Of a stretch of 64,000 bases of DNA, positions 1 through 64,000 are shown one piece after another (the first letter of the stretch is position 1; each line of letters begins with the position of its first letter). The position numbers and the translations under genes were made by a program. The stretch spans positions 744,001-808,000 of the forward strand of contig NC_008555.1 in the NCBI RefSeq assembly GCF_000060285.1, written 5' to 3'. The notes under the pieces are model-generated. The model ran no database searches. It was not told the origin of the DNA and saw only the letters and a program-made list of their open reading frames with translations. The stretch comes from Listeria welshimeri serovar 6b str. SLCC5334. Its GTDB lineage: Bacteria > Bacillota > Bacilli > Lactobacillales > Listeriaceae.

Positions 1-1
1 T

Positions 2-160
2 ATCCGTGAACCAAGTGGTCTTAGAATCGAATTTGCAAGTGCAGGCCCAGGCTTTACAATAGACGAACCACTTGAAACAATGGGCGACAAATTAGCCTTA
101 CCAAGCTTTTTAGAAGAAAAAAGAACAGAAATTGAAACTTATTTTGGAGGAGATTTATAA
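2..160 (+). CDS. Glyoxalase-fold ring-cleaving dioxygenase, C-terminal end (partial)
   Basis: Only the last 52 codons are in the window; the gene starts to the left. The visible residues (FASAGPGFTIDEPLETMGDK, then LPSF and a run of charged residues) align closely with the C-terminus of the next gene (FATDGPGFASDEPYETLGEK...LPPF). The two are therefore tandem paralogues. Its stop codon overlaps the next start (TAATG), which implies translational coupling. Function is inferred from the neighbour: a vicinal-oxygen-chelate dioxygenase of the MhqO/MhqE type acting on quinone or catechol compounds. Confidence 0.8.
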   Translation: MREPSGLRIEFASAGPGFTIDEPLETMGDKLALPSFLEEKRTEIETYFGGDL

Positions 161-1119
161 TGATTAAAGATTTAAAAGGAATTCACCATGTAACAGCAAT
201 GACAAGTAGCGCCGAGAAGAATTATGCTTTTTTTACAGAAGTTTTAGGAATGCGTTTAGTGAAAAAAACGGTTAACCAAGACGATATTCATACGTACCAT
301 TTATTTTTCGCGGATGACAAAGGTTCAGCGGGAACAGATATGACATTTTTTGACTTTCCTAATTTACCAAAAGGACGTCATGGAACAGATAGTATTTCTC
401 GTGTAGCTTTCCGGGTTCCAAGTGATGCGGCATTAGAATATTGGCTTGACCGCTTGGAACAGTTAGAAGTACCGCACAGTGATATTAAAACATTATTTGG
501 TAAAAAATATCTGACTTTCCAAGATTTTGACGATCAACAATTACAACTAATTTCGGATGAAAATAACGAAGGCGTGGCTGCTGGAACTCCGTGGAAAAAT
601 GGGCCGGTTCCAGAGAAATACGCGATTTATGGCTTAGGACCAGTCTTTTTAACAGTTGTTTCTTTGAAAAACATGGATGCTATTTTACAAACTATTTTAG
701 GCTTTAGAAAAATTACAGAAGAAAATGGGCTTCATTTATATGAAGTAGGTGAAGGTGGAAATGGAGCGCAAGTCATTGTCGAAGAGCGTACTGATATCCC
801 TGCTGCAATGCAAGGTTACGGTGGGGTGCATCATGTAGCTTTCCGAGTAGAAGATCATGAAGAGTTGCAAAAATGGATTGACCGTATGAATACAATTGAA
901 GCACCTAATTCTGGTTATGTAAACCGCTTCTATTTTGAATCTTTATATGTGCCGGTTTCGGAACGCATTTTATTTGAATTTGCGACAGATGGCCCAGGTT
1001 TTGCGAGTGATGAACCATATGAAACTCTCGGTGAAAAACTAGCTTTACCACCATTTTTAGAACCAAAACGCGCTGAAATTGAAAAAATGGTTCGCCCAAT
1101 TGATACGAAACGGAGCTGA
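160..1119 (+). CDS. Glyoxalase-fold ring-cleaving dioxygenase, MhqO/MhqE-like
   Basis: This 319-residue protein has two tandem vicinal-oxygen-chelate (glyoxalase) modules, beginning at GIHHVTAMTSS (residues 7-17) and YGGVHHVAFRV (about 220-230). The His-His pairs and a late Glu (ERILFEF) are the usual metal ligands. In Bacillus, relatives (MhqO, MhqE) are induced by methylhydroquinone and thought to open quinone rings in the cytosol. Here it lies between a paralogue and an MhqD-like esterase, followed by a flavin reductase, which supports a quinone/electrophile detoxification operon. The start overlaps the previous stop and is preceded by GGAGGAG. The family is clear; the substrate is inferred. 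Confidence 0.82.
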   Translation: MIKDLKGIHHVTAMTSSAEKNYAFFTEVLGMRLVKKTVNQDDIHTYHLFFADDKGSAGTDMTFFDFPNLPKGRHGTDSISRVAFRVPSDAALEYWLDRLEQLEVPHSDIKTLFGKKYLTFQDFDDQQLQLISDENNEGVAAGTPWKNGPVPEKYAIYGLGPVFLTVVSLKNMDAILQTILGFRKITEENGLHLYEVGEGGNGAQVIVEERTDIPAAMQGYGGVHHVAFRVEDHEELQKWIDRMNTIEAPNSGYVNRFYFESLYVPVSERILFEFATDGPGFASDEPYETLGEKLALPPFLEPKRAEIEKMVRPIDTKRS

Positions 1120-1125
1120 AAACGA

Positions 1126-1734
1126 ATGGAACATATTTTTATTCCAGGTAAAAATAAAGAGTTAGCCCCATTATTACTACTTCACGGGACAGGCGGTGAT
1201 GAAAAGTCGCTTGTCGAAGTAGCAGAATTTATCGCAAGTGATGCTGCTGTTCTATCGTTACGCGGAGATATTAAAGAAGGCGGAGCAAATCGGTTTTTCA
1301 AAAGATTTCATGATGGTAGTTTGGACTTAGAAGATCTGGAAAGTAAAACAGCAGAATTAATCACAACTACGCGTGAATTGGCTGAGAAATATGAACTTGA
1401 TTTTGAACAAATGATTGCTGTAGGCTATTCTAATGGAGCCAATATTGCCGCAAATGCACTGCTTCAAGCGGAAAATAGTTTCCATAAAGCGATTTTATTT
1501 CATGCGATGCCAGCGGGAAATAAGCAACCCGAATTTTCGATTAGTCACCGTAATGTATTTTTGTCAGCTGGTTTAAATGATCCACTTATTACAGCAAAAG
1601 CATCCGAAGAGTTAGTTGAAATCCTCGAAAAACGTGGTGCAAAAGTTGAAACAGTATGGACCGCAGCAGGGCATTCTCTTACAATGGAGGAACTAGAAGA
1701 AGCAAAAAAATGGTATCAAAACAACCAGAAATGA
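1126..1734 (+). CDS. Alpha/beta-hydrolase, MhqD-like carboxylesterase
   Basis: A 202-residue cytosolic hydrolase of the phospholipase/carboxylesterase family. LLLHGTGGDE (about residues 16-25) provides the oxyanion-hole loop, GYSNGANIA is the nucleophile elbow with the catalytic Ser, and AGLNDPLI plus AAGHSLT supply the Asp and His. MhqD proteins belong to the MhqR quinone-stress regulon in Bacillus and have the same length. The gene begins 6 bases after the dioxygenase stop and ends 9 bases before the flavin reductase, so all are probably cotranscribed. The natural ester substrate is unknown. Confidence 0.8.
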   Translation: MEHIFIPGKNKELAPLLLLHGTGGDEKSLVEVAEFIASDAAVLSLRGDIKEGGANRFFKRFHDGSLDLEDLESKTAELITTTRELAEKYELDFEQMIAVGYSNGANIAANALLQAENSFHKAILFHAMPAGNKQPEFSISHRNVFLSAGLNDPLITAKASEELVEILEKRGAKVETVWTAAGHSLTMEELEEAKKWYQNNQK

Positions 1735-1743
1735 GGTAAATAA

Positions 1744-2364
1744 ATGACTATTTTTAAAAGTGCTGATTTATCCCAGAAAGAAAACTATAAATTTTTAACT
1801 GGAAGCATTATTCCAAGGCCAATTGCTTTTGTAACTACGCTTGCTGAAGACGGGGTGACGGTTAACGCCGCCCCGTTCAGTTTTTTTAATGTCGTTTCAA
1901 GCGATCCAGCAATTGTTTCTATAGCTGTCCAGCGCGCAGAAGGCAAACAAAAAGATACGGCCAGAAATGCAGCTTTTACAAAAGAATTAAATATTCATAT
2001 TGTTAGTGAGACGTTCGTTGCAGAAATGAATAAAACAGCTGCACGACTTGCACCTAATGTGAGCGAAATAGATGATACTAACTTGCATTTAGAGTTTGTC
2101 CCTGGGATGAAAACGCCAAAAATTACAGAAGCAAACATCATACTCACGGCTAAACTCGAACAAATCATTCCAATTAAAAACGATAGCGGCGAAATTGTTA
2201 CTGACTTGGTTTTGGCACGTATTATCACGTATGATTTTGCTGATGAAGTATTTGATTCAGAGCATCAGTATATTTTGCCAGAAAAGCTTACACCAGTTGC
2301 TCGTCTAGCTGGAAATGACTATACGAAACTCGGCGAGATTTTCCGAATCGAACGTCCGAATTAA
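1744..2364 (+). CDS. Flavin reductase-like (FMN-binding) domain protein
   Basis: A 206-residue protein of the flavin reductase-like/DIM6-NTAB family. The N-terminal RPIAFVTTLAEDGVTVNAAPFSFFN segment (about residues 26-50) is the FMN-binding core of this split-barrel fold. Such proteins use NAD(P)H to reduce flavin, often supplying reduced FMN to a partner oxygenase. As the last gene of the dioxygenase-esterase operon it may serve the upstream enzymes, which is an inference. No clear terminator hairpin follows; the next 327 bases are the hflX leader. Confidence 0.8.
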   Translation: MTIFKSADLSQKENYKFLTGSIIPRPIAFVTTLAEDGVTVNAAPFSFFNVVSSDPAIVSIAVQRAEGKQKDTARNAAFTKELNIHIVSETFVAEMNKTAARLAPNVSEIDDTNLHLEFVPGMKTPKITEANIILTAKLEQIIPIKNDSGEIVTDLVLARIITYDFADEVFDSEHQYILPEKLTPVARLAGNDYTKLGEIFRIERPN

Positions 2365-2437
2365 CAATAATTAGTTGCGAAACAAGAGCTACCATGTTAA
2401 ACTAGGGGCATCTAAATCGAACGGAGGGTTGCCAATC

Positions 2438-2482
2438 ATGCGTTATATTAGACTACGTTTCCCAAAAAATCTATGCAACTAA
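2438..2482 (+). CDS. Leader peptide of hflX (14 residues)
   Basis: A short ORF encoding MRYIRLRFPKNLCN, preceded by a good ribosome site (CGGAGGG, 2422-2428, 9 bases from the ATG). It lies in the long untranslated leader of hflX. Short Arg-rich peptides of this type precede antibiotic-inducible ribosome-protection genes, where stalled ribosomes alter leader folding. HflX of Listeria has been reported to be induced by macrolides and lincosamides (from memory). No protein homology is needed for the call; the support is ribosome site, position and context. Confidence 0.6.
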   Translation: MRYIRLRFPKNLCN

Positions 2483-2601
2483 TTTAATAGTGCGGGAATA
2501 TCCATGCTTATTTAGTATGGATAACGGGATTGGTCTTGCGTGCATGTATGGCACCCAAAATAAATATGGGTAGAATGAAGGGGAATTAGCTTCATTTGAA
2601 A

Positions 2602-2633
2602 GCAAGCTAGTATCTATTTGATGCTATTTTTGC
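2602..2633 (+). terminator. Attenuator-like hairpin in hflX leader
   Basis: TAGTATC (2608-2614) pairs with GATGCTA (2620-2626) around a 5-base loop, extended outside by GCAAG with TTTGC. It is followed by a T-rich run and lies about 60 bases before the hflX start. Upstream there is also a 7-bp hairpin built on TATCCAT/ATGGATA (about 2499-2523). The stem is AT-rich, so termination strength is uncertain. It is proposed as the conditional terminator controlled by the leader peptide. Confidence 0.4.
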
Positions 2634-2691
2634 GTTTTCATCTACTCAGAAACCCTGACCGCGCTGAATCTATTTCAGGAGGTCCTTTTTT

Positions 2692-3948
2692 ATGGAGAAA
2701 AAAGTATTAATCGTTGGTATCAGCCAAAAACAAAAAGATTTTGATTATTCAATGGAAGAATTAGCCAATTTAGCGGCTGCAAACAATATGGAAGTAGTGG
2801 GCGAAATACGTCAAAACATCGACCGTGAAAACCGCGCTACCTATGTTGGAAAAGGAAAAGTGGATGAAATCAAGGGTCTAGCAGAAATGCAGGATGCTCG
2901 CTTGATTATTTTTAATGACGAGCTTTCCCCTTCGCAAATTAGGAATTTAGAAGAAGCGCTTGAACTGGATGTTATGGACAGAACAGGTCTTATTCTAGCT
3001 ATATTCGCAAATCGAGCAAAAACTAAAGAAGCACAACTTCAAGTCCAAATTGCTAAACTACAATATGAATTACCACGGATTTTCGGACAAGGCGAAGACA
3101 TGGACCAACAAAGCGGGAAAGGCGGGCTCAGTAACCGTGGTTCTGGTGAAAAGAAAATCGAAACAGATCGCCGAACCATTAAACATCAAATACGCCATTT
3201 GCAAAAAGAGTTAGATATGCTCGTTGATGACCGTGAAGTACGTCGCCGAAAACGAAAGAAAAATGAGATTCCTGTTGTGTCGCTTGTTGGCTATACGAAT
3301 GCTGGAAAATCAACCACGATGAATGGTTTAGTACGCGCCTATAGCGAAACTGCTGAAAAACAAGTTTTTGAGAAAGATATGCTTTTTGCCACACTTGAAA
3401 CGAGCGTGCGCGAAATTGTTTTACCAGACAACAAGCAATTTTTACTAACAGATACAGTCGGTTTTGTTAGCAAACTTCCGCATCAATTAGTGAAAGCATT
3501 CCGTTCCACACTAGAAGAGGCGCGCGATGCGGATTTACTCATTCATGTGGTAGATTATTCCGATCCACATTATAAAACGATGATGAAGACTACAGAAGAA
3601 ACACTCAAAGCAGTTGGTGTGGAAGATGTTCCAGTTATTTATGCATATAATAAAGCAGATCTTCTAGAAAATGAAATTTACCCTAAACAAACGGATAATA
3701 CGATTGTTTTTTCAGCACGGGATGAAAAAAGTTTAGAATTTCTAACAGAAGTGATTCGTAAAGAATTATTCGCTAGTCATGAAAAAGCAACTTTTTTAAT
3801 TCCTTTTGAAGCAGGGAAAGTGGTTGCTTATTTAAACGAACATGCGGATGTGTTAGAAACCGAATACTTGGAAAATGGCACACAAATTGTGGCTGAAGTT
3901 AGTCCAGCTGATTTACAAAAACTAGCAGCATATCAAGTAGCTGAATAA
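2692..3948 (+). CDS. hflX: GTPase HflX, ribosome-splitting/rescue factor
   Basis: A 418-residue protein with the full HflX layout: an N-terminal HflX domain (YVGKGKVDEIKGL near residue 51), a glycine-rich linker GKGGLSNRGSGEKK with a coiled coil, and a GTPase domain with G1 GYTNAGKS (about 200), G3 DTVGF, and G4 NKAD. HflX binds stalled 70S ribosomes and splits them; in Listeria it is reported to confer macrolide and lincosamide tolerance. The start follows CAGGAGG at ideal spacing. The long leader with a small peptide suggests antibiotic-controlled attenuation. Confidence 0.95.
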   Translation: MEKKVLIVGISQKQKDFDYSMEELANLAAANNMEVVGEIRQNIDRENRATYVGKGKVDEIKGLAEMQDARLIIFNDELSPSQIRNLEEALELDVMDRTGLILAIFANRAKTKEAQLQVQIAKLQYELPRIFGQGEDMDQQSGKGGLSNRGSGEKKIETDRRTIKHQIRHLQKELDMLVDDREVRRRKRKKNEIPVVSLVGYTNAGKSTTMNGLVRAYSETAEKQVFEKDMLFATLETSVREIVLPDNKQFLLTDTVGFVSKLPHQLVKAFRSTLEEARDADLLIHVVDYSDPHYKTMMKTTEETLKAVGVEDVPVIYAYNKADLLENEIYPKQTDNTIVFSARDEKSLEFLTEVIRKELFASHEKATFLIPFEAGKVVAYLNEHADVLETEYLENGTQIVAEVSPADLQKLAAYQVAE

Positions 3949-3967
3949 AGCGAGTTCCAGCTGAATT

Positions 3968-3976
3968 TGCTATAAT
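3968..3976 (+). promoter_or_regulatory. Extended -10 promoter for phosphoesterase/lplA
   Basis: TGCTATAAT matches the extended -10 consensus (TGn plus TATAAT). It lies 38 bases before the chosen start of the phosphoesterase gene. An in-frame ATG at 3975 sits inside this -10 element and could not be translated from this promoter. Confidence 0.5.
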
Positions 3977-4013
3977 GACATGTAGAGCAAATTTAGTGAG
4001 GAGAATTCTATCT

Positions 4014-4895
4014 ATGAAAAAAACTGGATGGGGGATACTTGGCGCAGTTGCTGCTTTTACTGGATACGCATACTGGTCAACGAAACACCTAACCGTAACA
4101 AATTATGAAATAATATCAGAAAAAATTCCGACAGAATGGGACGGCGCGACATTTGTTCAGTTGTCTGATCTGCATAGTGCTAGTTTTGGTCTATATAATA
4201 ATCCTTTGCTTAGTATTGTAAATGAGCTGGCTCCGGACGCGGTTTTTTTGACCGGAGACATGATTGATGGGGATGAGTCGCCGTTTGTTGCTATGGCTGT
4301 CGTACGTAAATTAGCAAAAGAATTTCCAGTCTTCTATGTGAACGGCAACCATGAAGGTAGAAGCGCTTTTTACGAAGATTTTAAAGCAGATATGGAAAAG
4401 CATCATGTGAAAGTGCTTGAAAATGAGCGCTATTTTCTTAAAAAAGACGATGCCCCAATCATTGTAGCTGGTGTAAAAGATCCGCGTTTTGTTAAAGAAG
4501 CTTGGGCAGAGCAAGAACTACCTAAACAAGAATGGGAAGAAGCCGCATTAAAAGAAGTACTAGATGAGGCAACAGCTCATTTATCTCCAGACTACTTTAC
4601 GATTTTACTGGCTCATCGCCCGGAGTTTTGGCCGCTTTATCAAGCCTATCCAGTTGATTTAGTTTTATCAGGTCATGCGCATGGCGGTCAATTTAGACTC
4701 CCGCTTACAGAAGGTCTTTTTGCACCAGGACAAGGCTTTATGCCAAAATGGACAGCGGGAATACATCTGGCTGGCGGAAAAACACTTATTGTTAGCCGAG
4801 GCTTAGGAAATGTAACCAAACTTCCACGTCTATTTAATGATCCTGAAATCATTCGGATTACCCTTAAAGCAAAAGGAGATGCTAGTGGAAAGTGA
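4014..4895 (+). CDS. Membrane-anchored metallophosphoesterase, YaeI/YkuE-like
   Basis: A calcineurin-type phosphoesterase of 293 residues from the ATG at 4014, which has the ribosome site GAGGAG. An upstream in-frame ATG at 3975 lies inside the promoter. The protein begins with a membrane segment (WGILGAVAAFTGYAYW), then the metal-binding motifs in order: QLSDLHS, TGDMIDG, GNHEG, and LSGHAHGGQ. Relatives hydrolyse UDP-2,3-diacylglucosamine or unidentified phosphoesters at the membrane. It overlaps the next gene by 4 bases, so both are one transcription unit. The substrate cannot be read from sequence. Confidence 0.83.
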   Translation: MKKTGWGILGAVAAFTGYAYWSTKHLTVTNYEIISEKIPTEWDGATFVQLSDLHSASFGLYNNPLLSIVNELAPDAVFLTGDMIDGDESPFVAMAVVRKLAKEFPVFYVNGNHEGRSAFYEDFKADMEKHHVKVLENERYFLKKDDAPIIVAGVKDPRFVKEAWAEQELPKQEWEEAALKEVLDEATAHLSPDYFTILLAHRPEFWPLYQAYPVDLVLSGHAHGGQFRLPLTEGLFAPGQGFMPKWTAGIHLAGGKTLIVSRGLGNVTKLPRLFNDPEIIRITLKAKGDASGK

Positions 4896-5881
4896 TTTAT
4901 TTAGATAATGAAGATGTGCTTGATCAAGCATACAATTTTGCTATGGAAGAATATGCGCTCCGTTTTTTAGATGAGAATGAAACATATTTCATGTTTTACC
5001 GGATGAAGCCAACAATAATTGTAGGTAAAAATCAAAACACATTAGAAGAAATTAATCATACTTTTGTAGAAAAACATCATGTTCATGTTTTACGCCGGCT
5101 GTCGGGCGGTGGAGCAGTTTATAATGATGAAGGTAATATTAGTTTTAGTATGATAACAAAAGATGATGGGAATAGCTTTCAAAATTTTGCAAGATTTACA
5201 GAACCAGTTATTCAAGCACTCCAAAAGCTAGGCGTAAATGCAAAACTTAGCGGAAGAAATGATATTGAAGTGGATGGCAAAAAAATAAGCGGCAATGCAC
5301 AGTTTGCGACGAATGGCCGATTATATAGTCATGGAACGTTGCTTTTCGATGTTGATTTGTCGATGCTTGAAGCGGCTCTGCAAGTAGATCCTGAAAAGTA
5401 TTTATCCAAAGGGGTTAAATCTGTTCGGAGTCGTGTCACCACGATTCGGGAACATTTAACGGAAGATATGGATATCCAGGCTTTTAAACAAATTCTCCTA
5501 GAGTCTATTTTCGGAACAGCGGATATTCCACGTTATATTTTTACAGAAGAAGATAAATTAGCTATTGAAAAAATACGCGAGGAACGCTACTTGAACTGGG
5601 ATTGGACATATGGTAAATCTCCAAAAGCCACTATCCAACGTAAAAAAAGATTCCCAGCTGGAACTATCGAATTTCAGCTGACTTTACACAAAGGCCAAGT
5701 AAAAGAAGCAATCATTTATGGTGATTTTTTTGGAACAAAAGATGTTGCTGATTTGGCTAACAAAATGCTTGGTTGTCGTTTTGAACGTAAAGCCATCCAA
5801 AATGCTTGGCAAGAAATAAATACAAAAGATTATTTTGGTGGAATTGAAAAAGAAGCTATTCTTGATATGTTATTTGAATAA
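4892..5881 (+). CDS. lplA: Lipoate-protein ligase A
   Basis: A 329-residue enzyme of the LplA family that activates free lipoate with ATP and attaches it to lipoyl domains of 2-oxoacid dehydrogenases and GcvH. Seen: the RRLSGGGAVYNDEGNISFSM core (about residues 68-87) and the GRNDIEVDGKKISGNAQ segment with the catalytic Lys, then a C-terminal accessory domain. The start is GTG, overlapping the upstream stop (GTGA). By position it corresponds to one of the two Listeria LplA paralogues, probably LplA2. Lipoate scavenging matters for intracellular growth in this genus. Confidence 0.9.
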   Translation: MIYLDNEDVLDQAYNFAMEEYALRFLDENETYFMFYRMKPTIIVGKNQNTLEEINHTFVEKHHVHVLRRLSGGGAVYNDEGNISFSMITKDDGNSFQNFARFTEPVIQALQKLGVNAKLSGRNDIEVDGKKISGNAQFATNGRLYSHGTLLFDVDLSMLEAALQVDPEKYLSKGVKSVRSRVTTIREHLTEDMDIQAFKQILLESIFGTADIPRYIFTEEDKLAIEKIREERYLNWDWTYGKSPKATIQRKKRFPAGTIEFQLTLHKGQVKEAIIYGDFFGTKDVADLANKMLGCRFERKAIQNAWQEINTKDYFGGIEKEAILDMLFE

Positions 5882-5887
5882 GGATTT

Positions 5888-5920
5888 AAACTCTGAGATA
5901 TAGATTCTCAGAGTTTTTTT
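5888..5920 (+). terminator. Terminator after lplA
   Basis: AAACTCTGAGA pairs perfectly with TCTCAGAGTTT (11 bp, 7-base loop), followed by a T run. It starts 7 bases after the lplA stop. Confidence 0.85.
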
Positions 5921-5928
5921 GTGTAAAA

Positions 5929-5942
5929 AGAAAACGATTTCA
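5929..5942 (+). promoter_or_regulatory. Candidate cre (CcpA) site of mannoside operon
   Basis: AGAAAACGATTTCA differs in one base from the near-ideal cre TGAAAACGATTTCA. It lies directly upstream of the -35 box. This suggests carbon catabolite control of the operon by CcpA; the site is inferred. Confidence 0.55.
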
Positions 5943-5950
5943 TTTTTATA

Positions 5951-5980
5951 TTGACAGTGATTAAATATATATAGTATTAT
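5951..5980 (+). promoter_or_regulatory. Promoter and operator of mannoside operon
   Basis: A -35 TTGACA (5951-5956) and -10 TATTAT (5975-5980) with an 18-base spacer precede the GH125 gene. The spacer contains ATTAAATATA (5960-5969), which also forms both arms of an inverted repeat next to the divergently read regulator gene at 12575-12609. This places a probable repressor half-site inside the promoter. Confidence 0.6.
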
Positions 5981-6032
5981 TTAAATATGATAAATGTCTA
6001 TTAAGTATAATTAATTAAAAGGAGTGAATCAT

Positions 6033-7331
6033 TTGGTTATCGCAAATCGTGCTTTTATACAATCAAGTACGGAAAAAATAAAAAAAGAAATAAATAATCA
6101 AAAATTGGCTGAAATGTATGAAAGGTGTATGGAAAACACATTAGACACCACAATTAAAATTCGAGAAAGTGGTCTCACATTTATCTTAACTGGAGATATT
6201 CCAGCAATGTGGTTACGTGATTCAGTATGCCAAGTACGACCTTTTCTAATTTTTGCTAAAGAAAATGAAGAAATTCAGTCGATGTTAATTGGTCTTAGCA
6301 AGGAACAAGTGAGTTTAGTTGGAATAGATCCTTATGCTAACGCTTTCAATGAAACGCCAAATGGAGCCGGACATCAAGCAGATAAAACAGAAATGCACCC
6401 ACAAGTATGGGAACGCAAATATGAGATTGATTCGTTATGTTATCCGATTCAATTAGCGTATCTTATTTGGAAAATTACCGGAAGAACAGAACAATTTGAC
6501 GCAGCGTTTTTCAAGATGTTGCAAACTATTTTTGCTGTATGGGAAGTAGAGCAGCATCATGAAACAAAATCGCCTTATCGTTTTGAGCGAATGGACTGTG
6601 TTCCTTCTGATACTTTAAAAAGAGATGGATTAGGAACTAAAACTGCTTATACAGGAATGCTTTGGTCAGGATTTAGACCAAGTGATGATGCTTGTGAATA
6701 TGGGTATCTCATTCCATCTAATATGTTTGCTGTAGTAGTTTTAGGTTATGCAAAAGAAATTATCGAAACATTTTATCCAAGTGAAAAGGAAACAGTGAAA
6801 CAAGCAGTAACTTTAAAAAATGATATCCAATTAGGAATTGAAAAATTCGGTACATATAATCATCCTACTTTTGGTGAAATATTTGCATTTGAAGTAGATG
6901 GTCTTGGAAATCAATTATTAATGGATGACGCCAATGTTCCAAGTCTACTCTCTATGCCAATCATCAATTACCTTGAGAAAGAATCGCCAATTTATCAGAA
7001 TACGCGGAAGTTTATTTTAAGTAAGTCAAATCCATATTATTTTGAAGGGGAACTGGCAAAAGGAATTGGTAGTCCGCATACACCAGCAGGATATATTTGG
7101 CCCATTGGACTGGCAATTCAAGGGTTAACAGCAAGTGATGAAACAGAAAAACTTGCTATTTTACAAATGTTGTTAGAAACGGATGCTGGAACTGGATTAA
7201 TGCATGAATCGTTTCATCCAGATCACCCGGAAGACTTTACACGTGAATGGTTTTCATGGGCGAATATGATGTTTTGTGAATTAGTACTGGATGTAGCTGG
7301 GTTTCGAATGGCAAATGTTTTGAAGAACTAA
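6033..7331 (+). CDS. GH125 exo-alpha-1,6-mannosidase
   Basis: A protein of about 433 residues of glycoside hydrolase family 125 (formerly DUF1237). The hallmark GDIPAMWLRDSVCQVRPF lies near residues 50-70, with GAGHQADKTEMHP and a late HESFHPDHPEDFTREWFSWANMMF block. These are inverting, metal-independent exo-alpha-1,6-mannosidases of the cytosol. The start is TTG at 6033, 8 bases after GGAG; the in-frame GTG at 6024 overlaps the ribosome site. It heads an operon with an ABC transporter and a GH76 enzyme, pointing to imported alpha-1,6-linked mannosides as substrate. Confidence 0.88.
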   Translation: MVIANRAFIQSSTEKIKKEINNQKLAEMYERCMENTLDTTIKIRESGLTFILTGDIPAMWLRDSVCQVRPFLIFAKENEEIQSMLIGLSKEQVSLVGIDPYANAFNETPNGAGHQADKTEMHPQVWERKYEIDSLCYPIQLAYLIWKITGRTEQFDAAFFKMLQTIFAVWEVEQHHETKSPYRFERMDCVPSDTLKRDGLGTKTAYTGMLWSGFRPSDDACEYGYLIPSNMFAVVVLGYAKEIIETFYPSEKETVKQAVTLKNDIQLGIEKFGTYNHPTFGEIFAFEVDGLGNQLLMDDANVPSLLSMPIINYLEKESPIYQNTRKFILSKSNPYYFEGELAKGIGSPHTPAGYIWPIGLAIQGLTASDETEKLAILQMLLETDAGTGLMHESFHPDHPEDFTREWFSWANMMFCELVLDVAGFRMANVLKN

Positions 7332-7348
7332 CGAAGGAGGCTTAATTG

Positions 7349-8239
7349 ATGGCAACGATTAGAAATAAATCTGCCCAAATACACCAACAACGAATGGCTT
7401 ATCTTTTTATTGCGCTTCCGGTTTTATTACTAGCGATTTTTATGATTTTACCAATTGGAATGGCACTATTTGTCAGTTTTACTGATTATGATATTGTTAA
7501 TTCTCCCAATTGGATTGGTTTCGACAATTACATCAAAATGTTTAGGGATCCATATTTTCTTATTTCATTAAAGAATACGATTATTTACACAGCTTTGTTT
7601 GTACCACTTGGTCTTGTAGCATCACTTGGGGCAGCTATCTTGATTAATATGAATAAAAAAGGGGCAGGTTTATTTCGGACATTCTTTTATGTGCCTGTAT
7701 TATGCTCTACAGTAGCAACAGCGACAATATGGTATTGGTTGCTCAACCCTCAGTATGGTTTGATTAATCGAGTGTTAGGATGGTTTGGAATTAATGGTCC
7801 AGCATGGCTCTATGATTCGAACTGGGCAATGTTTGCGATTGTTATGATGAGTGTTTGGATGACATTTGGAACAAATATGATGATTTTCCTTGCAGGCCTT
7901 CAAGGTATCCCAGCTAATTTATATGAAGCTTCCAAAATAGAAGGTGCTTCAAAATGGAAGACATTTCGTTATGTCACTTGGCCATCGCTTTCACGAACCA
8001 CTTTTCTTGTAACAACGATGCTAATTATTAATGCTTTTCAGGTGTTTGATCAAGCATATGTATTAACAAAAGGTGGTCCTGGAAACTCCACTATCACACT
8101 TGTCTATTATATTTACAATGAAGGTTTTGGCGGATTAAAAATGGGCTATGCTTCGGCAATTTCTTTTGTACTATTTTTAATCATACTAGTATTTTCGATT
8201 ATCAATATGCGTGTGAATAAAGAAGATAGAACAGCTTAA
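7349..8239 (+). CDS. Sugar ABC transporter permease (MalF-like)
   Basis: An integral membrane permease with six predicted helices and the EAA loop EASKIEGASKWKTFRYVTWPSL (about residues 190-212) that contacts the ATPase. It is of the MalF/UgpA (CUT1) type. The chosen ATG at 7349 follows AAGGAGG; a TTG just before it is less likely. It is followed 11 bases later by the second permease. No ATPase gene is present in the operon, so a shared MsmK/MalK-type ATPase encoded elsewhere probably energises it. Confidence 0.88.
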   Translation: MATIRNKSAQIHQQRMAYLFIALPVLLLAIFMILPIGMALFVSFTDYDIVNSPNWIGFDNYIKMFRDPYFLISLKNTIIYTALFVPLGLVASLGAAILINMNKKGAGLFRTFFYVPVLCSTVATATIWYWLLNPQYGLINRVLGWFGINGPAWLYDSNWAMFAIVMMSVWMTFGTNMMIFLAGLQGIPANLYEASKIEGASKWKTFRYVTWPSLSRTTFLVTTMLIINAFQVFDQAYVLTKGGPGNSTITLVYYIYNEGFGGLKMGYASAISFVLFLIILVFSIINMRVNKEDRTA

Positions 8240-8250
8240 GGAGGGGTGAT

Positions 8251-9126
8251 ATGAATACCATAAAATTTAAAAAAATGAGCAAGTCGTTCATTTGGTATAT
8301 TGCAGTACTTCTAATTAGTTTAGTAACTGTATTTCCACTTATTTGGACAGTATCGACTTCCTTTAAACCAACGAGTGAAATTTTAAGTAATGGCATGAAT
8401 TTAATTCCTAAAATGTTTACTTGGGATAATTACAAAGATGTATTTAGTACGACACCATTTGCCCGCTATCTAGTCAACTCTTTAATACTTGCAGTTGGTG
8501 GTGTGCTCTCTAATTTATTCTTTGGTTCACTTGCTGGTTACGCGTTTGCTAAACTGCCTTTTAAAGGGAAAAAAGGACTGTTTATGACATTTTTAGGAAG
8601 TATGATGATTCCGGCAGTAGTGACCATGATTCCATCTTTCCTTGTATTAAAGAATTTTCCATTGATGGGTGGTAATGATATTACTGGTCATGGTGGAATG
8701 GGTTTTATTAATACTTATTGGGCAATTTTGATTCCAGGAGCTGCTGGTGCATTTTCCATCTTTTTCATGAAACAGTTCTTTGAAACGTTACCAGATGAAC
8801 TTTCAGAAGCAGCAAGAATAGACGGTTGTTCGGAGTTTAAAATCTTTTGGAAAATCTATATGCCACTTGCTAAAACAGCACTAGCTACACTTGGAATAAT
8901 GACATTTCAGGCTGGCTGGAATCAGTTCATGTGGCCATTGATTGTTCTTAATTCACAAAAAATGATGACAGTTCAAGTAGGACTTGCTTCTTTTCAATAT
9001 AACGAGAGCGCCAATTATGGGGCTTTAATGGCCGGGACAATTGTTTCCACCATTCCAGTATTATTTGTATTTATTTTTGCACAAAAATATTTTGTCGAAG
9101 GTATCGCGCATAATGGCGGTAAATAA
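8251..9126 (+). CDS. Sugar ABC transporter permease (MalG-like)
   Basis: The second CUT1 permease, 291 residues, with six helices and the EAA motif ELSEAARIDGCSEFKIFWKIYMPL (about residues 188-211). It pairs with the preceding permease to form the channel. A strong ribosome site (AAGGAGGGG) precedes the ATG. The binding lipoprotein gene follows 21 bases later. The likely substrate is a mannose-containing oligosaccharide, judged from the GH125 and GH76 enzymes in the same operon. Confidence 0.88.
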   Translation: MNTIKFKKMSKSFIWYIAVLLISLVTVFPLIWTVSTSFKPTSEILSNGMNLIPKMFTWDNYKDVFSTTPFARYLVNSLILAVGGVLSNLFFGSLAGYAFAKLPFKGKKGLFMTFLGSMMIPAVVTMIPSFLVLKNFPLMGGNDITGHGGMGFINTYWAILIPGAAGAFSIFFMKQFFETLPDELSEAARIDGCSEFKIFWKIYMPLAKTALATLGIMTFQAGWNQFMWPLIVLNSQKMMTVQVGLASFQYNESANYGALMAGTIVSTIPVLFVFIFAQKYFVEGIAHNGGK

Positions 9127-9147
9127 ACCAAAAAAGGAGTGTATAGG

Positions 9148-10401
9148 ATGAAAAAAGTATTATTAGCAATTCTTAGTATGGTATTGTTGCTTAGTTTAGC
9201 AGCTTGTGGTGGAGGTTCAGACAGTGGGAAGGACAAGGACGGTAAAGAAGAAATTGTTATGTGGGGCTCCTGGTCAGGGGATCAAATTAAACAGTTAGAA
9301 AAACAAATCGATAGTTATAATAAGTCACAAGATAAATATAAAGTAAAATATGTGATGCAAGAAAATGTGGAAGAAAAATTACTAACAGGAATAGCAGGTG
9401 GTGAACTTCCTGATATTATCATGTGGGATCGCTATCAAACAGCTCTTTATGCTCCAAAAGGCGTGCTTGAACCTCTAGATAAACTAGTTAAAGAAGATAA
9501 AGTGAAGATGGATGATTTTTATGAAGAATCAGTGAAAGAAATGACTTATAGTGATAAATTATATGGTTTACCACTATTAAATGATAATCGAATTCTATTT
9601 TATAATAAAAAATTATTACAAGAAGCTGGCGTAAAACCTCCAACTACTTGGGATGAATTAGCAACTGCTGCACAGAAAACAACGAAGTGGGATGGAAGTA
9701 AAATGACACAAGCAGGAATGTCACTTCAAGATGTTGGCTTGTTTAACTTGTATTTAATGCAAGCAGGCGGCGAACTAGTAACTTCTGATAATAAGAAAAC
9801 AGCATTCAATTCAGAACAAGGTTTAGAAGTGCTTAATTACTGGGATAAAATGCAAAATGATTTAAAAGTGTACCAACGTGGTTTTGATGATGGTTCCGAT
9901 GCTTTTGCAGCTGGAAAAGAAGCAATGACATATAACGGACCGTGGGCTTTAGCAGATTATAATAAAGTAGAAGACCTTGATTATGGTGTAGTCGAACCAC
10001 CTAAAGGACCAAATGGTGATAAAGGGGCTATCATGGGCGGATTTGGATTAGTAATGCCTAAACAAGCCGAACACAAAGATGGTGCATGGGACTTTATGAA
10101 GTGGTGGACAACAAAACCAGAAAATGGTGTAGAATTTGCCAAAATTAGTGGTTGGTTACCAGCGAATAAAATTGCTGCTGAAAATGAATACTTTACGAAA
10201 GACCCAAATTATTCTGTTTTTGTAAATACAATGAAATACGCTAAAATTCGTCCAACCGTTGCTGGTTATGCAGATGTAGAAGGTTTAGCAATGAAACCTC
10301 AATTTGAAAAATTCATGAATGGTAATATTTCCGCTGAAAAAGCCTTATCACAAGCTGAAAAAGAAGGAAACCAAATTTTAAAAGAAGAGAGAGATAAATA
10401 A
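9148..10401 (+). CDS. Sugar-binding lipoprotein of ABC transporter
   Basis: A family 1 extracellular solute-binding protein. Started at the ATG at 9148 it has a classic lipoprotein signal ending LLSLAAC, so Cys20 is lipidated and the mature protein sits on the outer face of the membrane. IVMWGSWSGDQIKQ and later GGFGLVMPKQAEHKDGAWDFMKWWTT are typical of oligosaccharide binders. An in-frame GTG at 9139 would add three residues but overlaps the ribosome site AAAGGAG. It should deliver mannosides to the two permeases just upstream. Confidence 0.9.
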   Translation: MKKVLLAILSMVLLLSLAACGGGSDSGKDKDGKEEIVMWGSWSGDQIKQLEKQIDSYNKSQDKYKVKYVMQENVEEKLLTGIAGGELPDIIMWDRYQTALYAPKGVLEPLDKLVKEDKVKMDDFYEESVKEMTYSDKLYGLPLLNDNRILFYNKKLLQEAGVKPPTTWDELATAAQKTTKWDGSKMTQAGMSLQDVGLFNLYLMQAGGELVTSDNKKTAFNSEQGLEVLNYWDKMQNDLKVYQRGFDDGSDAFAAGKEAMTYNGPWALADYNKVEDLDYGVVEPPKGPNGDKGAIMGGFGLVMPKQAEHKDGAWDFMKWWTTKPENGVEFAKISGWLPANKIAAENEYFTKDPNYSVFVNTMKYAKIRPTVAGYADVEGLAMKPQFEKFMNGNISAEKALSQAEKEGNQILKEERDK

Positions 10402-10404
10402 TTG

Positions 10405-11433
10405 ATGAAATGGTCCGAATATGCAAATTTAGCGCAACAAAGTTTAGAAAAATTTTATCTTGCGGATACAAAAGAACAATTTTTAAATAACTTTTATCCA
10501 ACAGAGAATCCAGAAGAAGATAATAAAGTTTTTAATTACTGGTGGCTAGCTCACTTGGTTGAAGTACGATTAGATGCTTACTTACGTACAAATAAACAAG
10601 CGGATTTAGAGATAGCGGAACATACCTATATGCACAATAAAACCAGAAATGGTGGGACACTTGTTCATGATTTTTATGACGATATGCTTTGGAATGCGCT
10701 TGCGGCGTTTCGTCTTTACAAAACTACCGGAAAAAAACTGTATTTAGAAGATGCGAAATTAGTTTGGCAAAATCTTGTGGATACAGGTTGGAATGACACA
10801 ATGGGAGGCGGTTTTGCTTGGCGTCGACCACAAATGTATTACAAAAATACACCCGTGAATGCACCTTTTATTATTCTTTCTTGTTGGTTATATAACGAGC
10901 TCCATGAAACGAAATATTTAGAATGGGCTATTAAAACTTACGAATGGCAAACGAAAGTACTTGTTCGCAAAGATGGATTTGTAGAAGATGGAATTAACCG
11001 TTTAGAGGACGGAGCTATTGATACAGAATGGAAATTCACTTATAACCAAGGTGTGTATATTGGAGCTAATTTAGAATTATATCGTATTACTAAAGAAGCA
11101 AAATATTTAGCTACTGCGAATAAAACTGCGGATATATCATTAAAAGAATTAACGGAAGATGGTATATTTAAAGACGAAGGTAATGGCGGAGATGAGGGCC
11201 TATTTAAAGGGATTTTTTACAGATACTTTACTGATTTAATCGAAGAAACTGCGAATAAAACTTATCTGGATTTTGTATTTAATAGCTGTCAAATATTAGT
11301 TGATAATGCAAAAGTAGATGGATATTTATTAATGGGAATGAATTGGAAAGAAAAACCATCTGGAAAAATTCCTTATTCAGCAGAATTAAGTGGAATGATC
11401 GCACTTGAAATGGCTGCAAAATTAGAACGTTAA
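10405..11433 (+). CDS. GH76 endo-alpha-1,6-mannanase-like hydrolase
   Basis: A 342-residue protein of glycoside hydrolase family 76 (alpha/alpha-toroid). The consecutive Asp pair in HDFYDDMLWNALAAFRLY (about residues 89-106) is the catalytic centre in this family, and the GGGFAWRRPQMYYKN and TYNQGVYIGANLELY segments also fit. No signal peptide is present, so it acts in the cytosol on imported sugar, together with the GH125 enzyme. The last gene of the operon; the start follows the lipoprotein stop by 3 bases and has only a weak ribosome site, suggesting coupling. Confidence 0.83.
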   Translation: MKWSEYANLAQQSLEKFYLADTKEQFLNNFYPTENPEEDNKVFNYWWLAHLVEVRLDAYLRTNKQADLEIAEHTYMHNKTRNGGTLVHDFYDDMLWNALAAFRLYKTTGKKLYLEDAKLVWQNLVDTGWNDTMGGGFAWRRPQMYYKNTPVNAPFIILSCWLYNELHETKYLEWAIKTYEWQTKVLVRKDGFVEDGINRLEDGAIDTEWKFTYNQGVYIGANLELYRITKEAKYLATANKTADISLKELTEDGIFKDEGNGGDEGLFKGIFYRYFTDLIEETANKTYLDFVFNSCQILVDNAKVDGYLLMGMNWKEKPSGKIPYSAELSGMIALEMAAKLER

Positions 11434-11464
11434 AAAAAGCACCTCCTACTTGGGGGTGCTTTTT
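11433..11464. terminator. Bidirectional terminator between GH76 and regulator
   Basis: An A-run, AAGCACCTCC, a short loop, and GGGGGTGCTT followed by a T-run. It serves both converging genes and overlaps the last codons of the regulator gene on the minus strand. Confidence 0.8.
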
Positions 11465-12564
11465 AATGATTTAATTGAATCTCCTTCTACAAGCATTGGA
11501 GGTAACATTTCTTTGTTGATAGCATCTGGCTTATGCACTTGATTTAAAAGCATATCAACTGCTTTCACACCTATTTCATATTGTGCTTGTTTAATATGTG
11601 TGAACTGGAAGGCAGAGCTATCAAAAAAGTTATCTGGATGATCAAAACAAACAACAGATAAATCAGCGGGAATGGATTTTCCTAACTTGTTACATGCTTG
11701 CTTTATTAAGAGTGCAATGTTGTATTCGGTCGCTACAAGTGCAGTGATTTCAGGATGTGTCTTCAAAAAATCTGCAATTTTATCAATATCGGTTTGAATG
11801 GAAACGGTGGAATTTGGCATGACCGATTCAATCTCGCGAAAAACATAATCAGAATGAAAAGCTGTATGAAAAGACGCATGCCCACGAATAAATCCATTCA
11901 CCCGGCTATCAAGCGTAGAAACTGGACTAGTAGATGTTATCATTCCAATATGTTTATGCCCAATTTCAAATAATTTTTCTGTAATAATCCGACCAGCTTC
12001 TGTATTGTCTGAACTAATAGAAGATATTGGTAAGCCTTCTAACGTACGATCTATGACCACTAAAGGAAATTTTTGGGAAGCAAGTTCTAATAAGGTCGGG
12101 GAAACAAACTTTGAACTAGCAGGTAAAATAAGTATTCCAGCAACATTCATTTCAATAAACTCTTGCAAAATCTCTTCTTCTCGCTCTGTATCTCCCAGTG
12201 ATTTTTTTACAATAATATGTGCTTTAGTGTCACTGTGCTCTAACATTCCAGATAATAAAATCGTACCAAAAGTATCGTCGAAATTTGTCATAATACAACC
12301 AAAAAGAGGCTTATCGAACATTCTCGTTTCTATCTGTTCACTAATTGGCGAAGCATTAATTACGAACGTACCAACCCGAGGGCGTCTTGAAATATAACCA
12401 TCTTTCTTTAATAACTCCAGCGCCTTTTTTAACGTAATACTGCTCACATCAAATTGAGCCATCAATTCGTTTTCTGTCGGCATTTTACTACCAACGGGAA
12501 TTTTACCTTCTTGAATGGATAGTTTAAGTTGATCATAGACTTTTTGATATAGTAGTTTTTTCAT
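11446..12564 (-). CDS. GntR/LacI hybrid transcriptional regulator of mannoside operon
   Basis: A 372-residue AraR-type regulator: an N-terminal GntR winged helix (residues 1-70, PTENELMAQFDVSSITLKKALELLKKDGYI) fused to a LacI/PurR-type periplasmic-binding-fold sensor (about 80-370, FGCIMTNFDDTF...GHKHIGMITS...). The sensor would bind a sugar of the adjacent pathway. It converges on the GH125-GH76 operon, and its own upstream region carries an inverted repeat whose arm also occurs in the operon promoter. That makes it the likely local repressor, and probably autoregulated; both points are inference. Confidence 0.85.
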   Translation of the reverse strand: MKKLLYQKVYDQLKLSIQEGKIPVGSKMPTENELMAQFDVSSITLKKALELLKKDGYISRRPRVGTFVINASPISEQIETRMFDKPLFGCIMTNFDDTFGTILLSGMLEHSDTKAHIIVKKSLGDTEREEEILQEFIEMNVAGILILPASSKFVSPTLLELASQKFPLVVIDRTLEGLPISSISSDNTEAGRIITEKLFEIGHKHIGMITSTSPVSTLDSRVNGFIRGHASFHTAFHSDYVFREIESVMPNSTVSIQTDIDKIADFLKTHPEITALVATEYNIALLIKQACNKLGKSIPADLSVVCFDHPDNFFDSSAFQFTHIKQAQYEIGVKAVDMLLNQVHKPDAINKEMLPPMLVEGDSIKSLKSTPK

Positions 12565-12574
12565 TTACTCACCC

Positions 12575-12609
12575 ATTAAATATATTTTATAATATTAATT
12601 ATATTTAAT
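12575..12609. promoter_or_regulatory. Inverted-repeat operator candidate upstream of GntR/LacI regulator
   Basis: ATTAAATATA (12575-12584) and its exact reverse complement TATATTTAAT (12600-12609) flank a 15-base AT-rich centre just upstream of the regulator start. The same 10-mer lies in the spacer of the GH125 promoter at 5960-5969. Low base complexity means chance cannot be excluded. Confidence 0.45.
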
Positions 12610-12723
12610 TTCGCTCCTATTGTAAACTAATTACGATAAAAAAGTGAAATTCTCTTTACAAACTTTAATAAATAGATGACTCATGGTAAACTTGAATTTA
12701 GGAAAAAAGGAAAAGGTGTAGAA

Positions 12724-13476
12724 ATGGCGATCAAAAAATTAAATGACTTTTATTTTAAAAAATTAGGGAACTGGAATTTAGTGCATAGCTTTTTGAAAGG
12801 CTTTTGGCGAGCGTTTATTTTCATGCTGCTACTGCTAATTATTGTGGATGTAGTTGTTATACAATTTGTGAATGGTCGTTATTTTATTCCAGTTATTTTA
12901 CTAAGTTTATTGTGTATTCCTCTTTTTTACTACATCTTGATATACAGCCGTGCGAAGAAATTCATCCGTACACGTTATCAACTACGGAATTTTACTGAAC
13001 TAACAACGATGCGTCGCTATTTATTATATGCCTATTTAGAAAAAAGTGGTTTTAGTACGCGAGATGATTTAGAAAAGTTGATTCGTTTTATTCATTCTGA
13101 AATGGCAGAAGAAAAGAAAAGTTATCAACCACTTAGTACTATAGCGGGTGTTTTTATAGCGGCATTTTTGGCCATCTTAGGAGGCTCCTTTCTATTCTTG
13201 ATGGATGATATAGTGGAGCGCCTTATTGCTGCAGTTCTAATGATAATTATGGCAATTTTACTTTATGTTATTGGCACTTTTATTATGTCGATTATTCGCT
13301 CGAAGTCAGAAACAAATACAAAAAAAGAACGGGAATTAACAAAAGAAATTATCGCTATTCAGACGGCAATACTTGTCAGCGAAAATACTAGTTACCATCC
13401 ATTTTTAGCGATGGAGCGAAAAGTAGCTGAAAACGATTTTCTGAAAGAAATTATTACGGCAAAATCCTTTTTATAA
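12724..13476 (+). CDS. Four-helix membrane protein, unknown function
   Basis: I do not recognise the family. From the ATG at 12724 the protein has 250 residues. Two membrane segments lie in the N-terminal half (FIFMLLLLIIVDVVVIQFV and FIPVILLSLLCIPLFYYILIY), a charged cytosolic stretch follows, then two more helices (TIAGVFIAAFLAILGGSFLFL and LIAAVLMIIMAILLYVIGTFIMSII). An earlier in-frame ATG at 12676 adds 16 charged residues without a clear ribosome site. The gene stands 34 bases before a GntR regulator and may share its transcript. Confidence 0.65.
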   Translation: MAIKKLNDFYFKKLGNWNLVHSFLKGFWRAFIFMLLLLIIVDVVVIQFVNGRYFIPVILLSLLCIPLFYYILIYSRAKKFIRTRYQLRNFTELTTMRRYLLYAYLEKSGFSTRDDLEKLIRFIHSEMAEEKKSYQPLSTIAGVFIAAFLAILGGSFLFLMDDIVERLIAAVLMIIMAILLYVIGTFIMSIIRSKSETNTKKERELTKEIIAIQTAILVSENTSYHPFLAMERKVAENDFLKEIITAKSFL

Positions 13477-13510
13477 ACATATTTTTTAGACATATTTAGG
13501 AGGGAATTTA

Positions 13511-14161
13511 ATGACAATCAAACGCAAAGAGACGAGAGAAAGTGTTTGTTATCGTGAAATTAAAAAGAAGATTAGAAACGGGGAACTAAAACCAGGAGAT
13601 CGCTTAATCGAAAATACGCTTTCTAAGCAACTAGAAATAAGTCGAACGCCAATCCGCAAAGCAATTGGAATGTTAGCTGCAGATGGTTATGTAGAATATA
13701 ATGATTTTCGCGGAGCATTTGTTAAAGATAGTATTATCAATAAAGAACGTTATTTTGAAATGACAGAGATTATCGGATTATTTTTAAAGCAAGCCATTCA
13801 AAAAATCCGCACTAAAAAGATTAGCTTTAATACAGTCCGAGTACTTGCTAAGTTAGAAGAGGTAGAACGTGAATCAGAACAGACAAATCCAGCAATTTAT
13901 TTTGAATATGAAAAATGGTTTGTTAGTGATTTATTAACCTATATGAAAAATAATTACTATCTAAAAATCAGTAATGACTTTTTTAACAATATTCAAGAAT
14001 TTGGCGATGAAGAAGTCATAAAAATTGCCCAAAATGCTTGTGTGAAAACAATTAATAATATTCAAATTTTTATAGACGCGATAGAAGTACAAGATTACGA
14101 TAAATGTGTAGCAATTATTGACCAAATGATTGATGCGCATGTATTAGTTGCTTATCGTTAA
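13511..14161 (+). CDS. GntR family transcriptional regulator
   Basis: A 216-residue regulator with an N-terminal winged helix (residues 8-72: CYREIKKKIRNGELKPGDRLIENTLSKQLEISRTPIRKAIGMLAADGYV), followed by an all-helical C-terminal domain of the FadR/FCD type. The FCD metal-binding residues are not obvious, so effector type is open. The ribosome site is AGGAGGG. No sugar or catabolic gene is immediately adjacent except the convergent reductase, so the target is unknown. Confidence 0.8.
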   Translation: MTIKRKETRESVCYREIKKKIRNGELKPGDRLIENTLSKQLEISRTPIRKAIGMLAADGYVEYNDFRGAFVKDSIINKERYFEMTEIIGLFLKQAIQKIRTKKISFNTVRVLAKLEEVERESEQTNPAIYFEYEKWFVSDLLTYMKNNYYLKISNDFFNNIQEFGDEEVIKIAQNACVKTINNIQIFIDAIEVQDYDKCVAIIDQMIDAHVLVAYR

Positions 14162-14196
14162 AAAGAGCATTGCCAACATCTGGCAATGCTCTTTTC
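14161..14196. terminator. Bidirectional terminator
   Basis: AAAAGAGCATTGCCA pairs perfectly with TGGCAATGCTCTTTT around a 5-base loop. It serves the GntR gene and the convergent reductase gene. Confidence 0.9.
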
Positions 14197-15186
14197 CTAT
14201 TTTATTTTCACTAAATATCTGCCAGTAACCCCGCCATTCATTACTTGGTGAAGCGCTTCTGGTAAAGCTTGGAAATTTATTTCTGTTGCAAGTTCATCTA
14301 AATTCGCTAGTTTGAAATCCGTTGCTAAACGTTGCCAAATTTGTGTGCGTTTTTGCATTGGACATAGAACAGAATCAATGCCTAGCAATTGAACGCCACG
14401 TAGAATAAAGGGAAATACAGTCGTATCTAGTTTGCCGCCAGCTGACATTCCACAAGTTGTTACGGCACCACCATATTGTACGGCAGTTAATAAATAAGAA
14501 AGTGGTTTACCTCCAACGCAATCAATCGCTCCAGCATATAATTGTTTATCAAGTGCTCGAATTTTTTCAGGTTGGAATGCTTCTCTTGAAACCACTTCTG
14601 AAGCACCAAATTTTTGTAAAAAGTCTTTTGCATCCTTTTTCCCAGAAGATGCCACAACGGAAAAGCCTCGTTTAGCAAGTATGGCTGTACTAAGACTACC
14701 TACACCGCCAGTAGCACCGCTCACAGCTGTTTTTCCTGTTTCTGGTCTAACGCCACTAGATTCAAGCGCATCGACAGAGAGAGCTGCTGTAAAGCCTGCT
14801 GTGCCCAGTATCATGGCTTCTTTGAGTGATAAACCTTGTGGCAACGGGACAACCCATTCGGCCGGAACACGGATAAATTCACTATAACCGCCGAAATAAC
14901 TCACACCAAAATCATAGCTTGTTACAATAACTTCGTCCCCCACTTGAAAACGATCTGATTTTGATTCGATGACCACGCCGCTTGCATCAATACCAGGAAT
15001 AAAAGGATACTGATTCACAATTTTACCTTCAGGAAGTACGGCCAATCCGTCTTTGTAATTAATGCCAGAATAATGTACTTCAATAGTTACTTCATTTTCT
15101 GGTAAATTATCTAAAGTAGTTTCTCTAAAATGAAGGGATGTGTTATCTGCTTCTTTTTCTATGAAAAGCGCTTGAAAAGATTTCAT
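14197..15186 (-). CDS. Zn-independent MDR oxidoreductase, YhdH/AcuI-like quinone/acrylyl-CoA reductase
   Basis: A 329-residue medium-chain dehydrogenase/reductase of the YhdH/YhfP/AcuI group. Seen: the N-terminal GroES-like domain (NYKDGLAVLPEGKIV, PGIDASGVV) and the Rossmann motif TGATGGVGSLSTAILAKRGF (about residues 150-170), with NADPH-type features. The catalytic zinc ligands of alcohol dehydrogenases are missing. Relatives reduce acrylyl-CoA or quinone-like enones. It is a single gene with the ribosome site GGAGGAA and ends at a shared terminator. The substrate is not determined. Confidence 0.83.
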   Translation of the reverse strand: MKSFQALFIEKEADNTSLHFRETTLDNLPENEVTIEVHYSGINYKDGLAVLPEGKIVNQYPFIPGIDASGVVIESKSDRFQVGDEVIVTSYDFGVSYFGGYSEFIRVPAEWVVPLPQGLSLKEAMILGTAGFTAALSVDALESSGVRPETGKTAVSGATGGVGSLSTAILAKRGFSVVASSGKKDAKDFLQKFGASEVVSREAFQPEKIRALDKQLYAGAIDCVGGKPLSYLLTAVQYGGAVTTCGMSAGGKLDTTVFPFILRGVQLLGIDSVLCPMQKRTQIWQRLATDFKLANLDELATEINFQALPEALHQVMNGGVTGRYLVKIK

Positions 15187-15364
15187 TTATAAATTCCTCC
15201 ACAACTTTTGTTTTGAGTTCTCCTTCACTTTACGACTTTTTTGTCTATTTTTCAAGGCTAGGACTGGTACAAATCCTTATTTCAAGGTAAACTAGAGAAG
15301 TAAAGAAGCCTATATTATGTGTGAAAATATAAATAGAATTTTATAGCAAGAAAGGGTGAGTAAG

Positions 15365-16294
15365 GTGGGAAAAGCACTATTGATTGTGAATCCATCATCA
15401 GGTAAAGAAAAAGGAAAAACCTATCAAGGAAAAACAGAAACAGTACTAAAAAAACGATATGAGGAAGTAGAAGTTCGCTTAACTGAAAAAGCAGGAGATG
15501 CAACTGAATTTGCGTCTTGGGCAGCTGAACAAGGTTTTGAGGCTGTTATTGCTATGGGTGGAGATGGAACGCTCAATGAAACAATAAATGGTTTAGCCAT
15601 TCATGAAAAACGACCAGATTTTGGCTTTATTCCACTTGGTACAGTAAATGATTTGGCACGCTCAGTTGGTATTCCTTTAAAACCAGAAAAAGCAATCCAA
15701 GCATTAGAAAAAGCGGTAGCTGTACCAATGGACATTGGACGAATTGGTAGTCAATATTTTATGAATGTGTTAGCAATTGGTATGATTGCGCAAGCCGTAG
15801 ACCAAGTTAGCGTGGAACAAAAAACAAAGTTCGGCTCCATCGCTTATTTTTTAGAAGGATTAAAAGCATTTAATCGTAACGAATTACTCCATTTTAAACT
15901 AGAATATGATGAAGAAGTATGGGAAGGCGAGGCTGCACTTGTCGTGGCTGGCTTAACTAATTCAGTCGGCGGAATGGAGTCATGGGCACCAGATGCCAAA
16001 ATCGACGACGGTTACCTTCATGTCATTGTTTTAACAAAACTCGGCTTACTTGATGCGGCAAATATGATTCCTCAACTAATCCGTGGTAATCTAAAAAACA
16101 GTGATGGTGTAGTTTATATTAAAACGAAAAAGCTCACTATTGATGCAAGTGGTGATGACTTAAGTATTAATGTAGACGGTGATCCAGGTCCAGGCGTTCC
16201 AGCTGAAATCGAAGTACTAGGAAGTCATTTAAATATACTGGCACCACCAGAAAATAACAAAAAGCGTTTCGGCCCATTCATACTGAAAAAGTAA
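15365..16294 (+). CDS. Diacylglycerol/lipid kinase family protein (DagK/YegS-like)
   Basis: A soluble lipid kinase of about 310 residues. The nucleotide-binding motif is AMGGDGTLNETINGL near residue 62, followed by GFIPLGTVNDLARSVGIP. The C-terminal beta-sandwich holds SINVDGDPGPG. Such enzymes phosphorylate diacylglycerol in lipid recycling; BmrU- and YegS-like proteins share the fold. I chose GTG at 15365, 8 bases after AAAGGG; the earlier in-frame GTG at 15356 abuts the ribosome site. The next gene follows after about 60 bases. Confidence 0.8.
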   Translation: MGKALLIVNPSSGKEKGKTYQGKTETVLKKRYEEVEVRLTEKAGDATEFASWAAEQGFEAVIAMGGDGTLNETINGLAIHEKRPDFGFIPLGTVNDLARSVGIPLKPEKAIQALEKAVAVPMDIGRIGSQYFMNVLAIGMIAQAVDQVSVEQKTKFGSIAYFLEGLKAFNRNELLHFKLEYDEEVWEGEAALVVAGLTNSVGGMESWAPDAKIDDGYLHVIVLTKLGLLDAANMIPQLIRGNLKNSDGVVYIKTKKLTIDASGDDLSINVDGDPGPGVPAEIEVLGSHLNILAPPENNKKRFGPFILKK

Positions 16295-16355
16295 CAGAGT
16301 AATCACATAAAATCTGTTGCAATAATTTTAGAGGAATAAGGAGTTGAGAAGCTTT

Positions 16356-16688
16356 ATGGAAGAGGAATTAGAAGTCATTCATAAAGGTCTTGCTAATGCA
16401 AAAAATGGGTTCAAGGCTGTACCTGGAAAGCTTTATTTGACAGCCACCTATATCGTTCATAAACCAAATGATTATTTTGATGAAGAAATTAACATCCCTC
16501 TAAATCGAGTAGCAAAAATTCGAGGTGTCCATACAAAAATCCTTGGAAAAGAAATGCTATCGAATATTTTAGAAGTGGATATGATTTCCGGCGTAAAGTA
16601 TCAATTTGTCGTTAATAAACAAAAAAAGTGGCTTGAAGCCGTGGCAAATGTCTTAGAAAGTCGCGGTGAATCAGAAAAATTAGCATAA
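16356..16688 (+). CDS. GRAM/PH-like domain protein
   Basis: A small protein of 110 residues. A single domain (VIHKGLANAKNGFKAVPGKLYLTATYIVHKP ... IPLNRVAKIRGV ... ILEVDMISGVKYQFVV) has the pattern of GRAM/bacterial PH domains: a beta barrel capped by a helix. Such domains can bind lipids or proteins. There is no signal peptide or membrane segment. The ATG at 16356 is preferred over the TTG at 16344, which touches the GGAG site. Function is unknown; the lipid kinase upstream makes a membrane-related role possible. Confidence 0.65.
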   Translation: MEEELEVIHKGLANAKNGFKAVPGKLYLTATYIVHKPNDYFDEEINIPLNRVAKIRGVHTKILGKEMLSNILEVDMISGVKYQFVVNKQKKWLEAVANVLESRGESEKLA

Positions 16689-16729
16689 AAAGAAGCTGGC
16701 GCAAAAAAAGTGCCCAGCTTCTTTTTTTA
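16688..16729. terminator. Bidirectional terminator
   Basis: AAAAGAAGCTGG pairs with CCAGCTTCTTTT around an internal GCGC/GTGC-like loop, with A and T runs on either side. It serves the GRAM protein gene and the convergent ROK kinase gene. Confidence 0.85.
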
Positions 16730-17593
16730 AGACAAATGAAAAGCAGTAGCCCCAATTAGGTTGGCGTCATTTCCGAATTTACAACCAACAACAGTTGGGC
16801 GTATCATAGCAATTGGAACACTAGCTTTTACTTCATCCACATAGTTATTTAATTCCGTGATGAAATCTGCACGCTCACTTACACCACCACCAATGACGAC
16901 CATCTCTGGATCAAGTGCATACTGCAAATTAAAAATACTGCGTGCTAAATAATAAAACATAGTTTCTAGCTCTTCTTTTGCAACCGCGTTACCTTCCGCC
17001 CGTAATTCAAAAACACGATGACCATCCACTTCATCTGTAGGCAGTTCTAGCCTTTTCGAAATTCGCGTAGCAGCATTTACTATAGTACCAAGCTCACTAA
17101 GCGTATTTCCGTCACGATCCATCAACATATAGCCAAACTCACCACCATGCAAATTCGCTCCATGATGTACTTTACCATCGCGAATGACTGCTCCTCCAAC
17201 ACCACTTCCAAGTATCATAAAAATGATATCTTGTTTATCTTTAGCTGCGCCAATCCAAACCTCGGCTAATGCCGCACAGTTGGCATCGTTTTCCATCGTC
17301 ACTGGTAACGCTAATTTTTCTTCTAGTAATTGTTTAAATGGAAAGTTATGTATATAAGGGATTGCACTCGCTCCGCCGATGATGCCGGTTTCATTATTTA
17401 CCGCGCCTGGACAACTAAAAGCAGCTCCCTGAAATGAATAATTATAATTAGTTTTTACATTTACAAGTAATTGTATCATTTTGTCTAAATTATCCGGGGT
17501 AGCAAACTTACCTTTTTCAAGTATTTCGCCTTGTGGTGTGAGAACCCCATACTTCACCGCGGTACCGCCCATATCAAATGCTAGTATCGTCAT
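16727..17593 (-). CDS. ROK family sugar kinase
   Basis: A 288-residue ROK kinase. Phosphate-1 motif DMGGTAVKYGVL (residues 6-17), catalytic Asp in ENDANCAALAE, and the adenosine motif VVIGGGVSERADF are visible. The four-residue zinc motif (CGCxxGCxE) of classical glucokinases is absent and is replaced by HGGEFGYMLMDRDG. Zinc-less relatives include beta-glucoside and mannose/fructose kinases. It is a single gene with the ribosome site AAGGAG. The substrate is not certain; a hexose or phospho-independent disaccharide is likely. Confidence 0.8.
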   Translation of the reverse strand: MTILAFDMGGTAVKYGVLTPQGEILEKGKFATPDNLDKMIQLLVNVKTNYNYSFQGAAFSCPGAVNNETGIIGGASAIPYIHNFPFKQLLEEKLALPVTMENDANCAALAEVWIGAAKDKQDIIFMILGSGVGGAVIRDGKVHHGANLHGGEFGYMLMDRDGNTLSELGTIVNAATRISKRLELPTDEVDGHRVFELRAEGNAVAKEELETMFYYLARSIFNLQYALDPEMVVIGGGVSERADFITELNNYVDEVKASVPIAMIRPTVVGCKFGNDANLIGATAFHLS

Positions 17594-17705
17594 AATTCAA
17601 TCTCCTTTTAATAAAAGTATATACTTATCATACTTTTAAATTAGACAAATGACAAATAAAAAGTGAAATTACTTTGCTAAAAATTACCGTCACTTTCGAG
17701 TTTTG

Positions 17706-17714
17706 TGCTATAAT
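17706..17714 (+). promoter_or_regulatory. Extended -10 promoter
   Basis: TGCTATAAT, 36 bases before the GTG start of the 127-residue protein gene. It is identical to the extended -10 at 3968. Confidence 0.5.
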
Positions 17715-17750
17715 AAAGCAAGAATTTGAAGCGCAGGAGGAAAAAAGTTA

Positions 17751-18134
17751 GTGGAGATAAAGGTTCAAGGAAAATTGGCTGACGGCAGAATCGCTTTTAG
17801 TAGTGAATATGGTGAATGCGTTGGTATATGGGCCGATGAAGACCCAGAACCAAGTGGGATTAAAACGGTAGAAATTACGATACCTGATATGATTAGTGCG
17901 GAACTTTTGCATGAAAGTGAAGAAAAACATTGTGTATTAGAAATAGATGAAGAAGGTTTAGTTCACGTAGTTGGGAAATTAGAGGACTACGAGGAAGATG
18001 GATTTGCAGTACTCCGCTTGGAAGAGAGTATTATTTGTTTTGACACGAAGTTCAGTGAAGAAATTGAAATGCTTCACGGCAGATTTGTCGAATTTGTCAT
18101 TCCGGAAATAAAATTAAGTAATGTTGGTATATAA
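17751..18134 (+). CDS. Acidic 127-residue protein, unknown function
   Basis: I do not recognise the family. The protein is strongly acidic (many Glu and Asp), with alternating hydrophobic residues suggesting two beta-rich halves: ADGRIAFSSEYGECVGIWADED and EDGFAVLRLEESIICFDTKF. No membrane or signal segment is present. The start is GTG with the ribosome site AGGAGG 11 bases upstream. It has its own promoter and a strong terminator, so it is monocistronic and probably a real conserved gene. Confidence 0.7.
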   Translation: MEIKVQGKLADGRIAFSSEYGECVGIWADEDPEPSGIKTVEITIPDMISAELLHESEEKHCVLEIDEEGLVHVVGKLEDYEEDGFAVLRLEESIICFDTKFSEEIEMLHGRFVEFVIPEIKLSNVGI

Positions 18135-18135
18135 T

Positions 18136-18188
18136 AAAACGCCATGCTCCGTTTTCCTAAAAATAGGAAAGTGAGCGTGGCGTTTTTA
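18136..18188. terminator. Bidirectional terminator
   Basis: AAAACGCCA and GCTC pair with GAGC and TGGCGTTTT, with a nested TTTCCTA/TAGGAAA hairpin. It serves both converging genes. Confidence 0.85.
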
Positions 18189-18653
18189 ATTATATTTAGT
18201 AAATACAGCGAGCATTTTTTCTAAATCTTTCTCTGATCTGGCAAACAGCATTAAACGTTGGCGATTGGTTTCGATAACTAAAATACCATCTTCAGACAAA
18301 TTCATCCGCTCGATTTTGGAATAAGGGAAAAATAGTAAGGCATAAAATAGACCTGTTTCTTTAAATACTGCTTTGGAACTACGGAAAAAGCAAATATAAA
18401 TAAACAGAATACCCATAACCGCAAGCAATATAGAGGTTAATTGTGGTCCTTCGCGGAAGAAAGTATTAGAAATGAATAATAGGGCAATAATTCCGACGAA
18501 AATATAACCGTCCCAGCGACCACGAGAACGCAATTTTACAGTTAATACAGTCTTACCTTTCCAAAGTGGAATTACTGCATCATTATACAAAATATACAGT
18601 ATCGTCAATATGTTGGCAACCAACAAAAAGATATTAGTAGCATCCCAAGTCAT
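18186..18653 (-). CDS. Three-helix membrane protein, unknown function
   Basis: A 155-residue protein with three predicted membrane helices ([53 protein letters not shown]). A C-terminal soluble domain of about 45 residues follows ([41 protein letters not shown]), a PH-like pattern seen in bacterial membrane proteins of the DUF5673 type. It stands alone, convergent to the acidic protein gene. No function can be assigned. Confidence 0.65.
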
Positions 18654-18717
18654 TTAGTTATCACTCACATTCTATCAAATATAGTTTAGTCATATTGTAA
18701 CATAATTATTTAAAGAA

Positions 18718-18758
18718 AAGGGAGAACCGGTTTTAATCCCGATTCTCCGTTTTTTATT
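18718..18758 (-). terminator. Terminator of the mpo operon
   Basis: GGAGAA and CCGG pair with CCCG and TTCTCC around a short T-rich loop, downstream of the EIID gene. The T-run on the plus strand and A-rich flank on the other side allow action in both directions. Confidence 0.6.
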
Positions 18759-18772
18759 TTGATTGTGTATTT

Positions 18773-19651
18773 TTAACCAAGTGGTGAATAGCTAGCTGGT
18801 GGAAGTCCTAATATTCCAGACCAGTAGCCGAAAATACCAACAACGAATAGCCCTAAAATCAGCCATAAAGCGTTGACTTTTTTCTTTAGAATCCACATAC
18901 AAGCAAATGTAAGCAGAAGGGCAAGAAGACCTGGCATTAATTGGTCCAAAATACTTTGAACAGTTGTTGGAATTTCTTTGCCAGTTTTAGAATCTTTGGT
19001 CGTATATGCTACAAGCGGAACATAAATAGTAGTCCACTTATTAACTAATGCTCCCATAACGAACAGTCCAAGTATGGAAGCTCCTTCTGTTAGTTTTTGA
19101 AGCAAACCGCCTGACATATCAGATACAACATCTGTACCTTTACTATATCCATAAAAGACACCCCAATAACGGAATCCTAAACGAACAGCGTTAAATAGCA
19201 CAAAGAATAATATTGGTCCAATAATACTACCATCCGTTGCAAAACCCGCGCCTAGAGCAGCAAGTACTGGACGAACCGTTCCCCAGAAAATAGGATCCCC
19301 AACACCTGCAAGTGGTCCCATTAAACCTACTTTAATACCATTGATTGCACCATCATCAATATCAGCACCATTTGCTTTTTGTTCCTCCATCGCGGTCGTA
19401 ACACCCAAGATTGGAGCGGCCATATACGGATGAGTATTAAAAAATTCAAGATGACGTTTAATTGCTTGTTCTCTTTCAGGTCCATTTTCAGGATAAAGAC
19501 GTTTAATTACTGGAACTACTGAAAAACAGAAACCAAGAGATTGCATACGCTCAAAGTTCCATGACCCTTGGAAGAGGTTGGAACGAATGAAAACGCCCAT
19601 TAAATCATTTTTCGTTATTTTCTTTTCATTAACTGTGATTTGTTCACTCAT
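18773..19651 (-). CDS. mpoD: Mannose-family PTS EIID component
   Basis: A 292-residue EIID membrane subunit of the mannose (EII-Man) PTS. FIRSNLFQGSWNFERMQSLGFCFSVVPVIKRLYP near the N-terminus and MAAPILGVTTAMEEQKANGADIDDGAINGIKVGLMGPLAGVGDPIFW are signatures. C-terminal helices end at the membrane. It forms the sugar channel with EIIC, whose gene lies 17 bases upstream. By order and by ManR nearby this is the Mpo system of Listeria, a low-flux mannose/glucose transporter that acts mainly as a sensor for ManR. Confidence 0.92.
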   Translation of the reverse strand: MSEQITVNEKKITKNDLMGVFIRSNLFQGSWNFERMQSLGFCFSVVPVIKRLYPENGPEREQAIKRHLEFFNTHPYMAAPILGVTTAMEEQKANGADIDDGAINGIKVGLMGPLAGVGDPIFWGTVRPVLAALGAGFATDGSIIGPILFFVLFNAVRLGFRYWGVFYGYSKGTDVVSDMSGGLLQKLTEGASILGLFVMGALVNKWTTIYVPLVAYTTKDSKTGKEIPTTVQSILDQLMPGLLALLLTFACMWILKKKVNALWLILGLFVVGIFGYWSGILGLPPASYSPLG

Positions 19652-19668
19652 ATTTTTCTCCCCCTTCC

Positions 19669-20481
19669 TTAGTCATCAAGGTCATCGTCGAGGTCATCTG
19701 CTGCTCGTCCACCACCACGACCACCGTATTGCTCGATAGCTTCTTTCAACTGATATTTAGGATTTAGTTGGATATAGATGATTGCTGCAACGAGTCCTAT
19801 AACACCTAGTGCTACTAAGTTGAATTGAGTGAATGCTGCTACAACAAAGCCTAAGAAGAAGAAAGGCATTAAATATTTAGCTGACATCATATTGATAACC
19901 ATTGCGTAACCAACAACAACGATAAATCCACCAGCTACATTTAGACCATTAACGATAACCTCAGGAATGGCATTGAGTAAATTTGTTACTGCAGCTGTTT
20001 CGACGGTGACTGCCACGATAATTGCTGGAATTGCGATACGCATTGCTTGAAGTAGTAGTGCTGAAACATGAATCCAGTCGAGACTTCGCAAATTTCCTTC
20101 TTTCCCAGCTTTATCAGCCATGTGTTGAAATGCAACTGTAATTGTACGAACTAGGATAGTAAGTACCTGACCAAGAGCAGCTAACGGAATTGCTAGTGAA
20201 ATACCTACGCTGATATCTTGTCCCCCTGTAATAACTAAGATAGTAGAAATAATGGATGCAAGTGCAGCATCGGGTGCCACTGCTGCGCCAATATTCATCC
20301 ATCCAAGCGCAATCATTTCCAGTGTCCCCCCAATAATAATTCCAGTTGTAATATCTCCTAAAACCAGACCGATTAGCGTACAGGCAATTAATGGACGGTG
20401 TGTTTGCCATTCGTCCAAAATACTACCCATACCACTAATACATGATACGAGAAATACAAGGATTAATTGTATTGCTGACAT
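19669..20481 (-). CDS. mpoC: Mannose-family PTS EIIC component
   Basis: A 270-residue polytopic EIIC subunit starting at the ATG at 20481, preceded by GGGAGGG; an earlier in-frame start at 20496 overlaps the ribosome site. Motifs: ISGMGSILDEWQTHRPLIACTLIGLVLGD and GWMNIGAAVAPDAALASIISTILVITGGQ. The C-terminus carries an unusual acidic tail (RAADDLDDDLDD). It works with EIID to move mannose or glucose across the membrane with phosphorylation by EIIB. It is separated from the EIIB gene by about 165 bases, the widest gap in the operon. Confidence 0.92.
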   Translation of the reverse strand: MSAIQLILVFLVSCISGMGSILDEWQTHRPLIACTLIGLVLGDITTGIIIGGTLEMIALGWMNIGAAVAPDAALASIISTILVITGGQDISVGISLAIPLAALGQVLTILVRTITVAFQHMADKAGKEGNLRSLDWIHVSALLLQAMRIAIPAIIVAVTVETAAVTNLLNAIPEVIVNGLNVAGGFIVVVGYAMVINMMSAKYLMPFFFLGFVVAAFTQFNLVALGVIGLVAAIIYIQLNPKYQLKEAIEQYGGRGGGRAADDLDDDLDD

Positions 20482-20648
20482 ATATTTCCCTCCCAATTTT
20501 TCTTAAATAAGATAAAAAAGATAATTTCAATATGATGACTGAATAAGGCAAGCTAATGGTGCATTTGCTTTTATTCATAAATCACCCCTTTAAAGTCAAC
20601 CTTTACACACTTGTATTTCTTTTCGCTTTAAAATAGTAGAGGGGTTAG

Positions 20649-21134
20649 TTATTTAGTTTTGTCTAATAATGGGATTAATTTTACTTTATTATCAGAAGCG
20701 ACTTTACGGATTTCTAATTCGATTCCTTTTTCATCTAATTTTCGAAAAGCTGCTTCATCTGTTGCATCAACGGATACAGCATTTGTAATCATATGTTTGC
20801 CTTCACGAAAAGCCATGCCACCAATGTTTACTGTTGTAATATTTACACCAGCTTCTACCAAAGTTAAAACATCAGTTGGGTTAGTAAATAGAAACATTAC
20901 TGGAGTTGTAGCATATTTGGGATTATTATATACACGAATCCCTTTTTGGACATCTACCACACTTGCTTTTACTCCTGGAGGTGCTACTTGTGTAAGAAGT
21001 GTTTTACGTACTTCATCTTTTGCTACATCATCGCTAATAACGATAATTCGTTCTACCTGCGTTTCTTTTGTCCAAACTGTTGCTACTTGTCCGTGAATTA
21101 AGCGATCATCAATACGAGCTAAGCGAATTTCCAT
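20649..21134 (-). CDS. mpoB: Mannose-family PTS EIIB component
   Basis: A 161-residue cytosolic EIIB of the mannose family. The phosphorylated His lies in RIDDRLIHGQVATVWTKE (His15). The protein receives phosphate from EIIA and passes it to the sugar. In Listeria MpoB phosphorylation state is reported to control ManR activity by binding its C-terminal PRD. The gene overlaps the EIIA stop by one base, showing tight coupling. Confidence 0.92.
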   Translation of the reverse strand: MEIRLARIDDRLIHGQVATVWTKETQVERIIVISDDVAKDEVRKTLLTQVAPPGVKASVVDVQKGIRVYNNPKYATTPVMFLFTNPTDVLTLVEAGVNITTVNIGGMAFREGKHMITNAVSVDATDEAAFRKLDEKGIELEIRKVASDNKVKLIPLLDKTK

Positions 21135-21568
21135 TATAAATCGTCCTCTCCAATTTCTTTATCTATTTTTGGTAATGATTCTTTGAGTGACTTAACGCCA
21201 CCCGTTCCTGCTGTAAGAGCTATTTCAACTAGATCTTTTTGTTTACTTGCTGGGCGCATAGAGAGCGTTTCAAGTAACATAGGAATGTTGACCCCCGTAA
21301 CAACATCCATATTTTCTTCTGGAAGAGCAACTTGACTAGATGCATTATATGGACTACCGCCAAATAAATCTACCATGAAAATAACCCCTTCAGAAGTATC
21401 TAATTTCTCTAGTTTTTCCTTATATTTGGTAATAAGCGTATCAGTGTTTTCTCCAGGAATAAAAGTAATAAATTCTACATTATCCTGTTTGCCGATAATC
21501 ATCTCAGCTGATTTCAACAATTCACGAGCAGCTTCACCGTGTGTGCCAATAATAATTGCCACTGGCAT
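21134..21568 (-). CDS. mpoA: Mannose-family PTS EIIA component
   Basis: A 144-residue EIIA-Man protein. From the ATG at 21568 it begins MPVAIIIGTHGEAARELLKSAEMI, with the active His in GTHGE (His10). An in-frame start at 21607 lies at the expected sigma-54 transcription start and lacks a ribosome site, while 21568 has AAGGAGG. EIIA takes phosphate from HPr and passes it to EIIB. It is the first gene of the operon, driven by a sigma-54 promoter 50 bases upstream. Confidence 0.92.
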   Translation of the reverse strand: MPVAIIIGTHGEAARELLKSAEMIIGKQDNVEFITFIPGENTDTLITKYKEKLEKLDTSEGVIFMVDLFGGSPYNASSQVALPEENMDVVTGVNIPMLLETLSMRPASKQKDLVEIALTAGTGGVKSLKESLPKIDKEIGEDDL

Positions 21569-21617
21569 AAGTATCTCCTCCTTAAAGCATGGATTTGAAG
21601 CATCCATTAATACTAAC

Positions 21618-21633
21618 GCAAAAACTGTGCCAA
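21618..21633 (-). promoter_or_regulatory. Sigma-54 (-24/-12) promoter of mpo operon
   Basis: On the minus strand the sequence reads TTGGCACAGTTTTTGC, an exact match to the RpoN consensus TTGGCAC-N5-TTGC with 10 bases between the GG and GC dinucleotides. It predicts a transcript start near 21605. The ManR activator gene is adjacent and encodes the GAFTGA loop needed for sigma-54. Confidence 0.9.
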
Positions 21634-21714
21634 CTTTTCTGTATTAGACAACCTCCTTTGCTAATAGAAGTGGTTCAAGGCTTTTGTAAGTTTGTACTAA
21701 TAGATGTTTAGCAA

Positions 21715-21749
21715 CTTAATACGCTAAATAAATACCTTAATACACTAAA
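21715..21749 (-). promoter_or_regulatory. Candidate ManR upstream activating repeats
   Basis: CTTAATACGCTAAA (21715-21728) and CTTAATACACTAAA (21736-21749) are near-identical direct repeats 21 bases apart (two helical turns), about 85-130 bases upstream of the sigma-54 promoter. A degenerate third copy (CATTACCCTAAA) lies near 21774. This is the expected position for enhancer sites of a LevR-type activator. Confidence 0.55.
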
Positions 21750-21872
21750 AGTGAATCTGAGACATACATACCTCATTACCCTAAAAGAATAATCTGAAAA
21801 CGCTATACTGAAATTAATGTAAGCTTATTGATAGGAGTAAAATATCCAGTTACAATTTTAAAAGTAACCATA

Positions 21873-21914
21873 AAAAAGACATTCTCTCCAATTTGAAATT
21901 AAGAATGTCTTTTT
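21873..21914 (-). terminator. Terminator of manR
   Basis: AAAAAGACATTCT pairs with AGAATGTCTTTTT around a 16-base loop, just after the manR stop codon. Its symmetry allows either direction. Confidence 0.8.
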
Positions 21915-21917
21915 AAC

Positions 21918-24734
21918 TTATGAAATTACTTCTGGTTGGATTTCGTTTAAAATATCATATAGATAGCAAAGCTCATCATTTGTCAGTTTTAAGTTCATTT
22001 TGTAGATAACTTCTTTATTAGTTTGTTCGAGCGCTTTATAGATATCTGTTTCTAACATATTTTTTGGATCGCGATATACTAAACCATCATTTAAAACCAT
22101 TCGTTCTAGAGCACATCCAACGTGAATAAGTAAATTGATTTTAAATGTATTATCAAGTTGGTAACCTAGTTTATTCTCTAGCACACTTGCAAAAGAACTA
22201 AGAATTTCAATTGTTTTCTTTGGGTTAAGATAAGTTAAAAATTCATTAAGACTTTCTTCGATAATTTCTTTTGCGATTCGTCCTGTTTCGCCTTTTTTAA
22301 CAATGATATTGCGCTGTTTAACCAGACTAACAAGTTGTTCCTCACCATCAATTCCAAAAAGTCGTTCAAGTGGGATAAAAGGAATCTGGATTTTCGGATC
22401 TTGAATCCCAACAGCCATTAAAATATCATTTTCTTCTTGTAGTTGTTCTAATTTCGTATCCATTTCGTGTAAACCAATAGGGATGACTTTAATGGCATCA
22501 GTAGTAATAGTATCTAAAATATTTTCAATGAATAATTGAAGTTTTTCGGCTGTTCCTTCACCAGTCGCGCAAATAGTTACAATCGCATGTGGTTTTTGCG
22601 TTGTTTCTAATGTGTCATCATCTGAATTATAACCGCCATAACCTCTAAAATCTTTCAGCGAGTCATAAATACTATCAAGCTCCATATCCAGAATATTGGA
22701 TTTACGTACAGCTTCAATAACAGTGGCTGTCGAAACCATATCTATCGAGCGAACATTAATACCTGTACGTTCAGAAATAACAGGCGCAAAACTCGTCAGT
22801 GAGCCCATATCAACAAGCAGTAAGAGACCACGACCCATATCCATTTCTTTTGCTCGTTCAATTAATTTATCTAGAACAATTTTTGGACTTTGGTCAAGAG
22901 GCATGTCAATTCCTTCTACCAAACCTTCACCAAGTAATTTTTTTGCTACACTAACCATACTACTAGCTGTGTTATTACCATGTGTTGCTACCAGTACAGC
23001 GACACGAGCATTTTCTTGTTCCTTTAAAAGAGAGCTAATAAGAAGAGTTAAATACATTACTTCCATGTTAGGAACACGTATATGGAAAGTTGCTTCAATA
23101 TCATCTTTTATTTCACGCGATAACTCATAAGCCTCGGGTTGATCATTAACGACATTTTCGATATTCGTATATTTTAAAGGTTTATTACTTTCAATTCGTT
23201 TAATAAAAGAAGTTAGATGCAGACTAAATGCAAGTAAGAATCTTTCGTTTAATTTTTTGCCTAGTTGGTGTTCAATTCTTTGCTCGATACCTTCTGCAAA
23301 ATTGAGAATTTCTTCATTGACAATTTTTAAGATATTTTCGCGATTATGAATCGTATTTTTGAATTTATTATAAAAACTGTTGAGATGAATATCAATATCC
23401 ATCTTAATAAATTTTTTAATGTCGTCATCTTCTACACCTTGGTCCATTAAAATAGAAGCTTTATCTTCAATAATTTTGTAAAGGTTGAAGTTTGGCTCGT
23501 ATTCATCAGAAGTAATTAACGTATTGTTAAGTTCAGGGAAGATAGTAGTGTATGGTTCTAAATATTCCGCAATAGCTTGAAGTTCTTTGCGTCGATTACT
23601 AAAGTGGAAATAGCCATCTTTAATGTTAATAGGTAAAGTTTTAAAATCAATTAAGATTTCATCATCCTTATCAAAACTGTTCAAAAATCCTTGGGCACAG
23701 ACCAATTGAATATTCGATTTTAACTGACCGATATTCCCGTAAGTTGTGTTGCCAATTAATGCTTTGGCAGCCTCATCTTCAATTCTAATCGGTTTATTTA
23801 CACGATGAGCTTCACTAGAAAGGAGATATTTAAGCAATTCTACACGTTCAAAAGCAGTTCGTTCTTCTAAACTTGGAAGTGTAATAATGATCGGAATACG
23901 ACGCATAAATGTTTTTAATAAAGAAGATTCAGGGTTTTCTGTCGTCGCTCCTATAATTAAAACATTGGATTTACGAGTTCGATCTGTTTCCCCGAGTTTG
24001 TTATAAGTGCCAGAGTCCATCAAATAAAAAATCATTTCTTGTCCTTCAGGAGGGAGACGATGGATTTCATCTAAGAACAAAATGCCGCCTTCAGCTTTTT
24101 CCACTAATCCACCTTTATCACTTTCGGCTCCAGTAAAGGCACCTTTTACATGCCCAAAAATATGGGACATCAAGAGTTGCGGGTTGTTATAATAATCTGC
24201 ACAATTAAAAATAATAAACGGAGCGTCTGCTGGTAAACGCTTAGCATGTTGCGAAAAACGATACATTAAGTTAGCAAACAATGTTTTACCTACCCCAGTT
24301 TGTCCAAGAATCATCGTATGTAGTCCATTTGGCGGGTAAAGTACAGCTGCTTTGGCTTGTTCGACAGGGGTTTTTAGACTATCATTTACACCAATTAAAT
24401 CATCAAAAGGGCTTCTTTCAACAATGTTTGGTTTTAAAATTTTTAGGAGAGCTTCTGAACTGTCAAATTCCAATTCACTGTCCGAAAGAATTCTTCCTAG
24501 TTCTTCTTCCACAGCGGTTCTAGGAAAATAAAGTACAGGACGGCCAACGATTTTAATGATTTTTCCTTGTCTGTGAAGTTCATTTAATTCCATACTGACA
24601 TTGTTTCTTAAAATATCTAATGTTTCTGAAATAGTGCTCGCTGTAAAGCCTTCATTATCTTCAAGTTGTTCACGAATGGTCTTTGATGAAGGGTTTTCTA
24701 AAATAAATTCATAAATACGGTCAATACGTTTCAT
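21918..24734 (-). CDS. manR: LevR-type sigma-54-dependent activator ManR
   Basis: A 938-residue LevR/ManR activator. In order: N-terminal helix-turn-helix (1-70); AAA+ sigma-54 domain with Walker A GQTGVGKT (144-151) and sigma-54 loop GAFTGA (198-203), then LFLDEIHRLP as Walker B; PRD1 (about 470-570); EIIA-Man-like domain (AVLVATHGNNTASSM, about 580); EIIB-Gat-like domain (IVTICATGEGTAEKL); PRD2 at the C-terminus. PTS phosphorylation of His residues tunes activity. ManR activates the mannose PTS operons in Listeria. Its gene sits upstream of, and reads in the same direction as, the mpo genes. Confidence 0.95.
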   Translation of the reverse strand: MKRIDRIYEFILENPSSKTIREQLEDNEGFTASTISETLDILRNNVSMELNELHRQGKIIKIVGRPVLYFPRTAVEEELGRILSDSELEFDSSEALLKILKPNIVERSPFDDLIGVNDSLKTPVEQAKAAVLYPPNGLHTMILGQTGVGKTLFANLMYRFSQHAKRLPADAPFIIFNCADYYNNPQLLMSHIFGHVKGAFTGAESDKGGLVEKAEGGILFLDEIHRLPPEGQEMIFYLMDSGTYNKLGETDRTRKSNVLIIGATTENPESSLLKTFMRRIPIIITLPSLEERTAFERVELLKYLLSSEAHRVNKPIRIEDEAAKALIGNTTYGNIGQLKSNIQLVCAQGFLNSFDKDDEILIDFKTLPINIKDGYFHFSNRRKELQAIAEYLEPYTTIFPELNNTLITSDEYEPNFNLYKIIEDKASILMDQGVEDDDIKKFIKMDIDIHLNSFYNKFKNTIHNRENILKIVNEEILNFAEGIEQRIEHQLGKKLNERFLLAFSLHLTSFIKRIESNKPLKYTNIENVVNDQPEAYELSREIKDDIEATFHIRVPNMEVMYLTLLISSLLKEQENARVAVLVATHGNNTASSMVSVAKKLLGEGLVEGIDMPLDQSPKIVLDKLIERAKEMDMGRGLLLLVDMGSLTSFAPVISERTGINVRSIDMVSTATVIEAVRKSNILDMELDSIYDSLKDFRGYGGYNSDDDTLETTQKPHAIVTICATGEGTAEKLQLFIENILDTITTDAIKVIPIGLHEMDTKLEQLQEENDILMAVGIQDPKIQIPFIPLERLFGIDGEEQLVSLVKQRNIIVKKGETGRIAKEIIEESLNEFLTYLNPKKTIEILSSFASVLENKLGYQLDNTFKINLLIHVGCALERMVLNDGLVYRDPKNMLETDIYKALEQTNKEVIYKMNLKLTNDELCYLYDILNEIQPEVIS

Positions 24735-24860
24735 TTATAAAACCTCCAAAGAGTATTGAAAAACGAACAGTGTATTATTCAAACTTAATACAGTCGAGAA
24801 TTCTGTATTTATCTTAGCATTCCTAATGAAAATGTCAATGATTATTTAATAAAAATCAAA

Positions 24861-24895
24861 TTGACTACCTTTCTATATAGTACTATTATATAGAA
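24861..24895 (+). promoter_or_regulatory. azoR promoter with palindromic operator
   Basis: -35 TTGACT (24861-24866) and -10 TATTAT (24884-24889) have 17-base spacing. Between and across them lie inverted arms TTCTATATA (24871-24879) and TATATAGAA (24887-24895), with a nested palindrome ATAGTACTAT (24877-24886). A repressor bound here would block RNA polymerase. HxlR/MarR-type redox sensors control azoreductases in Bacillus. Confidence 0.6.
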
Positions 24896-24925
24896 GGAAC
24901 AAAAAAAACTGATGAGGTGTTCATA

Positions 24926-25561
24926 ATGTCAAAAGTATTATTTATCAAAGCGTCACCGCTTCCTAATGAAGTATCAAGAAGTTCACAAGTAGCAGCGACT
25001 TTTATGGAAGAATATAAAGCGAAAAATCCTTCTGATACAGTAGAAGAATTGGTTTTATATAATACAGAAGTACCTTTACTCGATTTAGAATTAATGACAG
25101 CTGGAAGAGAGCTACAAGCTGGTAAAGCCTTCGCAGATTTAGACCCAGATGTACAAAAAAGATTAAATGCGTATAATGCGCTTACAGATCAATTCCTAGC
25201 AGCAGACAAATTTGTTTTTGTTTTCCCACTTTGGAACCTTGGAATTCCACCGCTTTTAAAGGCATATGTGGATACATTTGTTATTGCAGGTAAATCTTTC
25301 CGTTATACAGAACATGGACCAGAAGCACTTTTAAAAGGTAAAAAAGCGATATTGATTCATGGTAGCGGTGGTATTTATTCAGCTGGAGATGCAAGTTCAT
25401 TCACTCACGGAGAACCGTATTTACGTACTATTTTACAATTTATTGGTATTGAAGTAGTACCGTCCATCTTTGTAGAAGGGATTGACCACAATCCTAGCAA
25501 AGAAGCGGAAATCGTTGCAGCTGCTAAAACGGTAGCGCGTGAAAGTGCTACAGATTTTTAA
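24926..25561 (+). CDS. azoR: FMN-dependent NADH-azoreductase
   Basis: A 211-residue flavodoxin-fold azoreductase. MSKVLFIKASPLPNEVSRSSQVAATFMEEY gives the FMN phosphate loop, FVFVFPLWNLGIPPLLKAYVDTF (about residues 92-114) is the AzoR signature, and GSGGIYSAG binds the flavin. The enzyme reduces azo dyes and quinones by two electrons with NADH. I chose the ATG at 24926 over the GTG at 24917 because the MSK start aligns with the family. It is probably monocistronic and electrophile-inducible, judged from its palindromic promoter. Confidence 0.9.
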   Translation: MSKVLFIKASPLPNEVSRSSQVAATFMEEYKAKNPSDTVEELVLYNTEVPLLDLELMTAGRELQAGKAFADLDPDVQKRLNAYNALTDQFLAADKFVFVFPLWNLGIPPLLKAYVDTFVIAGKSFRYTEHGPEALLKGKKAILIHGSGGIYSAGDASSFTHGEPYLRTILQFIGIEVVPSIFVEGIDHNPSKEAEIVAAAKTVARESATDF

Positions 25562-25600
25562 AAAGTTTGTGAAAAGTTAGTTTGTAGTTTTAAATGTTAA

Positions 25601-25612
25601 GATAGTACTATC
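25601..25612. promoter_or_regulatory. Palindrome shared with azoR promoter
   Basis: GATAGTACTATC is a perfect 12-bp palindrome in the azoR-permease gap. Its core ATAGTACTAT is identical to the one in the azoR promoter, so the same regulator may bind on both sides of azoR. Confidence 0.45.
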
Positions 25613-25694
25613 AACTGTCTAGACCAATAAAAACATATAAAAAGATTGCTAATCCCTTTATAAATTGGTAAAGTAGAGAAGTAGATTAATGGAT

Positions 25695-25724
25695 AAAGTG
25701 CTGATTTAACTCGGCGCTTTATTC
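25695..25724 (+). terminator. Hairpin upstream of amino acid permease
   Basis: TAAAGTGCTGA can pair with CTCGGCGCTTTA (with G-T pairs) around a short loop. It lies 30 bases before the permease start, so it could be an azoR terminator or an attenuator for the permease. Confidence 0.4.
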
Positions 25725-25754
25725 TGTTTAGTTACTCGAAAGGGATGAATTAGG

Positions 25755-27131
25755 ATGGAAGAGCAAAAAGAAGAATTGCAAAGAGGACTGAAAAACAGAC
25801 ATATTCAGTTGATTGCGATTGGCGGAGCAATTGGAACGGGGCTTTTTCTAGGAGCAGGTAAATCAATTCATTTAGCCGGTCCATCTATCATGTTAGTTTA
25901 CTTAATTATTGGAGCGATTTTATTTTTTGTAATGAGAGCTCTGGGTGAATTACTAATACATAACCCAACAACAGGGTCTTTCACAGAATTTGCAGAGCAG
26001 TTTATAGGACCATGGGCAGGATTTATTACTGGTTGGACGTATTGGTTCTGTTGGATTGTTACTGGTATTGCAGAAATCACAGCGGTTGGTATGTATGTGA
26101 AGTTTTGGGTGCCAGATTTACCACAATGGATTCCAGCTCTTGCATGCGTTTTGATACTATTACTCTTTAATTTAGCCACTGTTAAAGCTTTTGGCGAAAT
26201 TGAATTCTGGTTTGCGATTATTAAGGTAGTTGTTATTATCGCTTTAATTGTCATTGGGTTTGTACTTGTATTTATTGGCTATAAACATGGAACAAGTACG
26301 GCATCATTTTCTAACTTAGTCGATTATGGTGGCTTTTTCCCAAATGGAATTGCTGGATTTTTATTAGCATTCCAAATGGCGACTTTTTCGTTCGTTGGAA
26401 TTGAGCTCGTTGGTGTAACAGCTGGAGAAGCGGATGACCCAGAACGAACGCTTCCAAAAGCAATTAATAATATTCCCATTCGGATATTAATTTTCTATAT
26501 TGGTGCTTTATTAGTATTGATGTCAATTTATCCATGGAGTAATATTGATCCCAACACGAGCCCGTTCGTAAGTGTGTTTACGATGATTGGTATTCCAGCA
26601 GCTGCAGGTATTATAAATTTTGTTGTATTAACAGCAGCAATGTCTTCCTGTAATAGTGGGATTTTCAGTACAAGTCGGATGCTCTATACACTTTCAGCAG
26701 AAGGAAAAGCACCGAAAAAAATGCATCACTTAAGTTCAAATGGAGTGCCTGCAACAGCTTTAATAACTTCTACGGCATGTTTACTTATCGGTGTATTCTT
26801 AAATTATGTTTTACCAGAACAAGTATTTATTTTAGTTACTAGCATTGCAACGATTTGCTTTATCTGGGTTTGGGGTGTCATTTTGGTGGCTCATTTGCGT
26901 TTCCGCCATAAACATCCTGAAATTGCAGCAAAAAGTAAATTTAAAATGCCTTTATCACCAGTGATGAACTGGGTAAGCTTGGTTTTCTTTGCAGGCTTAT
27001 TGATAATCCTTGGTTTTGCAGCAGATACACGAATTGCGCTTTTTGTTACGCCAGTGTGGTTCTTGATTTTAGCAATAGCGTATCAGATTTTAAAAGCATC
27101 TAATCGAAAGACAAAAATTCGACATAATTAA
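25755..27131 (+). CDS. APC family amino acid permease
   Basis: A 458-residue, 12-helix permease of the amino acid-polyamine-organocation superfamily (AAT family, like AnsP/GabP/AroP). The N-terminal RHIQLIAIGGAIGTGLFLGAGKSI (residues 15-38) is the family hallmark, and MRALGELLIHNPTTGSFTEFAEQFIGPWAGFITGWTYW follows. It imports an amino acid with protons; the substrate cannot be read from sequence. The ribosome site is AAAGGGATG. A strong terminator follows. Confidence 0.87.
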   Translation: MEEQKEELQRGLKNRHIQLIAIGGAIGTGLFLGAGKSIHLAGPSIMLVYLIIGAILFFVMRALGELLIHNPTTGSFTEFAEQFIGPWAGFITGWTYWFCWIVTGIAEITAVGMYVKFWVPDLPQWIPALACVLILLLFNLATVKAFGEIEFWFAIIKVVVIIALIVIGFVLVFIGYKHGTSTASFSNLVDYGGFFPNGIAGFLLAFQMATFSFVGIELVGVTAGEADDPERTLPKAINNIPIRILIFYIGALLVLMSIYPWSNIDPNTSPFVSVFTMIGIPAAAGIINFVVLTAAMSSCNSGIFSTSRMLYTLSAEGKAPKKMHHLSSNGVPATALITSTACLLIGVFLNYVLPEQVFILVTSIATICFIWVWGVILVAHLRFRHKHPEIAAKSKFKMPLSPVMNWVSLVFFAGLLIILGFAADTRIALFVTPVWFLILAIAYQILKASNRKTKIRHN

Positions 27132-27134
27132 TTA

Positions 27135-27188
27135 AAAGGCAATCATTCGCTAAAGCAAGCAGTTTTAACGAATGATTGCCTTTTTTTG
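27135..27188 (+). terminator. Terminator of permease
   Basis: AAAAGGCAATCATTCG pairs with CGAATGATTGCCTTTT around a 19-base loop, followed by Ts. Confidence 0.85.
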
Positions 27189-27213
27189 ATACTTATAAAT
27201 GCTCACGAATTTC

Positions 27214-27297
27214 TTTACAAATTTAAAAAATCGTGTAGAATGATAGGTGTTTAGAGGTTTTACCACTTCTACGTTTTATGAGTGAGTACTCACTCAT
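27214..27297 (+). promoter_or_regulatory. Promoter and 20-bp TetR-type operator of the activase gene
   Basis: TTTACA (27214-27219) and TAGAAT (27236-27241, with upstream TG) form a promoter with 16-base spacing. About 35 bases downstream lies the perfect 20-bp palindrome ATGAGTGAGTACTCACTCAT (27278-27297), a form typical of TetR-family operators. No TetR gene is present in the neighbourhood. Confidence 0.65.
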
Positions 27298-27395
27298 TTT
27301 TCAGAATAAGCATTTATGTGAAGTGGTATACAAATAACGGATGATATGTGAACTACTATACATATCGAACAGTGCGTTACGAAAGGGATGAGAGA

Positions 27396-30300
27396 ATGAT
27401 TCATGCAGGATTAGATGTGGGATCAACAACAGCAAAGGCCGTAGCACTTAACGATCAAGGGGATATTTTATTTCAAACTTACAGAAGACATTATTCCGAC
27501 ATTAAAAAAGTAACCTTAGAAATTATGCAAGATATGCAAAAAAAATGCGGTATGACGGAAATGACATTCAAAATTACGGGATCATCAGGACTCGCAATTT
27601 CCAAATTTTTGAATGTGCCTTTTGTGCAAGAAGTAATTGCTTGTACAGAAGCTGTAGAACAAGTAATACCAGAGACAGATGTAGTAATTGAGCTAGGCGG
27701 GGAAGATGCGAAGATTATTTATTTTAGCGGAGGAATTGAGCAACGAATGAATAATGCTTGTGCTGGAGGAACCGGTGCTTTTATTGACCAAATTGCTACA
27801 TTACTTCAAACAGATCCGACCGGTTTAAATGAATTAGCTCAAAATGCAAATACGATTTATCCAATCGCTTCTAGATGTGGGGTTTTTGCTAAAACAGATG
27901 TGCAACCATTGCTCAATGAAGGTGCTAGAAAAGAAGATATCGCAGCTTCGATTTTCCAAAGTGTTGTGACACAAACTATTAGTGGACTTGCTTGTGGACG
28001 TCCGATTCGCGGTAAAGTAGCGTTTCTTGGTGGCCCACTTACATTTCTTGATCAATTACGTTATCGTTTTACAGAAACATTGAAAATGAAAGATAGTGAT
28101 ATTATTGCGCCTCAAAATGCGGAATACTTTATTGCACTTGGAACTGCTTTTACTGGGTTAAATGATGTGCCAATAAAAGTAGACGATATGATTAACCGCC
28201 TTTCTAATATGGATATGACTACAATGGCGACGGATACAGTTATCCTACCAGCTCTTTTTGAAAAGAAGGAAGACTTAGAAGACTTTCGTGCGCGTCATAA
28301 TCAAATGAAAGCAAAGCGAGCGAATTTAGAAGAGTATGAAGGGGATGCTTATTTAGGGATTGATGCCGGGTCAACCACAACTAAATTAATTTTAATGAGT
28401 CAAACCAATGAAATTCTTTACTCGTTTTATTCTAGTAATAATGGGAATCCACTACAATCGGTTATTGATGCAACGAGTGATTTATATGAAATTTTACCAG
28501 AAAAAGTAAGAGTGGCGCAGTCTGGAATTACTGGCTACGGGGAATCACTTATTAAGGCTGCACTTAAAATTGATGTTGGCGAAATTGAAACAGTGGCGCA
28601 TTACCGGGCTGCTCGCGAGTTTTTACCAGATGTTGATTTTATTTTAGATATCGGCGGACAAGATATGAAGTGTATGAAAATTAAAAAAGGTGCATTAGAC
28701 AGCTTAATGCTCAATGAGGCTTGTTCTGCCGGATGTGGTTCATTCCTCGAAACATTTGCGCAAACACTTAATTTATCAATTGAAAAATTTGCCGCTCGAG
28801 CACTGGAAGCAAAAGCGCCTGTTGACTTAGGCTCACGTTGTACAGTTTTCATGAATTCCAAAGTGAAACAAGTGCAAAAAGAAGGCGTAAGTATGGAAGA
28901 TTTATCTGCTGGACTTGCATATTCCGTTGTAAAAAATGCCCTTCAAAAAGTAATTAAACTACGTAGCCCGAAAGATATTGGTGAAAAAGTAATCGTTCAA
29001 GGCGGAACTTTTTATAACGAATCAGTGCTTCGTGCTTTTGAGCTTTTAACAGGACGAGAAGTAGTGAGACCAGATATTGCTGGTATGATGGGAGCGTATG
29101 GTGCGGCTCTCATTGCCCGTGAACACTATGAAACTGGCGAAGTAACAGAAATGCTCGTACGTGAAAAATTACGTGAATTTAGTGCTGAAACTTCGCAATC
29201 GCGCTGTAATCTTTGTAGTAACACATGTCAGTTAACAGTAACTAGATTTGGTGATGACCGGATGTTTGTTAGTGGGAACCGCTGTGAACGAGGAGAACGT
29301 GTAGAAACGAAGCGCAATTTACTGCCAAATTTATATGCTTATAAATTAAAACGAACCTTTGATTATAAATCACTGAAAAAATCAGAAGCTACAAGAGGCA
29401 CTATTGGTATTCCACGAGCACTAAACGTTTTTGAAAACTATCCACTTTGGCATACGATTTTAACAAACTTAGGTTTCCGTGTCGTTTTATCTTCTAAATC
29501 TTCTAAGAATTTATATGACAAAGGTATTGAAACGATTGCATCTGAAGCAGTTTGTTTCCCAGCAAAATTAACACATGGTCATATTATGGATTTAATTAAG
29601 AAAAAAGCAGATCGTATTTTTTATCCATCTGTTGTTTATGAAAAACCTGAATTTGGAGAAGCAACAAATAACTTTAATTGTCCAGTCGTGGCGGGCTATC
29701 CAGAAGTTATTCGTGTTAATGTGGATGCTTTAGAAGAAAAAAATATTCCAATGATTAGTCCATTTTTAACGTTAGATAATGAGAAAGCGTTAATTGAACA
29801 AATGAGCCTCGCTTTCCCAGAAATCCCAGCTACGGATATGGAAAAGGCAGTTCAGGCAGGATTAGAGGAAGCGGAACTTTGCCGTAAAGATATCCAAGCT
29901 GAAGGAGAAGCAGCACTTACTTATATTAAGAAAAACAAAATTAAAGGAATCGTTCTTGCTGGACACCCATACCATATTGATCCAGAAGTAAATCACGGAA
30001 TTCCAGAGCTTATTACGATGAACGGCATGGCGGTACTTACCGAAGATTCGATTTCCCATCTTGGTGAAATAGATCATAAACTTCGCGTCGAAAATCAGTG
30101 GAAATACCACGCAAGATTATACCGAGCAGCTAGTTTTACCGCTAAAAGTGAAGATTTGGAATTTGTGCAATTAACTTCATTTGGTTGTGGGCTGGATGCG
30201 ATTACAACAGATATGTGTCAAGAAATCATTGAAGGGCATAACAAAGTATATACGTTACTTAAAATTGATGAAATTAACAACCTTGGCGCCGCTCGAATCC

Positions 30301-31823
30301 GCGTACGCTCGTTAAAGGCAGCGATGGAAGAACGTGAGAAAAATAACGTGAAACCAGGAATTATGGCAAAACCAAAAGAGCGTCCATTATTCACTAAAGA
30401 AATGAAGAAAACATATACTATCTTAGCGCCACAGCTAGCTCCAACTCATTTTGAAATGTTAGAAGCGGCTTGTAAAGTGGGTGGCTACAATTTAGAAGTA
30501 CTACCAGCTGTAACGCCGCGTGCGGTTGATGAGGGCTTACGTTATGTCAATAATGATGCTTGTTATCCAGCGATTTTAACTATTGGACAAATGATGGATG
30601 CGCTGAAACATGGCGATTATGATTTAAATAATTTAGCGGTATTAATGACACAAACTGGTGGCGGATGCCGAGCAACGAACTATATCTCCATGCTGAAAAA
30701 AGCCCTTGGAGAAGCTGGACTAGATCATATTCCAGTTATTTCTCTCAATGCAAATGGATTAGAAAAACAACCAGGATTCAAAATGACGCCAAAAGTGCTT
30801 GTTCGTTTCCTAGCCGGAATTAGCTTAGGTGACGCACTCGACCGGATGCTTTACCGGACAAGACCTTATGAAGTGGAACCTGGAAGTGCCAATAAACTAT
30901 TCCGCGAGTATTTAGATGCTGGGCGTGCTCTAATGGAAAATTATTCTTTCCTAGCATATAAAAAATTAGCTAACGAAATGGTTCGAGCTTTTGATAACTT
31001 ACCAATTACAGATGAAGTAAAACCAAGAGTTGGTGTAGTTGGAGAAATTCTCGTGAAATTCCATCCGGGCGCAAATAATAATATTGTTGATGTTATTGAA
31101 GACGAGGGCGGAGAAGCAGTTGTTCCAGATTTAACAGATTTCATTTTATATTGTTGTTATGATGATCACTTTGCTGCCAATACATTTGGACGTTCCAAAG
31201 TTAAATCATTTGCGAAACAAAGCGTGGCAATTCCGTTAATCAACCAATTCCGTAAACCAGTAACAGATGCCTTGAAGAAAAGTGAACGATTTGAAGCACC
31301 AGCAAGTATCGAATCTATCGCAGAAAAAGCAAGCCAACTGCTATCACTTGGTAATAAAATGGGCGAGGGCTGGTTCTTAACAGGTGAAATGTTTGAATTA
31401 CTGGATAGCAATGTGCCAAATATCGCATGTTTACAACCATTCGCATGTTTACCAAACCATATTACTGGTCGCGGAATGATTAAAGGACTTAAAAAAATGT
31501 ATCCAGAAGCTAACATTATGTCTATTGATTATGATGCAGGATCAAGCTCCGTGAACCAACTGAATCGAATCAAGTTGATGCTCTCGATAGCTAGAAAGCA
31601 ACTTGAAACAGTCGATGTTGTAGAAGAAAAAGAAACCAATACTAGATTTAATCCAAGAGAAAAAATTCTTGGTAAAGCAAAACAAGTAAGAGAAAGTGCG
31701 CCAGTCGAGATGATTGGTAACAAAGTCAAACAAGCAAGAGATGCTGACCCAGTTGGCGCCATTGCCCAAAAAGTAAAACATGTTGCATCAAGTAGCGAAC
31801 ATATTCAAACAGATAATGATTAA
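27396..31823 (+). CDS. Giant 2-hydroxyacyl-CoA dehydratase activase/DUF2229 protein
   Basis: About 1475 residues. Two BcrA/BadF/HgdC-type ATPase domains lie in tandem: MIHAGLDVGSTTAKAVALND at the start and YLGIDAGSTTTKLILMSQ at about 325, each with its own phosphate loops and Cys-bearing NNACAGGTGAF or NEACSAGCGSF (possible [4Fe-4S] ligands). Then come CNLCSNTC and a DUF2229/HgdB-like region (GIPRALNVFENYPLW). The activase normally passes an electron to a radical dehydratase. Here activase and dehydratase-like parts are fused. The ATG at 27396 is chosen because the ATPase motif begins directly after it; the GTG at 27348 adds 16 atypical residues. The reaction is unknown. Confidence 0.85.
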   Translation: MIHAGLDVGSTTAKAVALNDQGDILFQTYRRHYSDIKKVTLEIMQDMQKKCGMTEMTFKITGSSGLAISKFLNVPFVQEVIACTEAVEQVIPETDVVIELGGEDAKIIYFSGGIEQRMNNACAGGTGAFIDQIATLLQTDPTGLNELAQNANTIYPIASRCGVFAKTDVQPLLNEGARKEDIAASIFQSVVTQTISGLACGRPIRGKVAFLGGPLTFLDQLRYRFTETLKMKDSDIIAPQNAEYFIALGTAFTGLNDVPIKVDDMINRLSNMDMTTMATDTVILPALFEKKEDLEDFRARHNQMKAKRANLEEYEGDAYLGIDAGSTTTKLILMSQTNEILYSFYSSNNGNPLQSVIDATSDLYEILPEKVRVAQSGITGYGESLIKAALKIDVGEIETVAHYRAAREFLPDVDFILDIGGQDMKCMKIKKGALDSLMLNEACSAGCGSFLETFAQTLNLSIEKFAARALEAKAPVDLGSRCTVFMNSKVKQVQKEGVSMEDLSAGLAYSVVKNALQKVIKLRSPKDIGEKVIVQGGTFYNESVLRAFELLTGREVVRPDIAGMMGAYGAALIAREHYETGEVTEMLVREKLREFSAETSQSRCNLCSNTCQLTVTRFGDDRMFVSGNRCERGERVETKRNLLPNLYAYKLKRTFDYKSLKKSEATRGTIGIPRALNVFENYPLWHTILTNLGFRVVLSSKSSKNLYDKGIETIASEAVCFPAKLTHGHIMDLIKKKADRIFYPSVVYEKPEFGEATNNFNCPVVAGYPEVIRVNVDALEEKNIPMISPFLTLDNEKALIEQMSLAFPEIPATDMEKAVQAGLEEAELCRKDIQAEGEAALTYIKKNKIKGIVLAGHPYHIDPEVNHGIPELITMNGMAVLTEDSISHLGEIDHKLRVENQWKYHARLYRAASFTAKSEDLEFVQLTSFGCGLDAITTDMCQEIIEGHNKVYTLLKIDEINNLGAARIRVRSLKAAMEEREKNNVKPGIMAKPKERPLFTKEMKKTYTILAPQLAPTHFEMLEAACKVGGYNLEVLPAVTPRAVDEGLRYVNNDACYPAILTIGQMMDALKHGDYDLNNLAVLMTQTGGGCRATNYISMLKKALGEAGLDHIPVISLNANGLEKQPGFKMTPKVLVRFLAGISLGDALDRMLYRTRPYEVEPGSANKLFREYLDAGRALMENYSFLAYKKLANEMVRAFDNLPITDEVKPRVGVVGEILVKFHPGANNNIVDVIEDEGGEAVVPDLTDFILYCCYDDHFAANTFGRSKVKSFAKQSVAIPLINQFRKPVTDALKKSERFEAPASIESIAEKASQLLSLGNKMGEGWFLTGEMFELLDSNVPNIACLQPFACLPNHITGRGMIKGLKKMYPEANIMSIDYDAGSSSVNQLNRIKLMLSIARKQLETVDVVEEKETNTRFNPREKILGKAKQVRESAPVEMIGNKVKQARDADPVGAIAQKVKHVASSSEHIQTDND

Positions 31824-31827
31824 AAAA

Positions 31828-31860
31828 GACAAGCCGCCTATTATTTATGGGCGGCTTGTT
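31828..31860. terminator. Bidirectional terminator
   Basis: ACAAGCCGCC pairs with GGGCGGCTTGT around a 10-base loop, between the activase gene and the convergent ybaK-like gene. Confidence 0.85.
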
Positions 31861-31864
31861 TCAT

Positions 31865-32341
31865 TTATACTTCCGTTATTGGAGCAAATTCTGCACGGAT
31901 AATCTTTTTTAGATCTATAGGAGCTATTTCCATTTGTAGTCCTCTTTTTCCAGCTGAAATCAAGATAGTATCAAACATTTCTGCGCTACTGTCGATAAAA
32001 GTTGGAAATAATTTCTTCATGCCAACAGGAGAACATCCTCCGCGAATATAGCCAGTTAATTTTTCAAGTGTATCCACCGCAATCAATTCACATTTTTTAT
32101 TTCCGCTAATCTTCGCTATTTGCTTCAAATGTAAGGTTTTATCAGCTGGAATACAAGCAACAATGTTCCCAGTTTTATCACCAGAAAGAACCAACGTTTT
32201 AAAAATCTGAGCAGGGTTATTGCCCGTTTCAATTGCAACATGAATCGCATCGAGAGAATCTTCACTAAAAGCGTACTCATGTAAGCTATAATTAATCTTC
32301 TGTTTATCTAAAATTCGACAGGCATTTGTTTTTTTATTCAT
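31865..32341 (-). CDS. YbaK/EbsC family Cys-tRNA(Pro) deacylase
   Basis: A 158-residue single-domain protein of the YbaK/ProX deacylase family. NPAQIFKTLVLSG and VACIPADKTLHLKQIAKISG with the conserved Lys, then YIRGGCSPVGMKK, are the family signatures. It hydrolyses Cys mischarged on tRNA-Pro. I chose the ATG at 32341, with the ribosome site GAGGTGG; a GTG 9 bases earlier overlaps that site. It is transcribed alone, convergent to the activase gene. Confidence 0.87.
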   Translation of the reverse strand: MNKKTNACRILDKQKINYSLHEYAFSEDSLDAIHVAIETGNNPAQIFKTLVLSGDKTGNIVACIPADKTLHLKQIAKISGNKKCELIAVDTLEKLTGYIRGGCSPVGMKKLFPTFIDSSAEMFDTILISAGKRGLQMEIAPIDLKKIIRAEFAPITEV

Positions 32342-32463
32342 ATCTTCCACCTCGATTAATGTAAAATTATGTACAAATTATGACACTTTTTGTAAAATAG
32401 TTGGCATTTTAATCTACTTTCTGTACAATTAGAATGAATTCGAAACAAGAAAGGGAGATTAAA

Positions 32464-33120
32464 ATGAAAAAAGGGTTATTTAGTTTGGTACTTGTTCTTG
32501 CAATGGTACTTGTTTTGAGCGCATGTGGTGGCGCTTCAAGAGTAGAACCAAAAGAAGCAGGAGAAATTACAGTTAATTCTGTCGTTTATAACAAAGACAC
32601 GGACAAAGTAAAAGATGTATATGGTGAAGACGGTAGTAAATTCGAAAAAGAATTTGAAACTAGCTTCAAAGAAAGTTTCATCAATACATTCACCGCTAGC
32701 TTTTCAACGGATGTTAACTTAGACAAACAGGTAGACGATTTCTATAATGCACTTCGTAAACAAGTAAATGAAAAGACATCGTATACTACTAAAGTAACAA
32801 ATGACGATAAAGAAAGTCCAGAAATTCAGTTTTCCGTTAAAGGCTTAAATATGAAAGGTGTTCAAACAGAGCTAGTAGAAGAATTAACAAAAGCAGCAAC
32901 CGCTGACCCATCTCTAGCAACTGACAACCAAAAAATGGCTGAAAAAACTATGGAAATCTATACAAAAGCTGTTCAAAATGCAGACGCAGTATCAGAAGCA
33001 AAAACTGTCACACTTAAACTAAAAGCAGATCCAGATGATGACTCCTTATGGAAAATGCAAAACGACATGGCATTCATGCAAGAACTAACAACTGCATTCT
33101 TCATGGGCGGCATGAACTAA
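32464..33120 (+). CDS. DUF1307 (YehR-like) lipoprotein
   Basis: A 218-residue lipoprotein from the ATG at 32464 (ribosome site AAAGGGAG). The signal ends in LVLSAC, so Cys20 is lipidated. The rest is an exported, charged, mostly helical domain matching the YehR/DUF1307 family: repeated Lys/Glu helices with GEITVNSVVYNKDTDKV at the start. The role is unknown. A clean terminator follows. Confidence 0.78.
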   Translation: MKKGLFSLVLVLAMVLVLSACGGASRVEPKEAGEITVNSVVYNKDTDKVKDVYGEDGSKFEKEFETSFKESFINTFTASFSTDVNLDKQVDDFYNALRKQVNEKTSYTTKVTNDDKESPEIQFSVKGLNMKGVQTELVEELTKAATADPSLATDNQKMAEKTMEIYTKAVQNADAVSEAKTVTLKLKADPDDDSLWKMQNDMAFMQELTTAFFMGGMN

Positions 33121-33130
33121 GATTTTTATA

Positions 33131-33165
33131 GACACCAGCAACTTTCGGGTTGTTGGTGTTTTTTT
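33131..33165 (+). terminator. Terminator of lipoprotein gene
   Basis: ACACCAGCAAC pairs with GTTGTTGGTGT around a 6-base loop, followed by a T run. Confidence 0.88.
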
Positions 33166-33220
33166 GTTTCCAAGAATAAATGTTATAATAACACTAAAAT
33201 TTAATAATGGGAGGCGCCAT

Positions 33221-34111
33221 ATGACTACTATAAAAATTGCATTAATCCAACAAAAAGCAGTACCAAATAATAAAGAAGCTAATTTAAAATTAGCCATCAA
33301 ATATATAAAAGAAGCACATAAAAAAGGGGCAGATTTAGTGCTTTTCCCCGAGATGTGGTCAAACGGTTATGCGCCACCTTTTGAAGATGCTTTTAATCAT
33401 CCACTAGCTACTAGTTTTGGTGCAGAACGATTCAAGTGGTTAAATGAAGCAATTGAAGAAGACAGTACTTATGTCTTAACGCTGAAAAAACTTGCCAAAG
33501 AGTTGCAGATTGGCATTTGCGCTACGTATTTGTCTAAAACGGAACAAAAACCACAAAATACTGCTATTATTATTGACCGAAAAGGAGAAATGATTTTAGA
33601 CTATGCCAAAGTCCATACGTGTGATTTTTCTTTAGAAATATTATTACAAAGTGGCGAGGGATTTAAAGTTTGTGAGTTTGATGGTATTAAGCTGGGAGTC
33701 ATGATTTGCTATGATCGCGAGTTTCCAGAAAGCGCCAGAGTTCTCATGTTAAAGGGTGCAGAAATTATCCTCGTTCCAAATGCTTGTGATATGAATCCAC
33801 CCAGACTTAATCAACTAAATTCTCGTGCTTTTGAAAACATGGTTGGCGTAGCGATGGCAAACTATCCTGGCGAAAAATGGGGCAGATCAACTGCTTTTTC
33901 CCCGATTGTTTTTGATGAAAATGGGGATTACCGCGATAATACGATTATTGAAACAGATGACGTTTCAGAAGGTGTTTTTATTGCTGAATTTAATTTAGAC
34001 GAGATTCGAAATTACCGGGAAAATGAAACGTGGGGAAATGCCTACCGAAAACCGCAAACATATACAGATTTAATAAGTTCAGATGTAAAAGCGCCATTTA
34101 AACGAAATTAA
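33221..34111 (+). CDS. Carbon-nitrogen hydrolase (nitrilase superfamily)
   Basis: A 296-residue amidase of the nitrilase superfamily. The Glu-Lys-Cys triad is visible: FPEMWSNGYAP (Glu), YAKVHTCD (Lys), and MICYDREFPESARVL (Cys). The start at the ATG at 33221 follows GGGAGG; upstream codons from 33164 overlap the promoter region and do not resemble the family. Related enzymes hydrolyse omega-amides, carbamoylputrescine or formamides. The substrate is unknown. It is monocistronic, with terminators on both sides. Confidence 0.85.
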   Translation: MTTIKIALIQQKAVPNNKEANLKLAIKYIKEAHKKGADLVLFPEMWSNGYAPPFEDAFNHPLATSFGAERFKWLNEAIEEDSTYVLTLKKLAKELQIGICATYLSKTEQKPQNTAIIIDRKGEMILDYAKVHTCDFSLEILLQSGEGFKVCEFDGIKLGVMICYDREFPESARVLMLKGAEIILVPNACDMNPPRLNQLNSRAFENMVGVAMANYPGEKWGRSTAFSPIVFDENGDYRDNTIIETDDVSEGVFIAEFNLDEIRNYRENETWGNAYRKPQTYTDLISSDVKAPFKRN

Positions 34112-34141
34112 AAAAACAGAGAAGAGCAATCTCTGTTTTTT
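34110..34141. terminator. Bidirectional terminator
   Basis: AAAAAACAGAGA pairs with TCTCTGTTTTTT around a 7-base loop between the nitrilase gene and the convergent DUF554 gene. Confidence 0.88.
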
Positions 34142-34143
34142 CT

Positions 34144-34845
34144 TTAAAAATAATAAAGCCCGGTAACAATCAGCGCAACGACCAAAATCCCCGGAACAAT
34201 ATTCGCGACCCGAATCTTGGTTAAACCAAGCAAGTTTAGACCAATTGCCAATATCATAATTCCGCCAGTAGCTGTTAATTCTTTAATAATGAGTGCCATT
34301 AAGTCAGCTGGGATGAACTGATTAATTTGTGTGGCGAATAAGGCGATAATGCCTTCAAATAAGAAGACTGGAATAGCTGAGAGCATAACGCCCCAACCAA
34401 GTGTCGTACTGAGAAGAAGGGCAATAAATCCATCCATCACGGATTTCATATAAAGCACATCATGATTACCTCGAATGCCGCTATCAAGTGCACCAATAAT
34501 CCCCATCGCACCAATCACAAAAATAAGAGTTGCAGTAACAAAGCCTTTTGAAATATTACTTTTTCCTTTTGCACCAACTTTGCGTTCAATCCAGTGCCCA
34601 AGCTGATTAAGATGATAATCTATGTTAAGCCATTCCCCAATAACGGCTCCAAAACAAATACTTAAAATAACAATAAGCGAATTGCTCGTTTTAAATGCCA
34701 TTTGAATACCAAGAACGATAACAGACAATCCCATTCCTTTCATGACAGTATCTTTCATCCGTTCAGGAATATTATGTAATTTTATGCCAATAACAGAGCC
34801 AACTAAAATCCCCAGCCCATTAACTAGAGCGCCAAGTAGAACCAT
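34144..34845 (-). CDS. DUF554 membrane protein
   Basis: A 233-residue DUF554 (YdfK-like) protein with about seven hydrophobic segments. The start GALVNGLGILVGSVIGIKLHNIPERMKDTVMKGMGLSVIVLGIQMA is characteristic. I chose the ATG at 34845, preceded by AAAGGGGG; longer in-frame starts add an unrelated leader. The function of the family is not known; some members are annotated as transporters. Single gene. Confidence 0.82.
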   Translation of the reverse strand: MVLLGALVNGLGILVGSVIGIKLHNIPERMKDTVMKGMGLSVIVLGIQMAFKTSNSLIVILSICFGAVIGEWLNIDYHLNQLGHWIERKVGAKGKSNISKGFVTATLIFVIGAMGIIGALDSGIRGNHDVLYMKSVMDGFIALLLSTTLGWGVMLSAIPVFLFEGIIALFATQINQFIPADLMALIIKELTATGGIMILAIGLNLLGLTKIRVANIVPGILVVALIVTGLYYF

Positions 34846-34918
34846 TTTCTTCCCCCTTTTTGCATATAGCATTAGTATACAGGAAGTTTCTAGCAATTGG
34901 GAGCATAATTTGGCACAA

Positions 34919-34956
34919 AAAAGTCGAAGGGGCATTATTTGCTCCTTCGACTTAAA
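34919..34956 (-). terminator. Terminator of SDR gene
   Basis: AAGTCGAAGG pairs with CCTTCGACTT around a GC-containing loop, just downstream of the NAD(P)-binding protein gene on the minus strand. Confidence 0.8.
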
Positions 34957-34958
34957 AA

Positions 34959-35600
34959 TTATTTTCCAGCCACTGTAAAACGTTCGTTTAAATGGTTTGG
35001 TCGTTCGATTTCATCTAAAACAGCAATAGCGTAATCTTCCATGCTGATAAAACTATTACCAGCGCTATCAAATAATAGATGATCTTGACCTAATTGATAA
35101 TCTCCCGTACGTTCACCCGGTTCAAACATGGCAGGAGGACTAATATAAGTCCAACTAAAATGTCCTTTGTTTTCTTTTAAATGCGCCAATTGTTTCGCTT
35201 GCGCATGGGCTGTTGGATAATATGGAGCTTCTCTTAATCCCTTAGATTCCAAAAGGGTATTGCCATCTTCATCGATTTGAAGGCTGGCTGCTCCACCAAC
35301 AACAAGTAAACGCGGAGAAACTGTTCCGTTTAGTACAGAAATCAAGTGGTCTAGTGAAGTAACATGCTTTTCTGCTTCCTCTGGACTGACTCCATAAGCA
35401 TCCACCACGACATTTTGATCGGATAAATCTGAAAGTGTTAAATCAAATATATCCTTTTGCAAAATATTGATGTCTTTATGCGTTTGCGTAATTTTTCCTG
35501 CATTTCTAACAATTGCAGTTACTTCGTGGCCACGGTTTTTTGCTTCTTCTAAAATTCTCGAACCAGCTCGGCCCGTAGCTCCAATGATACCAATTTTCAT
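34959..35600 (-). CDS. NAD(P)-binding (NmrA/YwnB-like) protein
   Basis: A 213-residue atypical short-chain dehydrogenase. The Rossmann motif is MKIGIIGATGRAGSRILEEAKNRGHEVTAIVRN (residues 1-32), followed by the YwnB-type features VVDAYGVSP and a FSWTYISPPAMFEPGERTGDY block. Such proteins often bind NAD(P)H as sensors or flavin reductase-like enzymes; the catalytic Tyr-Lys pair of classic SDRs is not evident. The ribosome site is a weak GGGGGCTT. Function not assignable further. Confidence 0.78.
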   Translation of the reverse strand: MKIGIIGATGRAGSRILEEAKNRGHEVTAIVRNAGKITQTHKDINILQKDIFDLTLSDLSDQNVVVDAYGVSPEEAEKHVTSLDHLISVLNGTVSPRLLVVGGAASLQIDEDGNTLLESKGLREAPYYPTAHAQAKQLAHLKENKGHFSWTYISPPAMFEPGERTGDYQLGQDHLLFDSAGNSFISMEDYAIAVLDEIERPNHLNERFTVAGK

Positions 35601-35683
35601 GAAAAAAGCCCCCTATTCATTTTTGTGGAATAGATTCTCGCTTGATAGAAGAATTATTCCCGAAAGAGGGGACTGGGAAACAT

Positions 35684-36604
35684 TTATTTTTTTGCAGCGT
35701 TTGCTAATTGTTTGATTTTGGCAGCAGAATAAATATGTGAAATCGTGAAAATAATCAGTGCTAACCAGATGAACATGAATGCAAATAATTGGATATGATC
35801 AAAACTTTCTTTGAACAGTAAAACGCCGAGTGCCAGCATTAAAGTTGGTCCGATATATTGCAAGAAGCCAACCATTGTATAGCTGATTTTCTTTGCAGCA
35901 GTGGCAAATAATAGCAGCGGGATAGCAGTAACAACACCAGCACCAACTAAAATGATATTTGTTTGTGCGGGATACTGCATCAATCCATTGGTGGCGAAAA
36001 AGATGACATATATAAGTGCAAATGGTGTAATAATCATGGTTTCAAGCGTTAAGCCAGTCCATACAGAAACCGAAACAACTTTTTTTATCAGCCCGTAAAG
36101 AGAGAAAGTAACAGCCATACCAATCGCTGCAAAAGGAACAGACCCAAGATGCCAAGTAAGTATTAAAACACCAATTGTAGCGGAGATTACTGCAATAATT
36201 TCTCCACGACTCAAGCGCTCCTTTAAAATAACTGTTGCTAGAAGTACGTTTACAAGTGGATTGATGTAGTAACCAAGACTTGCTTCTGTCACATGACCGC
36301 TGTTTACCGTATAAATGAATAAATACCAGTTTGCTGTAACTAAAAAAGCCGCCGCAATAATGGCGATAAGCGTTTTCGGTTTAAGCAAAACATCTTTTGT
36401 TTCTTGAAAAACCATTGAAGCCTTTCGTAAACAAACGATTAAAAATAACATAAAAATAAAAGACCAAATAATCCTATAGGCCAAAATCTCCATTGGCGGG
36501 ACATTGGTCACTAGCTTCCAGTATATTGGAAGAACGCCCCAACACACATAAGCGAGAGCGCCAGCGATGATTCCGCCCAGCTGTCCGTTTTGTTTATTTT
36601 CCAT
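35684..36604 (-). CDS. rarD: RarD-type EamA drug/metabolite transporter
   Basis: A 306-residue transporter with ten predicted helices in two EamA halves. GIIAGALAYVCWGVLPIYWKLVTNVPPMEILAYRIIWSF (residues 10-50) is the RarD signature, and NWYLFIYTVNSGHVTEASLGYYINPLVNVLL follows. RarD proteins were first linked to chloramphenicol resistance, but the substrate is not settled. It reads in the same direction as the SDR gene but is 83 bases upstream, so cotranscription is possible. Confidence 0.85.
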   Translation of the reverse strand: MENKQNGQLGGIIAGALAYVCWGVLPIYWKLVTNVPPMEILAYRIIWSFIFMLFLIVCLRKASMVFQETKDVLLKPKTLIAIIAAAFLVTANWYLFIYTVNSGHVTEASLGYYINPLVNVLLATVILKERLSRGEIIAVISATIGVLILTWHLGSVPFAAIGMAVTFSLYGLIKKVVSVSVWTGLTLETMIITPFALIYVIFFATNGLMQYPAQTNIILVGAGVVTAIPLLLFATAAKKISYTMVGFLQYIGPTLMLALGVLLFKESFDHIQLFAFMFIWLALIIFTISHIYSAAKIKQLANAAKK

Positions 36605-36671
36605 TGTGATGTTAGCCCCCTTTTTTAAAACAATAGAACTATTTTATCCTAAAAGGGAGAATAAAGCTATA

Positions 36672-36702
36672 AAAAAACTACGAATAGGCTTGCTATTCGT
36701 AG
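36672..36702 (-). terminator. Terminator of YceI-family gene
   Basis: ACTACGAATAG pairs with CTATTCGTAGT around a 5-base loop downstream of the minus-strand YceI gene; the A-rich flank gives the T-tract on that strand. Confidence 0.8.
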
Positions 36703-36711
36703 TTCCAACAA

Positions 36712-37242
36712 TTATTTACTTGCTTCGATTTGGATGTTTAATTTTACTTCGTCACCAATAAGTACGCCACCAGTTTCTAACGCAGCATTGTAATTTAGGC
36801 CAAAGTCTTTACGATTGAATTTACCTTTTGCTTCAAATCCAGCTACCATGTTACCAGTGTTTGGATCTTTTCCAGTACCTTCATAGCTTACTTCTAGTGT
36901 AAGAGGTTTTGTTACGTCACGAATAGTTAAATCACCAGTCACTTCGTATTCATCATCGCCATCAGCTGTGATTTTTGTTGCTGTAAAAGTAATGTTTGGA
37001 TATTTTTCAACATTAAAGAAATCTTCGCTTTTTAAATGACCATCACGTTGGGCTTGGCGAGTGTCAATGGATTCTGCTGCAACGGAAAAGTTTAATTTTG
37101 CGGATGTTAAATCTTCTGGATCCATTTCGATATCTGCTGTGAAATCGCTAAATGCACCTTTTACTTTTGATACCATCATGTGTTTTACTTGAAATTCGAT
37201 TGAACTGTGAGCTGCGTCTACGTTCCATTTTTCTACTGTCAT
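36712..37242 (-). CDS. YceI-family protein
   Basis: A 176-residue lipocalin-like YceI protein. WNVDAAHSSIEFQVKHMMVSKVKGAFSDFTADIEMD (residues 5-40) and NFSVAAESIDTRQAQRDGHLKSEDFFNVEKYPNITF are the conserved strands; it binds long polyprenyl chains in characterised members. There is no signal peptide, so this copy is cytosolic. My recollection is that the Listeria homologue is part of the general-stress (sigma-B) response, but I did not find a clean sigma-B promoter. The ribosome site is GGAGG. Confidence 0.88.
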   Translation of the reverse strand: MTVEKWNVDAAHSSIEFQVKHMMVSKVKGAFSDFTADIEMDPEDLTSAKLNFSVAAESIDTRQAQRDGHLKSEDFFNVEKYPNITFTATKITADGDDEYEVTGDLTIRDVTKPLTLEVSYEGTGKDPNTGNMVAGFEAKGKFNRKDFGLNYNAALETGGVLIGDEVKLNIQIEASK

Positions 37243-37347
37243 TGTTTCATTCCTCCAAATATGTTTTTTTATAAAAGTACTCCTCTTATAATCTAGCCTA
37301 AATCGTTTAAGATTAAACCTTAGAAAATATACTTTTACGAATTAGAA

Positions 37348-37359
37348 AAGCAATTGCTT
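37348..37359. promoter_or_regulatory. Palindrome between YceI and MarR genes
   Basis: AAGCAATTGCTT is a perfect 12-bp palindrome in the 254-base AT-rich gap between the divergent YceI and MarR-like genes. It could be a MarR operator for either gene. The rest of the gap shows no other clear structure. Confidence 0.35.
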
Positions 37360-37496
37360 AACTGTTTATAAATAAACTATATCACACTTACTTTTAATAA
37401 GCAACTATAAAAACGTATTATAAATATATTTTTTTCGTAAATTTGATTGAGTTTTTTGCATAAAGTGCGTAAAATAGGTTGTAAGAGGGAGGTTGG

Positions 37497-37961
37497 ATGA
37501 TGGTAGGAATTAATACACATACAGAAAATATTAGTGAATTATTAAAAACATATTGGTCCATACAGCGGATTTCAGCGGGATATGCTGATCAAAATGCGGC
37601 TAGTTTAGGTTTAACTATTCAACAACTTGCTATGATAAATGTGATTTATAGCACCCCAGGAATTTCAGTGGCAGATTTAACTAAACGATTAATTATTACT
37701 GGAAGTTCTGCAGCAGCCAATGTGGATGGGCTAATTAGCTTAGGTTTAGTGATGAAATTAAATAAAACTATTCCAAATGATAGTATGGATCTTACATTAA
37801 AACTTTCAAAAAAAGGAGAAGACTTATCAAAACGTTCGACTGCAAATGCCTTTATGTATAAAGCAATGATGAAAGTTTTCGAAAATTTATCCGAAAATGA
37901 AATAGAGGACTTAATTCGTTTAAATAAAAAAGTCGAAACATTACTGAAAAAAAGCAAATAA
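37497..37961 (+). CDS. MarR-family transcriptional regulator
   Basis: A 154-residue winged-helix regulator. LTIQQLAMINVIYSTPGISVADLTKRLIITGSSAAANVDGLISLGLV (about residues 38-85) is the MarR DNA-binding region, with helices for dimerisation on both ends. It diverges from the YceI gene, with a palindrome in between. The ligand is unknown. The ribosome site is GGGAGG; the ATG at 37500 is an equally good start. Confidence 0.78.
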   Translation: MMVGINTHTENISELLKTYWSIQRISAGYADQNAASLGLTIQQLAMINVIYSTPGISVADLTKRLIITGSSAAANVDGLISLGLVMKLNKTIPNDSMDLTLKLSKKGEDLSKRSTANAFMYKAMMKVFENLSENEIEDLIRLNKKVETLLKKSK

Positions 37962-37963
37962 AA

Positions 37964-38010
37964 ACATCTCCTGTATCATTCAAGTAAAAATGAATGAACA
38001 AGAGATGTTT
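37964..38010. terminator. Bidirectional terminator
   Basis: AAACATCTC pairs with GAGATGTTT, and TCATTCA with a nearby TGAATGA forms a nested stem. It separates the MarR gene from the convergent permease gene. Confidence 0.8.
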
Positions 38011-38012
38011 TT

Positions 38013-39473
38013 TTATTTTTCATCAAATTTGCAGTCTTCCAGTGGAATGACTTTTGTTTTATTTGTAAATTTAAAAGTTAACCAGAATATGAGGAAAATG
38101 GGAAGGCCGATATAAGAAATACCGATTTTTTGCCACCAAGCTGGATTGGTGAATTCTGGTTTTAAAAAAGCGACATAATCTTGACCAACAATAACTAAAA
38201 TACATAAAATAAGCGCTAAAATTGGACCAAATGGAAAAAATTTTGCTTTATATTTAAGTTCATTTAAGTTGTGGCCTTGTTTGATGAAAGCCTTTCTAAA
38301 ACGATAATGACTGATAGCAATTCCAACCCAAGCGATAAATCCAGTTAAGCCAGACGCCGAAAGCAACCATGTATAAATCACTGTGCCGTTTTCAGTTAGC
38401 GTTGTAATAAAGGTCATTGCGCCAACGATGGTTGTGACAATTAATGCAGCCATTGGAATTCCGCGACGATTTACTTTTCCTAAGAAGCGAGGAGCTTTTT
38501 TATCACGAGCCATTGCCCAGAGCATTCTTGTAGAAGCATAAAGTCCAGAGTTACCGGCAGATAGCACAGAAGTTAAAATAACCGCGTTCATTACCGAAGC
38601 TGCAAAAGCAAGACCAGCTTTCTCGAAAACTAACGTAAACGGACTAATCGCAACATCTGTCGCATCAGCACTTAGTAAATTTGGATTAGTATAAGGAATA
38701 ATCATCCCAATAATAAATATTGCAAAGATATAAAATAACAAAATCCGCCAGAAAACTTGTTTAATTGCTTTTGGAACACTTTTTTCTGGAGTAGCACTTT
38801 CACCAGCTGCGATACCAACCATTTCTGTTCCTTGGAAAGAAAATCCAGCAATCAAGAAAGTACCTAATATGGCAAAAAATCCACCTTTAAACGGCGCATC
38901 TCCGGTAGTGAAATTCGAAAAGCCAATTGCTTCACCGCCAAGAATCCCGACAATTGTTAGCACGCCGACAATAAGGAAAATAATAACTGTAGCTACCTTA
39001 ATAATAGAAAACCAATACTCTGATTCCCCGTAAGCTTTTACTGATAGAGCATTTAATCCAAAAATCAAAATTAAGAAAATTGCACTCCATAACCAAGCTG
39101 GGGTGTTCGGTAACCAAAATTGTACAATGATAGCCGCTGTAGAAATATCGACAGCTAGCGTAATAGCCCAGTTAAACCAATAATTCCAACCTAGCGCAAA
39201 ACCAAAAGCTGGATCCACAAACCGACTAGCATATGTGCTAAATGAGCCAGATACAGGCATATAAGTCGCCATCTCGCCTAAACTAGTCATTAAAAAGTAA
39301 ACCATAATCCCAATCGCGATATAAGCAACTAATGCTCCTCCAGGTCCAGCTGTATGAATGGCATTTCCACTTGCCAAAAATAAACCTGTTCCAATTGAAC
39401 CACCAATCGCAATCATAGATAAATGTCTAGTTTTTAAGTCGCGATGTATTTCACCCTGTGTTTCTTTTTTCAC
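38013..39473 (-). CDS. lysP: Lysine-type APC amino acid permease
   Basis: A 486-residue, 12-helix APC permease: RHLSMIAIGGSIGTGLFLASGNAIHTAGPGGAL (residues 17-49) and YMPVSGSFSTYASRFVDPAFGFALGWNYWFNW. A lysine riboswitch directly upstream identifies the substrate as lysine, stronger evidence than the fold. The start is GTG with the ribosome site AAAGGGAG. When lysine is high the riboswitch should terminate transcription and stop uptake. Confidence 0.9.
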   Translation of the reverse strand: MKKETQGEIHRDLKTRHLSMIAIGGSIGTGLFLASGNAIHTAGPGGALVAYIAIGIMVYFLMTSLGEMATYMPVSGSFSTYASRFVDPAFGFALGWNYWFNWAITLAVDISTAAIIVQFWLPNTPAWLWSAIFLILIFGLNALSVKAYGESEYWFSIIKVATVIIFLIVGVLTIVGILGGEAIGFSNFTTGDAPFKGGFFAILGTFLIAGFSFQGTEMVGIAAGESATPEKSVPKAIKQVFWRILLFYIFAIFIIGMIIPYTNPNLLSADATDVAISPFTLVFEKAGLAFAASVMNAVILTSVLSAGNSGLYASTRMLWAMARDKKAPRFLGKVNRRGIPMAALIVTTIVGAMTFITTLTENGTVIYTWLLSASGLTGFIAWVGIAISHYRFRKAFIKQGHNLNELKYKAKFFPFGPILALILCILVIVGQDYVAFLKPEFTNPAWWQKIGISYIGLPIFLIFWLTFKFTNKTKVIPLEDCKFDEK

Positions 39474-39513
39474 TATAAATCTCCCTTTCTATTATTAGAG
39501 GAAGTGCGCAAAA

Positions 39514-39776
39514 AACAGCCAATCTGCAAGAAATTGGCTGTTACGTATTTTACCAACATCATTTTGTCAGATAGCACACCTATAAGAAATTTCGACAAAT
39601 TCTTATAGCAGTCCAGCTCCTTTAGGAAACTGTCCCAACAACTATTTCTAAACAAAGAGAAAATAGTCACTTCGGCAATCATCCTGTTCATTCTTTGTCA
39701 TCAGCGTCTTTGTTTCGCTTCTAAAAAATTACTTGTGAATCTTGCAACCTCTACCTCACCATTTGGATGAGGGTTT
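39514..39776 (-). ncRNA. Lysine riboswitch (L box)
   Basis: Read on the minus strand the permease leader shows the L-box core: GTGAGGTAGAGGTTGCAAG, then AGTAA, GATTGCCGAAGTG, GTTGGGACAG and GCTGGACTGCTATAAG in the right order. It ends in a terminator hairpin, AACAGCCAAT with ATTGGCTGTT (39514-39542) plus a T tract, about 40 bases before the start. This makes it a lysine-OFF transcriptional switch. Boundaries at the 5' side are approximate. Confidence 0.88.
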
Positions 39777-39833
39777 ATATTCAATTATTTACTTTACCCA
39801 TAATAACGGATAATGAACAGTTTGGCAATATGT

Positions 39834-40595
39834 TTAGTAAAATTGTAACGCTTCTTTGATTGTGCTGTAAGTAGTTAAAGATGACAAATTCTCTTGATAA
39901 CGAATTAAGGTCATTGCGAATTTAGGAGAAATACCTGTGATAATCAATTCCACACCAGTTAACTTCATAAATCCATGAAATTTCACCAGATTCATCACAG
40001 CATCTTCATTAAACTCAGCAAGTCCAGAAAGGTCCACAATTAAATAATCTTCTTTGCCATTATCCATGTATTCACTCACATATTCAGACATTTGTTGGAA
40101 ACGTTCATTTGTCAGAGAGCCAATTAATGGTAACACACAAATATTTTCTTTAATAGGAACAATTGGTGTAGAAAGTTTCTCGATTTCATCTAGCGATTTT
40201 TCAAGTTCGAGTTGGTAGTTGTGTTCGGTTGTAACGTCTTTTTGAATGCCAACAAAATACAAATGGCCATTATCATCATTAATAGGTTCGATAGTAAGTT
40301 CATTCATAAAAGAAGAGCCATCTTTACGATAATTTTTTAGTAAAACATTCGCTGTTGATTTTTGTTTAATAGCTTGACGGATTTTGGAGACTTCTTCTTT
40401 GTCCGTATCATCCCCTTGTAAAAAATGACAATTGGAGCCAATAGCTTCTTCTTTAGCATAGCCAGTAATATTTTCAAAACCAGTGTTTACAAAAATAATC
40501 GGATTGTTTTTTTGTTCAGCATCAGTAATAATTACTCCTACACTAGACAAATTTAATGCTTCTAAAATAACATCGAATTTTGGATAAGCAGTCAT
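39834..40595 (-). CDS. LOV-STAS blue-light photoreceptor
   Basis: A 253-residue protein with an N-terminal PAS/LOV domain and a C-terminal STAS domain. The photoactive Cys56 lies in GSNCHFLQGDDTD, and NTGFENITGYAKEEAIG precedes it; the STAS region starts at about residue 140 (IVPIKENICVLPLIGSLTNERFQ...DYLIVDLSGLAEFN). It is the YtvA homologue of Listeria (Lmo0799 by recollection), which binds FMN, senses blue light and stimulates the stressosome for sigma-B. It is a single gene on the minus strand. Confidence 0.93.
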   Translation of the reverse strand: MTAYPKFDVILEALNLSSVGVIITDAEQKNNPIIFVNTGFENITGYAKEEAIGSNCHFLQGDDTDKEEVSKIRQAIKQKSTANVLLKNYRKDGSSFMNELTIEPINDDNGHLYFVGIQKDVTTEHNYQLELEKSLDEIEKLSTPIVPIKENICVLPLIGSLTNERFQQMSEYVSEYMDNGKEDYLIVDLSGLAEFNEDAVMNLVKFHGFMKLTGVELIITGISPKFAMTLIRYQENLSSLTTYSTIKEALQFY

Positions 40596-40746
40596 TTACG
40601 TCTTTTCCCCCTTTATAAATACAAATCTATCATACCATGTGAAAGAGGGAAAACCCAATGTCTAATTTGTGAAATAAATCGTACATAAGCAGAAAATGAG
40701 AAATCAAATAAAACCGGGTGTATAATAGAAGGAGAGGTGATTAGTT

Positions 40747-41097
40747 ATGTATATTAGATTTACAGAAAGCGCCAAAAATCGACTTCAAGCACTCCGCTCG
40801 AATTTAGCTGGACAACTACATTTATATTATGACACAGAAGGCTGTTCGTGTGAAAATAGCGGTATTTTTACGCTTCGTTTAGTGGAAGCTAAAACAGCTG
40901 AAGACAACGAAATCGATTCTAATATTGGACCAGTATTAATAAAACGGTGGACAGAAATATTTTTAGAAGAAGCGCTTATTATCGATTATGATGATACAGC
41001 CAAAACGATGATTCTAAAAAGTGACGGTCAGTATTATAATCGTAATTTATTGCTTGTAACGGATAAAGATGAAGTCATTAGTTGTCCGATTAGTTAA
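40747..41097 (+). CDS. HesB/IscA-like iron-sulfur assembly domain protein
   Basis: A 116-residue Fe-S biogenesis domain protein: MYIRFTESAKNRLQALRSNLAGQLHLYYDTEGCSCENSGIF. A Cys-Ser-Cys motif (residues 32-34) lies where HesB/IscA proteins have their first metal Cys, but the C-terminal Cys-x-Cys of true A-type carriers is reduced to one Cys near the end (VISCPIS). It resembles the YqkB/YneR group of firmicutes. The ribosome site is GGAGAGG. Confidence 0.72.
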   Translation: MYIRFTESAKNRLQALRSNLAGQLHLYYDTEGCSCENSGIFTLRLVEAKTAEDNEIDSNIGPVLIKRWTEIFLEEALIIDYDDTAKTMILKSDGQYYNRNLLLVTDKDEVISCPIS

Positions 41098-41108
41098 GAG
41101 AGATATTT

Positions 41109-41145
41109 GAAGCTTGCAGATATAATAGTCTGTAAGCTTTTTTTG
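41109..41145 (+). terminator. Terminator of Fe-S protein gene
   Basis: AAGCTTGCAGA pairs with TCTGTAAGCTT (one G-T) around an 8-base loop, followed by Ts. Confidence 0.85.
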
Positions 41146-41253
41146 TCACCTTTTTGTCATACTTTAGCAGTTGAATTTACTAATTTGGGAAAATAACTTT
41201 CGCTTAAATATGTATTATTAGTATAGATGGAAAAACATGAAGGAGTTAATTGA

Positions 41254-43194
41254 ATGAAACAACTAGGTTTTTTAATATTAATGATGACTTTACTATTAAG
41301 TGGATTTATTCCAAATGTACATGCAAAGACAGAGGGACCGCAAGCAGCTAATAATTTACAAGTAGCACCACCAGCTGCAATTAAAGATATTTTTCCAGAT
41401 CCTGCTATGGCGAATGAAGTTTTAAAAGACTTGAATCTTAATAAATTAAATAAACAAAGCACCATCGATACGGTGACTCAAACCGAATTAAATAGTATTA
41501 CTGGATCTTTTCAAGCAATTAATAAAGGAATTAAATCAATAGAGGGTGCGGAATATCTGCAAAATATAACTGAACTAGATGTGGAGAAAAACCAAATAAC
41601 AGATATAACACCAGTTGCAAATCTCAAGAAATTGACCACATTGTTAATTAATAGTAATCAAATAAAAGATATATCACCAGTGGCTGATTTAGCTAATTTA
41701 ACTACTTTCTACTGTGGGAATAATCCTATTAGCGATATTAGTGCAGTTCAAAATCTCACTAAATTATCTATTTTTAATTGTTACACAGCTAACGTAGAAA
41801 ATATAAGTCCTGTCAAGAATCTTATTAATCTAAAAACATTAAGTTTAGGAAGTAATAACATACATGATATTAGTGATATAGAAAAATTAACTGCTCTCGA
41901 ATATCTTAGTTTTAGTAATAATCCAGTAGAAAATCCAGAAGTTATTGGTAATTTAATAAACTTAAATACATTGTGGTTATATAATGCGCAGATTAAAAAT
42001 ATTGATTTCACAGCAAGTTTACCTAGTTTAACAAGTGTTTATTTATATAACAATCAAATTAGTGACATTAGCGAAGTAAGCAATTGGAGAAATATCGAGT
42101 ATTTAGAACTAAATGGTAATCAGATATCAGATATAACGCCAATAGCCAATCTAACTACTCTTAAAACACTAAAGTTACAGGATCAAAAAATTACCAATCC
42201 TGAAATACCTTTCCAAAAAAATGTTTCCATTGAAAATAAAGTAATAGATAATTTTGGAAATATAGTAGCACCAAATAATATTAGTGATAATGGGATGTAT
42301 AATAGCCCTACTTTATCATGGGATTTAAACGAAATAAAAGACAGTCTCTCTTATGACTTTTCAACAAAAATGACAATTTTAAAAATAAATGCTACTTTTT
42401 CAGGAACAGTGATTCAGCCATTAATAAAAGATAGCACTCGACCTGTCATTACAGCAGATGAAAAAATTAGTTATCCCGAACGAACAATAAAAACAGCAGC
42501 CGAATTTTTAACCGATATTCATGCGACAACAGATGACGGCAGTCCAGTCGAGGTGGATTTAAGTGCGGTAGATTTTGATAAGCCAGGAAGTTATACAGTG
42601 ACTTTAACAGCGGTAGATTCGGCAGGGAACGTGGCAACTCCAGTAAATGTTATTATTACTATTACAGCGGTAGATATGAGCAAACCTGTCATTACAGCAG
42701 ATGAAAAAATTAGTTATCCCGAACGAACAATAAAAACAGCAGCCGAATTTTTAACCGATATTCATGCGACAACAGATGACGGCAGTCCAGTCGAGGTGGA
42801 TTTAAGTGCGGTAGATTTTGATAAGCCCGGAAGTTATACAGTGACTTTAACAGCGGTGGATTCGGCGGGAAACGTGGCAACTCCAGTTCAAGTAACAATT
42901 ATTATTACTAGTTCAGAAAAAATAGATCCGGTTATTCCAGTTGTCCCCGAAGAAAGAGATATAAAACCAGAAGAGCCAAAGAAAATAACTATTCTTCCAA
43001 AAGATCAGGAAATGCTTATAACAATTATTCCAAAAGAAAATATCGAAAAATTAAGTTCAATCAGTGATACCAAAGTAACAGAAAAGAAGGAAGTAAAGAA
43101 TAAAACTCTTCCGAAAACTGGTGACCAATTACCTTTTACAGCATTTTGGGGATTGCTTATTATCTCAGCAAGTATTTCTTATTTTCGTAAATAA
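41254..43194 (+). CDS. Internalin-family LPXTG surface protein
   Basis: A 646-residue sortase-anchored internalin. Signal peptide 1-26 (LMMTLLLSGFIPNVHA). After a cap (about 40-100) come about nine 22-residue leucine-rich repeats (about 105-315, LxxLTTLLINSNQIKDISPVADL type). An Ig-like inter-repeat region leads into two nearly identical bacterial-Ig repeats (about 395-550), a Pro/Lys linker, and the LPKTG anchor (about 617) with hydrophobic stretch and charged tail. Listeria internalins bind host or surface ligands; this one corresponds to lmo0801 by position. No virulence role can be read from sequence. Confidence 0.93.
   Translation: MKQLGFLILMMTLLLSGFIPNVHAKTEGPQAANNLQVAPPAAIKDIFPDPAMANEVLKDLNLNKLNKQSTIDTVTQTELNSITGSFQAINKGIKSIEGAEYLQNITELDVEKNQITDITPVANLKKLTTLLINSNQIKDISPVADLANLTTFYCGNNPISDISAVQNLTKLSIFNCYTANVENISPVKNLINLKTLSLGSNNIHDISDIEKLTALEYLSFSNNPVENPEVIGNLINLNTLWLYNAQIKNIDFTASLPSLTSVYLYNNQISDISEVSNWRNIEYLELNGNQISDITPIANLTTLKTLKLQDQKITNPEIPFQKNVSIENKVIDNFGNIVAPNNISDNGMYNSPTLSWDLNEIKDSLSYDFSTKMTILKINATFSGTVIQPLIKDSTRPVITADEKISYPERTIKTAAEFLTDIHATTDDGSPVEVDLSAVDFDKPGSYTVTLTAVDSAGNVATPVNVIITITAVDMSKPVITADEKISYPERTIKTAAEFLTDIHATTDDGSPVEVDLSAVDFDKPGSYTVTLTAVDSAGNVATPVQVTIIITSSEKIDPVIPVVPEERDIKPEEPKKITILPKDQEMLITIIPKENIEKLSSISDTKVTEKKEVKNKTLPKTGDQLPFTAFWGLLIISASISYFRK
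42442..42888 (+). repeat. Tandem 243-bp repeat inside internalin gene
   Basis: Two units at about 42442-42645 and 42685-42888, offset by exactly 243 bp (81 codons). They encode the same PVITADEKISYPERTI... Ig-like module. I see only a few silent differences (for example AAGCCAGGA versus AAGCCCGGA), so the duplication or gene conversion is recent. Confidence 0.9.
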
Positions 43195-43200
43195 CCATTT

Positions 43201-43237
43201 TTGCCTAGGATAAATTCGTATTCTAGGCTTTTTTATG
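43201..43237 (+). terminator. Terminator of internalin gene
   Basis: GCCTAGGA and TCTAGGC-type arms pair around an AT-rich loop (CCTAG with CTAGG core), followed by a T run, directly after the LPXTG gene. Confidence 0.75.
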
Positions 43238-43342
43238 AAAATTGCATTAGAATGTGGTGAAACTTTAGACATATAGTTACACTGGCTTCGGTTTTGTAGT
43301 AACATGTAGTAGGAAGTTTATACATATGGAAGGAGTGTCATC

Positions 43343-43981
43343 ATGGAACAACCATCAGTAGATGAGCTGAAGAACTGGCGAAATGTTATGCTTCTTCATC
43401 GTTTTGCACTAGAAGAAGTTAACACAAAGCTTAAAATATTAAACGAAGAATTCCAATTTATTCATGATTATAACCCAATGGAGCACTTAAAATCACGAGT
43501 AAAATCGCTTGAGAGTATTGGAGCAAAATTAGAAAAGAAAAATCTGGATATTACACCAGAAAATGCGCTAAAGCATGTACATGATATTGCAGGAATTCGA
43601 ATTACCTGTTCGTTTGTATCAGATATTTTTAGAATTCATGAAATGCTTGCAGGCCAAAATGATATCACTATTAAACGTGTAAAAGATTATGTAACTAATC
43701 CAAAACCAAATGGTTATCGTAGTTTGCATTTGCTTTGTGAAGTGCCTATTTTCCTAACGAATCGTTCAGAAAAAATGACTGTTGAGATTCAAATTCGAAC
43801 CGTTGCAATGGATTTTTGGGCGAGTTTAGAACATAAAATATATTATAAATATCAACAAGAAGCGCCAGTCGAACTTGTGAAAGAACTACAAGATGCAGCG
43901 CGTATTATTACTCATTTGGATGAAAAAATGAAAAATTTGAATGATCAAATTGATCAATATAAAAAAGAAAAAGAAAAGTAA
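43343..43981 (+). CDS. relP: Small alarmone synthetase (RelP-type)
   Basis: A 212-residue single-domain (p)ppGpp synthetase with no hydrolase domain. RVKSLESIGAKLEKKN, HDIAGIRITCSFVSDIFRIHEML, DYVTNPKPNGYRSLHLL, and TVEIQIRTVAMDFWASLEHKIYYKY (about residues 142-166) are all catalytic motifs of the synthetase fold. It makes ppGpp or pppGpp from GDP/GTP and ATP. Listeria has RelA, RelP and RelQ; this locus lacks the NAD kinase neighbour of RelQ, so RelP is the better name. It is transcribed alone from GGAGTG. Confidence 0.87.
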   Translation: MEQPSVDELKNWRNVMLLHRFALEEVNTKLKILNEEFQFIHDYNPMEHLKSRVKSLESIGAKLEKKNLDITPENALKHVHDIAGIRITCSFVSDIFRIHEMLAGQNDITIKRVKDYVTNPKPNGYRSLHLLCEVPIFLTNRSEKMTVEIQIRTVAMDFWASLEHKIYYKYQQEAPVELVKELQDAARIITHLDEKMKNLNDQIDQYKKEKEK

Positions 43982-44109
43982 GCATAAATAATGGCTTTAT
44001 TTCTATGTAAACCAAGTGTTTGCAAAGAAATGAAGCTGTTTTATATTTGCGAGATAGTTTATTTTGCTTCATAATAATATAAGAGAAAAAGGAAAGGGGA
44101 CTATACATA

Positions 44110-46158
44110 TTGGAGATATTTTTATATGTTTTAGCATTACTTGTTGCCATTTTTATTTCTAACTTACTAAATCGATTTGTTCCCTTTGTTTCGGTGCCAC
44201 TGATTCAAATTGGGTTAGGCGTATTCATCGCTGTTATGCCAATTACGTTTGATTTAAAATTAAATCCAGAACTTTTTCTAGTGATGTTTATTGCACCACT
44301 TTTATTTAATGATGGAAAAAGGACGGATAAGACTGCGCTCTGGGGAATGCGGATGCCGATTTTGGTGCTCGCGCTTGGACTTGTGTTTGCGACAGTAGTT
44401 GTGATTGGCTATTTTGTTCACTGGATGATTCCGACTATTCCACTTGCGGCGGCTTTTGCGCTTGCAGCAGCACTTGCGCCAACTGATGCAGTGGCAGTGA
44501 GTTCTCTTTCAGGACGAATAAATTTGCCGAAACGTATTATGAATTTGCTTGAAGGAGAGGCCTTGATTAATGATGCATCTGGTTTGGTTGCTTTCCAATT
44601 TGCGATTGCAGCAATGGTTACGGGTGTTTTTAGTTTAGTAGATGCTAGTATTAGCTTTTTTGTAATTGCTATTGGCGGTATTTTAGTCGGAATGATTCTT
44701 AGCTGGTTAAAATTCAGACTGTTAAAATGGGTGCGCGGGTTAGGTATGGAAGATGTAACTTTTCATATGTTAATCCAAATTTTAACCCCATTTATTATTT
44801 ATTTAGTTGCCGAGGAACTTCATGTTTCCGGAATTTTGGCAGTAGTGGCGGCAGGAATAATGCATTCTATGGAACAAAAGAAAATGGATCCACAATTAGT
44901 TAAATTAAATGTAGTTTCACAAAGTACTTGGTCAGTCATTATTTTCGTTTTGAATGGTTTGGTATTTTTACTACTAGGGACACAATTGCCTTCTATTACC
45001 GAGGTGGTTTGGTATGATTCGGGTAGCAGTAATTTACAAGTCATTGCTTATATTTTATCAATTACGGCCGCGCTTATTATACTGCGTTTTCTATGGGTAT
45101 ACATATCGTGGAGTATTGGCGCAAAACAACGTCAGAAACAAAATAAAAAAACGCAATTACCACAACTCAGACCTGTTATGTTAACGTCCCTTTCTGGTGT
45201 GCGAGGTGCGGTGACACTTGCCAGTGCGCTTGCAATCCCGTTTTACCTAGATGATGGGACGCTGTTTCCACAACGCTCACTAATTATTTTTATTGCTTCA
45301 GGTGTTATTCTTTGCACCTTAGTCATTGCGACATTCATTCTTCCTCTACTAGCAAAAAGCGAAGAAGTCACAACAGCGGATGAACGCGCAGAAATGGCGA
45401 CGCGGATTCGAATTCTAAGAAATGTTATTAGAGAATTAAAAGAACAGACTTTACCAGAAACAAAGGCAGCAACAGATGAAGTCATTGAGGACTACCGAAA
45501 ACGAATTTATGATTTACAGCAAAATAGTAATTCTAGTCGCGGGATGGATGAAAGAGAACGTGAAAAACGTTTAGAAATTATCCAGTGGGAACGTGACAAC
45601 ACGCAAAAAATGACAGATGAAGGTCGCATCGTGGCTACAGACAGCTACCGTTATCAGCACTATCTTAATATGAGAGAGCAGGCAATTAAACAACGCTTTC
45701 GGACAAAAGTTAAAACCGCATGGATGTTTTTTTATCGTTTACTTATGCTTGTTCTTCATCCAAAAAAATGGGGTAGAGTAACCAATAAAATGAAAAAAGG
45801 TATTTCTAAGGATAGCGAACGTTTTCAAGCAATCCGCAAATTAAGAGAAGAAAACGAAATACTCGTTATTCAAAAGCTCAAAGAACAATTAACAAAAGAA
45901 AATGCTGATATTATCGGATCACTTATAACAGAACATACTATTTTTCTAGAACGTGTTAGAAAAGAACATGGTCCACGAGGAAAACGTGCCAAATTCGAAC
46001 AGAAAAAAAGAGAAGTACAAGTGATCGCATTCCAACTAGAACGAGATATTATTCAAAAAATGTTTGAAACAGGCGGGATTTCAAGAGATTTAGCTAGAGA
46101 TTTGCGCCAGAATTTAAATATGATTGAAACGTATTTAGATGCTGATTTTTTAGATTGA
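44110..46158 (+). CDS. Na+/H+ antiporter, CPA1 (NhaP-like) with long C-terminal tail
   Basis: A 682-residue monovalent cation:proton antiporter-1. The first about 420 residues form 12 helices, with LAAALAPTDAVAVSSLSGRINLPKRIMNLLEGEALINDASGLVAF the typical ion-binding core (Asp pair). The remaining 260 are a highly charged cytosolic coiled tail (EERAEMATRIRILRNVIRELKEQT...), longer than in most members and likely regulatory. The start is TTG with AAGGAAAGGGG upstream. It exports Na+ (or K+/Li+) in exchange for protons for salt and pH tolerance. Confidence 0.87.
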   Translation: MEIFLYVLALLVAIFISNLLNRFVPFVSVPLIQIGLGVFIAVMPITFDLKLNPELFLVMFIAPLLFNDGKRTDKTALWGMRMPILVLALGLVFATVVVIGYFVHWMIPTIPLAAAFALAAALAPTDAVAVSSLSGRINLPKRIMNLLEGEALINDASGLVAFQFAIAAMVTGVFSLVDASISFFVIAIGGILVGMILSWLKFRLLKWVRGLGMEDVTFHMLIQILTPFIIYLVAEELHVSGILAVVAAGIMHSMEQKKMDPQLVKLNVVSQSTWSVIIFVLNGLVFLLLGTQLPSITEVVWYDSGSSNLQVIAYILSITAALIILRFLWVYISWSIGAKQRQKQNKKTQLPQLRPVMLTSLSGVRGAVTLASALAIPFYLDDGTLFPQRSLIIFIASGVILCTLVIATFILPLLAKSEEVTTADERAEMATRIRILRNVIRELKEQTLPETKAATDEVIEDYRKRIYDLQQNSNSSRGMDEREREKRLEIIQWERDNTQKMTDEGRIVATDSYRYQHYLNMREQAIKQRFRTKVKTAWMFFYRLLMLVLHPKKWGRVTNKMKKGISKDSERFQAIRKLREENEILVIQKLKEQLTKENADIIGSLITEHTIFLERVRKEHGPRGKRAKFEQKKREVQVIAFQLERDIIQKMFETGGISRDLARDLRQNLNMIETYLDADFLD

Positions 46159-46167
46159 AATTGAACT

Positions 46168-46210
46168 ATAAAAAGCCACCAAGATCATCATTTATTCTTG
46201 GCGGCTTTTA
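46168..46210 (+). terminator. Terminator of antiporter gene
   Basis: AAAAGCCACCAAGA pairs with TCTTGGCGGCTTTT (one mismatch) around an 11-base loop, 10 bases after the stop. Confidence 0.88.
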
Positions 46211-46280
46211 TACTTTTTTAATGTGTAGAAAGCTTCTTTTTCTTTGTTACAAGACAATAAATAAAAAATCAAAAAAACTA

Positions 46281-46384
46281 TTGTCCGCAGTTATACTTTG
46301 TTGTATAATGTATCTTGCTGTAAGTAAACTTTATGTTTAATATTAGTAAACTCCCATGACTTGAGGTTTACTATCACTAAACTT
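46281..46384 (+). promoter_or_regulatory. Promoter and repeated operators of pot regulator operon
   Basis: TTGTCC (46281-46286) and TATAAT (46304-46309) have 17-base spacing. Downstream lie AGTAAACT (46323-46330), AGTAAACT (46345-46352), the inverted AGGTTTACT (46364-46372) and CACTAAACT (46376-46384); the first two are 22 bases apart. This suggests autoregulation by the XRE-cupin repressor. Confidence 0.6.
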
Positions 46385-46402
46385 GAAAGAAAGGACATCG
46401 AC

Positions 46403-46945
46403 ATGGAAATTGGCAAACGCATAAAAAATCTTAGGCTCAGCAAGAACTTGACACAAGAAGAATTAGGCGAACGAACGGATTTGACGAAAGGCTATATTTC
46501 TCAGCTTGAACGAGATTTGAGTTCGCCTTCGATTGAAACGTTATTTGCTATTTTGGAAGTGTTGGGGTCTACTCCGAAAGATTTCTTTGATGAGGAAGAA
46601 CATAATCAAAAAGTAATATACGGAGAACTAGAGCATACTTTCTTTGAAGATGAAGAAAAAGGTTACAGAATTAAGTGGCTTGTTCCAGAATCCAATGAAA
46701 AAGAAATGGAACCAGTGCTACTCGAAATAGAAGCAAACAGTTGTTTTAAAAGCTTTGAACCATCACTTTCAGAAACTTTTGCTTATGTGTTAAAAGGAGA
46801 AGTGACCGTGCTACTTGGTCGGAATGAATATGTAGCCAAAAAAGGAGAAGCAATTTATTTCCACGCCGCAGATGAACACCAAATTATTAATCGTTCAAGT
46901 GAACAAGCGACACTCATCTTAGTAGCGACAGAGTCATATTTATAA
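46403..46945 (+). CDS. XRE-cupin transcriptional regulator of polyamine operon
   Basis: A 180-residue regulator from the ATG at 46403 (GAAAGGA ribosome site); an upstream in-frame start at 46361 adds residues encoded by the operator repeats. N-terminal XRE helix-turn-helix (4-60, IGKRIKNLRLSKNLTQEELGERTDLTKGYISQLERDLSSPSIETL) and C-terminal cupin_2 (about 105-178, FEPSLSETFAYVLKGEVTVLLG...YFHAADEHQIINRS). PuuR-type regulators with this fold sense polyamines. It lies 9 bases before potA in the same direction, so it is likely the local polyamine-responsive regulator of potABCD. Confidence 0.85.
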   Translation: MEIGKRIKNLRLSKNLTQEELGERTDLTKGYISQLERDLSSPSIETLFAILEVLGSTPKDFFDEEEHNQKVIYGELEHTFFEDEEKGYRIKWLVPESNEKEMEPVLLEIEANSCFKSFEPSLSETFAYVLKGEVTVLLGRNEYVAKKGEAIYFHAADEHQIINRSSEQATLILVATESYL

Positions 46946-46954
46946 GGGAGGTAA

Positions 46955-48055
46955 ATGATTGTGACAGAAACAATTATTCGTTTTGAAAATGTAACAAAAC
47001 AATTTGATAATGATCCACCAGTGCTTGACAATGTCAGCTTTGAAATAGAAAAAGGAAAATTTTATACTTTACTCGGGCCTTCTGGTTGCGGGAAAACAAC
47101 TATTTTGCGCTTAATTGCTGGATTTTTAGAAGCTTCGGAAGGACAAATTTACTTAGGAGATAAAGTAATTAACCAAATTCCAGCCAATAAACGTCCTGTA
47201 AACACTGTTTTCCAAGATTATGCGTTATTTCCACATTTAAATGTATATGAAAATGTGGCTTTTGGACTGCGGATTAAAAAACTAAAAAAAGAAGCTATCG
47301 ATAAAAAAGTACAAGAAGCACTTCGCTTTGTAAACTTAAAAGGCTATGAAAAAAGAGAAATTAGCGAAATGTCTGGCGGGCAAAGACAGCGTGTTGCAAT
47401 CGCTCGGGCTATCGTTAATGAACCAGAAGTTATTTTGCTTGATGAACCACTTTCAGCACTTGACTTAAAACTACGTACAGAAATGCAATATGAATTGCGT
47501 GATTTGCAAAAGCGCCTTGGGATTACGTTTATTTTTGTCACACATGATCAAGAAGAAGCACTTGCAATGAGTGATGAAATTTTCGTTTTAAATAAAGGCG
47601 AAATTCAACAAAGTGGCACACCAATTGATATTTATGATGAACCAATTAATAAATTTGTGGCGGATTTTATCGGCGAATCAAATATTGTTAATGGAAAAAT
47701 GATTCAAGATTTCGAAGTGGAATTTGTGGAAAGACGTTTTGAGTGTGTAGACCAAGGTTTCCGTCCTAACGAAGTCGTGGAAGTGGTTATTCGTCCAGAA
47801 GATTTGGAAATAACTTCTGCGGAGAAAGGTAAGCTTCAAGTAACCGTTGATTGGATGCTATTCCGAGGTGTGCATTATGAAGTTGGTTGTATCGATATTG
47901 ATGGAAATGAATGGCTTGTTCACACGACGAGAAAAGTTCGTGTGGATGATAAGATTGGCTTAGCGTTTGAACCAGAGGCAATTCATGTTATGCGTCTTGG
48001 GGAAACGGAGGAAGAATTCGATAAACGACTTGATAGCTATGATGAGGTGCAGTAA
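46955..48055 (+). CDS. potA: Spermidine/putrescine ABC transporter ATPase PotA
   Basis: A 366-residue ATPase with Walker [10 protein letters not shown] (about residues 42-50), signature [15 protein letters not shown], Walker [13 protein letters not shown] and the switch His in VTHDQ. A C-terminal TOBE domain follows ([11 protein letters not shown]... [10 protein letters not shown]). It powers polyamine import with PotB and PotC. Two starts are possible: ATG at 46955, close to GGGAGG, and GTG at 46961 with better spacing; the difference is two residues. The stop overlaps the potB start by one base. Confidence 0.93.
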
Positions 48056-48864
48056 TGAATAGACGCACCCGTACAGTTTATCTTGTTCCTTATGTGCTTT
48101 GGATTGTACTTTTTGTTGTTGCACCGATTTTATTAATTGTGTATTATTCTTTTTTTGATGTCGATGGCAATTTTACTGTAGATAATTATATTCACTTTTT
48201 TACCCCTGTATACTTAAAAATGACAGCTAGTTCATTCTGGTATGCGTTTTTAATTACAGTTTTTACATTATTAATTTCCTACCCAACAGCTTATCTTTTA
48301 ACAAAACTGAAACATAAACAATTGTGGTTATTACTCATTATTTTGCCGACTTGGATCAATTTATTGCTTAAAGCGTATGCCTTTATTGGGATTTTCGGGA
48401 CGTATGGAGCAGCAAATCAGTTTCTAGAAATACTCGGAATTGGTTCGAAACAGATTTTATTCACGGATTTTAGTTTCTTATTTGTATCGACTTATATTTT
48501 TATTCCGTTTATGATTTTACCGATTTTTAATGCAATTGAGGAAATTAATCCTACGTTAATTCAGGCATCGCGCGATTTAGGTGCATCTAGTTTAACTACA
48601 TTTAGAAGAGTGATATTCCCGCTCACTGCTGACGGCGTGAAATCAGGGTGCCAGGCTGTTTTTATTCCAGCATTATCCCTCTTTATGATTACTCGATTAA
48701 TTGCGGGAAACCGTGTCATTACACTTGGAACAGCGATTGAAGAACATTTCCTCGTGACACAAGACTGGGGAATGGGTTCGACAATAGGGGTATTTTTAAT
48801 TATTGCGATGATTTTAATTATGTTTTTAACAGGTTCCAAAAAGAAAAGAGGTGCGCGTAAATGA
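48055..48864 (+). CDS. potB: Polyamine ABC transporter permease PotB
   Basis: A 269-residue permease with six helices. The EAA loop reads EEINPTLIQASRDLGASSLTTFRRVIFPLT (about residues 162-191), the contact with PotA. The first helix is VPYVLWIVLFVVAPILLIVYY. It pairs with PotC to form the channel for spermidine and putrescine. Gene order potA-potB-potC-potD with 1-4 base overlaps indicates one translationally coupled operon. The start ATG overlaps the potA stop (TAATG). Confidence 0.92.
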   Translation: MNRRTRTVYLVPYVLWIVLFVVAPILLIVYYSFFDVDGNFTVDNYIHFFTPVYLKMTASSFWYAFLITVFTLLISYPTAYLLTKLKHKQLWLLLIILPTWINLLLKAYAFIGIFGTYGAANQFLEILGIGSKQILFTDFSFLFVSTYIFIPFMILPIFNAIEEINPTLIQASRDLGASSLTTFRRVIFPLTADGVKSGCQAVFIPALSLFMITRLIAGNRVITLGTAIEEHFLVTQDWGMGSTIGVFLIIAMILIMFLTGSKKKRGARK

Positions 48865-49667
48865 AGAAAAGTAAATGGGGTACGATTTATTTAGTGCTTG
48901 TTTTTGTGATTTTATATGCGCCGATTTTCTATTTGATTTTTTATTCGTTTAACAAAGGTGGAACGATGCATGGTTTCAGTGGTTTTACGTTTGATTACTA
49001 TAAGGAAGTTTTCCAAGATACACGTTTACTGATTATAGTGTTAAATACCTTCGTGATTGCGCTACTTTCTTCTGTAATTGCGACAATTATTGGAGTATGC
49101 GGGGCGCTGGCGATTAAATTTATGCCAAAACCATTTGCGAAAAACTCCCTTTTAAGTTTGAATAATGTCTTAATTGTTAGCCCAGACGTAATCATTGGTG
49201 CTAGTTTCTTAATTTTCTTTACGATTTTAGGTGTGAAATTAGGCTTCATTTCTGTACTAGTATCGCATATTGCTTTTAGTATTCCGATTGTCGTTCTAAT
49301 GATTTTACCGAAATTGCAAGAAATGAGTCCGACATTAATGGATGCAGCACGAGATTTAGGTGCAAGCCAGTGGCAAGTCCTTTCAAAAGTCATTTTACCG
49401 TATATTATGCCGGGTGTTTTAGCTGGATTTTTCATGGCACTAACATATTCACTCGATGATTTTGCGGTAACTTTCTTTGTAACAGGAAATGGTTTCTCGA
49501 CATTAGCAGTAGAAATCTATTCCAGAGCAAGACAAGGAATTTCGCTTTCGATTAATGCTTTATCCACATTGATTTTCCTATTTACCATTATTTTAGTGAT
49601 TGGTTATTACTTTATCAACCAACGTAATACTAGTAAAAATATTCGGACGGGGGCGACGAAAGAATGA
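48861..49667 (+). CDS. potC: Polyamine ABC transporter permease PotC
   Basis: A 268-residue permease partner of PotB with six helices. The EAA loop is EMSPTLMDAARDLGASQWQVLSKVILPYIMPGVLAGF (about residues 153-189). The start overlaps the potB stop (ATGA), and the stop overlaps the potD start in the same way. Function follows from the family and context: inner channel half for spermidine/putrescine uptake. Confidence 0.92.
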   Translation: MKKSKWGTIYLVLVFVILYAPIFYLIFYSFNKGGTMHGFSGFTFDYYKEVFQDTRLLIIVLNTFVIALLSSVIATIIGVCGALAIKFMPKPFAKNSLLSLNNVLIVSPDVIIGASFLIFFTILGVKLGFISVLVSHIAFSIPIVVLMILPKLQEMSPTLMDAARDLGASQWQVLSKVILPYIMPGVLAGFFMALTYSLDDFAVTFFVTGNGFSTLAVEIYSRARQGISLSINALSTLIFLFTIILVIGYYFINQRNTSKNIRTGATKE

Positions 49668-50737
49668 AGCAACTGCTGAAAATTTTTGTGCCAGTAATTG
49701 TGGTCGCGCTCCTAATGATGCTACTTGCAACAACGATGAATCGCTCAGAAGGCTACGCTGGGAGTAATACGTTGACGATTTATAACTGGGGCGATTATAT
49801 TGACCCTTCACTTATCACTAAATTCGAAAAAGAAACAGGTATCAAAGTCATTTACCAAACATTTGATTCTAACGAAGCGATGATGACGAAAATTGAGCAA
49901 GGTGGAACAACTTTTGATATTGCTGTGCCAAGTGATTATGCGATTAGTAAAATGAAAGAAGAAAATTTACTAATACCGCTTGATCATTCCAAACTACCAA
50001 ATGAAAAATACCTTGATCCTCGTTTTATGGATTTGTCGTTTGATGATAATAATAAATATTCCATGCCGTATTTCTGGGGGACGCTTGGGATTATATATAA
50101 TAAAAAAATGTTTCCTGATAAAAAATTTGATACGTGGAATGCACTATTTGATCCTGAGTTGAAAAATCAAATTTTGCTTATTGACGGTGCACGTGAGGTG
50201 ATGGGTCTTGGTCTAAACAGTCTTGGTTACTCACTGAATGATACAAATAAAAACCATCTCAAAGCTGCCAGAGACAAGCTAGAGACGATGACGCCGAATG
50301 TCAAAGCAATTGTTGGTGATGAAATCAAACTGCTCATGGCGGACAATGAAGCCGGTGTCGCGGTTACTTTCTCTGGAGAGGCAGCAGAAATGCTCAGTGA
50401 AAATGAAGATTTAGAATATGTCATCCCAACGGACGGTTCCAATTTATGGTTCGATAACATGGTCATTCCAAAAACAGCGAAAAATGTCGATGGCGCGCAT
50501 AAATTTATTAACTTCATGTTAAAACCAGAGAATGCCGCCATCAATGCCGAATATGTCGGTTATGCCACACCAAACGAAAAAGCCGTCAAATTGTTACCAA
50601 AAGAAATTTCGAGTGACGAACGTTTTTACCCGGATATGGACGAACTAAATAATTTAGAAGTATATGATAACCTCGGCAAACGAATGCTGTCGTATTATAA
50701 TGAATTATTTTTGGAGTTTAAGATGTATCGTAAATAG
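49664..50737 (+). CDS. potD: Polyamine-binding protein PotD
   Basis: A 357-residue substrate-binding protein: NTLTIYNWGDYIDPSLITKFEKETGIKVIYQTFDSNEAMMTKIEQGGTTFDIAVPSDYAISKM is the typical PotD N-lobe, followed by SMPYFWGTLGIIYNKKMF and the late DNMVIPKTAKNVDGAHKFINFMLKPENA. Unlike most Gram-positive PotD proteins it has no Cys after the hydrophobic leader (LMMLLATTMNRSEG), so it is probably held by an uncleaved signal anchor rather than by lipid. Last gene of the pot operon and last chromosomal gene before the mobile element. Confidence 0.92.
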   Translation: MKQLLKIFVPVIVVALLMMLLATTMNRSEGYAGSNTLTIYNWGDYIDPSLITKFEKETGIKVIYQTFDSNEAMMTKIEQGGTTFDIAVPSDYAISKMKEENLLIPLDHSKLPNEKYLDPRFMDLSFDDNNKYSMPYFWGTLGIIYNKKMFPDKKFDTWNALFDPELKNQILLIDGAREVMGLGLNSLGYSLNDTNKNHLKAARDKLETMTPNVKAIVGDEIKLLMADNEAGVAVTFSGEAAEMLSENEDLEYVIPTDGSNLWFDNMVIPKTAKNVDGAHKFINFMLKPENAAINAEYVGYATPNEKAVKLLPKEISSDERFYPDMDELNNLEVYDNLGKRMLSYYNELFLEFKMYRK

Positions 50738-51072
50738 GGTGAAAACTCAGTTAAAATGGCGTTAAATCAATAAAAAAATAGAGAAATGAGCCACCATTTT
50801 AGCTGTCAGTTTTCCAATTTTCTACCAAAAGCGACGATTTTGTCGCTTTTTTTGCGTTTTCTACCACACTTTTCTACCAGAGAAAAAATGCTGTAAGCCT
50901 TGGTACATCTAGCTTATATAGATGTAGGACAAAAAAGGTAAAAAATGATAAATTCTTGTGATAACTATTTTTGGTAGAAAAATAGTCTTTTTAGGAGGGG
51001 AAAACATCGTTCAAATAAGAAATCCTACAATAGAATCAAATAAGTAAAAATTTCAAACAAAGGAGAAAACAA
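50738..51072 (+). other. Chromosome/ICE junction region with integrase-arm-like repeats
   Basis: This 335-base stretch has no gene. TTTTCTACCA occurs in direct orientation at 50818-50827, 50857-50866 and 50870-50879, and inverted (TGGTAGAAAA) at 50972-50981. Such repeats at the end of a Tn916-type element are the binding sites for the integrase arm domain. Also present are a terminator hairpin at 50827-50850 and a 7-bp stem ACATCTA/TAGATGT (50905-50925). The att core is not identified; it should lie between potD and 50818. Confidence 0.6.
50827..50853. terminator. Bidirectional terminator at ICE end
   Basis: AAAAGCGAC pairs perfectly with GTCGCTTTT around GATTTT, followed by more Ts. It would insulate pot from the element. 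Confidence 0.75.
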
Positions 51073-53739
51073 ATGAATAAGAAAAAACGACAAGCAATCT
51101 CGCTAGTGGGTGTACTCACAGTGATGATTGCTTTTTTTATTACCCCAATTACGGCTCTTGCAGCTTCGGTGAATTATGAAAAAATTGGAGATTACGTCTC
51201 AACTTGGAATATTGCTTCACTAGGAGGATTACACTGGACAGATAACGGTGTGCACATGATTAAGGCAGATAATCAACCTGCTTTTTGTATTGAACACGGT
51301 GTTCTACTGAATGGTGGCTCAGGGTTTGAACCCTCTGAGCTAAACAGTGCAGAAAAAGAACGGCTATCTTTGATCTCATATTACGGTTATCAAATTAGTC
51401 CTACAATGGAAAATTACGGAATCACTCAAAACATTATTTGGGAAGAGTTCGGTGATACATTGTTAACCACTCAACTTCCAAACTATACAAATCGCAAAAA
51501 TGAAATTTTAGCGAAAGTAGCTAATTATAAAATTAAGCCCAGTTTTGCGAATCAGAACATTACATTAAATCTTGGAGATTCTATCACACTGACAGATACA
51601 AACAATGTTTTATCAAAATATGGCAATCTTTTAGAAAATTCCGCAAATCTTCAAATTGAAAAAAATGGAAATATATTGAAATTAACTGCTACGGCTAGTT
51701 CTAAAGAGTCTGGTAAGCTTCAATATAGCATGGTGCCAAAAGATCAAGTGGGTCAAAGTTTCATCTATAAGAAACCTGGTGAACAGACTGTAGCCACATT
51801 TAAATTATCTAATGCTGGAGAAATGAATTTAGCGATCAAAGTGAATCTCAATGGAAATGTAAAATTGAAAAAAGTAGATGAAGATACTGGGCAAGCTGTT
51901 CCTAATACGAAAATGAAATTTGAGTACAACGGACAAATAAAAGAGATTGTCACTGACACGAATGGTTTGGCGCAGATTGATGGAGTAAAAGCAGGCACGA
52001 AAGTAAAAATTACGGAGGTTACCGCTAGTAATGGGTTTGTAAATAAAGGGGAATCAAAGGAGATCACGATTGAACCAAATAAAACAATTGAAGTGGTGTT
52101 TGGAAACAAAGCCCAACAAGGGTTATTAAAATTGAAAAAGACAGGTCAGAAAGCAATAGCTGTTACTACTACGGATTCTGATTATGGACAGCTACATGAT
52201 ATTACCTTTGATTATGTTCCTCTAGCCGATGTAACGTTTAATATTAAAGCTCGTGAAGACATTAAAGTAGGTGATTATGTTCATGCTAAAAAAGGAAGTG
52301 TTGTTGCGACTGTTAAAACAGATGCAAAAGGCGAACTAATCAATATGCCTAAGCTATATCTAGGTAAATATGAAGCTATTGAAACCAAGGCACCTGCTGG
52401 ATATTTGATGAATACGACATCTCTGCCCTTTGAGTTTACCTATGAAGGGCAAAATGTGGAGTTGGTTTCTCAATCACTTGAAGCAAAGAATGATTTTCAA
52501 CAACTAAAAATCACTGTTCATAAAAATGAAGAACAGATTCAGGAGTGGAAGGAAAATGAGCCAGTATTAGAAGAAGTGAAAGCGAATGACAAAGTGTTTG
52601 GTTTATTTACGAACCAAGAATATGCAATGACTGACAACACCACTGTGCCAGCTGATGGTTTATTGGCATTTGGAACAGTTAAAGACGGTGAACTTGTTTT
52701 TCCTAACCTACAACTGATGGAAGGGAGATACTACATTCAAGAATTGGATGCTGGGGAGAGCCATAACATCGATACGACACATCATGAATTTGAGTTTACC
52801 GCAACGGATCATGAAACAGAAAAAGTCATTGAACTTTATGCACCTAAAGAAAATCAAGAAGATGAATCGCTGCCGCTGTTAAATAAACTTCATTTTAATC
52901 ATTTTTCATTAAAGAAAGTAAATGAAGAAGCTACGTTAGAAGAAAAAAATGGCTATGATTTTACCTTCACTGGAAATGGCAAGGATGCTATTTTTACTCT
53001 GGAAACGGAAGACAAAGAAGTAATTCAAACAGTCACAGTTGACAAGGATTCTTTGGCTATGTTCACGAATGTACCTGTTGGAACGTTCTATTTGAAAGAA
53101 AAGCAACCATCTTCTGAGAGTTATGTACGTTCTTCTGAAACCTATAAAATTGTCTCTACACTAAAAGGCGTTCAAGCCTATGATAGTAAAGGGCAGCTTC
53201 TTGGTGAAGCAATGAATGAAGAAACAAGTGAAGAAGAGGAAGAAACTGAGCAGACCGAAGAATCAGATTCTAAAGAACCTATAAAAGATGAGCCAATCGT
53301 ATTACTAGAAATCAAAAACCATTTGGTTAAAGGCGTTGCAGAATTAACGAAAACAGATGTATTGAATGGGAAGGCTCTTCCAAATACTGGTATTCGTATT
53401 CTTGATAAAGATAAAAAAGTAGTTATTGAAGGGAAAACAGATAACCAAGGTCAATTCACCTTTGAAAAATTACCAAAAGGCACATACTATTTCCAAGAAT
53501 TTGAAGCACCTATTGGTTATCAATTAGACGAAACACCGATTCAATTTGAAATCAAAGAAGATGGCAAGGTAGTCAAAAGTACCATGACCAATCAACTTAT
53601 TCCAAATGAAAAAGGAAATTTGCCACAAACAGGTGAAAAAACGTCCATTTTAGGAATCGCGCTAGGAAGTTTGTTACTGGTTGGTATTGCTATCTATTAC
53701 TTTTACGCAAAGAAAAAACAAGGAAATAAAACAAAATAA
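51073..53739 (+). CDS. Thioester-domain Cna-B LPXTG adhesin of the ICE
   Basis: An 888-residue cell-wall protein. Signal peptide 1-30 (LTVMIAFFITPITALAAS). Residues 30-170 form a TQXA thioester domain: Cys72 in FCIEHG and Gln119 in TQNIIWEEF are the pair that forms the internal thioester, able to bind host or surface groups covalently. Then about five Cna-B/SpaA-type modules (270-345, 350-475, 490-600, 605-700, 750-840), an acidic linker, LPQTG (about residue 852), and a membrane anchor with a Lys-rich tail. It corresponds in place to the LPXTG cargo of other Listeria Tn916-type elements. Confidence 0.88.
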   Translation: MNKKKRQAISLVGVLTVMIAFFITPITALAASVNYEKIGDYVSTWNIASLGGLHWTDNGVHMIKADNQPAFCIEHGVLLNGGSGFEPSELNSAEKERLSLISYYGYQISPTMENYGITQNIIWEEFGDTLLTTQLPNYTNRKNEILAKVANYKIKPSFANQNITLNLGDSITLTDTNNVLSKYGNLLENSANLQIEKNGNILKLTATASSKESGKLQYSMVPKDQVGQSFIYKKPGEQTVATFKLSNAGEMNLAIKVNLNGNVKLKKVDEDTGQAVPNTKMKFEYNGQIKEIVTDTNGLAQIDGVKAGTKVKITEVTASNGFVNKGESKEITIEPNKTIEVVFGNKAQQGLLKLKKTGQKAIAVTTTDSDYGQLHDITFDYVPLADVTFNIKAREDIKVGDYVHAKKGSVVATVKTDAKGELINMPKLYLGKYEAIETKAPAGYLMNTTSLPFEFTYEGQNVELVSQSLEAKNDFQQLKITVHKNEEQIQEWKENEPVLEEVKANDKVFGLFTNQEYAMTDNTTVPADGLLAFGTVKDGELVFPNLQLMEGRYYIQELDAGESHNIDTTHHEFEFTATDHETEKVIELYAPKENQEDESLPLLNKLHFNHFSLKKVNEEATLEEKNGYDFTFTGNGKDAIFTLETEDKEVIQTVTVDKDSLAMFTNVPVGTFYLKEKQPSSESYVRSSETYKIVSTLKGVQAYDSKGQLLGEAMNEETSEEEEETEQTEESDSKEPIKDEPIVLLEIKNHLVKGVAELTKTDVLNGKALPNTGIRILDKDKKVVIEGKTDNQGQFTFEKLPKGTYYFQEFEAPIGYQLDETPIQFEIKEDGKVVKSTMTNQLIPNEKGNLPQTGEKTSILGIALGSLLLVGIAIYYFYAKKKQGNKTK

Positions 53740-53760
53740 AAATGAAAGAAGGAATCAACT

Positions 53761-54081
53761 ATGTCAAATCGTGTCACAAGTATTGCCTTAAAGGAACAGC
53801 AGTTGGGTGCTAAAATCAAAGCTACGGTGAAAGAGGAACGAGAAATTTATGTAGAAGGGAAACGAGTGCCTTGTCGCATTTTCACTGCTTCATCTCCGAT
53901 ACATCCAGATTTTGAAATCATTGTGCCCAATCTAAGAAACTCACAACGTTTTGAAGGAAGAAAGGAAGTGGAATTGAAGGATGCTACACTAGTTCCTAGT
54001 GCTAAACGAAACAACATTGGAACAGCTAGCCGGACGTTAGAATTACAAGTATTTGCTAAGCAATTAATTACACTAAACTAG
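53761..54081 (+). CDS. ICE DUF961 protein (Tn916 Orf23-like)
   Basis: A 106-residue protein of the DUF961 family (YdcO/YdcP-like), in the position of Tn916 Orf23. Seen: GKRVPCRIFTASSPIHPDFEIIVPNLRNSQRFEGRKEVELKDATLVPSAKRNNIGTASRTLELQVFAKQL. It is soluble and predicted beta-rich. Family members are always found next to the FtsK-like coupling protein of Tn916/ICEBs1 elements and are needed for element replication or transfer in some; the molecular role is not established. A good GAAAGAAGGAA ribosome site precedes it. Confidence 0.8.
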   Translation: MSNRVTSIALKEQQLGAKIKATVKEEREIYVEGKRVPCRIFTASSPIHPDFEIIVPNLRNSQRFEGRKEVELKDATLVPSAKRNNIGTASRTLELQVFAKQLITLN

Positions 54082-54097
54082 AAAAGAGGATAAATAA

Positions 54098-54505
54098 ATG
54101 AGTTTAAAATTTGAAGAAAATACGATTAAAGACTTTGATGTCAAGAAAACATTTGGAACCTGTTATTACTTAAGCGCTCAGTCTATCTATGAAAACGATA
54201 GCGAAGGGAACCGAACAGAAATAGTAAGAGAGCAACGTGTAACAATCTATTCCGAAGTAAAAAATGATCAAATTGATATTACATTGCCAGAAACAACGGA
54301 TTTAGCTTCATTTTCTTATGATGATGAAATTGAACTGACAGGTGAAGTGACTGCTTTAGCGTGGCTCTCTTCCTATGCTGGGTATAATGATTCCATTCAA
54401 TCAGAACAAGCTTTTAAAATTCGAGCTGGTGGAATTAAAAAGGTAACAACACCACATCAGAAACCTGAAAAGCAAAAGTCTACTGGAACTTTACAAGGGG
54501 AGTAA
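54098..54505 (+). CDS. ICE DUF961 protein (Tn916 Orf22-like)
   Basis: A 135-residue paralogous DUF961 protein in the Orf22 position. LASFSYDDEIELTGEVTALAWLSSYAGYNDSIQSEQAFKIRAGGIKKV (about residues 69-116) is the conserved core; the last 20 residues are a basic, low-complexity tail. Orf23, Orf22 and Orf21 are normally cotranscribed, and here gaps are 16 and 3 bases. In ICEBs1 its counterpart works with the helicase processivity factor; this is knowledge of relatives, not shown here. Confidence 0.8.
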   Translation: MSLKFEENTIKDFDVKKTFGTCYYLSAQSIYENDSEGNRTEIVREQRVTIYSEVKNDQIDITLPETTDLASFSYDDEIELTGEVTALAWLSSYAGYNDSIQSEQAFKIRAGGIKKVTTPHQKPEKQKSTGTLQGE

Positions 54506-54508
54506 CGG

Positions 54509-55924
54509 ATGAAATTTATAAACTACAGGGGCACCAGAATCCGTCCGTATCACTTGAATGTCTATCGTCATTACTTGTTTGGTATGTGGTCTCCAGCACT
54601 CCTTGTTAGCGGTGCCTATGGCTATTTTGTACTATATCCATTAGTAAGTGAAATTTTTGAAAAACAATCAATAGATTATGCTGCTCTCCTTCTTCCAGTT
54701 GGAGGGCTTTTTTTATGGCTCTTACTTCCGTTGTTCATTTGTTTATGGGGGAGAAGACAGTCTTTTCTAAAAGGTGGTTTCTTTTATCGAGCCTATCAAC
54801 GGCAAATGTTGGCACGAATGTTAAAAAGCAATGGCTTGTACGATAAGAAAGAACGAAAATCAAACGAGCGAATCGCAGAAAAGATGATTTTCCCTAAAGT
54901 TTATTATCGGAATACCAAGGAAATTCTTTATTTAACGGTTCCAACAGATGGAATGAAGTGGCATGATCGTTTTGAAAAAATTGCGAAAACTTTTGAAGAA
55001 ATGTATATTGCCGATTTTATCAATGTGCAGAAAGAGATGGGTTATACAACCTATTCCTTGATGATTGATGTGATTAGTAAACGGATTGATATTTCAGATT
55101 GTGTTGTCACAAATGGTCAAGTCAAATTGATGGAAGGTGTGGTTTGGGATTATGCAGAAGTGCCACATATGTTAATTACAGGCGGCACAGGTGGAGGCAA
55201 GACCTATCTAATTTTGACGTTAATTCAAGCATTGGTAAAAGTGGGAACCGTTGATATTTGTGATCCAAAAGAAGCGGATTTAAAGGATTTACAAGACCTT
55301 AAATTATTCAAGGGACATGTCTTTACTGGAACAAAATGGATTACTCGTTGTTTGAAAAATGCCGTAGCAGAAATGAATCGCCGCTACGTCTATATGAAGC
55401 TTCTCCCAAACTATACAACAGGGAAAAACTTTGCTTATTACGATATTCCGCCTTATTTCATCATTGTAGATGAATGGGCCGCATTTTTCGGAACCTTAAA
55501 CTATAAAGAACAGGATGAAATTTCAGGGTATGTAAAAGAATTAGTGTTAAAGGCTCGTCAAGCAGGTGTTTTCTTAATTCTTGCGACACAACGCCCTGAT
55601 GCAGAGAACTTTGGTGGAGGGATTCGTGATAATATCTTGTTTCGGGTGAGTGTTGGAAAGCTTCAAGAACAGGGCTATTATATGACTTTTGGATCAGATC
55701 AAAAGAATAAGGCGTTTATCAATAAGTCAATTAAAGGAAGAGGGTATGTGGATGATGGCTCAGCTGTACCAAGAGAATTCTATGCTCCATTTGTTCCTAA
55801 GGGCTATAACTTTTTAAAAGAATTTGAAAAGATTGAATCGATGAAACTATTAGATATCAGGGAGGTTGATCCAACTGCTGAGGAAATTGAAGTGGCACAA
55901 AAAGCATTTGAAGTAATTCGATAA
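54509..55924 (+). CDS. FtsK/SpoIIIE-type coupling protein (Tn916 Orf21-like, TcpA)
   Basis: A 471-residue type IV coupling protein. Two N-terminal membrane helices (about residues 25-88) lead to a cytosolic FtsK motor: Walker A GGTGGGKT (225-232) and Walker B FIIVDEWAAFF (about 320). It pumps the relaxase-bound strand into the mating channel. KARQAGVFLILATQRPDAENFGGGIRDNILFRVSVG is typical for this group. The start follows GGGGAG. In Tn916 this gene is followed by oriT and the relaxase gene; here oriT follows and the relaxase gene is displaced by two inserted genes. Confidence 0.92.
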   Translation: MKFINYRGTRIRPYHLNVYRHYLFGMWSPALLVSGAYGYFVLYPLVSEIFEKQSIDYAALLLPVGGLFLWLLLPLFICLWGRRQSFLKGGFFYRAYQRQMLARMLKSNGLYDKKERKSNERIAEKMIFPKVYYRNTKEILYLTVPTDGMKWHDRFEKIAKTFEEMYIADFINVQKEMGYTTYSLMIDVISKRIDISDCVVTNGQVKLMEGVVWDYAEVPHMLITGGTGGGKTYLILTLIQALVKVGTVDICDPKEADLKDLQDLKLFKGHVFTGTKWITRCLKNAVAEMNRRYVYMKLLPNYTTGKNFAYYDIPPYFIIVDEWAAFFGTLNYKEQDEISGYVKELVLKARQAGVFLILATQRPDAENFGGGIRDNILFRVSVGKLQEQGYYMTFGSDQKNKAFINKSIKGRGYVDDGSAVPREFYAPFVPKGYNFLKEFEKIESMKLLDIREVDPTAEEIEVAQKAFEVIR

Positions 55925-56448
55925 GAGGAATAATGCTAGTTACGCCAAATTATGATGAGAAATGGTAATGAACAAGTACATGGGAAACCACACTATTTCA
56001 ATGGAAAAGGGGAAAGGAAAAGTAGTGTGTTTCGTTTTCCTTTTTTTGTTGCCTCAGCGGATGGAAGGAGCTGATACGCACCACTTCGTCTATGAACAAG
56101 GTTTCCTTGTGAAAGCCACACGTCTTAACGGGTGGCGGTAGAACGAAAAGGAACAGGCAGGTATCCTGTCTGTGACTGTGTAGAGGTAAGGGCGAGCAAC
56201 GCTCGCTCTTACCTGTTACCCCCGCTTAATAACATGGGGGTAACTTTTCATATTAAAAAAAGTGAATTGGATTTACCCTTAGTAATACTAGCTTTTTAGT
56301 TTCTATCATTTAGGAAACTTTTCAATCCGATTTAGTCAACTTTTATTAAATTTTGAACACCACTCCATTTGTTTTAATCGTTTCTGTCCCAAAATGTTTA
56401 TTTTTGTCCCTGTTTATGGTATAGTGTTGTTGGAAGGGAGTGAGTACT
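55925..56448 (+). other. Intergenic oriT region of the ICE (no gene)
   Basis: This 524-base gap contains the predicted oriT (56184-56244), a purine-rich stretch ending in a GGAAAA/TTTTCC hairpin with T run (about 56016-56047), and flanking inverted arms CACACTA/TAGTGTG (about 55991-56030). Upstream of the AAA gene lie TTTCTGTCCC (56381-56390) and TTTTTGTCCC (56401-56410), 20 bp apart, followed by the extended -10 TGGTATAGT (56417-56425). A 40-residue open frame near 55952 has no ribosome site and is not called. Confidence 0.6.
56184..56244 (+). other. Predicted origin of transfer (oriT)
   Basis: Two adjacent stem-loops. The first pairs 56184-56197 (AGGTAAGGGCGAGC) with 56201-56214 across an AAC loop (14 bp with one G-T). 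The second pairs GTTACCCCC (56215-56223) with GGGGGTAAC (56236-56244) around a 12-base loop. A C-run/G-run inverted repeat with a TAACA-type loop just before the G-run is the hallmark of Tn916 and ICEBs1 oriT, where MobT nicks. Position just after the coupling gene matches Tn916. Confidence 0.7.
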
Positions 56449-57489
56449 ATGAAAAAGAAAAATATTTTGAATTTAATTAGATATTACTCAGAAAAAAATG
56501 ATTTACAATTCAGAAATGAGGCAATAGAAATTGCACGATATTTTGATCAGAATGGTGATCATCAACTTTCAGAATATATCATGAGTTTACTATCTGATGT
56601 AAATACATTTGTTCCACAAAGTGATTCTTTTGAAAGTTCTTTTTTCAAAGAGTTGAGTATTAATTCTGAGCCGCTGCCACTTCCAAAGCAAATAGCTGAT
56701 GATATCAAAGGTATTATCAATGCTGTTAATCATCATGTCGGTATAAATAAATTTTTGTTTGAAGGAGCACCTGGAACAGGTAAAACTGAAAGTGTCAAGC
56801 AGATAGCTAGGCTTTTAGATCGACGTTTATACATGGTTGAAATTAGTGAGTTGATTGATAGTAAAATGGGACAGACCAGCAAGAATATGGTGACTATTTT
56901 TAATGATATCAATGAGTTACCGCACCCTTCAAAAGTACTAATACTTTTTGATGAAATAGATGCAATTGCTTTAGATAGAGTTAATTCTAATGATGTGAGA
57001 GAAATGGGAAGAGTTACATCTACGATGCTGAGAGAATTGGATAAATTAAACGAAGAAGTTGTCCTTATCGCAACCACCAATTTATATCAAAATTTCGATA
57101 AAGCACTTACTAGAAGGTTTGACTCTACTATAAATTTCGATCGATATGATAGGGAAGATTTGATTGAGATTGCTGAAAGCATACTCAATACATTATTGAA
57201 AAAATTCAAAAGTGCTGGAAGAGATATGAAGTTATTCAAAAAAATTATTGGAAATATGGAGACTATTCCTAACCCAGGAGAATTAAAAAATCTTATAAAA
57301 GTCTCATTAGCATTTAGTGACCCAAATAATGACTTTGATTATCTAAGACGGTTGCTTCAAACAACGCAAAACCTTTCTGAAGAAAATGAATTAAATGAAT
57401 TAAAAAAAATGGGCTTTACAGTGAGAGAAATCGAGCTACTGACGGGCGTTTCTAAAAGTCAAGTTGCGAGAGAGCTGAGGGGAGAATAG
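56449..57489 (+). CDS. AAA ATPase of IetAS-like defence pair
   Basis: A 346-residue single-domain AAA+ ATPase: Walker A GAPGTGKT (106-113), Walker B ILFDEIDA with Asp168-Glu169, sensor-1 VLIATTNLY, and arginine finger LTRRFD. Unusually, the C-terminal 25 residues (MGFTVREIELLTGVSKSQVARELRGE) form a resolvase-type helix-turn-helix. It starts at the ATG at 56449 after GGAAGGGAG; a GTG 9 bases upstream overlaps that site. The protease gene follows 4 bases later. ATPase plus subtilase in one operon matches IetA-IetS: in Agrobacterium a plasmid toxin-antitoxin locus, later found as a phage defence system. Confidence 0.85.
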   Translation: MKKKNILNLIRYYSEKNDLQFRNEAIEIARYFDQNGDHQLSEYIMSLLSDVNTFVPQSDSFESSFFKELSINSEPLPLPKQIADDIKGIINAVNHHVGINKFLFEGAPGTGKTESVKQIARLLDRRLYMVEISELIDSKMGQTSKNMVTIFNDINELPHPSKVLILFDEIDAIALDRVNSNDVREMGRVTSTMLRELDKLNEEVVLIATTNLYQNFDKALTRRFDSTINFDRYDREDLIEIAESILNTLLKKFKSAGRDMKLFKKIIGNMETIPNPGELKNLIKVSLAFSDPNNDFDYLRRLLQTTQNLSEENELNELKKMGFTVREIELLTGVSKSQVARELRGE

Positions 57490-57493
57490 ACAG

Positions 57494-59722
57494 ATGAATG
57501 ATATTTTGAGTTTAAAAGGTAGTTTTGTACAAAAATCAAATGATAGTAGACCTGGTTCACCAAAATTACCAGCAGGTTCAAGTGTGTCAATATTTGACAT
57601 TGATAGTTTAATTAGTTATTTGCTTGAAATGGATAGATTTTGGGATGCACAGAATATTCTAAATGGTGGTCTCATTAGTGTTTATTATACTAGAATTATT
57701 GCAAAGAGTAACAGAATAAAAGGCTTTTTAGCAGTAGGAAGTCAGTTACCAAACTCAACAATAGTTGGTGCTAAATTTTCAGATGATAAAACAAAACATA
57801 TCATTACTCATTATATTCCCCTCTCTGCTATTAAAGAATCGATTTTGGCAGCTAGAGAAGCAATTAGAATTTTAAAAAATGAATTCTCTGGTAGTGTCAA
57901 TGATGAAATATTTAATGATCCTAAAATATTTCGGAAAATAGATTTTGAAAAGTATACAATTACAAAAACTAAGTTTCAACGGTTGATTGTAGATACAGCC
58001 TATATCGAAAAATTTGACGTTGAGCGTGCGGATTTTGATACAGATAAAAGTTCAATTGTTACTCTATATGAGACTGGAATTGATACGAAAGAATTGTTGA
58101 AAAAAATAGGTATCCCTATATTCAATGAGCGGATATTAAATAGAACAACAATTTTACTTGATGAACAGTATTTACAAGTTTTATTACAGAGAGCGCCATT
58201 TTTAGTAGCGATGGCAGTAGAAAATATTACAGAATTAGCACCAAGTGATTTTATAGAAACTTTTTCAAGTGAAGCTACCTTAATATCATCACCCAAAAGC
58301 GAACCAACCATTGGAGTCATTGATACACTTTTTGATGAAAGGGTTTATTTCCATGAGTGGGTTGAGTTCCATAACATGATTGATGAAAATATTCCAATAG
58401 AACCTTCGGATTATAGACATGGAACATCCGTTTCATCAATTATTGTGGATGGGCACTCTTTAAACCCAGAATTGGATGATGGATGTGGTCGCTTTAAGGT
58501 TAGACATTTTGGAGTTGCTACAAATCGGGCGTTCAATTCCTTTTCAATTATTCGTACTATTAATGATATTGTTAAAAGTAACCGTGATATTCGTGTATGG
58601 AATTTATCCTTAGGTTCAAATGAAGAAGTGAGAGAAAATTTTATATCTGCGGAAGGAGCAATTCTTGATCGAATTCAATTTGAAAATGATGTTATCTTTG
58701 TTATTGCTGGAACAAATAAAAAAGCATTAGATAAAGAAAAACGCATTGGTGCACCTGCAGATTCAATCAATTCAGTTGTCGTAAATTCTGTAGACCATCA
58801 AAAAAATTCAGCCTCCTTTTCTAGAAAAGGAATTGTTCTATCATTTTTTACCAAACCGGATGTTAGTTACTACGGGGGAGGTAATGGCGAATTTCTGAAT
58901 GTTTGTGAACCATTGGGGCAAGCAAGAGTCTGTGGCACATCATACGCAGCACCATGGATTGCGAGAAAACTGTCCTATCTAATTGATATTATTGGACTTA
59001 GTAAAGAGGTTGCCAAAGCTTTATTGATTGACTCTTCAATTGGTTGGAATAGTAAACCAGATTTTAATCAACTAGCTACTTTAGGACATGGAGTTGTGCC
59101 AATTAAGATTTTGGATATTCTTCAATCTCCCTCTGATGAGATACGGTTTATTGTAGAAGGAGTTTCTGAAAAGTATGATACTTATAACTATAGCTTCCCA
59201 GTTCCTGTCCATAAAAATAAACATCCCTTTGTTTCAAAAGCAACACTATGCTATTTTCCTAAATGCGCTAGAAATCAAGGTGTAGATTATACAAATACAG
59301 AATTGGATATATACTTTGGCAGACTTGATAATAGTGGTAAGTTGAAATCAATAAATAAAAATAAACAAAGTGTCACAGACGAAGAGCACTATCTTAAAGA
59401 AGTAAGTGCTCGGAAAATGTTTCGAAAATGGGATAATGTTAAACATATCAGTGAGCCCATCACTGCACGAACACAAGCAAAAAAAGTTTATGATAACCCG
59501 TTATGGGGAATGAGTATCAAAACAAAAGAGCGCTTAGATACAAATGATGGTGTGGGTATAAGATTTGGAGTCGTAGTTACGTTAAAAGAAATTAATGGAA
59601 TTAATCGAATTGACGACTTTATTCAACAATGTAACTTAAAAGGTTGGCTAGTAAACCGTGTTAATATTGAGAATAGAATCGATATCTATCAAACTGCTGA
59701 TGAAGAAATTACATTTGAATAG
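57494..59722 (+). CDS. Subtilisin-like serine protease of IetAS-like defence pair
   Basis: A 742-residue protein with a subtilase S8 core inside larger flanks. The catalytic triad is complete: Asp277 (GVIDTLFD), His309 (YRHGTSVSSI) and Ser483 (GTSYAAPW); AGTNKK supplies the oxyanion Asn. The first 270 residues have no recognised domain, and 250 residues follow the core. There is no signal peptide, so it acts inside the cell. In IetS-type systems the protease is the toxic effector and the ATPase its controller or sensor; that role is inferred from family and linkage. Confidence 0.87.
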   Translation: MNDILSLKGSFVQKSNDSRPGSPKLPAGSSVSIFDIDSLISYLLEMDRFWDAQNILNGGLISVYYTRIIAKSNRIKGFLAVGSQLPNSTIVGAKFSDDKTKHIITHYIPLSAIKESILAAREAIRILKNEFSGSVNDEIFNDPKIFRKIDFEKYTITKTKFQRLIVDTAYIEKFDVERADFDTDKSSIVTLYETGIDTKELLKKIGIPIFNERILNRTTILLDEQYLQVLLQRAPFLVAMAVENITELAPSDFIETFSSEATLISSPKSEPTIGVIDTLFDERVYFHEWVEFHNMIDENIPIEPSDYRHGTSVSSIIVDGHSLNPELDDGCGRFKVRHFGVATNRAFNSFSIIRTINDIVKSNRDIRVWNLSLGSNEEVRENFISAEGAILDRIQFENDVIFVIAGTNKKALDKEKRIGAPADSINSVVVNSVDHQKNSASFSRKGIVLSFFTKPDVSYYGGGNGEFLNVCEPLGQARVCGTSYAAPWIARKLSYLIDIIGLSKEVAKALLIDSSIGWNSKPDFNQLATLGHGVVPIKILDILQSPSDEIRFIVEGVSEKYDTYNYSFPVPVHKNKHPFVSKATLCYFPKCARNQGVDYTNTELDIYFGRLDNSGKLKSINKNKQSVTDEEHYLKEVSARKMFRKWDNVKHISEPITARTQAKKVYDNPLWGMSIKTKERLDTNDGVGIRFGVVVTLKEINGINRIDDFIQQCNLKGWLVNRVNIENRIDIYQTADEEITFE

Positions 59723-59728
59723 TATAAG

Positions 59729-59761
59729 GAAGTTCTGCTGAAAAGTAGAGCTTCTTTTTTT
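59729..59761 (+). terminator. Terminator of the ATPase-protease cassette
   Basis: GAAGTTCT pairs with AGAGCTTC (one G-T) around a 10-base loop, followed by a T run, 7 bases after the protease stop. Together with its own promoter this makes the cassette a separate transcription unit. Confidence 0.75.
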
Positions 59762-59826
59762 TGAAATTTGAGTGGTTTCGAATGAACAATACTTTAAATA
59801 AAATATGTAGTATATAAGGAGGATAA

Positions 59827-61128
59827 ATGAAAGGAGAACAAATAAAAAAATTACGCCAACGAATAGGGATGAACCAAACGACTTTGGCCGAAAAGCTTGA
59901 AATATCTAAAGGATATTTATCAAAAATAGAGAACAATCAAAAGAAGCTTAATTCGTCTATTATTAATAAACTGCAATCAATTTTCCATTTGACTGGTGGA
60001 ATTTTGCCTATGGAAGCTAAAATAGATTTTTTACGAATTCGTTTAAAAATTGATTGCCCTACTCAAGTGATTACAAATATATTAAAAATGGACCCCAATG
60101 TTTTTGGATACAAATCTTATGGGTTCAACCATTATACAGAAACATATTTTTTTAGTGAAATATTTATTTTCTCAAACCCCAATGATATTAATATGGGTGT
60201 CATGATTGAGTTAAGAGGTCAAGGGTGCAGAGAGTATGAACTGATTTTGGAAGAGAGAAAAGAAAACTGGAATGATTTCTTTTGGAGACTGTATCAAGAT
60301 GACCTTTTTGGTAAAGGGGTTTTGATAGATACCAAAATTACTCGGATTGATATTGCATTAGATGAAATGATCTCGTGTTTATATAAAAATTATGATTTAC
60401 ATGAGTTAAAGCGAAAATGTGAACAAGGATTAGTGGATACTACATTTCGCAATTTTGATTATAGAGGTGGATTTTCTTTTAGAAAAGGAGATCGTGTGAA
60501 CAAAGGACTATCACTATATTTTGGCTCTAGGCAATCTCCATATTATCTTAATTTCTATGAAAAAGATTATGAGCTGGCAAAAAAAGAAGGGCTATCTATT
60601 GAAATGGTACATCAAAAATATGGTGTTAAAAATAGATACGAAATCCGCCTTGCAAACGAAAAAGCCTATCTTTTTGTGGAATATCTATTGTCAACTGGCG
60701 AAACCATAGAGTGGGTTGCTAGAGAGCTAATTGATACCTCTTTAAAAGTTTTTGATTCTGATAATCAAGGAAATCGTATCAGTTACAGCGCCAATTGGCG
60801 AATGGTCATTGAAAGTATGCAAGAATTGAAGCTGACCATGAAAGGAGAGAAACCTAATTATGAAAAATCATTACGTTGGCTCTCCAATTATCTTGCCCCA
60901 ACGTTAAAGAAAATTTGGATTATGGATCAAACGTTTGGTACGGATGAACTAATGACACGTATCCAACAAGCAGAACTGAAAGAAAAGGATCAAGAGGAAT
61001 TGGTAAAGCTAACCACAACGATTAAAGAGTTATTAGTACAAGAAGAGGAAGAAGCAGTATCCTCTAAAACTGTATCTGTTACGCAACAAGAAGTGGAGCA
61101 GCTGTTAGCCCAATTTTTATTTGAGTGA
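59827..61128 (+). CDS. MobT relaxase (Tn916 Orf20-like)
   Basis: A 433-residue relaxase of the MobT/Rep_trans family. An N-terminal XRE helix-turn-helix (1-55, IKKLRQRIGMNQTTLAEKLEISKGYLSKIENNQKKL) precedes the replication-initiation domain (about 60-300), with GVLIDTKITRIDIALDEM as the metal-binding motif and NRYEIRLANEKAY as a conserved segment. The relaxase nicks oriT and stays bound to the 5' end of the transferred strand. The start follows GGAGG. In Tn916 it directly follows oriT; here 3.6 kb intervene. Confidence 0.9.
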   Translation: MKGEQIKKLRQRIGMNQTTLAEKLEISKGYLSKIENNQKKLNSSIINKLQSIFHLTGGILPMEAKIDFLRIRLKIDCPTQVITNILKMDPNVFGYKSYGFNHYTETYFFSEIFIFSNPNDINMGVMIELRGQGCREYELILEERKENWNDFFWRLYQDDLFGKGVLIDTKITRIDIALDEMISCLYKNYDLHELKRKCEQGLVDTTFRNFDYRGGFSFRKGDRVNKGLSLYFGSRQSPYYLNFYEKDYELAKKEGLSIEMVHQKYGVKNRYEIRLANEKAYLFVEYLLSTGETIEWVARELIDTSLKVFDSDNQGNRISYSANWRMVIESMQELKLTMKGEKPNYEKSLRWLSNYLAPTLKKIWIMDQTFGTDELMTRIQQAELKEKDQEELVKLTTTIKELLVQEEEEAVSSKTVSVTQQEVEQLLAQFLFE

Positions 61129-61140
61129 GAGGTGAATGAA

Positions 61141-61626
61141 ATGATTGAGTTATATATTGAAAACCCTAAAGCACGTAAAGGGCGTTGGTTTGAGCTACCT
61201 ATTCTGTGGGAAGTTGTACAAGAAAAGTTAGAATTAGAAGATGAAAAAGTATATGAAATCAACGACTACTCAGCGCCTATTAAGTTGTCTAATTTTGAAG
61301 ATTTTGATTACATGAATGAAGTGGCTGAACAATTTGATGAACATGAGGGACATGAAGCGATTAAGTATCTGGAGGAAGTAATTACTGCTGGCTTTTTCAA
61401 TGATCTGTTAGATGCTTTTGAACAGATTGATGAAATTCAAGTCTACTCGAATTGTTATTCCTACAAAGATTATGCTGAACAAATAATGGATGATCTTGGC
61501 TATCTCTCTGGCGTACCAGATATTATCAAATGGAATATTGACTATGAAGGGATTGGAGAAGATTTACGTCAAGATGGCAGGCTCTATCAAGCAAGTGACA
61601 ACACCATTATTGAGGTTATGACATGA
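61141..61626 (+). CDS. ardA: Antirestriction protein ArdA
   Basis: A 161-residue acidic DNA mimic: MIELYIENPKARKGRWFELPILWEVVQEKLELEDEKVYEINDYSAPIKLSNFEDFDYMNEVAEQFDEHEGHEA. The protein is rich in Asp and Glu, as needed to imitate DNA and block type I restriction enzymes when the element enters a new cell. Tn916 Orf18 is the reference. The ATG at 61141 follows GAGAGGTG; the in-frame GTG at 61132 overlaps that site. It shares an ATGA overlap with the next gene. Confidence 0.9.
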   Translation: MIELYIENPKARKGRWFELPILWEVVQEKLELEDEKVYEINDYSAPIKLSNFEDFDYMNEVAEQFDEHEGHEAIKYLEEVITAGFFNDLLDAFEQIDEIQVYSNCYSYKDYAEQIMDDLGYLSGVPDIIKWNIDYEGIGEDLRQDGRLYQASDNTIIEVMT

Positions 61627-61985
61627 ACCAGAAACAATTAGCAGAGAAATTGAAGTACTATGGATTTATTTGCTTGGAAGGGGAAATCCCTGAGCGACAA
61701 GCCAGACAATTTCTTACCGTTAAGAAATTGACACAACGAGAGAATTTAGTGTTTCAGCCTAAAAGGGAGCTTTGCTTTGAACGAATGTTGTCAACGCACA
61801 CGAGTCTCTATATTGAAGGACTGGAGCGCTTTAGTGAGACTGGTTTATATCGTGGTTTTTCCTACGATTTTTACAAAGCAACCTATCTGTTTAGCTCCCA
61901 GCCCAGCCGTTTAAAAATTTATGGGACGCAGCTTTCTACGAGAGAACTTCTTTATTTATTAAAGGGGTTCTCTTTTTTACATTAA
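61623..61985 (+). CDS. ICE hypothetical protein, ArdA-coupled
   Basis: A 120-residue basic protein whose start overlaps the ardA stop (ATGA), so it is translated with ArdA. I do not recognise a domain. It has an N-terminal short helix pair (QKQLAEKLKYYGFICLEGEIPERQARQF) and an aromatic-rich C-terminus (YDFYKATYLFSSQPSRLKIYGTQLSTRELLYLLKG). No signal or membrane segment. Its last codons overlap a terminator hairpin. It may take part in antirestriction or transfer control. Confidence 0.7.
   Translation: MNQKQLAEKLKYYGFICLEGEIPERQARQFLTVKKLTQRENLVFQPKRELCFERMLSTHTSLYIEGLERFSETGLYRGFSYDFYKATYLFSSQPSRLKIYGTQLSTRELLYLLKGFSFLH
61941..61978 (+). terminator. Terminator before the mating-channel genes
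   Basis: AGAGAACTTC pairs with GGGGTTCTCT (G-T pairs included), followed by six Ts. It lies within the end of the preceding reading frame and 27 bases before tcpC, so it may act as partial termination or attenuation within the transfer operon. Confidence 0.6.
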
Positions 61986-62004
61986 AAAAACAAGGAGTGA
62001 CTCC

Positions 62005-63024
62005 ATGAACTTTATAAAAGAGAGAAAACAACCAAAGCCAGTTGTTCCAAAAGAAGAAAAAGCAGCGAGTATCCGAACCGTTCGTCTAAGTGTTCTGATC
62101 CTGACACTTTTTTTAGTGGTAAGTGGTCCAATTGCGTTGTTTCAGTCTTCCAAGATGCAAGGAAGGATAAAAAATGAACAAGCAGCATTATCACAAACCA
62201 TTCAAGAAGAACTGTTGAAAAATACGAGTACGCCTGTTGCATCTGAATTATACAAGCAGTTCTTACATCCATTTATCACTACCTATATCTCAATTCCAGC
62301 TGATCAAAAAGCATTTGAAGAAAGACTTAATACGTTGCAGGATACCTATTTTAACTTTGAGCAGGAAGAAGAGAAAAATACAGGGCTTGAGAGAAAATTA
62401 CTTTCTACTGATTTTTATGATTTGGTAAGTGAGCAGGGACAAACGATCGCAAAATATAAGATTGCTTATGAAATTATAACACCTATCACAAAAGAACGAG
62501 AAGTGAAGAAAAAAGAAGGAGACAAAGAAGTAACAATCAAAGAAAAATACATCGATTATGAGAAAAGTGAAGTAAAAATGTTACTCAATATTCCTTTTGT
62601 TCAATTAGACAATCAATCGTTTAAAGTTACTGCGTATCCTTATTTTTCAATGGAGCCTGCTTTAACATCTGGAAAGGCACTTCAATCAACAATTGATCGA
62701 TCTCAGTACCAACGACTAGAGAATAAAGAAGAAAAAGCAATTACCAGTTTTGTGCAAGCTTTTCTTGAAAAATATGTTTCAGATTCGATAGAAGACATGA
62801 GCTTTTTGATGAAAGAGCCAGAGTTATTGACTGGTGATTATCAAGTTACAGATGTAGCGATTGAACCTTTAATAAAAGAGAAACAGATTGTCGTCTTTGT
62901 TACGTTCAAACTAGTGGATGGACAGACCAAAAGTAGTCATATAGAAACGATGACATTAGGACTGAAACACCGAGACAACACGTATTTTATTGAAAAATTA
63001 CAGCACTATCTAGGAGGAATTTAA
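62005..63024 (+). CDS. Conjugation protein TcpC (ConB/Orf13-like)
   Basis: A 339-residue bitopic protein: a short cytosolic N-terminus, one membrane helix (VLILTLFLVVSGPIALFQ, about residues 31-48), and an extracellular part with two NTF2-like domains separated by a charged linker (KEREVKKKEGDKEVTIKEKYIDYEKSEV). This is the TcpC/ConB scaffold of Gram-positive mating channels, equivalent to VirB8. The ribosome site is AAGGAG. The order TcpC, TcpD-like, TcpE matches ICEBs1 conB-conC-conD. Confidence 0.85.
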   Translation: MNFIKERKQPKPVVPKEEKAASIRTVRLSVLILTLFLVVSGPIALFQSSKMQGRIKNEQAALSQTIQEELLKNTSTPVASELYKQFLHPFITTYISIPADQKAFEERLNTLQDTYFNFEQEEEKNTGLERKLLSTDFYDLVSEQGQTIAKYKIAYEIITPITKEREVKKKEGDKEVTIKEKYIDYEKSEVKMLLNIPFVQLDNQSFKVTAYPYFSMEPALTSGKALQSTIDRSQYQRLENKEEKAITSFVQAFLEKYVSDSIEDMSFLMKEPELLTGDYQVTDVAIEPLIKEKQIVVFVTFKLVDGQTKSSHIETMTLGLKHRDNTYFIEKLQHYLGGI

Positions 63025-63348
63025 ATGAATCAACTCTATTCTAAAAAGCAGCTTCTAACAATGAAACTCGCTGTTATTTGTAATGCGATTTTCTTATTCT
63101 TTTCAATCTCGCCCTTGGCTTATGCCGATGCGAACGCAAAAGAAGCCAGCAACTACATTTTAAATGATTGGATTGCCCCGATTTTCGGTGTCGTTGTTGT
63201 CTATTTAGTTATTAAAGAATTTATGAATTCAAAGTGGATACAAGGTTTTGCGATTCTGTTTTTTGGCGGCATTATTTATGCTGTGATTAAAGACCCTGCA
63301 AGCATTCTAAACTCATTGACTAATCTAAAAAGCTATTTTGGGTTATAG
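63025..63348 (+). CDS. TcpD/ConC-like small membrane protein
   Basis: A 107-residue protein that starts directly after the TcpC stop with no gap. A signal-like segment (LAVICNAIFLFFSISPLAYADA, cleavage after ADA likely) is followed by two helices (APIFGVVVVYLVIKEFM and GFAILFFGGIIYAVIKD). Size, topology and position match TcpD/ConC, a small channel component. Sequence identity to a named family cannot be judged by eye. Confidence 0.7.
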   Translation: MNQLYSKKQLLTMKLAVICNAIFLFFSISPLAYADANAKEASNYILNDWIAPIFGVVVVYLVIKEFMNSKWIQGFAILFFGGIIYAVIKDPASILNSLTNLKSYFGL

Positions 63349-63350
63349 CC

Positions 63351-64000
63351 ATGAACAGAGAAAAACAGATTTTAGATTATCGTGAGCCGTTTAATGCACC
63401 CTATATGATTCGAGAAATTGCGAAAAATGTCAATTTACCGTTTGTGGTCTATGCACAAGATTTTACTATCGCTACGGTGAGCTTTGCGCTGGTTTTCAGC
63501 TGCTTATTGTTTTTGTTTGGAATGAACCAATTAGTGATTATGATCTCTATTGCGATACCTTACGGATTGATTCAATTGTTTAATCGTGTGGAACCCGATG
63601 GAAAGCGAGCCGATATTTTCTTAAAAGATTACCTGAGCTACTTGGTGACGTATGTCATGAAGCATCAGGTGTTATACCATGAGCAGCTTCAAACAATGAA
63701 ACAAGAAAAAGTGATTTATGACTGCTGCACAGTGACGCTACTAATGATAAAGGAGGAAGAGATACCAATGAATACCATAACTGTAGATCAAGTGAAAAAA
63801 GAAATAAAAGAACTCATTGTTCCAGAACTCATCCATGAATTTGAGCCCATAAAGGCAAGAGAAGAAGGGTTCTATGGATTATTTGAAACAGATGATGAGG
63901 TATTACTTATGAAAAAGACCCTTCATCGCCAGTATACAGATGGATTGCTTCCACTGACGGAGGTGCTCAAGTTGAAAGACCAATACCAACCATTAATCAA
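63351..64000 (+). CDS. TcpE/ConD-like conjugation protein, possibly fused to the next gene (partial)
   Basis: An open frame from the ATG at 63351 to the window edge with no stop. The first 140 residues fit TcpE: LDYREPFNAPYMIREIAKNVNLPF, two helices (TVSFALVFSCLLFLFG and LVIMISIAIPYGLIQLF) and VEPDGKRADIFLKDYLSYLV. TcpE usually ends near residue 120-140. At 63768 an in-frame ATG follows GGAGG (63752-63756), the likely start of a second protein (MNTITVDQVKKEIKELIVPEL...) that I do not recognise. The +1 frame shows TAA-TGA-TAA (about 63742-63750) just before that ribosome site. Frame fusion or a single-base indel are both possible. Confidence 0.65.
   Translation, partial: MNREKQILDYREPFNAPYMIREIAKNVNLPFVVYAQDFTIATVSFALVFSCLLFLFGMNQLVIMISIAIPYGLIQLFNRVEPDGKRADIFLKDYLSYLVTYVMKHQVLYHEQLQTMKQEKVIYDCCTVTLLMIKEEEIPMNTITVDQVKKEIKELIVPELIHEFEPIKAREEGFYGLFETDDEVLLMKKTLHRQYTDGLLPLTEVLKLKDQYQPLI

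Follow-up and report, generated by a model that had tools for sequence, protein, structure and literature searches.

The IetAS cassette and its ICE

In the window, a 64,000-nucleotide stretch of the Listeria welshimeri chromosome, a Tn916-type ICE carries an IetAS cassette, with the oriT region of the element on one side of it and the MobT relaxase gene on the other. The cassette consists of an AAA+ ATPase gene, ietA (56449–57489, + strand), followed after a 4-base gap by a subtilase gene, ietS (57494–59722, + strand); both ORFs are open, and both the gene pair and its place are those proposed in the initial annotation. The same annotation gave the cassette its own promoter and terminator, and signals for both are present: an extended -10 element read from the sequence (TGgTATAGT, 56417–56425, + strand) and, past ietS, an intrinsic terminator listed by the scan (59726–59764, + strand; a 14-pair stem at 59726–59757, then a T-run). 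The generic promoter scan, which found 16 sites where 16.2 are expected by chance, did not list the -10 element; by eye, many relatives have TATAAT-like hexamers in a comparable position.

The ICE measures about 33.7 kb as judged from its end repeats: the left repeat, TTTTCCAATTTTCTACCAA (50810–50828, unstranded), has a partner with 1 mismatch at genome position 828512, both found by pattern match. Integrase-like and excisionase-like ORFs, read by eye, lie just within the right end. The backbone includes a TcpA-type coupling protein (54509–55924, + strand; Pfam FtsK_SpoIIIE), the oriT region (55970–56248, + strand), the mobT relaxase gene, which is the next gene past the cassette (59827–61128, + strand; Pfam Rep_trans, 184.8 bits), and the antirestriction protein ArdA (61132–61626, + strand; Pfam ArdA, 54.6 bits). 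Assignment to the Tn916 type is based on Pfam FtsK_SpoIIIE, Rep_trans, ArdA and TpcC, all of which score over their cut-offs, and on the gene order TcpA, oriT, MobT, ArdA, TcpC, which is that of Tn916; the MobT protein matches NCBIfam MobT at 1e-66 and 225 bits, under that family's cut-off of 600. The oriT region is strongly structured (fold z-score -6.9) and conserved in the alignment with the relative G018, and its inverted repeat GTTACCCCCG...CATGGGGGTAAC (56215–56244) resembles the Tn916 oriT core given in an excerpt of PMC11658703, which places the Tn916 oriT 41 nt after orf21; the nick site is putative. No Rfam family matches 50700–64000 at E up to 1.

Whether the cassette is cargo was addressed through relatives of the ICE and of the gene pair. 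Close relatives of the ICE are few: matches were found in 2 of 25 genus genomes and 2 of 299 class genomes, the L. welshimeri genome being counted in each. Both close relatives (G018 and G296) carry a 76% identical TcpA at the same place and a 73% identical ArdA next to mobT, and both (2/2) lack the cassette; TcpA with the oriT region on one side and MobT on the other align to a cassette-free element, and both relatives have about 400 bp in this interval. Because only two such relatives were found, we do not call the oriT–mobT interval an insertion hotspot. No direct repeat of at least 9 bases that could be an insertion scar is shared between 56241–56450 and 59701–59860. Ten further TcpA loci, 33–45% identical, were excluded from the count of close relatives; IetA or IetS matches occur in none of the stretches fetched around them and MobT matches in five. 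A distant TcpA-like match (31%) at locus L021 lies on the opposite strand.

Relatives of the gene pair occur in other settings. One follows ArdA in a second, distinct Tn916-type ICE, others are carried by plasmids or by contigs that show no MobT match, and the DNA around ietAS relatives contains a MobT match in 0/51 cases, many of these contigs being short. Between the S. mitis and Saccharibacteria copies, DNA similarity is confined to a stretch that starts about 100 bp ahead of ietA and stops where ietS ends. A search of the E. coli collection found no similar DNA. The pair also stays together: at 49 of 51 loci IetA immediately precedes the IetS relative, and at the remaining two (L042 and L053) the IetS match is partial. 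Its absence from both close ICE relatives and its other slot in another Tn916-type ICE argue that ietAS is mobile cargo of the ICE and not a core gene, in keeping with the initial annotation. ArdA, which the annotation had named beside the cassette as a block on restriction, is present in both cassette-free relatives and therefore belongs to the ICE backbone, and its presence is no evidence that the two act jointly.

IetA and IetS

The PADLOC IetA and IetS profiles are the best matches of the two proteins (1e-40 and 2.4e-60), which bears out the IetAS-like identity first suggested for them. Scores against the curated NCBIfam models are far under the cut-offs (IteA NF042959, 118.7 bits against 510; IteS NF042956, 142.9 bits against 900), which indicates that the cassette is a member of a divergent IetAS clade and not the curated equivalog.

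The closest counterparts of IetA (346 aa; Pfam AAA, 91.9 bits; model mean pLDDT 85) are classical AAA proteins, among them VCP, katanin and the proteasome ATPases. Its Walker A motif spans G106–T113 as annotated, with G106, P108, G109, G111 and K112 invariant in 52 aligned IetA proteins, as are D168 and E169 of Walker B. At its C-terminus, residues 315–344 (57391–57480, + strand) form three helices in the model and are assigned to a helix-turn-helix (HTH), also on conservation and on the operator co-variation described below, with residues 336–344 as the recognition helix; the match to Pfam HTH_38 (E 0.0012, 19 bits) is below the cut-off of 27. The annotation considered this domain unusual. 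However, the PADLOC IetA profile covers it (profile positions 5–368 of 374 align to residues 4–343), Pfam HTH_38 is detected at E up to 0.1 in 14 of 52 IetA proteins (among the 25 families listed), and HTH-like C-termini beyond these matches, including those of distant IetA, were judged by eye; the HTH thus appears not to be peculiar to this copy. It is degenerate in the M. hyorhinis IetA, and the ietA copies of L. costaricensis (L005, L073) are interrupted by an in-frame stop at codon 264, ahead of the HTH, while ietS is open.

IetS (742 aa; Pfam Peptidase_S8, 100.7 bits) has its catalytic domain at residues 270–532 (58301–59089, + strand); the annotated triad D277, H309 and S483, together with N408, is invariant in 51 aligned IetS proteins. 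Just before this domain, residues 184–243 (58043–58222, + strand) model as strands and two helices that align with pro-subtilisin prodomains, and residues 184–544 give a continuous structural alignment to unprocessed pro-subtilisins, the linker 247–259 being of low confidence in the model. Pfam I9 finds no match in IetS, and a sequence comparison with PDB chains gave none that is similar at E up to 0.001. As modelled, IetS is a subtilase that carries a candidate pro-subtilisin-like domain, and it may be a zymogen.

A candidate tandem operator at the ietA promoter

What is new here is a putative operator, a tandem TTGTCCCA pair upstream of ietA, which is kept across distant bacteria. The two candidate copies, CTGTCCCA (56384–56391, + strand) and TTGTCCCT (56404–56411, + strand), lie 20 bp apart, the second just before the -10 element. 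Such a pair at the promoter, with a period of 20–21 bp, accompanies ietA relatives in Bacilli, mycoplasmas, Proteobacteria and Saccharibacteria. In the first set (the window and 48 relatives; L039, L042 and L053 were left out, having no ietA start), 46 of 49 upstream regions contain the pair with no more than 3 mismatches over its 16 positions, the period being 20 in 29 regions and 21 in 17 (18–24 being permitted), a quality reached by 0.5% of Markov-resampled upstream sequences. The L. welshimeri genome has a single exact TGTCCC pair with a period of 20, the one at the ietA promoter; one other sequence, repeated in the genome, accounts for 6 of the 7 one-mismatch matches.

The association has exceptions: L011 has an intact HTH and no operator, and M. 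hyorhinis, whose HTH is degenerate and which lacks the operator, still has both genes, so that autorepression is not essential. Nor does the operator seem to be a general feature of IetAS, since the best tandem repeat at each of 17 distant IetAS loci was no better than that of resampled sequence (the lowest fraction of resampled sequence reaching the best repeat was 0.06, at period 13); the circuit may thus be limited to this clade. Candidate pairs in Macrococcus (TTTTTCATTA), missing from a second Macrococcus plasmid, and in E. faecium (GAACAAAT) had scores that were not significant and were set aside. We also rejected a wider regulon: the exact pattern is present in 13 of 398 Bacilli-class genomes, only one of which has the match before ietA, against 17 matches for the reversed control, and these searches give no sign of a genomic regulon for the repeats. 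A phage decoy was discarded as well, the short pattern being found in at least 120 viral stretches, of which 80 were examined, one with IetA and the others chance-like or simple repeats; a stricter promoter pattern had no match in viral sequences.

Co-variation of operator and recognition helix

A rule predicting the operator from the recognition helix was fixed before fresh loci were inspected. The fresh table has 39 rows, and the operator is found in 31/31 rows with intact K336, S337 and R341 and in 4/8 without. These rows are not all independent: L292 is a fragment, L284 and L291 represent one gene, and L289, L293 and L294 each match a first-set locus at 90% identity or more. Once these and other near-copies (sharing 90% identity or more with the first set or among themselves) are removed, 31 rows are left, with the operator in 25/25 copies with an intact helix versus 4/6 without (Fisher about 0.03, by hand from the counts). 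Since only half of the rows without an intact helix lacked the operator, the written prediction was borne out in part.

Co-variation singles out one residue and one base. Among 72 residue–base pairs tested, R341 with the third C of GTCCC is the strongest: this base is lost in 4/4 loci with a changed R341, which are mutually only 45–51% identical, versus 4/69 others. The pattern was spotted only after the fresh-locus test, and its Fisher value is about 6e-5 (by hand from the counts); the permutation p is 0.001 with kinship ignored, or 0.07 when multiplied by the 72 pairs. Residue 338 (N/R) was considered as a specificity determinant and rejected, having been picked post hoc in the first set (5/5 vs 3/45) and found with a changed core in 0/3 fresh N338 loci. 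Because the operator is conserved with an intact helix and Arg341 co-varies with the third C, IetA is most likely an antitoxin and an autorepressor at once. Of the two HTH roles raised by the initial annotation, DNA sensing or autoregulation, it is autoregulation that gains strong sequence support, and the annotation's overall interpretation is partly supported.

Proposed mechanism and alternatives

We consider it probable that the cassette is a self-contained cargo module of the IetAS toxin-antitoxin type, and a candidate defence module, in which IetA both restrains IetS and represses its own operon through TTGTCCCA. The ATPase IetA would hold in check a protease probably capable of damaging the cell that makes it, while the C-terminal HTH of IetA would bind the tandem operator and shut down the ietA-ietS operon, as type II antitoxins do with their operons. 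Should the element or IetA be lost or disturbed, unrestrained IetS would damage the cell, which would stabilise the ICE and may abort phage infection; the pro-subtilisin-like domain could keep IetS zymogenic. An addiction role would have precedents, by analogy, in sgiAT of SGI1 and TA132/3 of mycoplasmas: toxin and antitoxin roles are reported for SGI1 S026/S025 (sgiAT; PMC5006074, in excerpt) and for mycoplasma AAA-ATPase/subtilase pairs, for whose testing E. coli and B. subtilis are described as of limited use (PMC8562856, in excerpt).

The pair could instead be a dedicated antiphage system, IetA sensing an infection product and unleashing IetS proteolysis with ICE stabilisation as a by-product, which we hold to be a serious possibility, if somewhat short of an even chance. 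PADLOC and NCBIfam class relatives as antiphage proteins, and ORFs flanking the ietAS relatives include some with matches to defence-candidate, Fic, TIR or restriction families (1–4 matches per family, within the 25 families listed, among 138 ORFs hand-picked for family scans from the 192 of up to 500 aa out of 239 collected). Yet no family among those listed recurs as it would in a defence island, the literature searched, in its excerpted form, yielded no phage experiment on this clade, and the relatives with tests found there were assayed as toxin-antitoxin pairs.

Direct repeats are bound by many regulators, and the tandem repeats might be the target of a host factor or of another element-encoded regulator, the IetA HTH having another target; but the repeats go with ietA across phyla, form no genomic regulon, fall within the short stretch shared by the S. 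mitis and Saccharibacteria copies and co-vary with recognition-helix residues of IetA, all of which makes this very unlikely. We give hardly any weight to a function in ICE transfer, with IetA and IetS processing or regulating MobT or the oriT complex: a place with oriT immediately on one side and the relaxase gene on the other would suit it, but the pair is absent from both close ICE relatives, and its relatives are carried by plasmids, by contigs that show no MobT match and by a different ICE at a different site. More speculatively, and in our estimate unlikely, IetA could be a DNA-seated sensor whose AAA+ ring, built up head-to-tail along the tandem operator, shuts the promoter while holding a zymogen-like protease, so that a change in operator copy number or ATP would free IetS. 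Copy number could change when the excised ICE replicates by rolling circle beside oriT, when a second IetAS element enters or when a phage replicates, and a single mechanism would then explain stability, incompatibility and phage defence.

The autorepressing toxin-antitoxin module that we favour makes a direct, testable link between an antitoxin and its own DNA, as the promoter tag follows the ATPase across phyla and changes with the recognition helix; IetAS is counted in several defence surveys, and the literature searched, in its listings, yielded nothing on how it is controlled. The co-variation names Arg341 and the third C as the residue and base to mutate, the tandem operator can serve as a marker for the module, and the modelled prodomain offers a second test, whether or not the toxin is a zymogen. 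Finally, the insertion between oriT and relaxase and the cassette-free relatives provide a clean with/without pair for studies of ICE stability.

Comparison with known systems

The backbone of Tn916 runs coupling protein, oriT, relaxase, ArdA, TcpC, an order that this ICE shares; Tn916 is not known to carry a cassette between oriT and relaxase. DnaA is likewise an AAA+ protein with a C-terminal HTH, which reads short asymmetric boxes, and IetA has this combination in common with it; unlike DnaA, IetA falls with the classical AAA proteins. IetA-IetS of the Agrobacterium plasmid pTiC58 is reportedly a toxin-antitoxin with a role in plasmid stability, described by Yamamoto in 2009, and as in this pair an AAA+ ATPase precedes a subtilase in one operon. 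An Agrobacterium IetA on another plasmid, 35% identical to this IetA over only 139 residues, also has an HTH-like end (by eye), but unlike here no TTGTCCC pair lies upstream of its gene.

The SGI1 sgiAT pair (S026/S025) has the same two-gene architecture and is reported to work as a toxin-antitoxin through which an integrative mobilizable element is better maintained; S026 shares 50% identity with pTiC58 IetA (PMC5006074, in excerpt), which places it in the canonical branch, unlike this clade, and SGI1 is an IncA/C-mobilised island whereas the carrier here is a Tn916-type ICE. In mycoplasma TA132/3 (MMCAP2_0132/0133), an AAA-ATPase of 353 aa precedes a subtilase of 757 aa with no spacer, toxicity and neutralisation are reported, and the excerpted text describes no operator (PMC8562856). 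We liken TA132/3 to this clade by these sizes, and M. hyorhinis has a full-length IetS that is 45% identical to the one described here.

A divergent IetAS module carried by a Tn916-type ICE

Overall, the cassette is a divergent-clade IetAS module that lies as cargo between oriT and the relaxase gene of the ICE. Its two genes are as the initial annotation described them: ietA (56449-57489) and ietS (57494-59722) lie 4 bases apart, Walker A and B are invariant across 52 aligned IetA, and the subtilase residues D277, H309, N408 and S483 across 51 aligned IetS. The family alignment favours the ATG at 56449 as the ietA start (GTG 56440 in the ORF list). The promoter and terminator of its own that had been claimed for the cassette are also present, as an extended -10 upstream of ietA and, downstream of ietS, a hairpin of 14 pairs followed by its T-run.

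The IetA/IetS pair was reportedly described in Agrobacterium. The kinship proposed for the window proteins is borne out by the best PADLOC profiles, IetA for the ATPase and IetS for the subtilase. Both proteins score far under the NCBIfam equivalog cut-offs, IetS identity among 30 of the 44 plasmid records is at least 42.8% in five full-length matches and then at most 25.8% in partial matches, and the IetA of 14 distant loci is 19-25% identical; on these sequence comparisons we place the cassette in a divergent IetAS clade. The C-terminal helix-turn-helix of IetA (HTH, residues 315-344) had been thought unusual, a view we drop: it lies inside the PADLOC IetA profile and is also seen by eye at distant IetA ends, Pfam HTH_38 matching 14 of the 52 IetA.

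Within the genus, the IetS copy of genome G004 gives the same 69% match as that of Listeria costaricensis (L005). A 69% identical partial IetS cluster (P0022, 298 member sequences) is source-labelled Listeria monocytogenes, so the clade is present in that species too. In L. costaricensis, codon 264 of ietA is an in-frame stop (L005 233-1264; L073 13678-14709), which precedes the HTH, and ietS is open; one Mycoplasma-order genome has two tandem IetA matches (G571:C1:667535-669691; loci L284 and L291). There is no constant third partner among 138 flanking ORFs of relatives, hand-picked out of 239: at most four of them matched any one of the 25 families shown. The module is two genes plus an operator.

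A proposed tandem operator that co-varies with the IetA HTH

In the window the operator consists of two copies upstream of ietA, CTGTCCCA at 56384 and TTGTCCCT at 56404, and almost every relative carries the same pair ahead of its own ietA. When spacings of 18-24 bp were allowed, 46 of 49 upstream regions had a pair with at most 3 mismatches in 16, every one at a period of 20 or 21 bp, that is, two DNA turns; the same pair score was reached by 0.5% of Markov-resampled regions. The exceptions are loci L037 and L040 (4 mismatches each) and L011 (no pair). Copy 2 usually stands directly before the -10, and in many cases a TTGAC-like -35 can be read by eye in the spacer that separates the two copies, so that a bound protein would cover the promoter.

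There is no sign of a general regulon behind this sequence, because the exact pattern occurs at control level (13 of 398 genomes of the class, versus 17 matches of the control pattern). The window's own genome has a single exact pair at period 20, and all four of the 398 genomes with a clade IetA (the window's included) have the pair at ietA.

Among 57 clade loci viewed, the operator was missing from two Macrococcus plasmids, where K336 is replaced by I, from M. hyorhinis, where the recognition helix (336-344) is lost, and from L011. A rule relating intact K336, S337 and R341 to operator presence was fixed before it was tested on fresh loci from the Mycoplasma order (matches in 28 of 298 genomes) and the Clostridia (11 of 391), the starting genome being included in both. 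The operator was present in 31/31 fresh rows with the three residues intact, versus 4/8 of the others (none in the remaining 4/8), or 25/25 versus 4/6 once rows sharing 90% identity or more, whether with a first-set locus or among themselves, were removed. An association of residue 338 with the operator failed in the fresh loci and was withdrawn.

The two sets together hold 92 loci, reduced to 77 by dropping near-copies and to 73 by requiring an operator-like pair (at most 5 mismatches). Here the strongest of 72 residue-base associations links R341 to the third C of GTCCC: this C is lost in 4/4 loci where R341 became L, L, K or F versus 4/69 others (permutation p 0.001, with permutations that ignore kinship and a pattern spotted after the fresh-locus test). 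The four changed proteins share only 45-51% identity, which makes independent changes likely. Among the four other loci that lost the third C, E329 is changed in two and K336R and Q338R occur in one each. Such a pattern is the expected trace of a direct contact between recognition helix and operator, and by sequence the operator, which appears to be newly recognised here, co-varies with the IetA HTH. Excerpts of the open-licence literature on IetAS, AAA-ATPase/subtilase pairs and Tn916 cargo (including PMC8562856, PMC5006074, PMC11658703, PMC12479173, PMC10924106 and PMC4231840), a scope that is no proof of absence, hold no mention of an operator or of autorepression of the pair.

The cassette as mobile cargo

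The ICE spans ~33.7 kb and is bounded by the repeat TTTTCCAATWTTCTACCAA, found at 794810 and again at 828512 in genome coordinates; backbone genes for a DUF961 protein, TcpA, MobT, ArdA and TcpC flank the cassette. Upstream, the oriT region (55970-56248) is strongly structured (fold z-score -6.9, several hairpins); its conserved part ends at ~56248 and its last hairpin (56215-56244) resembles the Tn916 oriT core sequence given in PMC11658703. The cassette therefore sits between oriT and mobT, as initially proposed.

Its genes could have been core transfer genes at this position, but two close relatives of the ICE argue for cargo, again as proposed. The TcpA-MobT interval, 3.9 kb in the window, measures 398 bp by match coordinates in G018, a genome of the same genus (TcpA 76% and MobT 72% identical), where the oriT region is conserved and nothing resembles the cassette, and 400 bp in a further relative in G296, of the same order; the cassette is thus absent from both close relatives. 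G296 does have a relative of the pair (IetA 78%, IetS 68% identical) in a second, different Tn916-type ICE (TcpA 42%, MobT 29%), where it is placed after ArdA, and no MobT match was found near the IetS relatives at 51 genome loci in the DNA available around them, many contigs being short. The oriT-mobT position hence looks like an individual event in a module that moves independently. The copies of a Streptococcus mitis contig (L014) and of a chromosome from Saccharibacteria (L016) match at 83.5% DNA identity over 3.4 kb, a stretch that opens ~100 bp ahead of ietA and closes with ietS, and their flanks do not match. The travelling unit is thus promoter, ietA and ietS, and the transfer crossed phyla. 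The Saccharibacteria ietA is apparently frame-shifted.

Because the cassette terminator falls within the transcript expected for transfer, the ICE may depend on read-through, for example by antitermination of the canT kind reported in Tn916 (PMC11658703). Elsewhere, the left end of the ICE (51073-53739) encodes a large surface protein of the LPXTG type, built of thioester (TED) and repeated SpaA domains and common to the G018 and G296 elements (the G296 match, L231, is split by ~1.3 kb). By eye, the right part (L002 9471-18812, a further stretch of the same genome, 813471-822812) has a resolvase-like and a large regulator-like gene (minus strand), LPXTG/WxL-like surface genes and a two-component-like pair.

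Proposed function and comparison with known systems

Most likely, IetA acts at the tandem operator to shut down the operon it belongs to. Expression would then rise when the module enters a new cell, when IetA is lost or when additional operator copies are present. Phage defence is a candidate role of the cassette, suggested by database names only. Toxin-antitoxin function has reported precedents: a mycoplasma AAA-ATPase/subtilase pair is a functional toxin-antitoxin system in which loss of the ATPase alone is lethal (PMC8562856), and the canonical pair of SGI1, sgiAT, is a toxin-antitoxin system that promotes maintenance of the island (PMC5006074). By analogy with these systems the window cassette should act likewise, IetA restraining IetS and loss of the ICE being punished, with the control loop as the new element.
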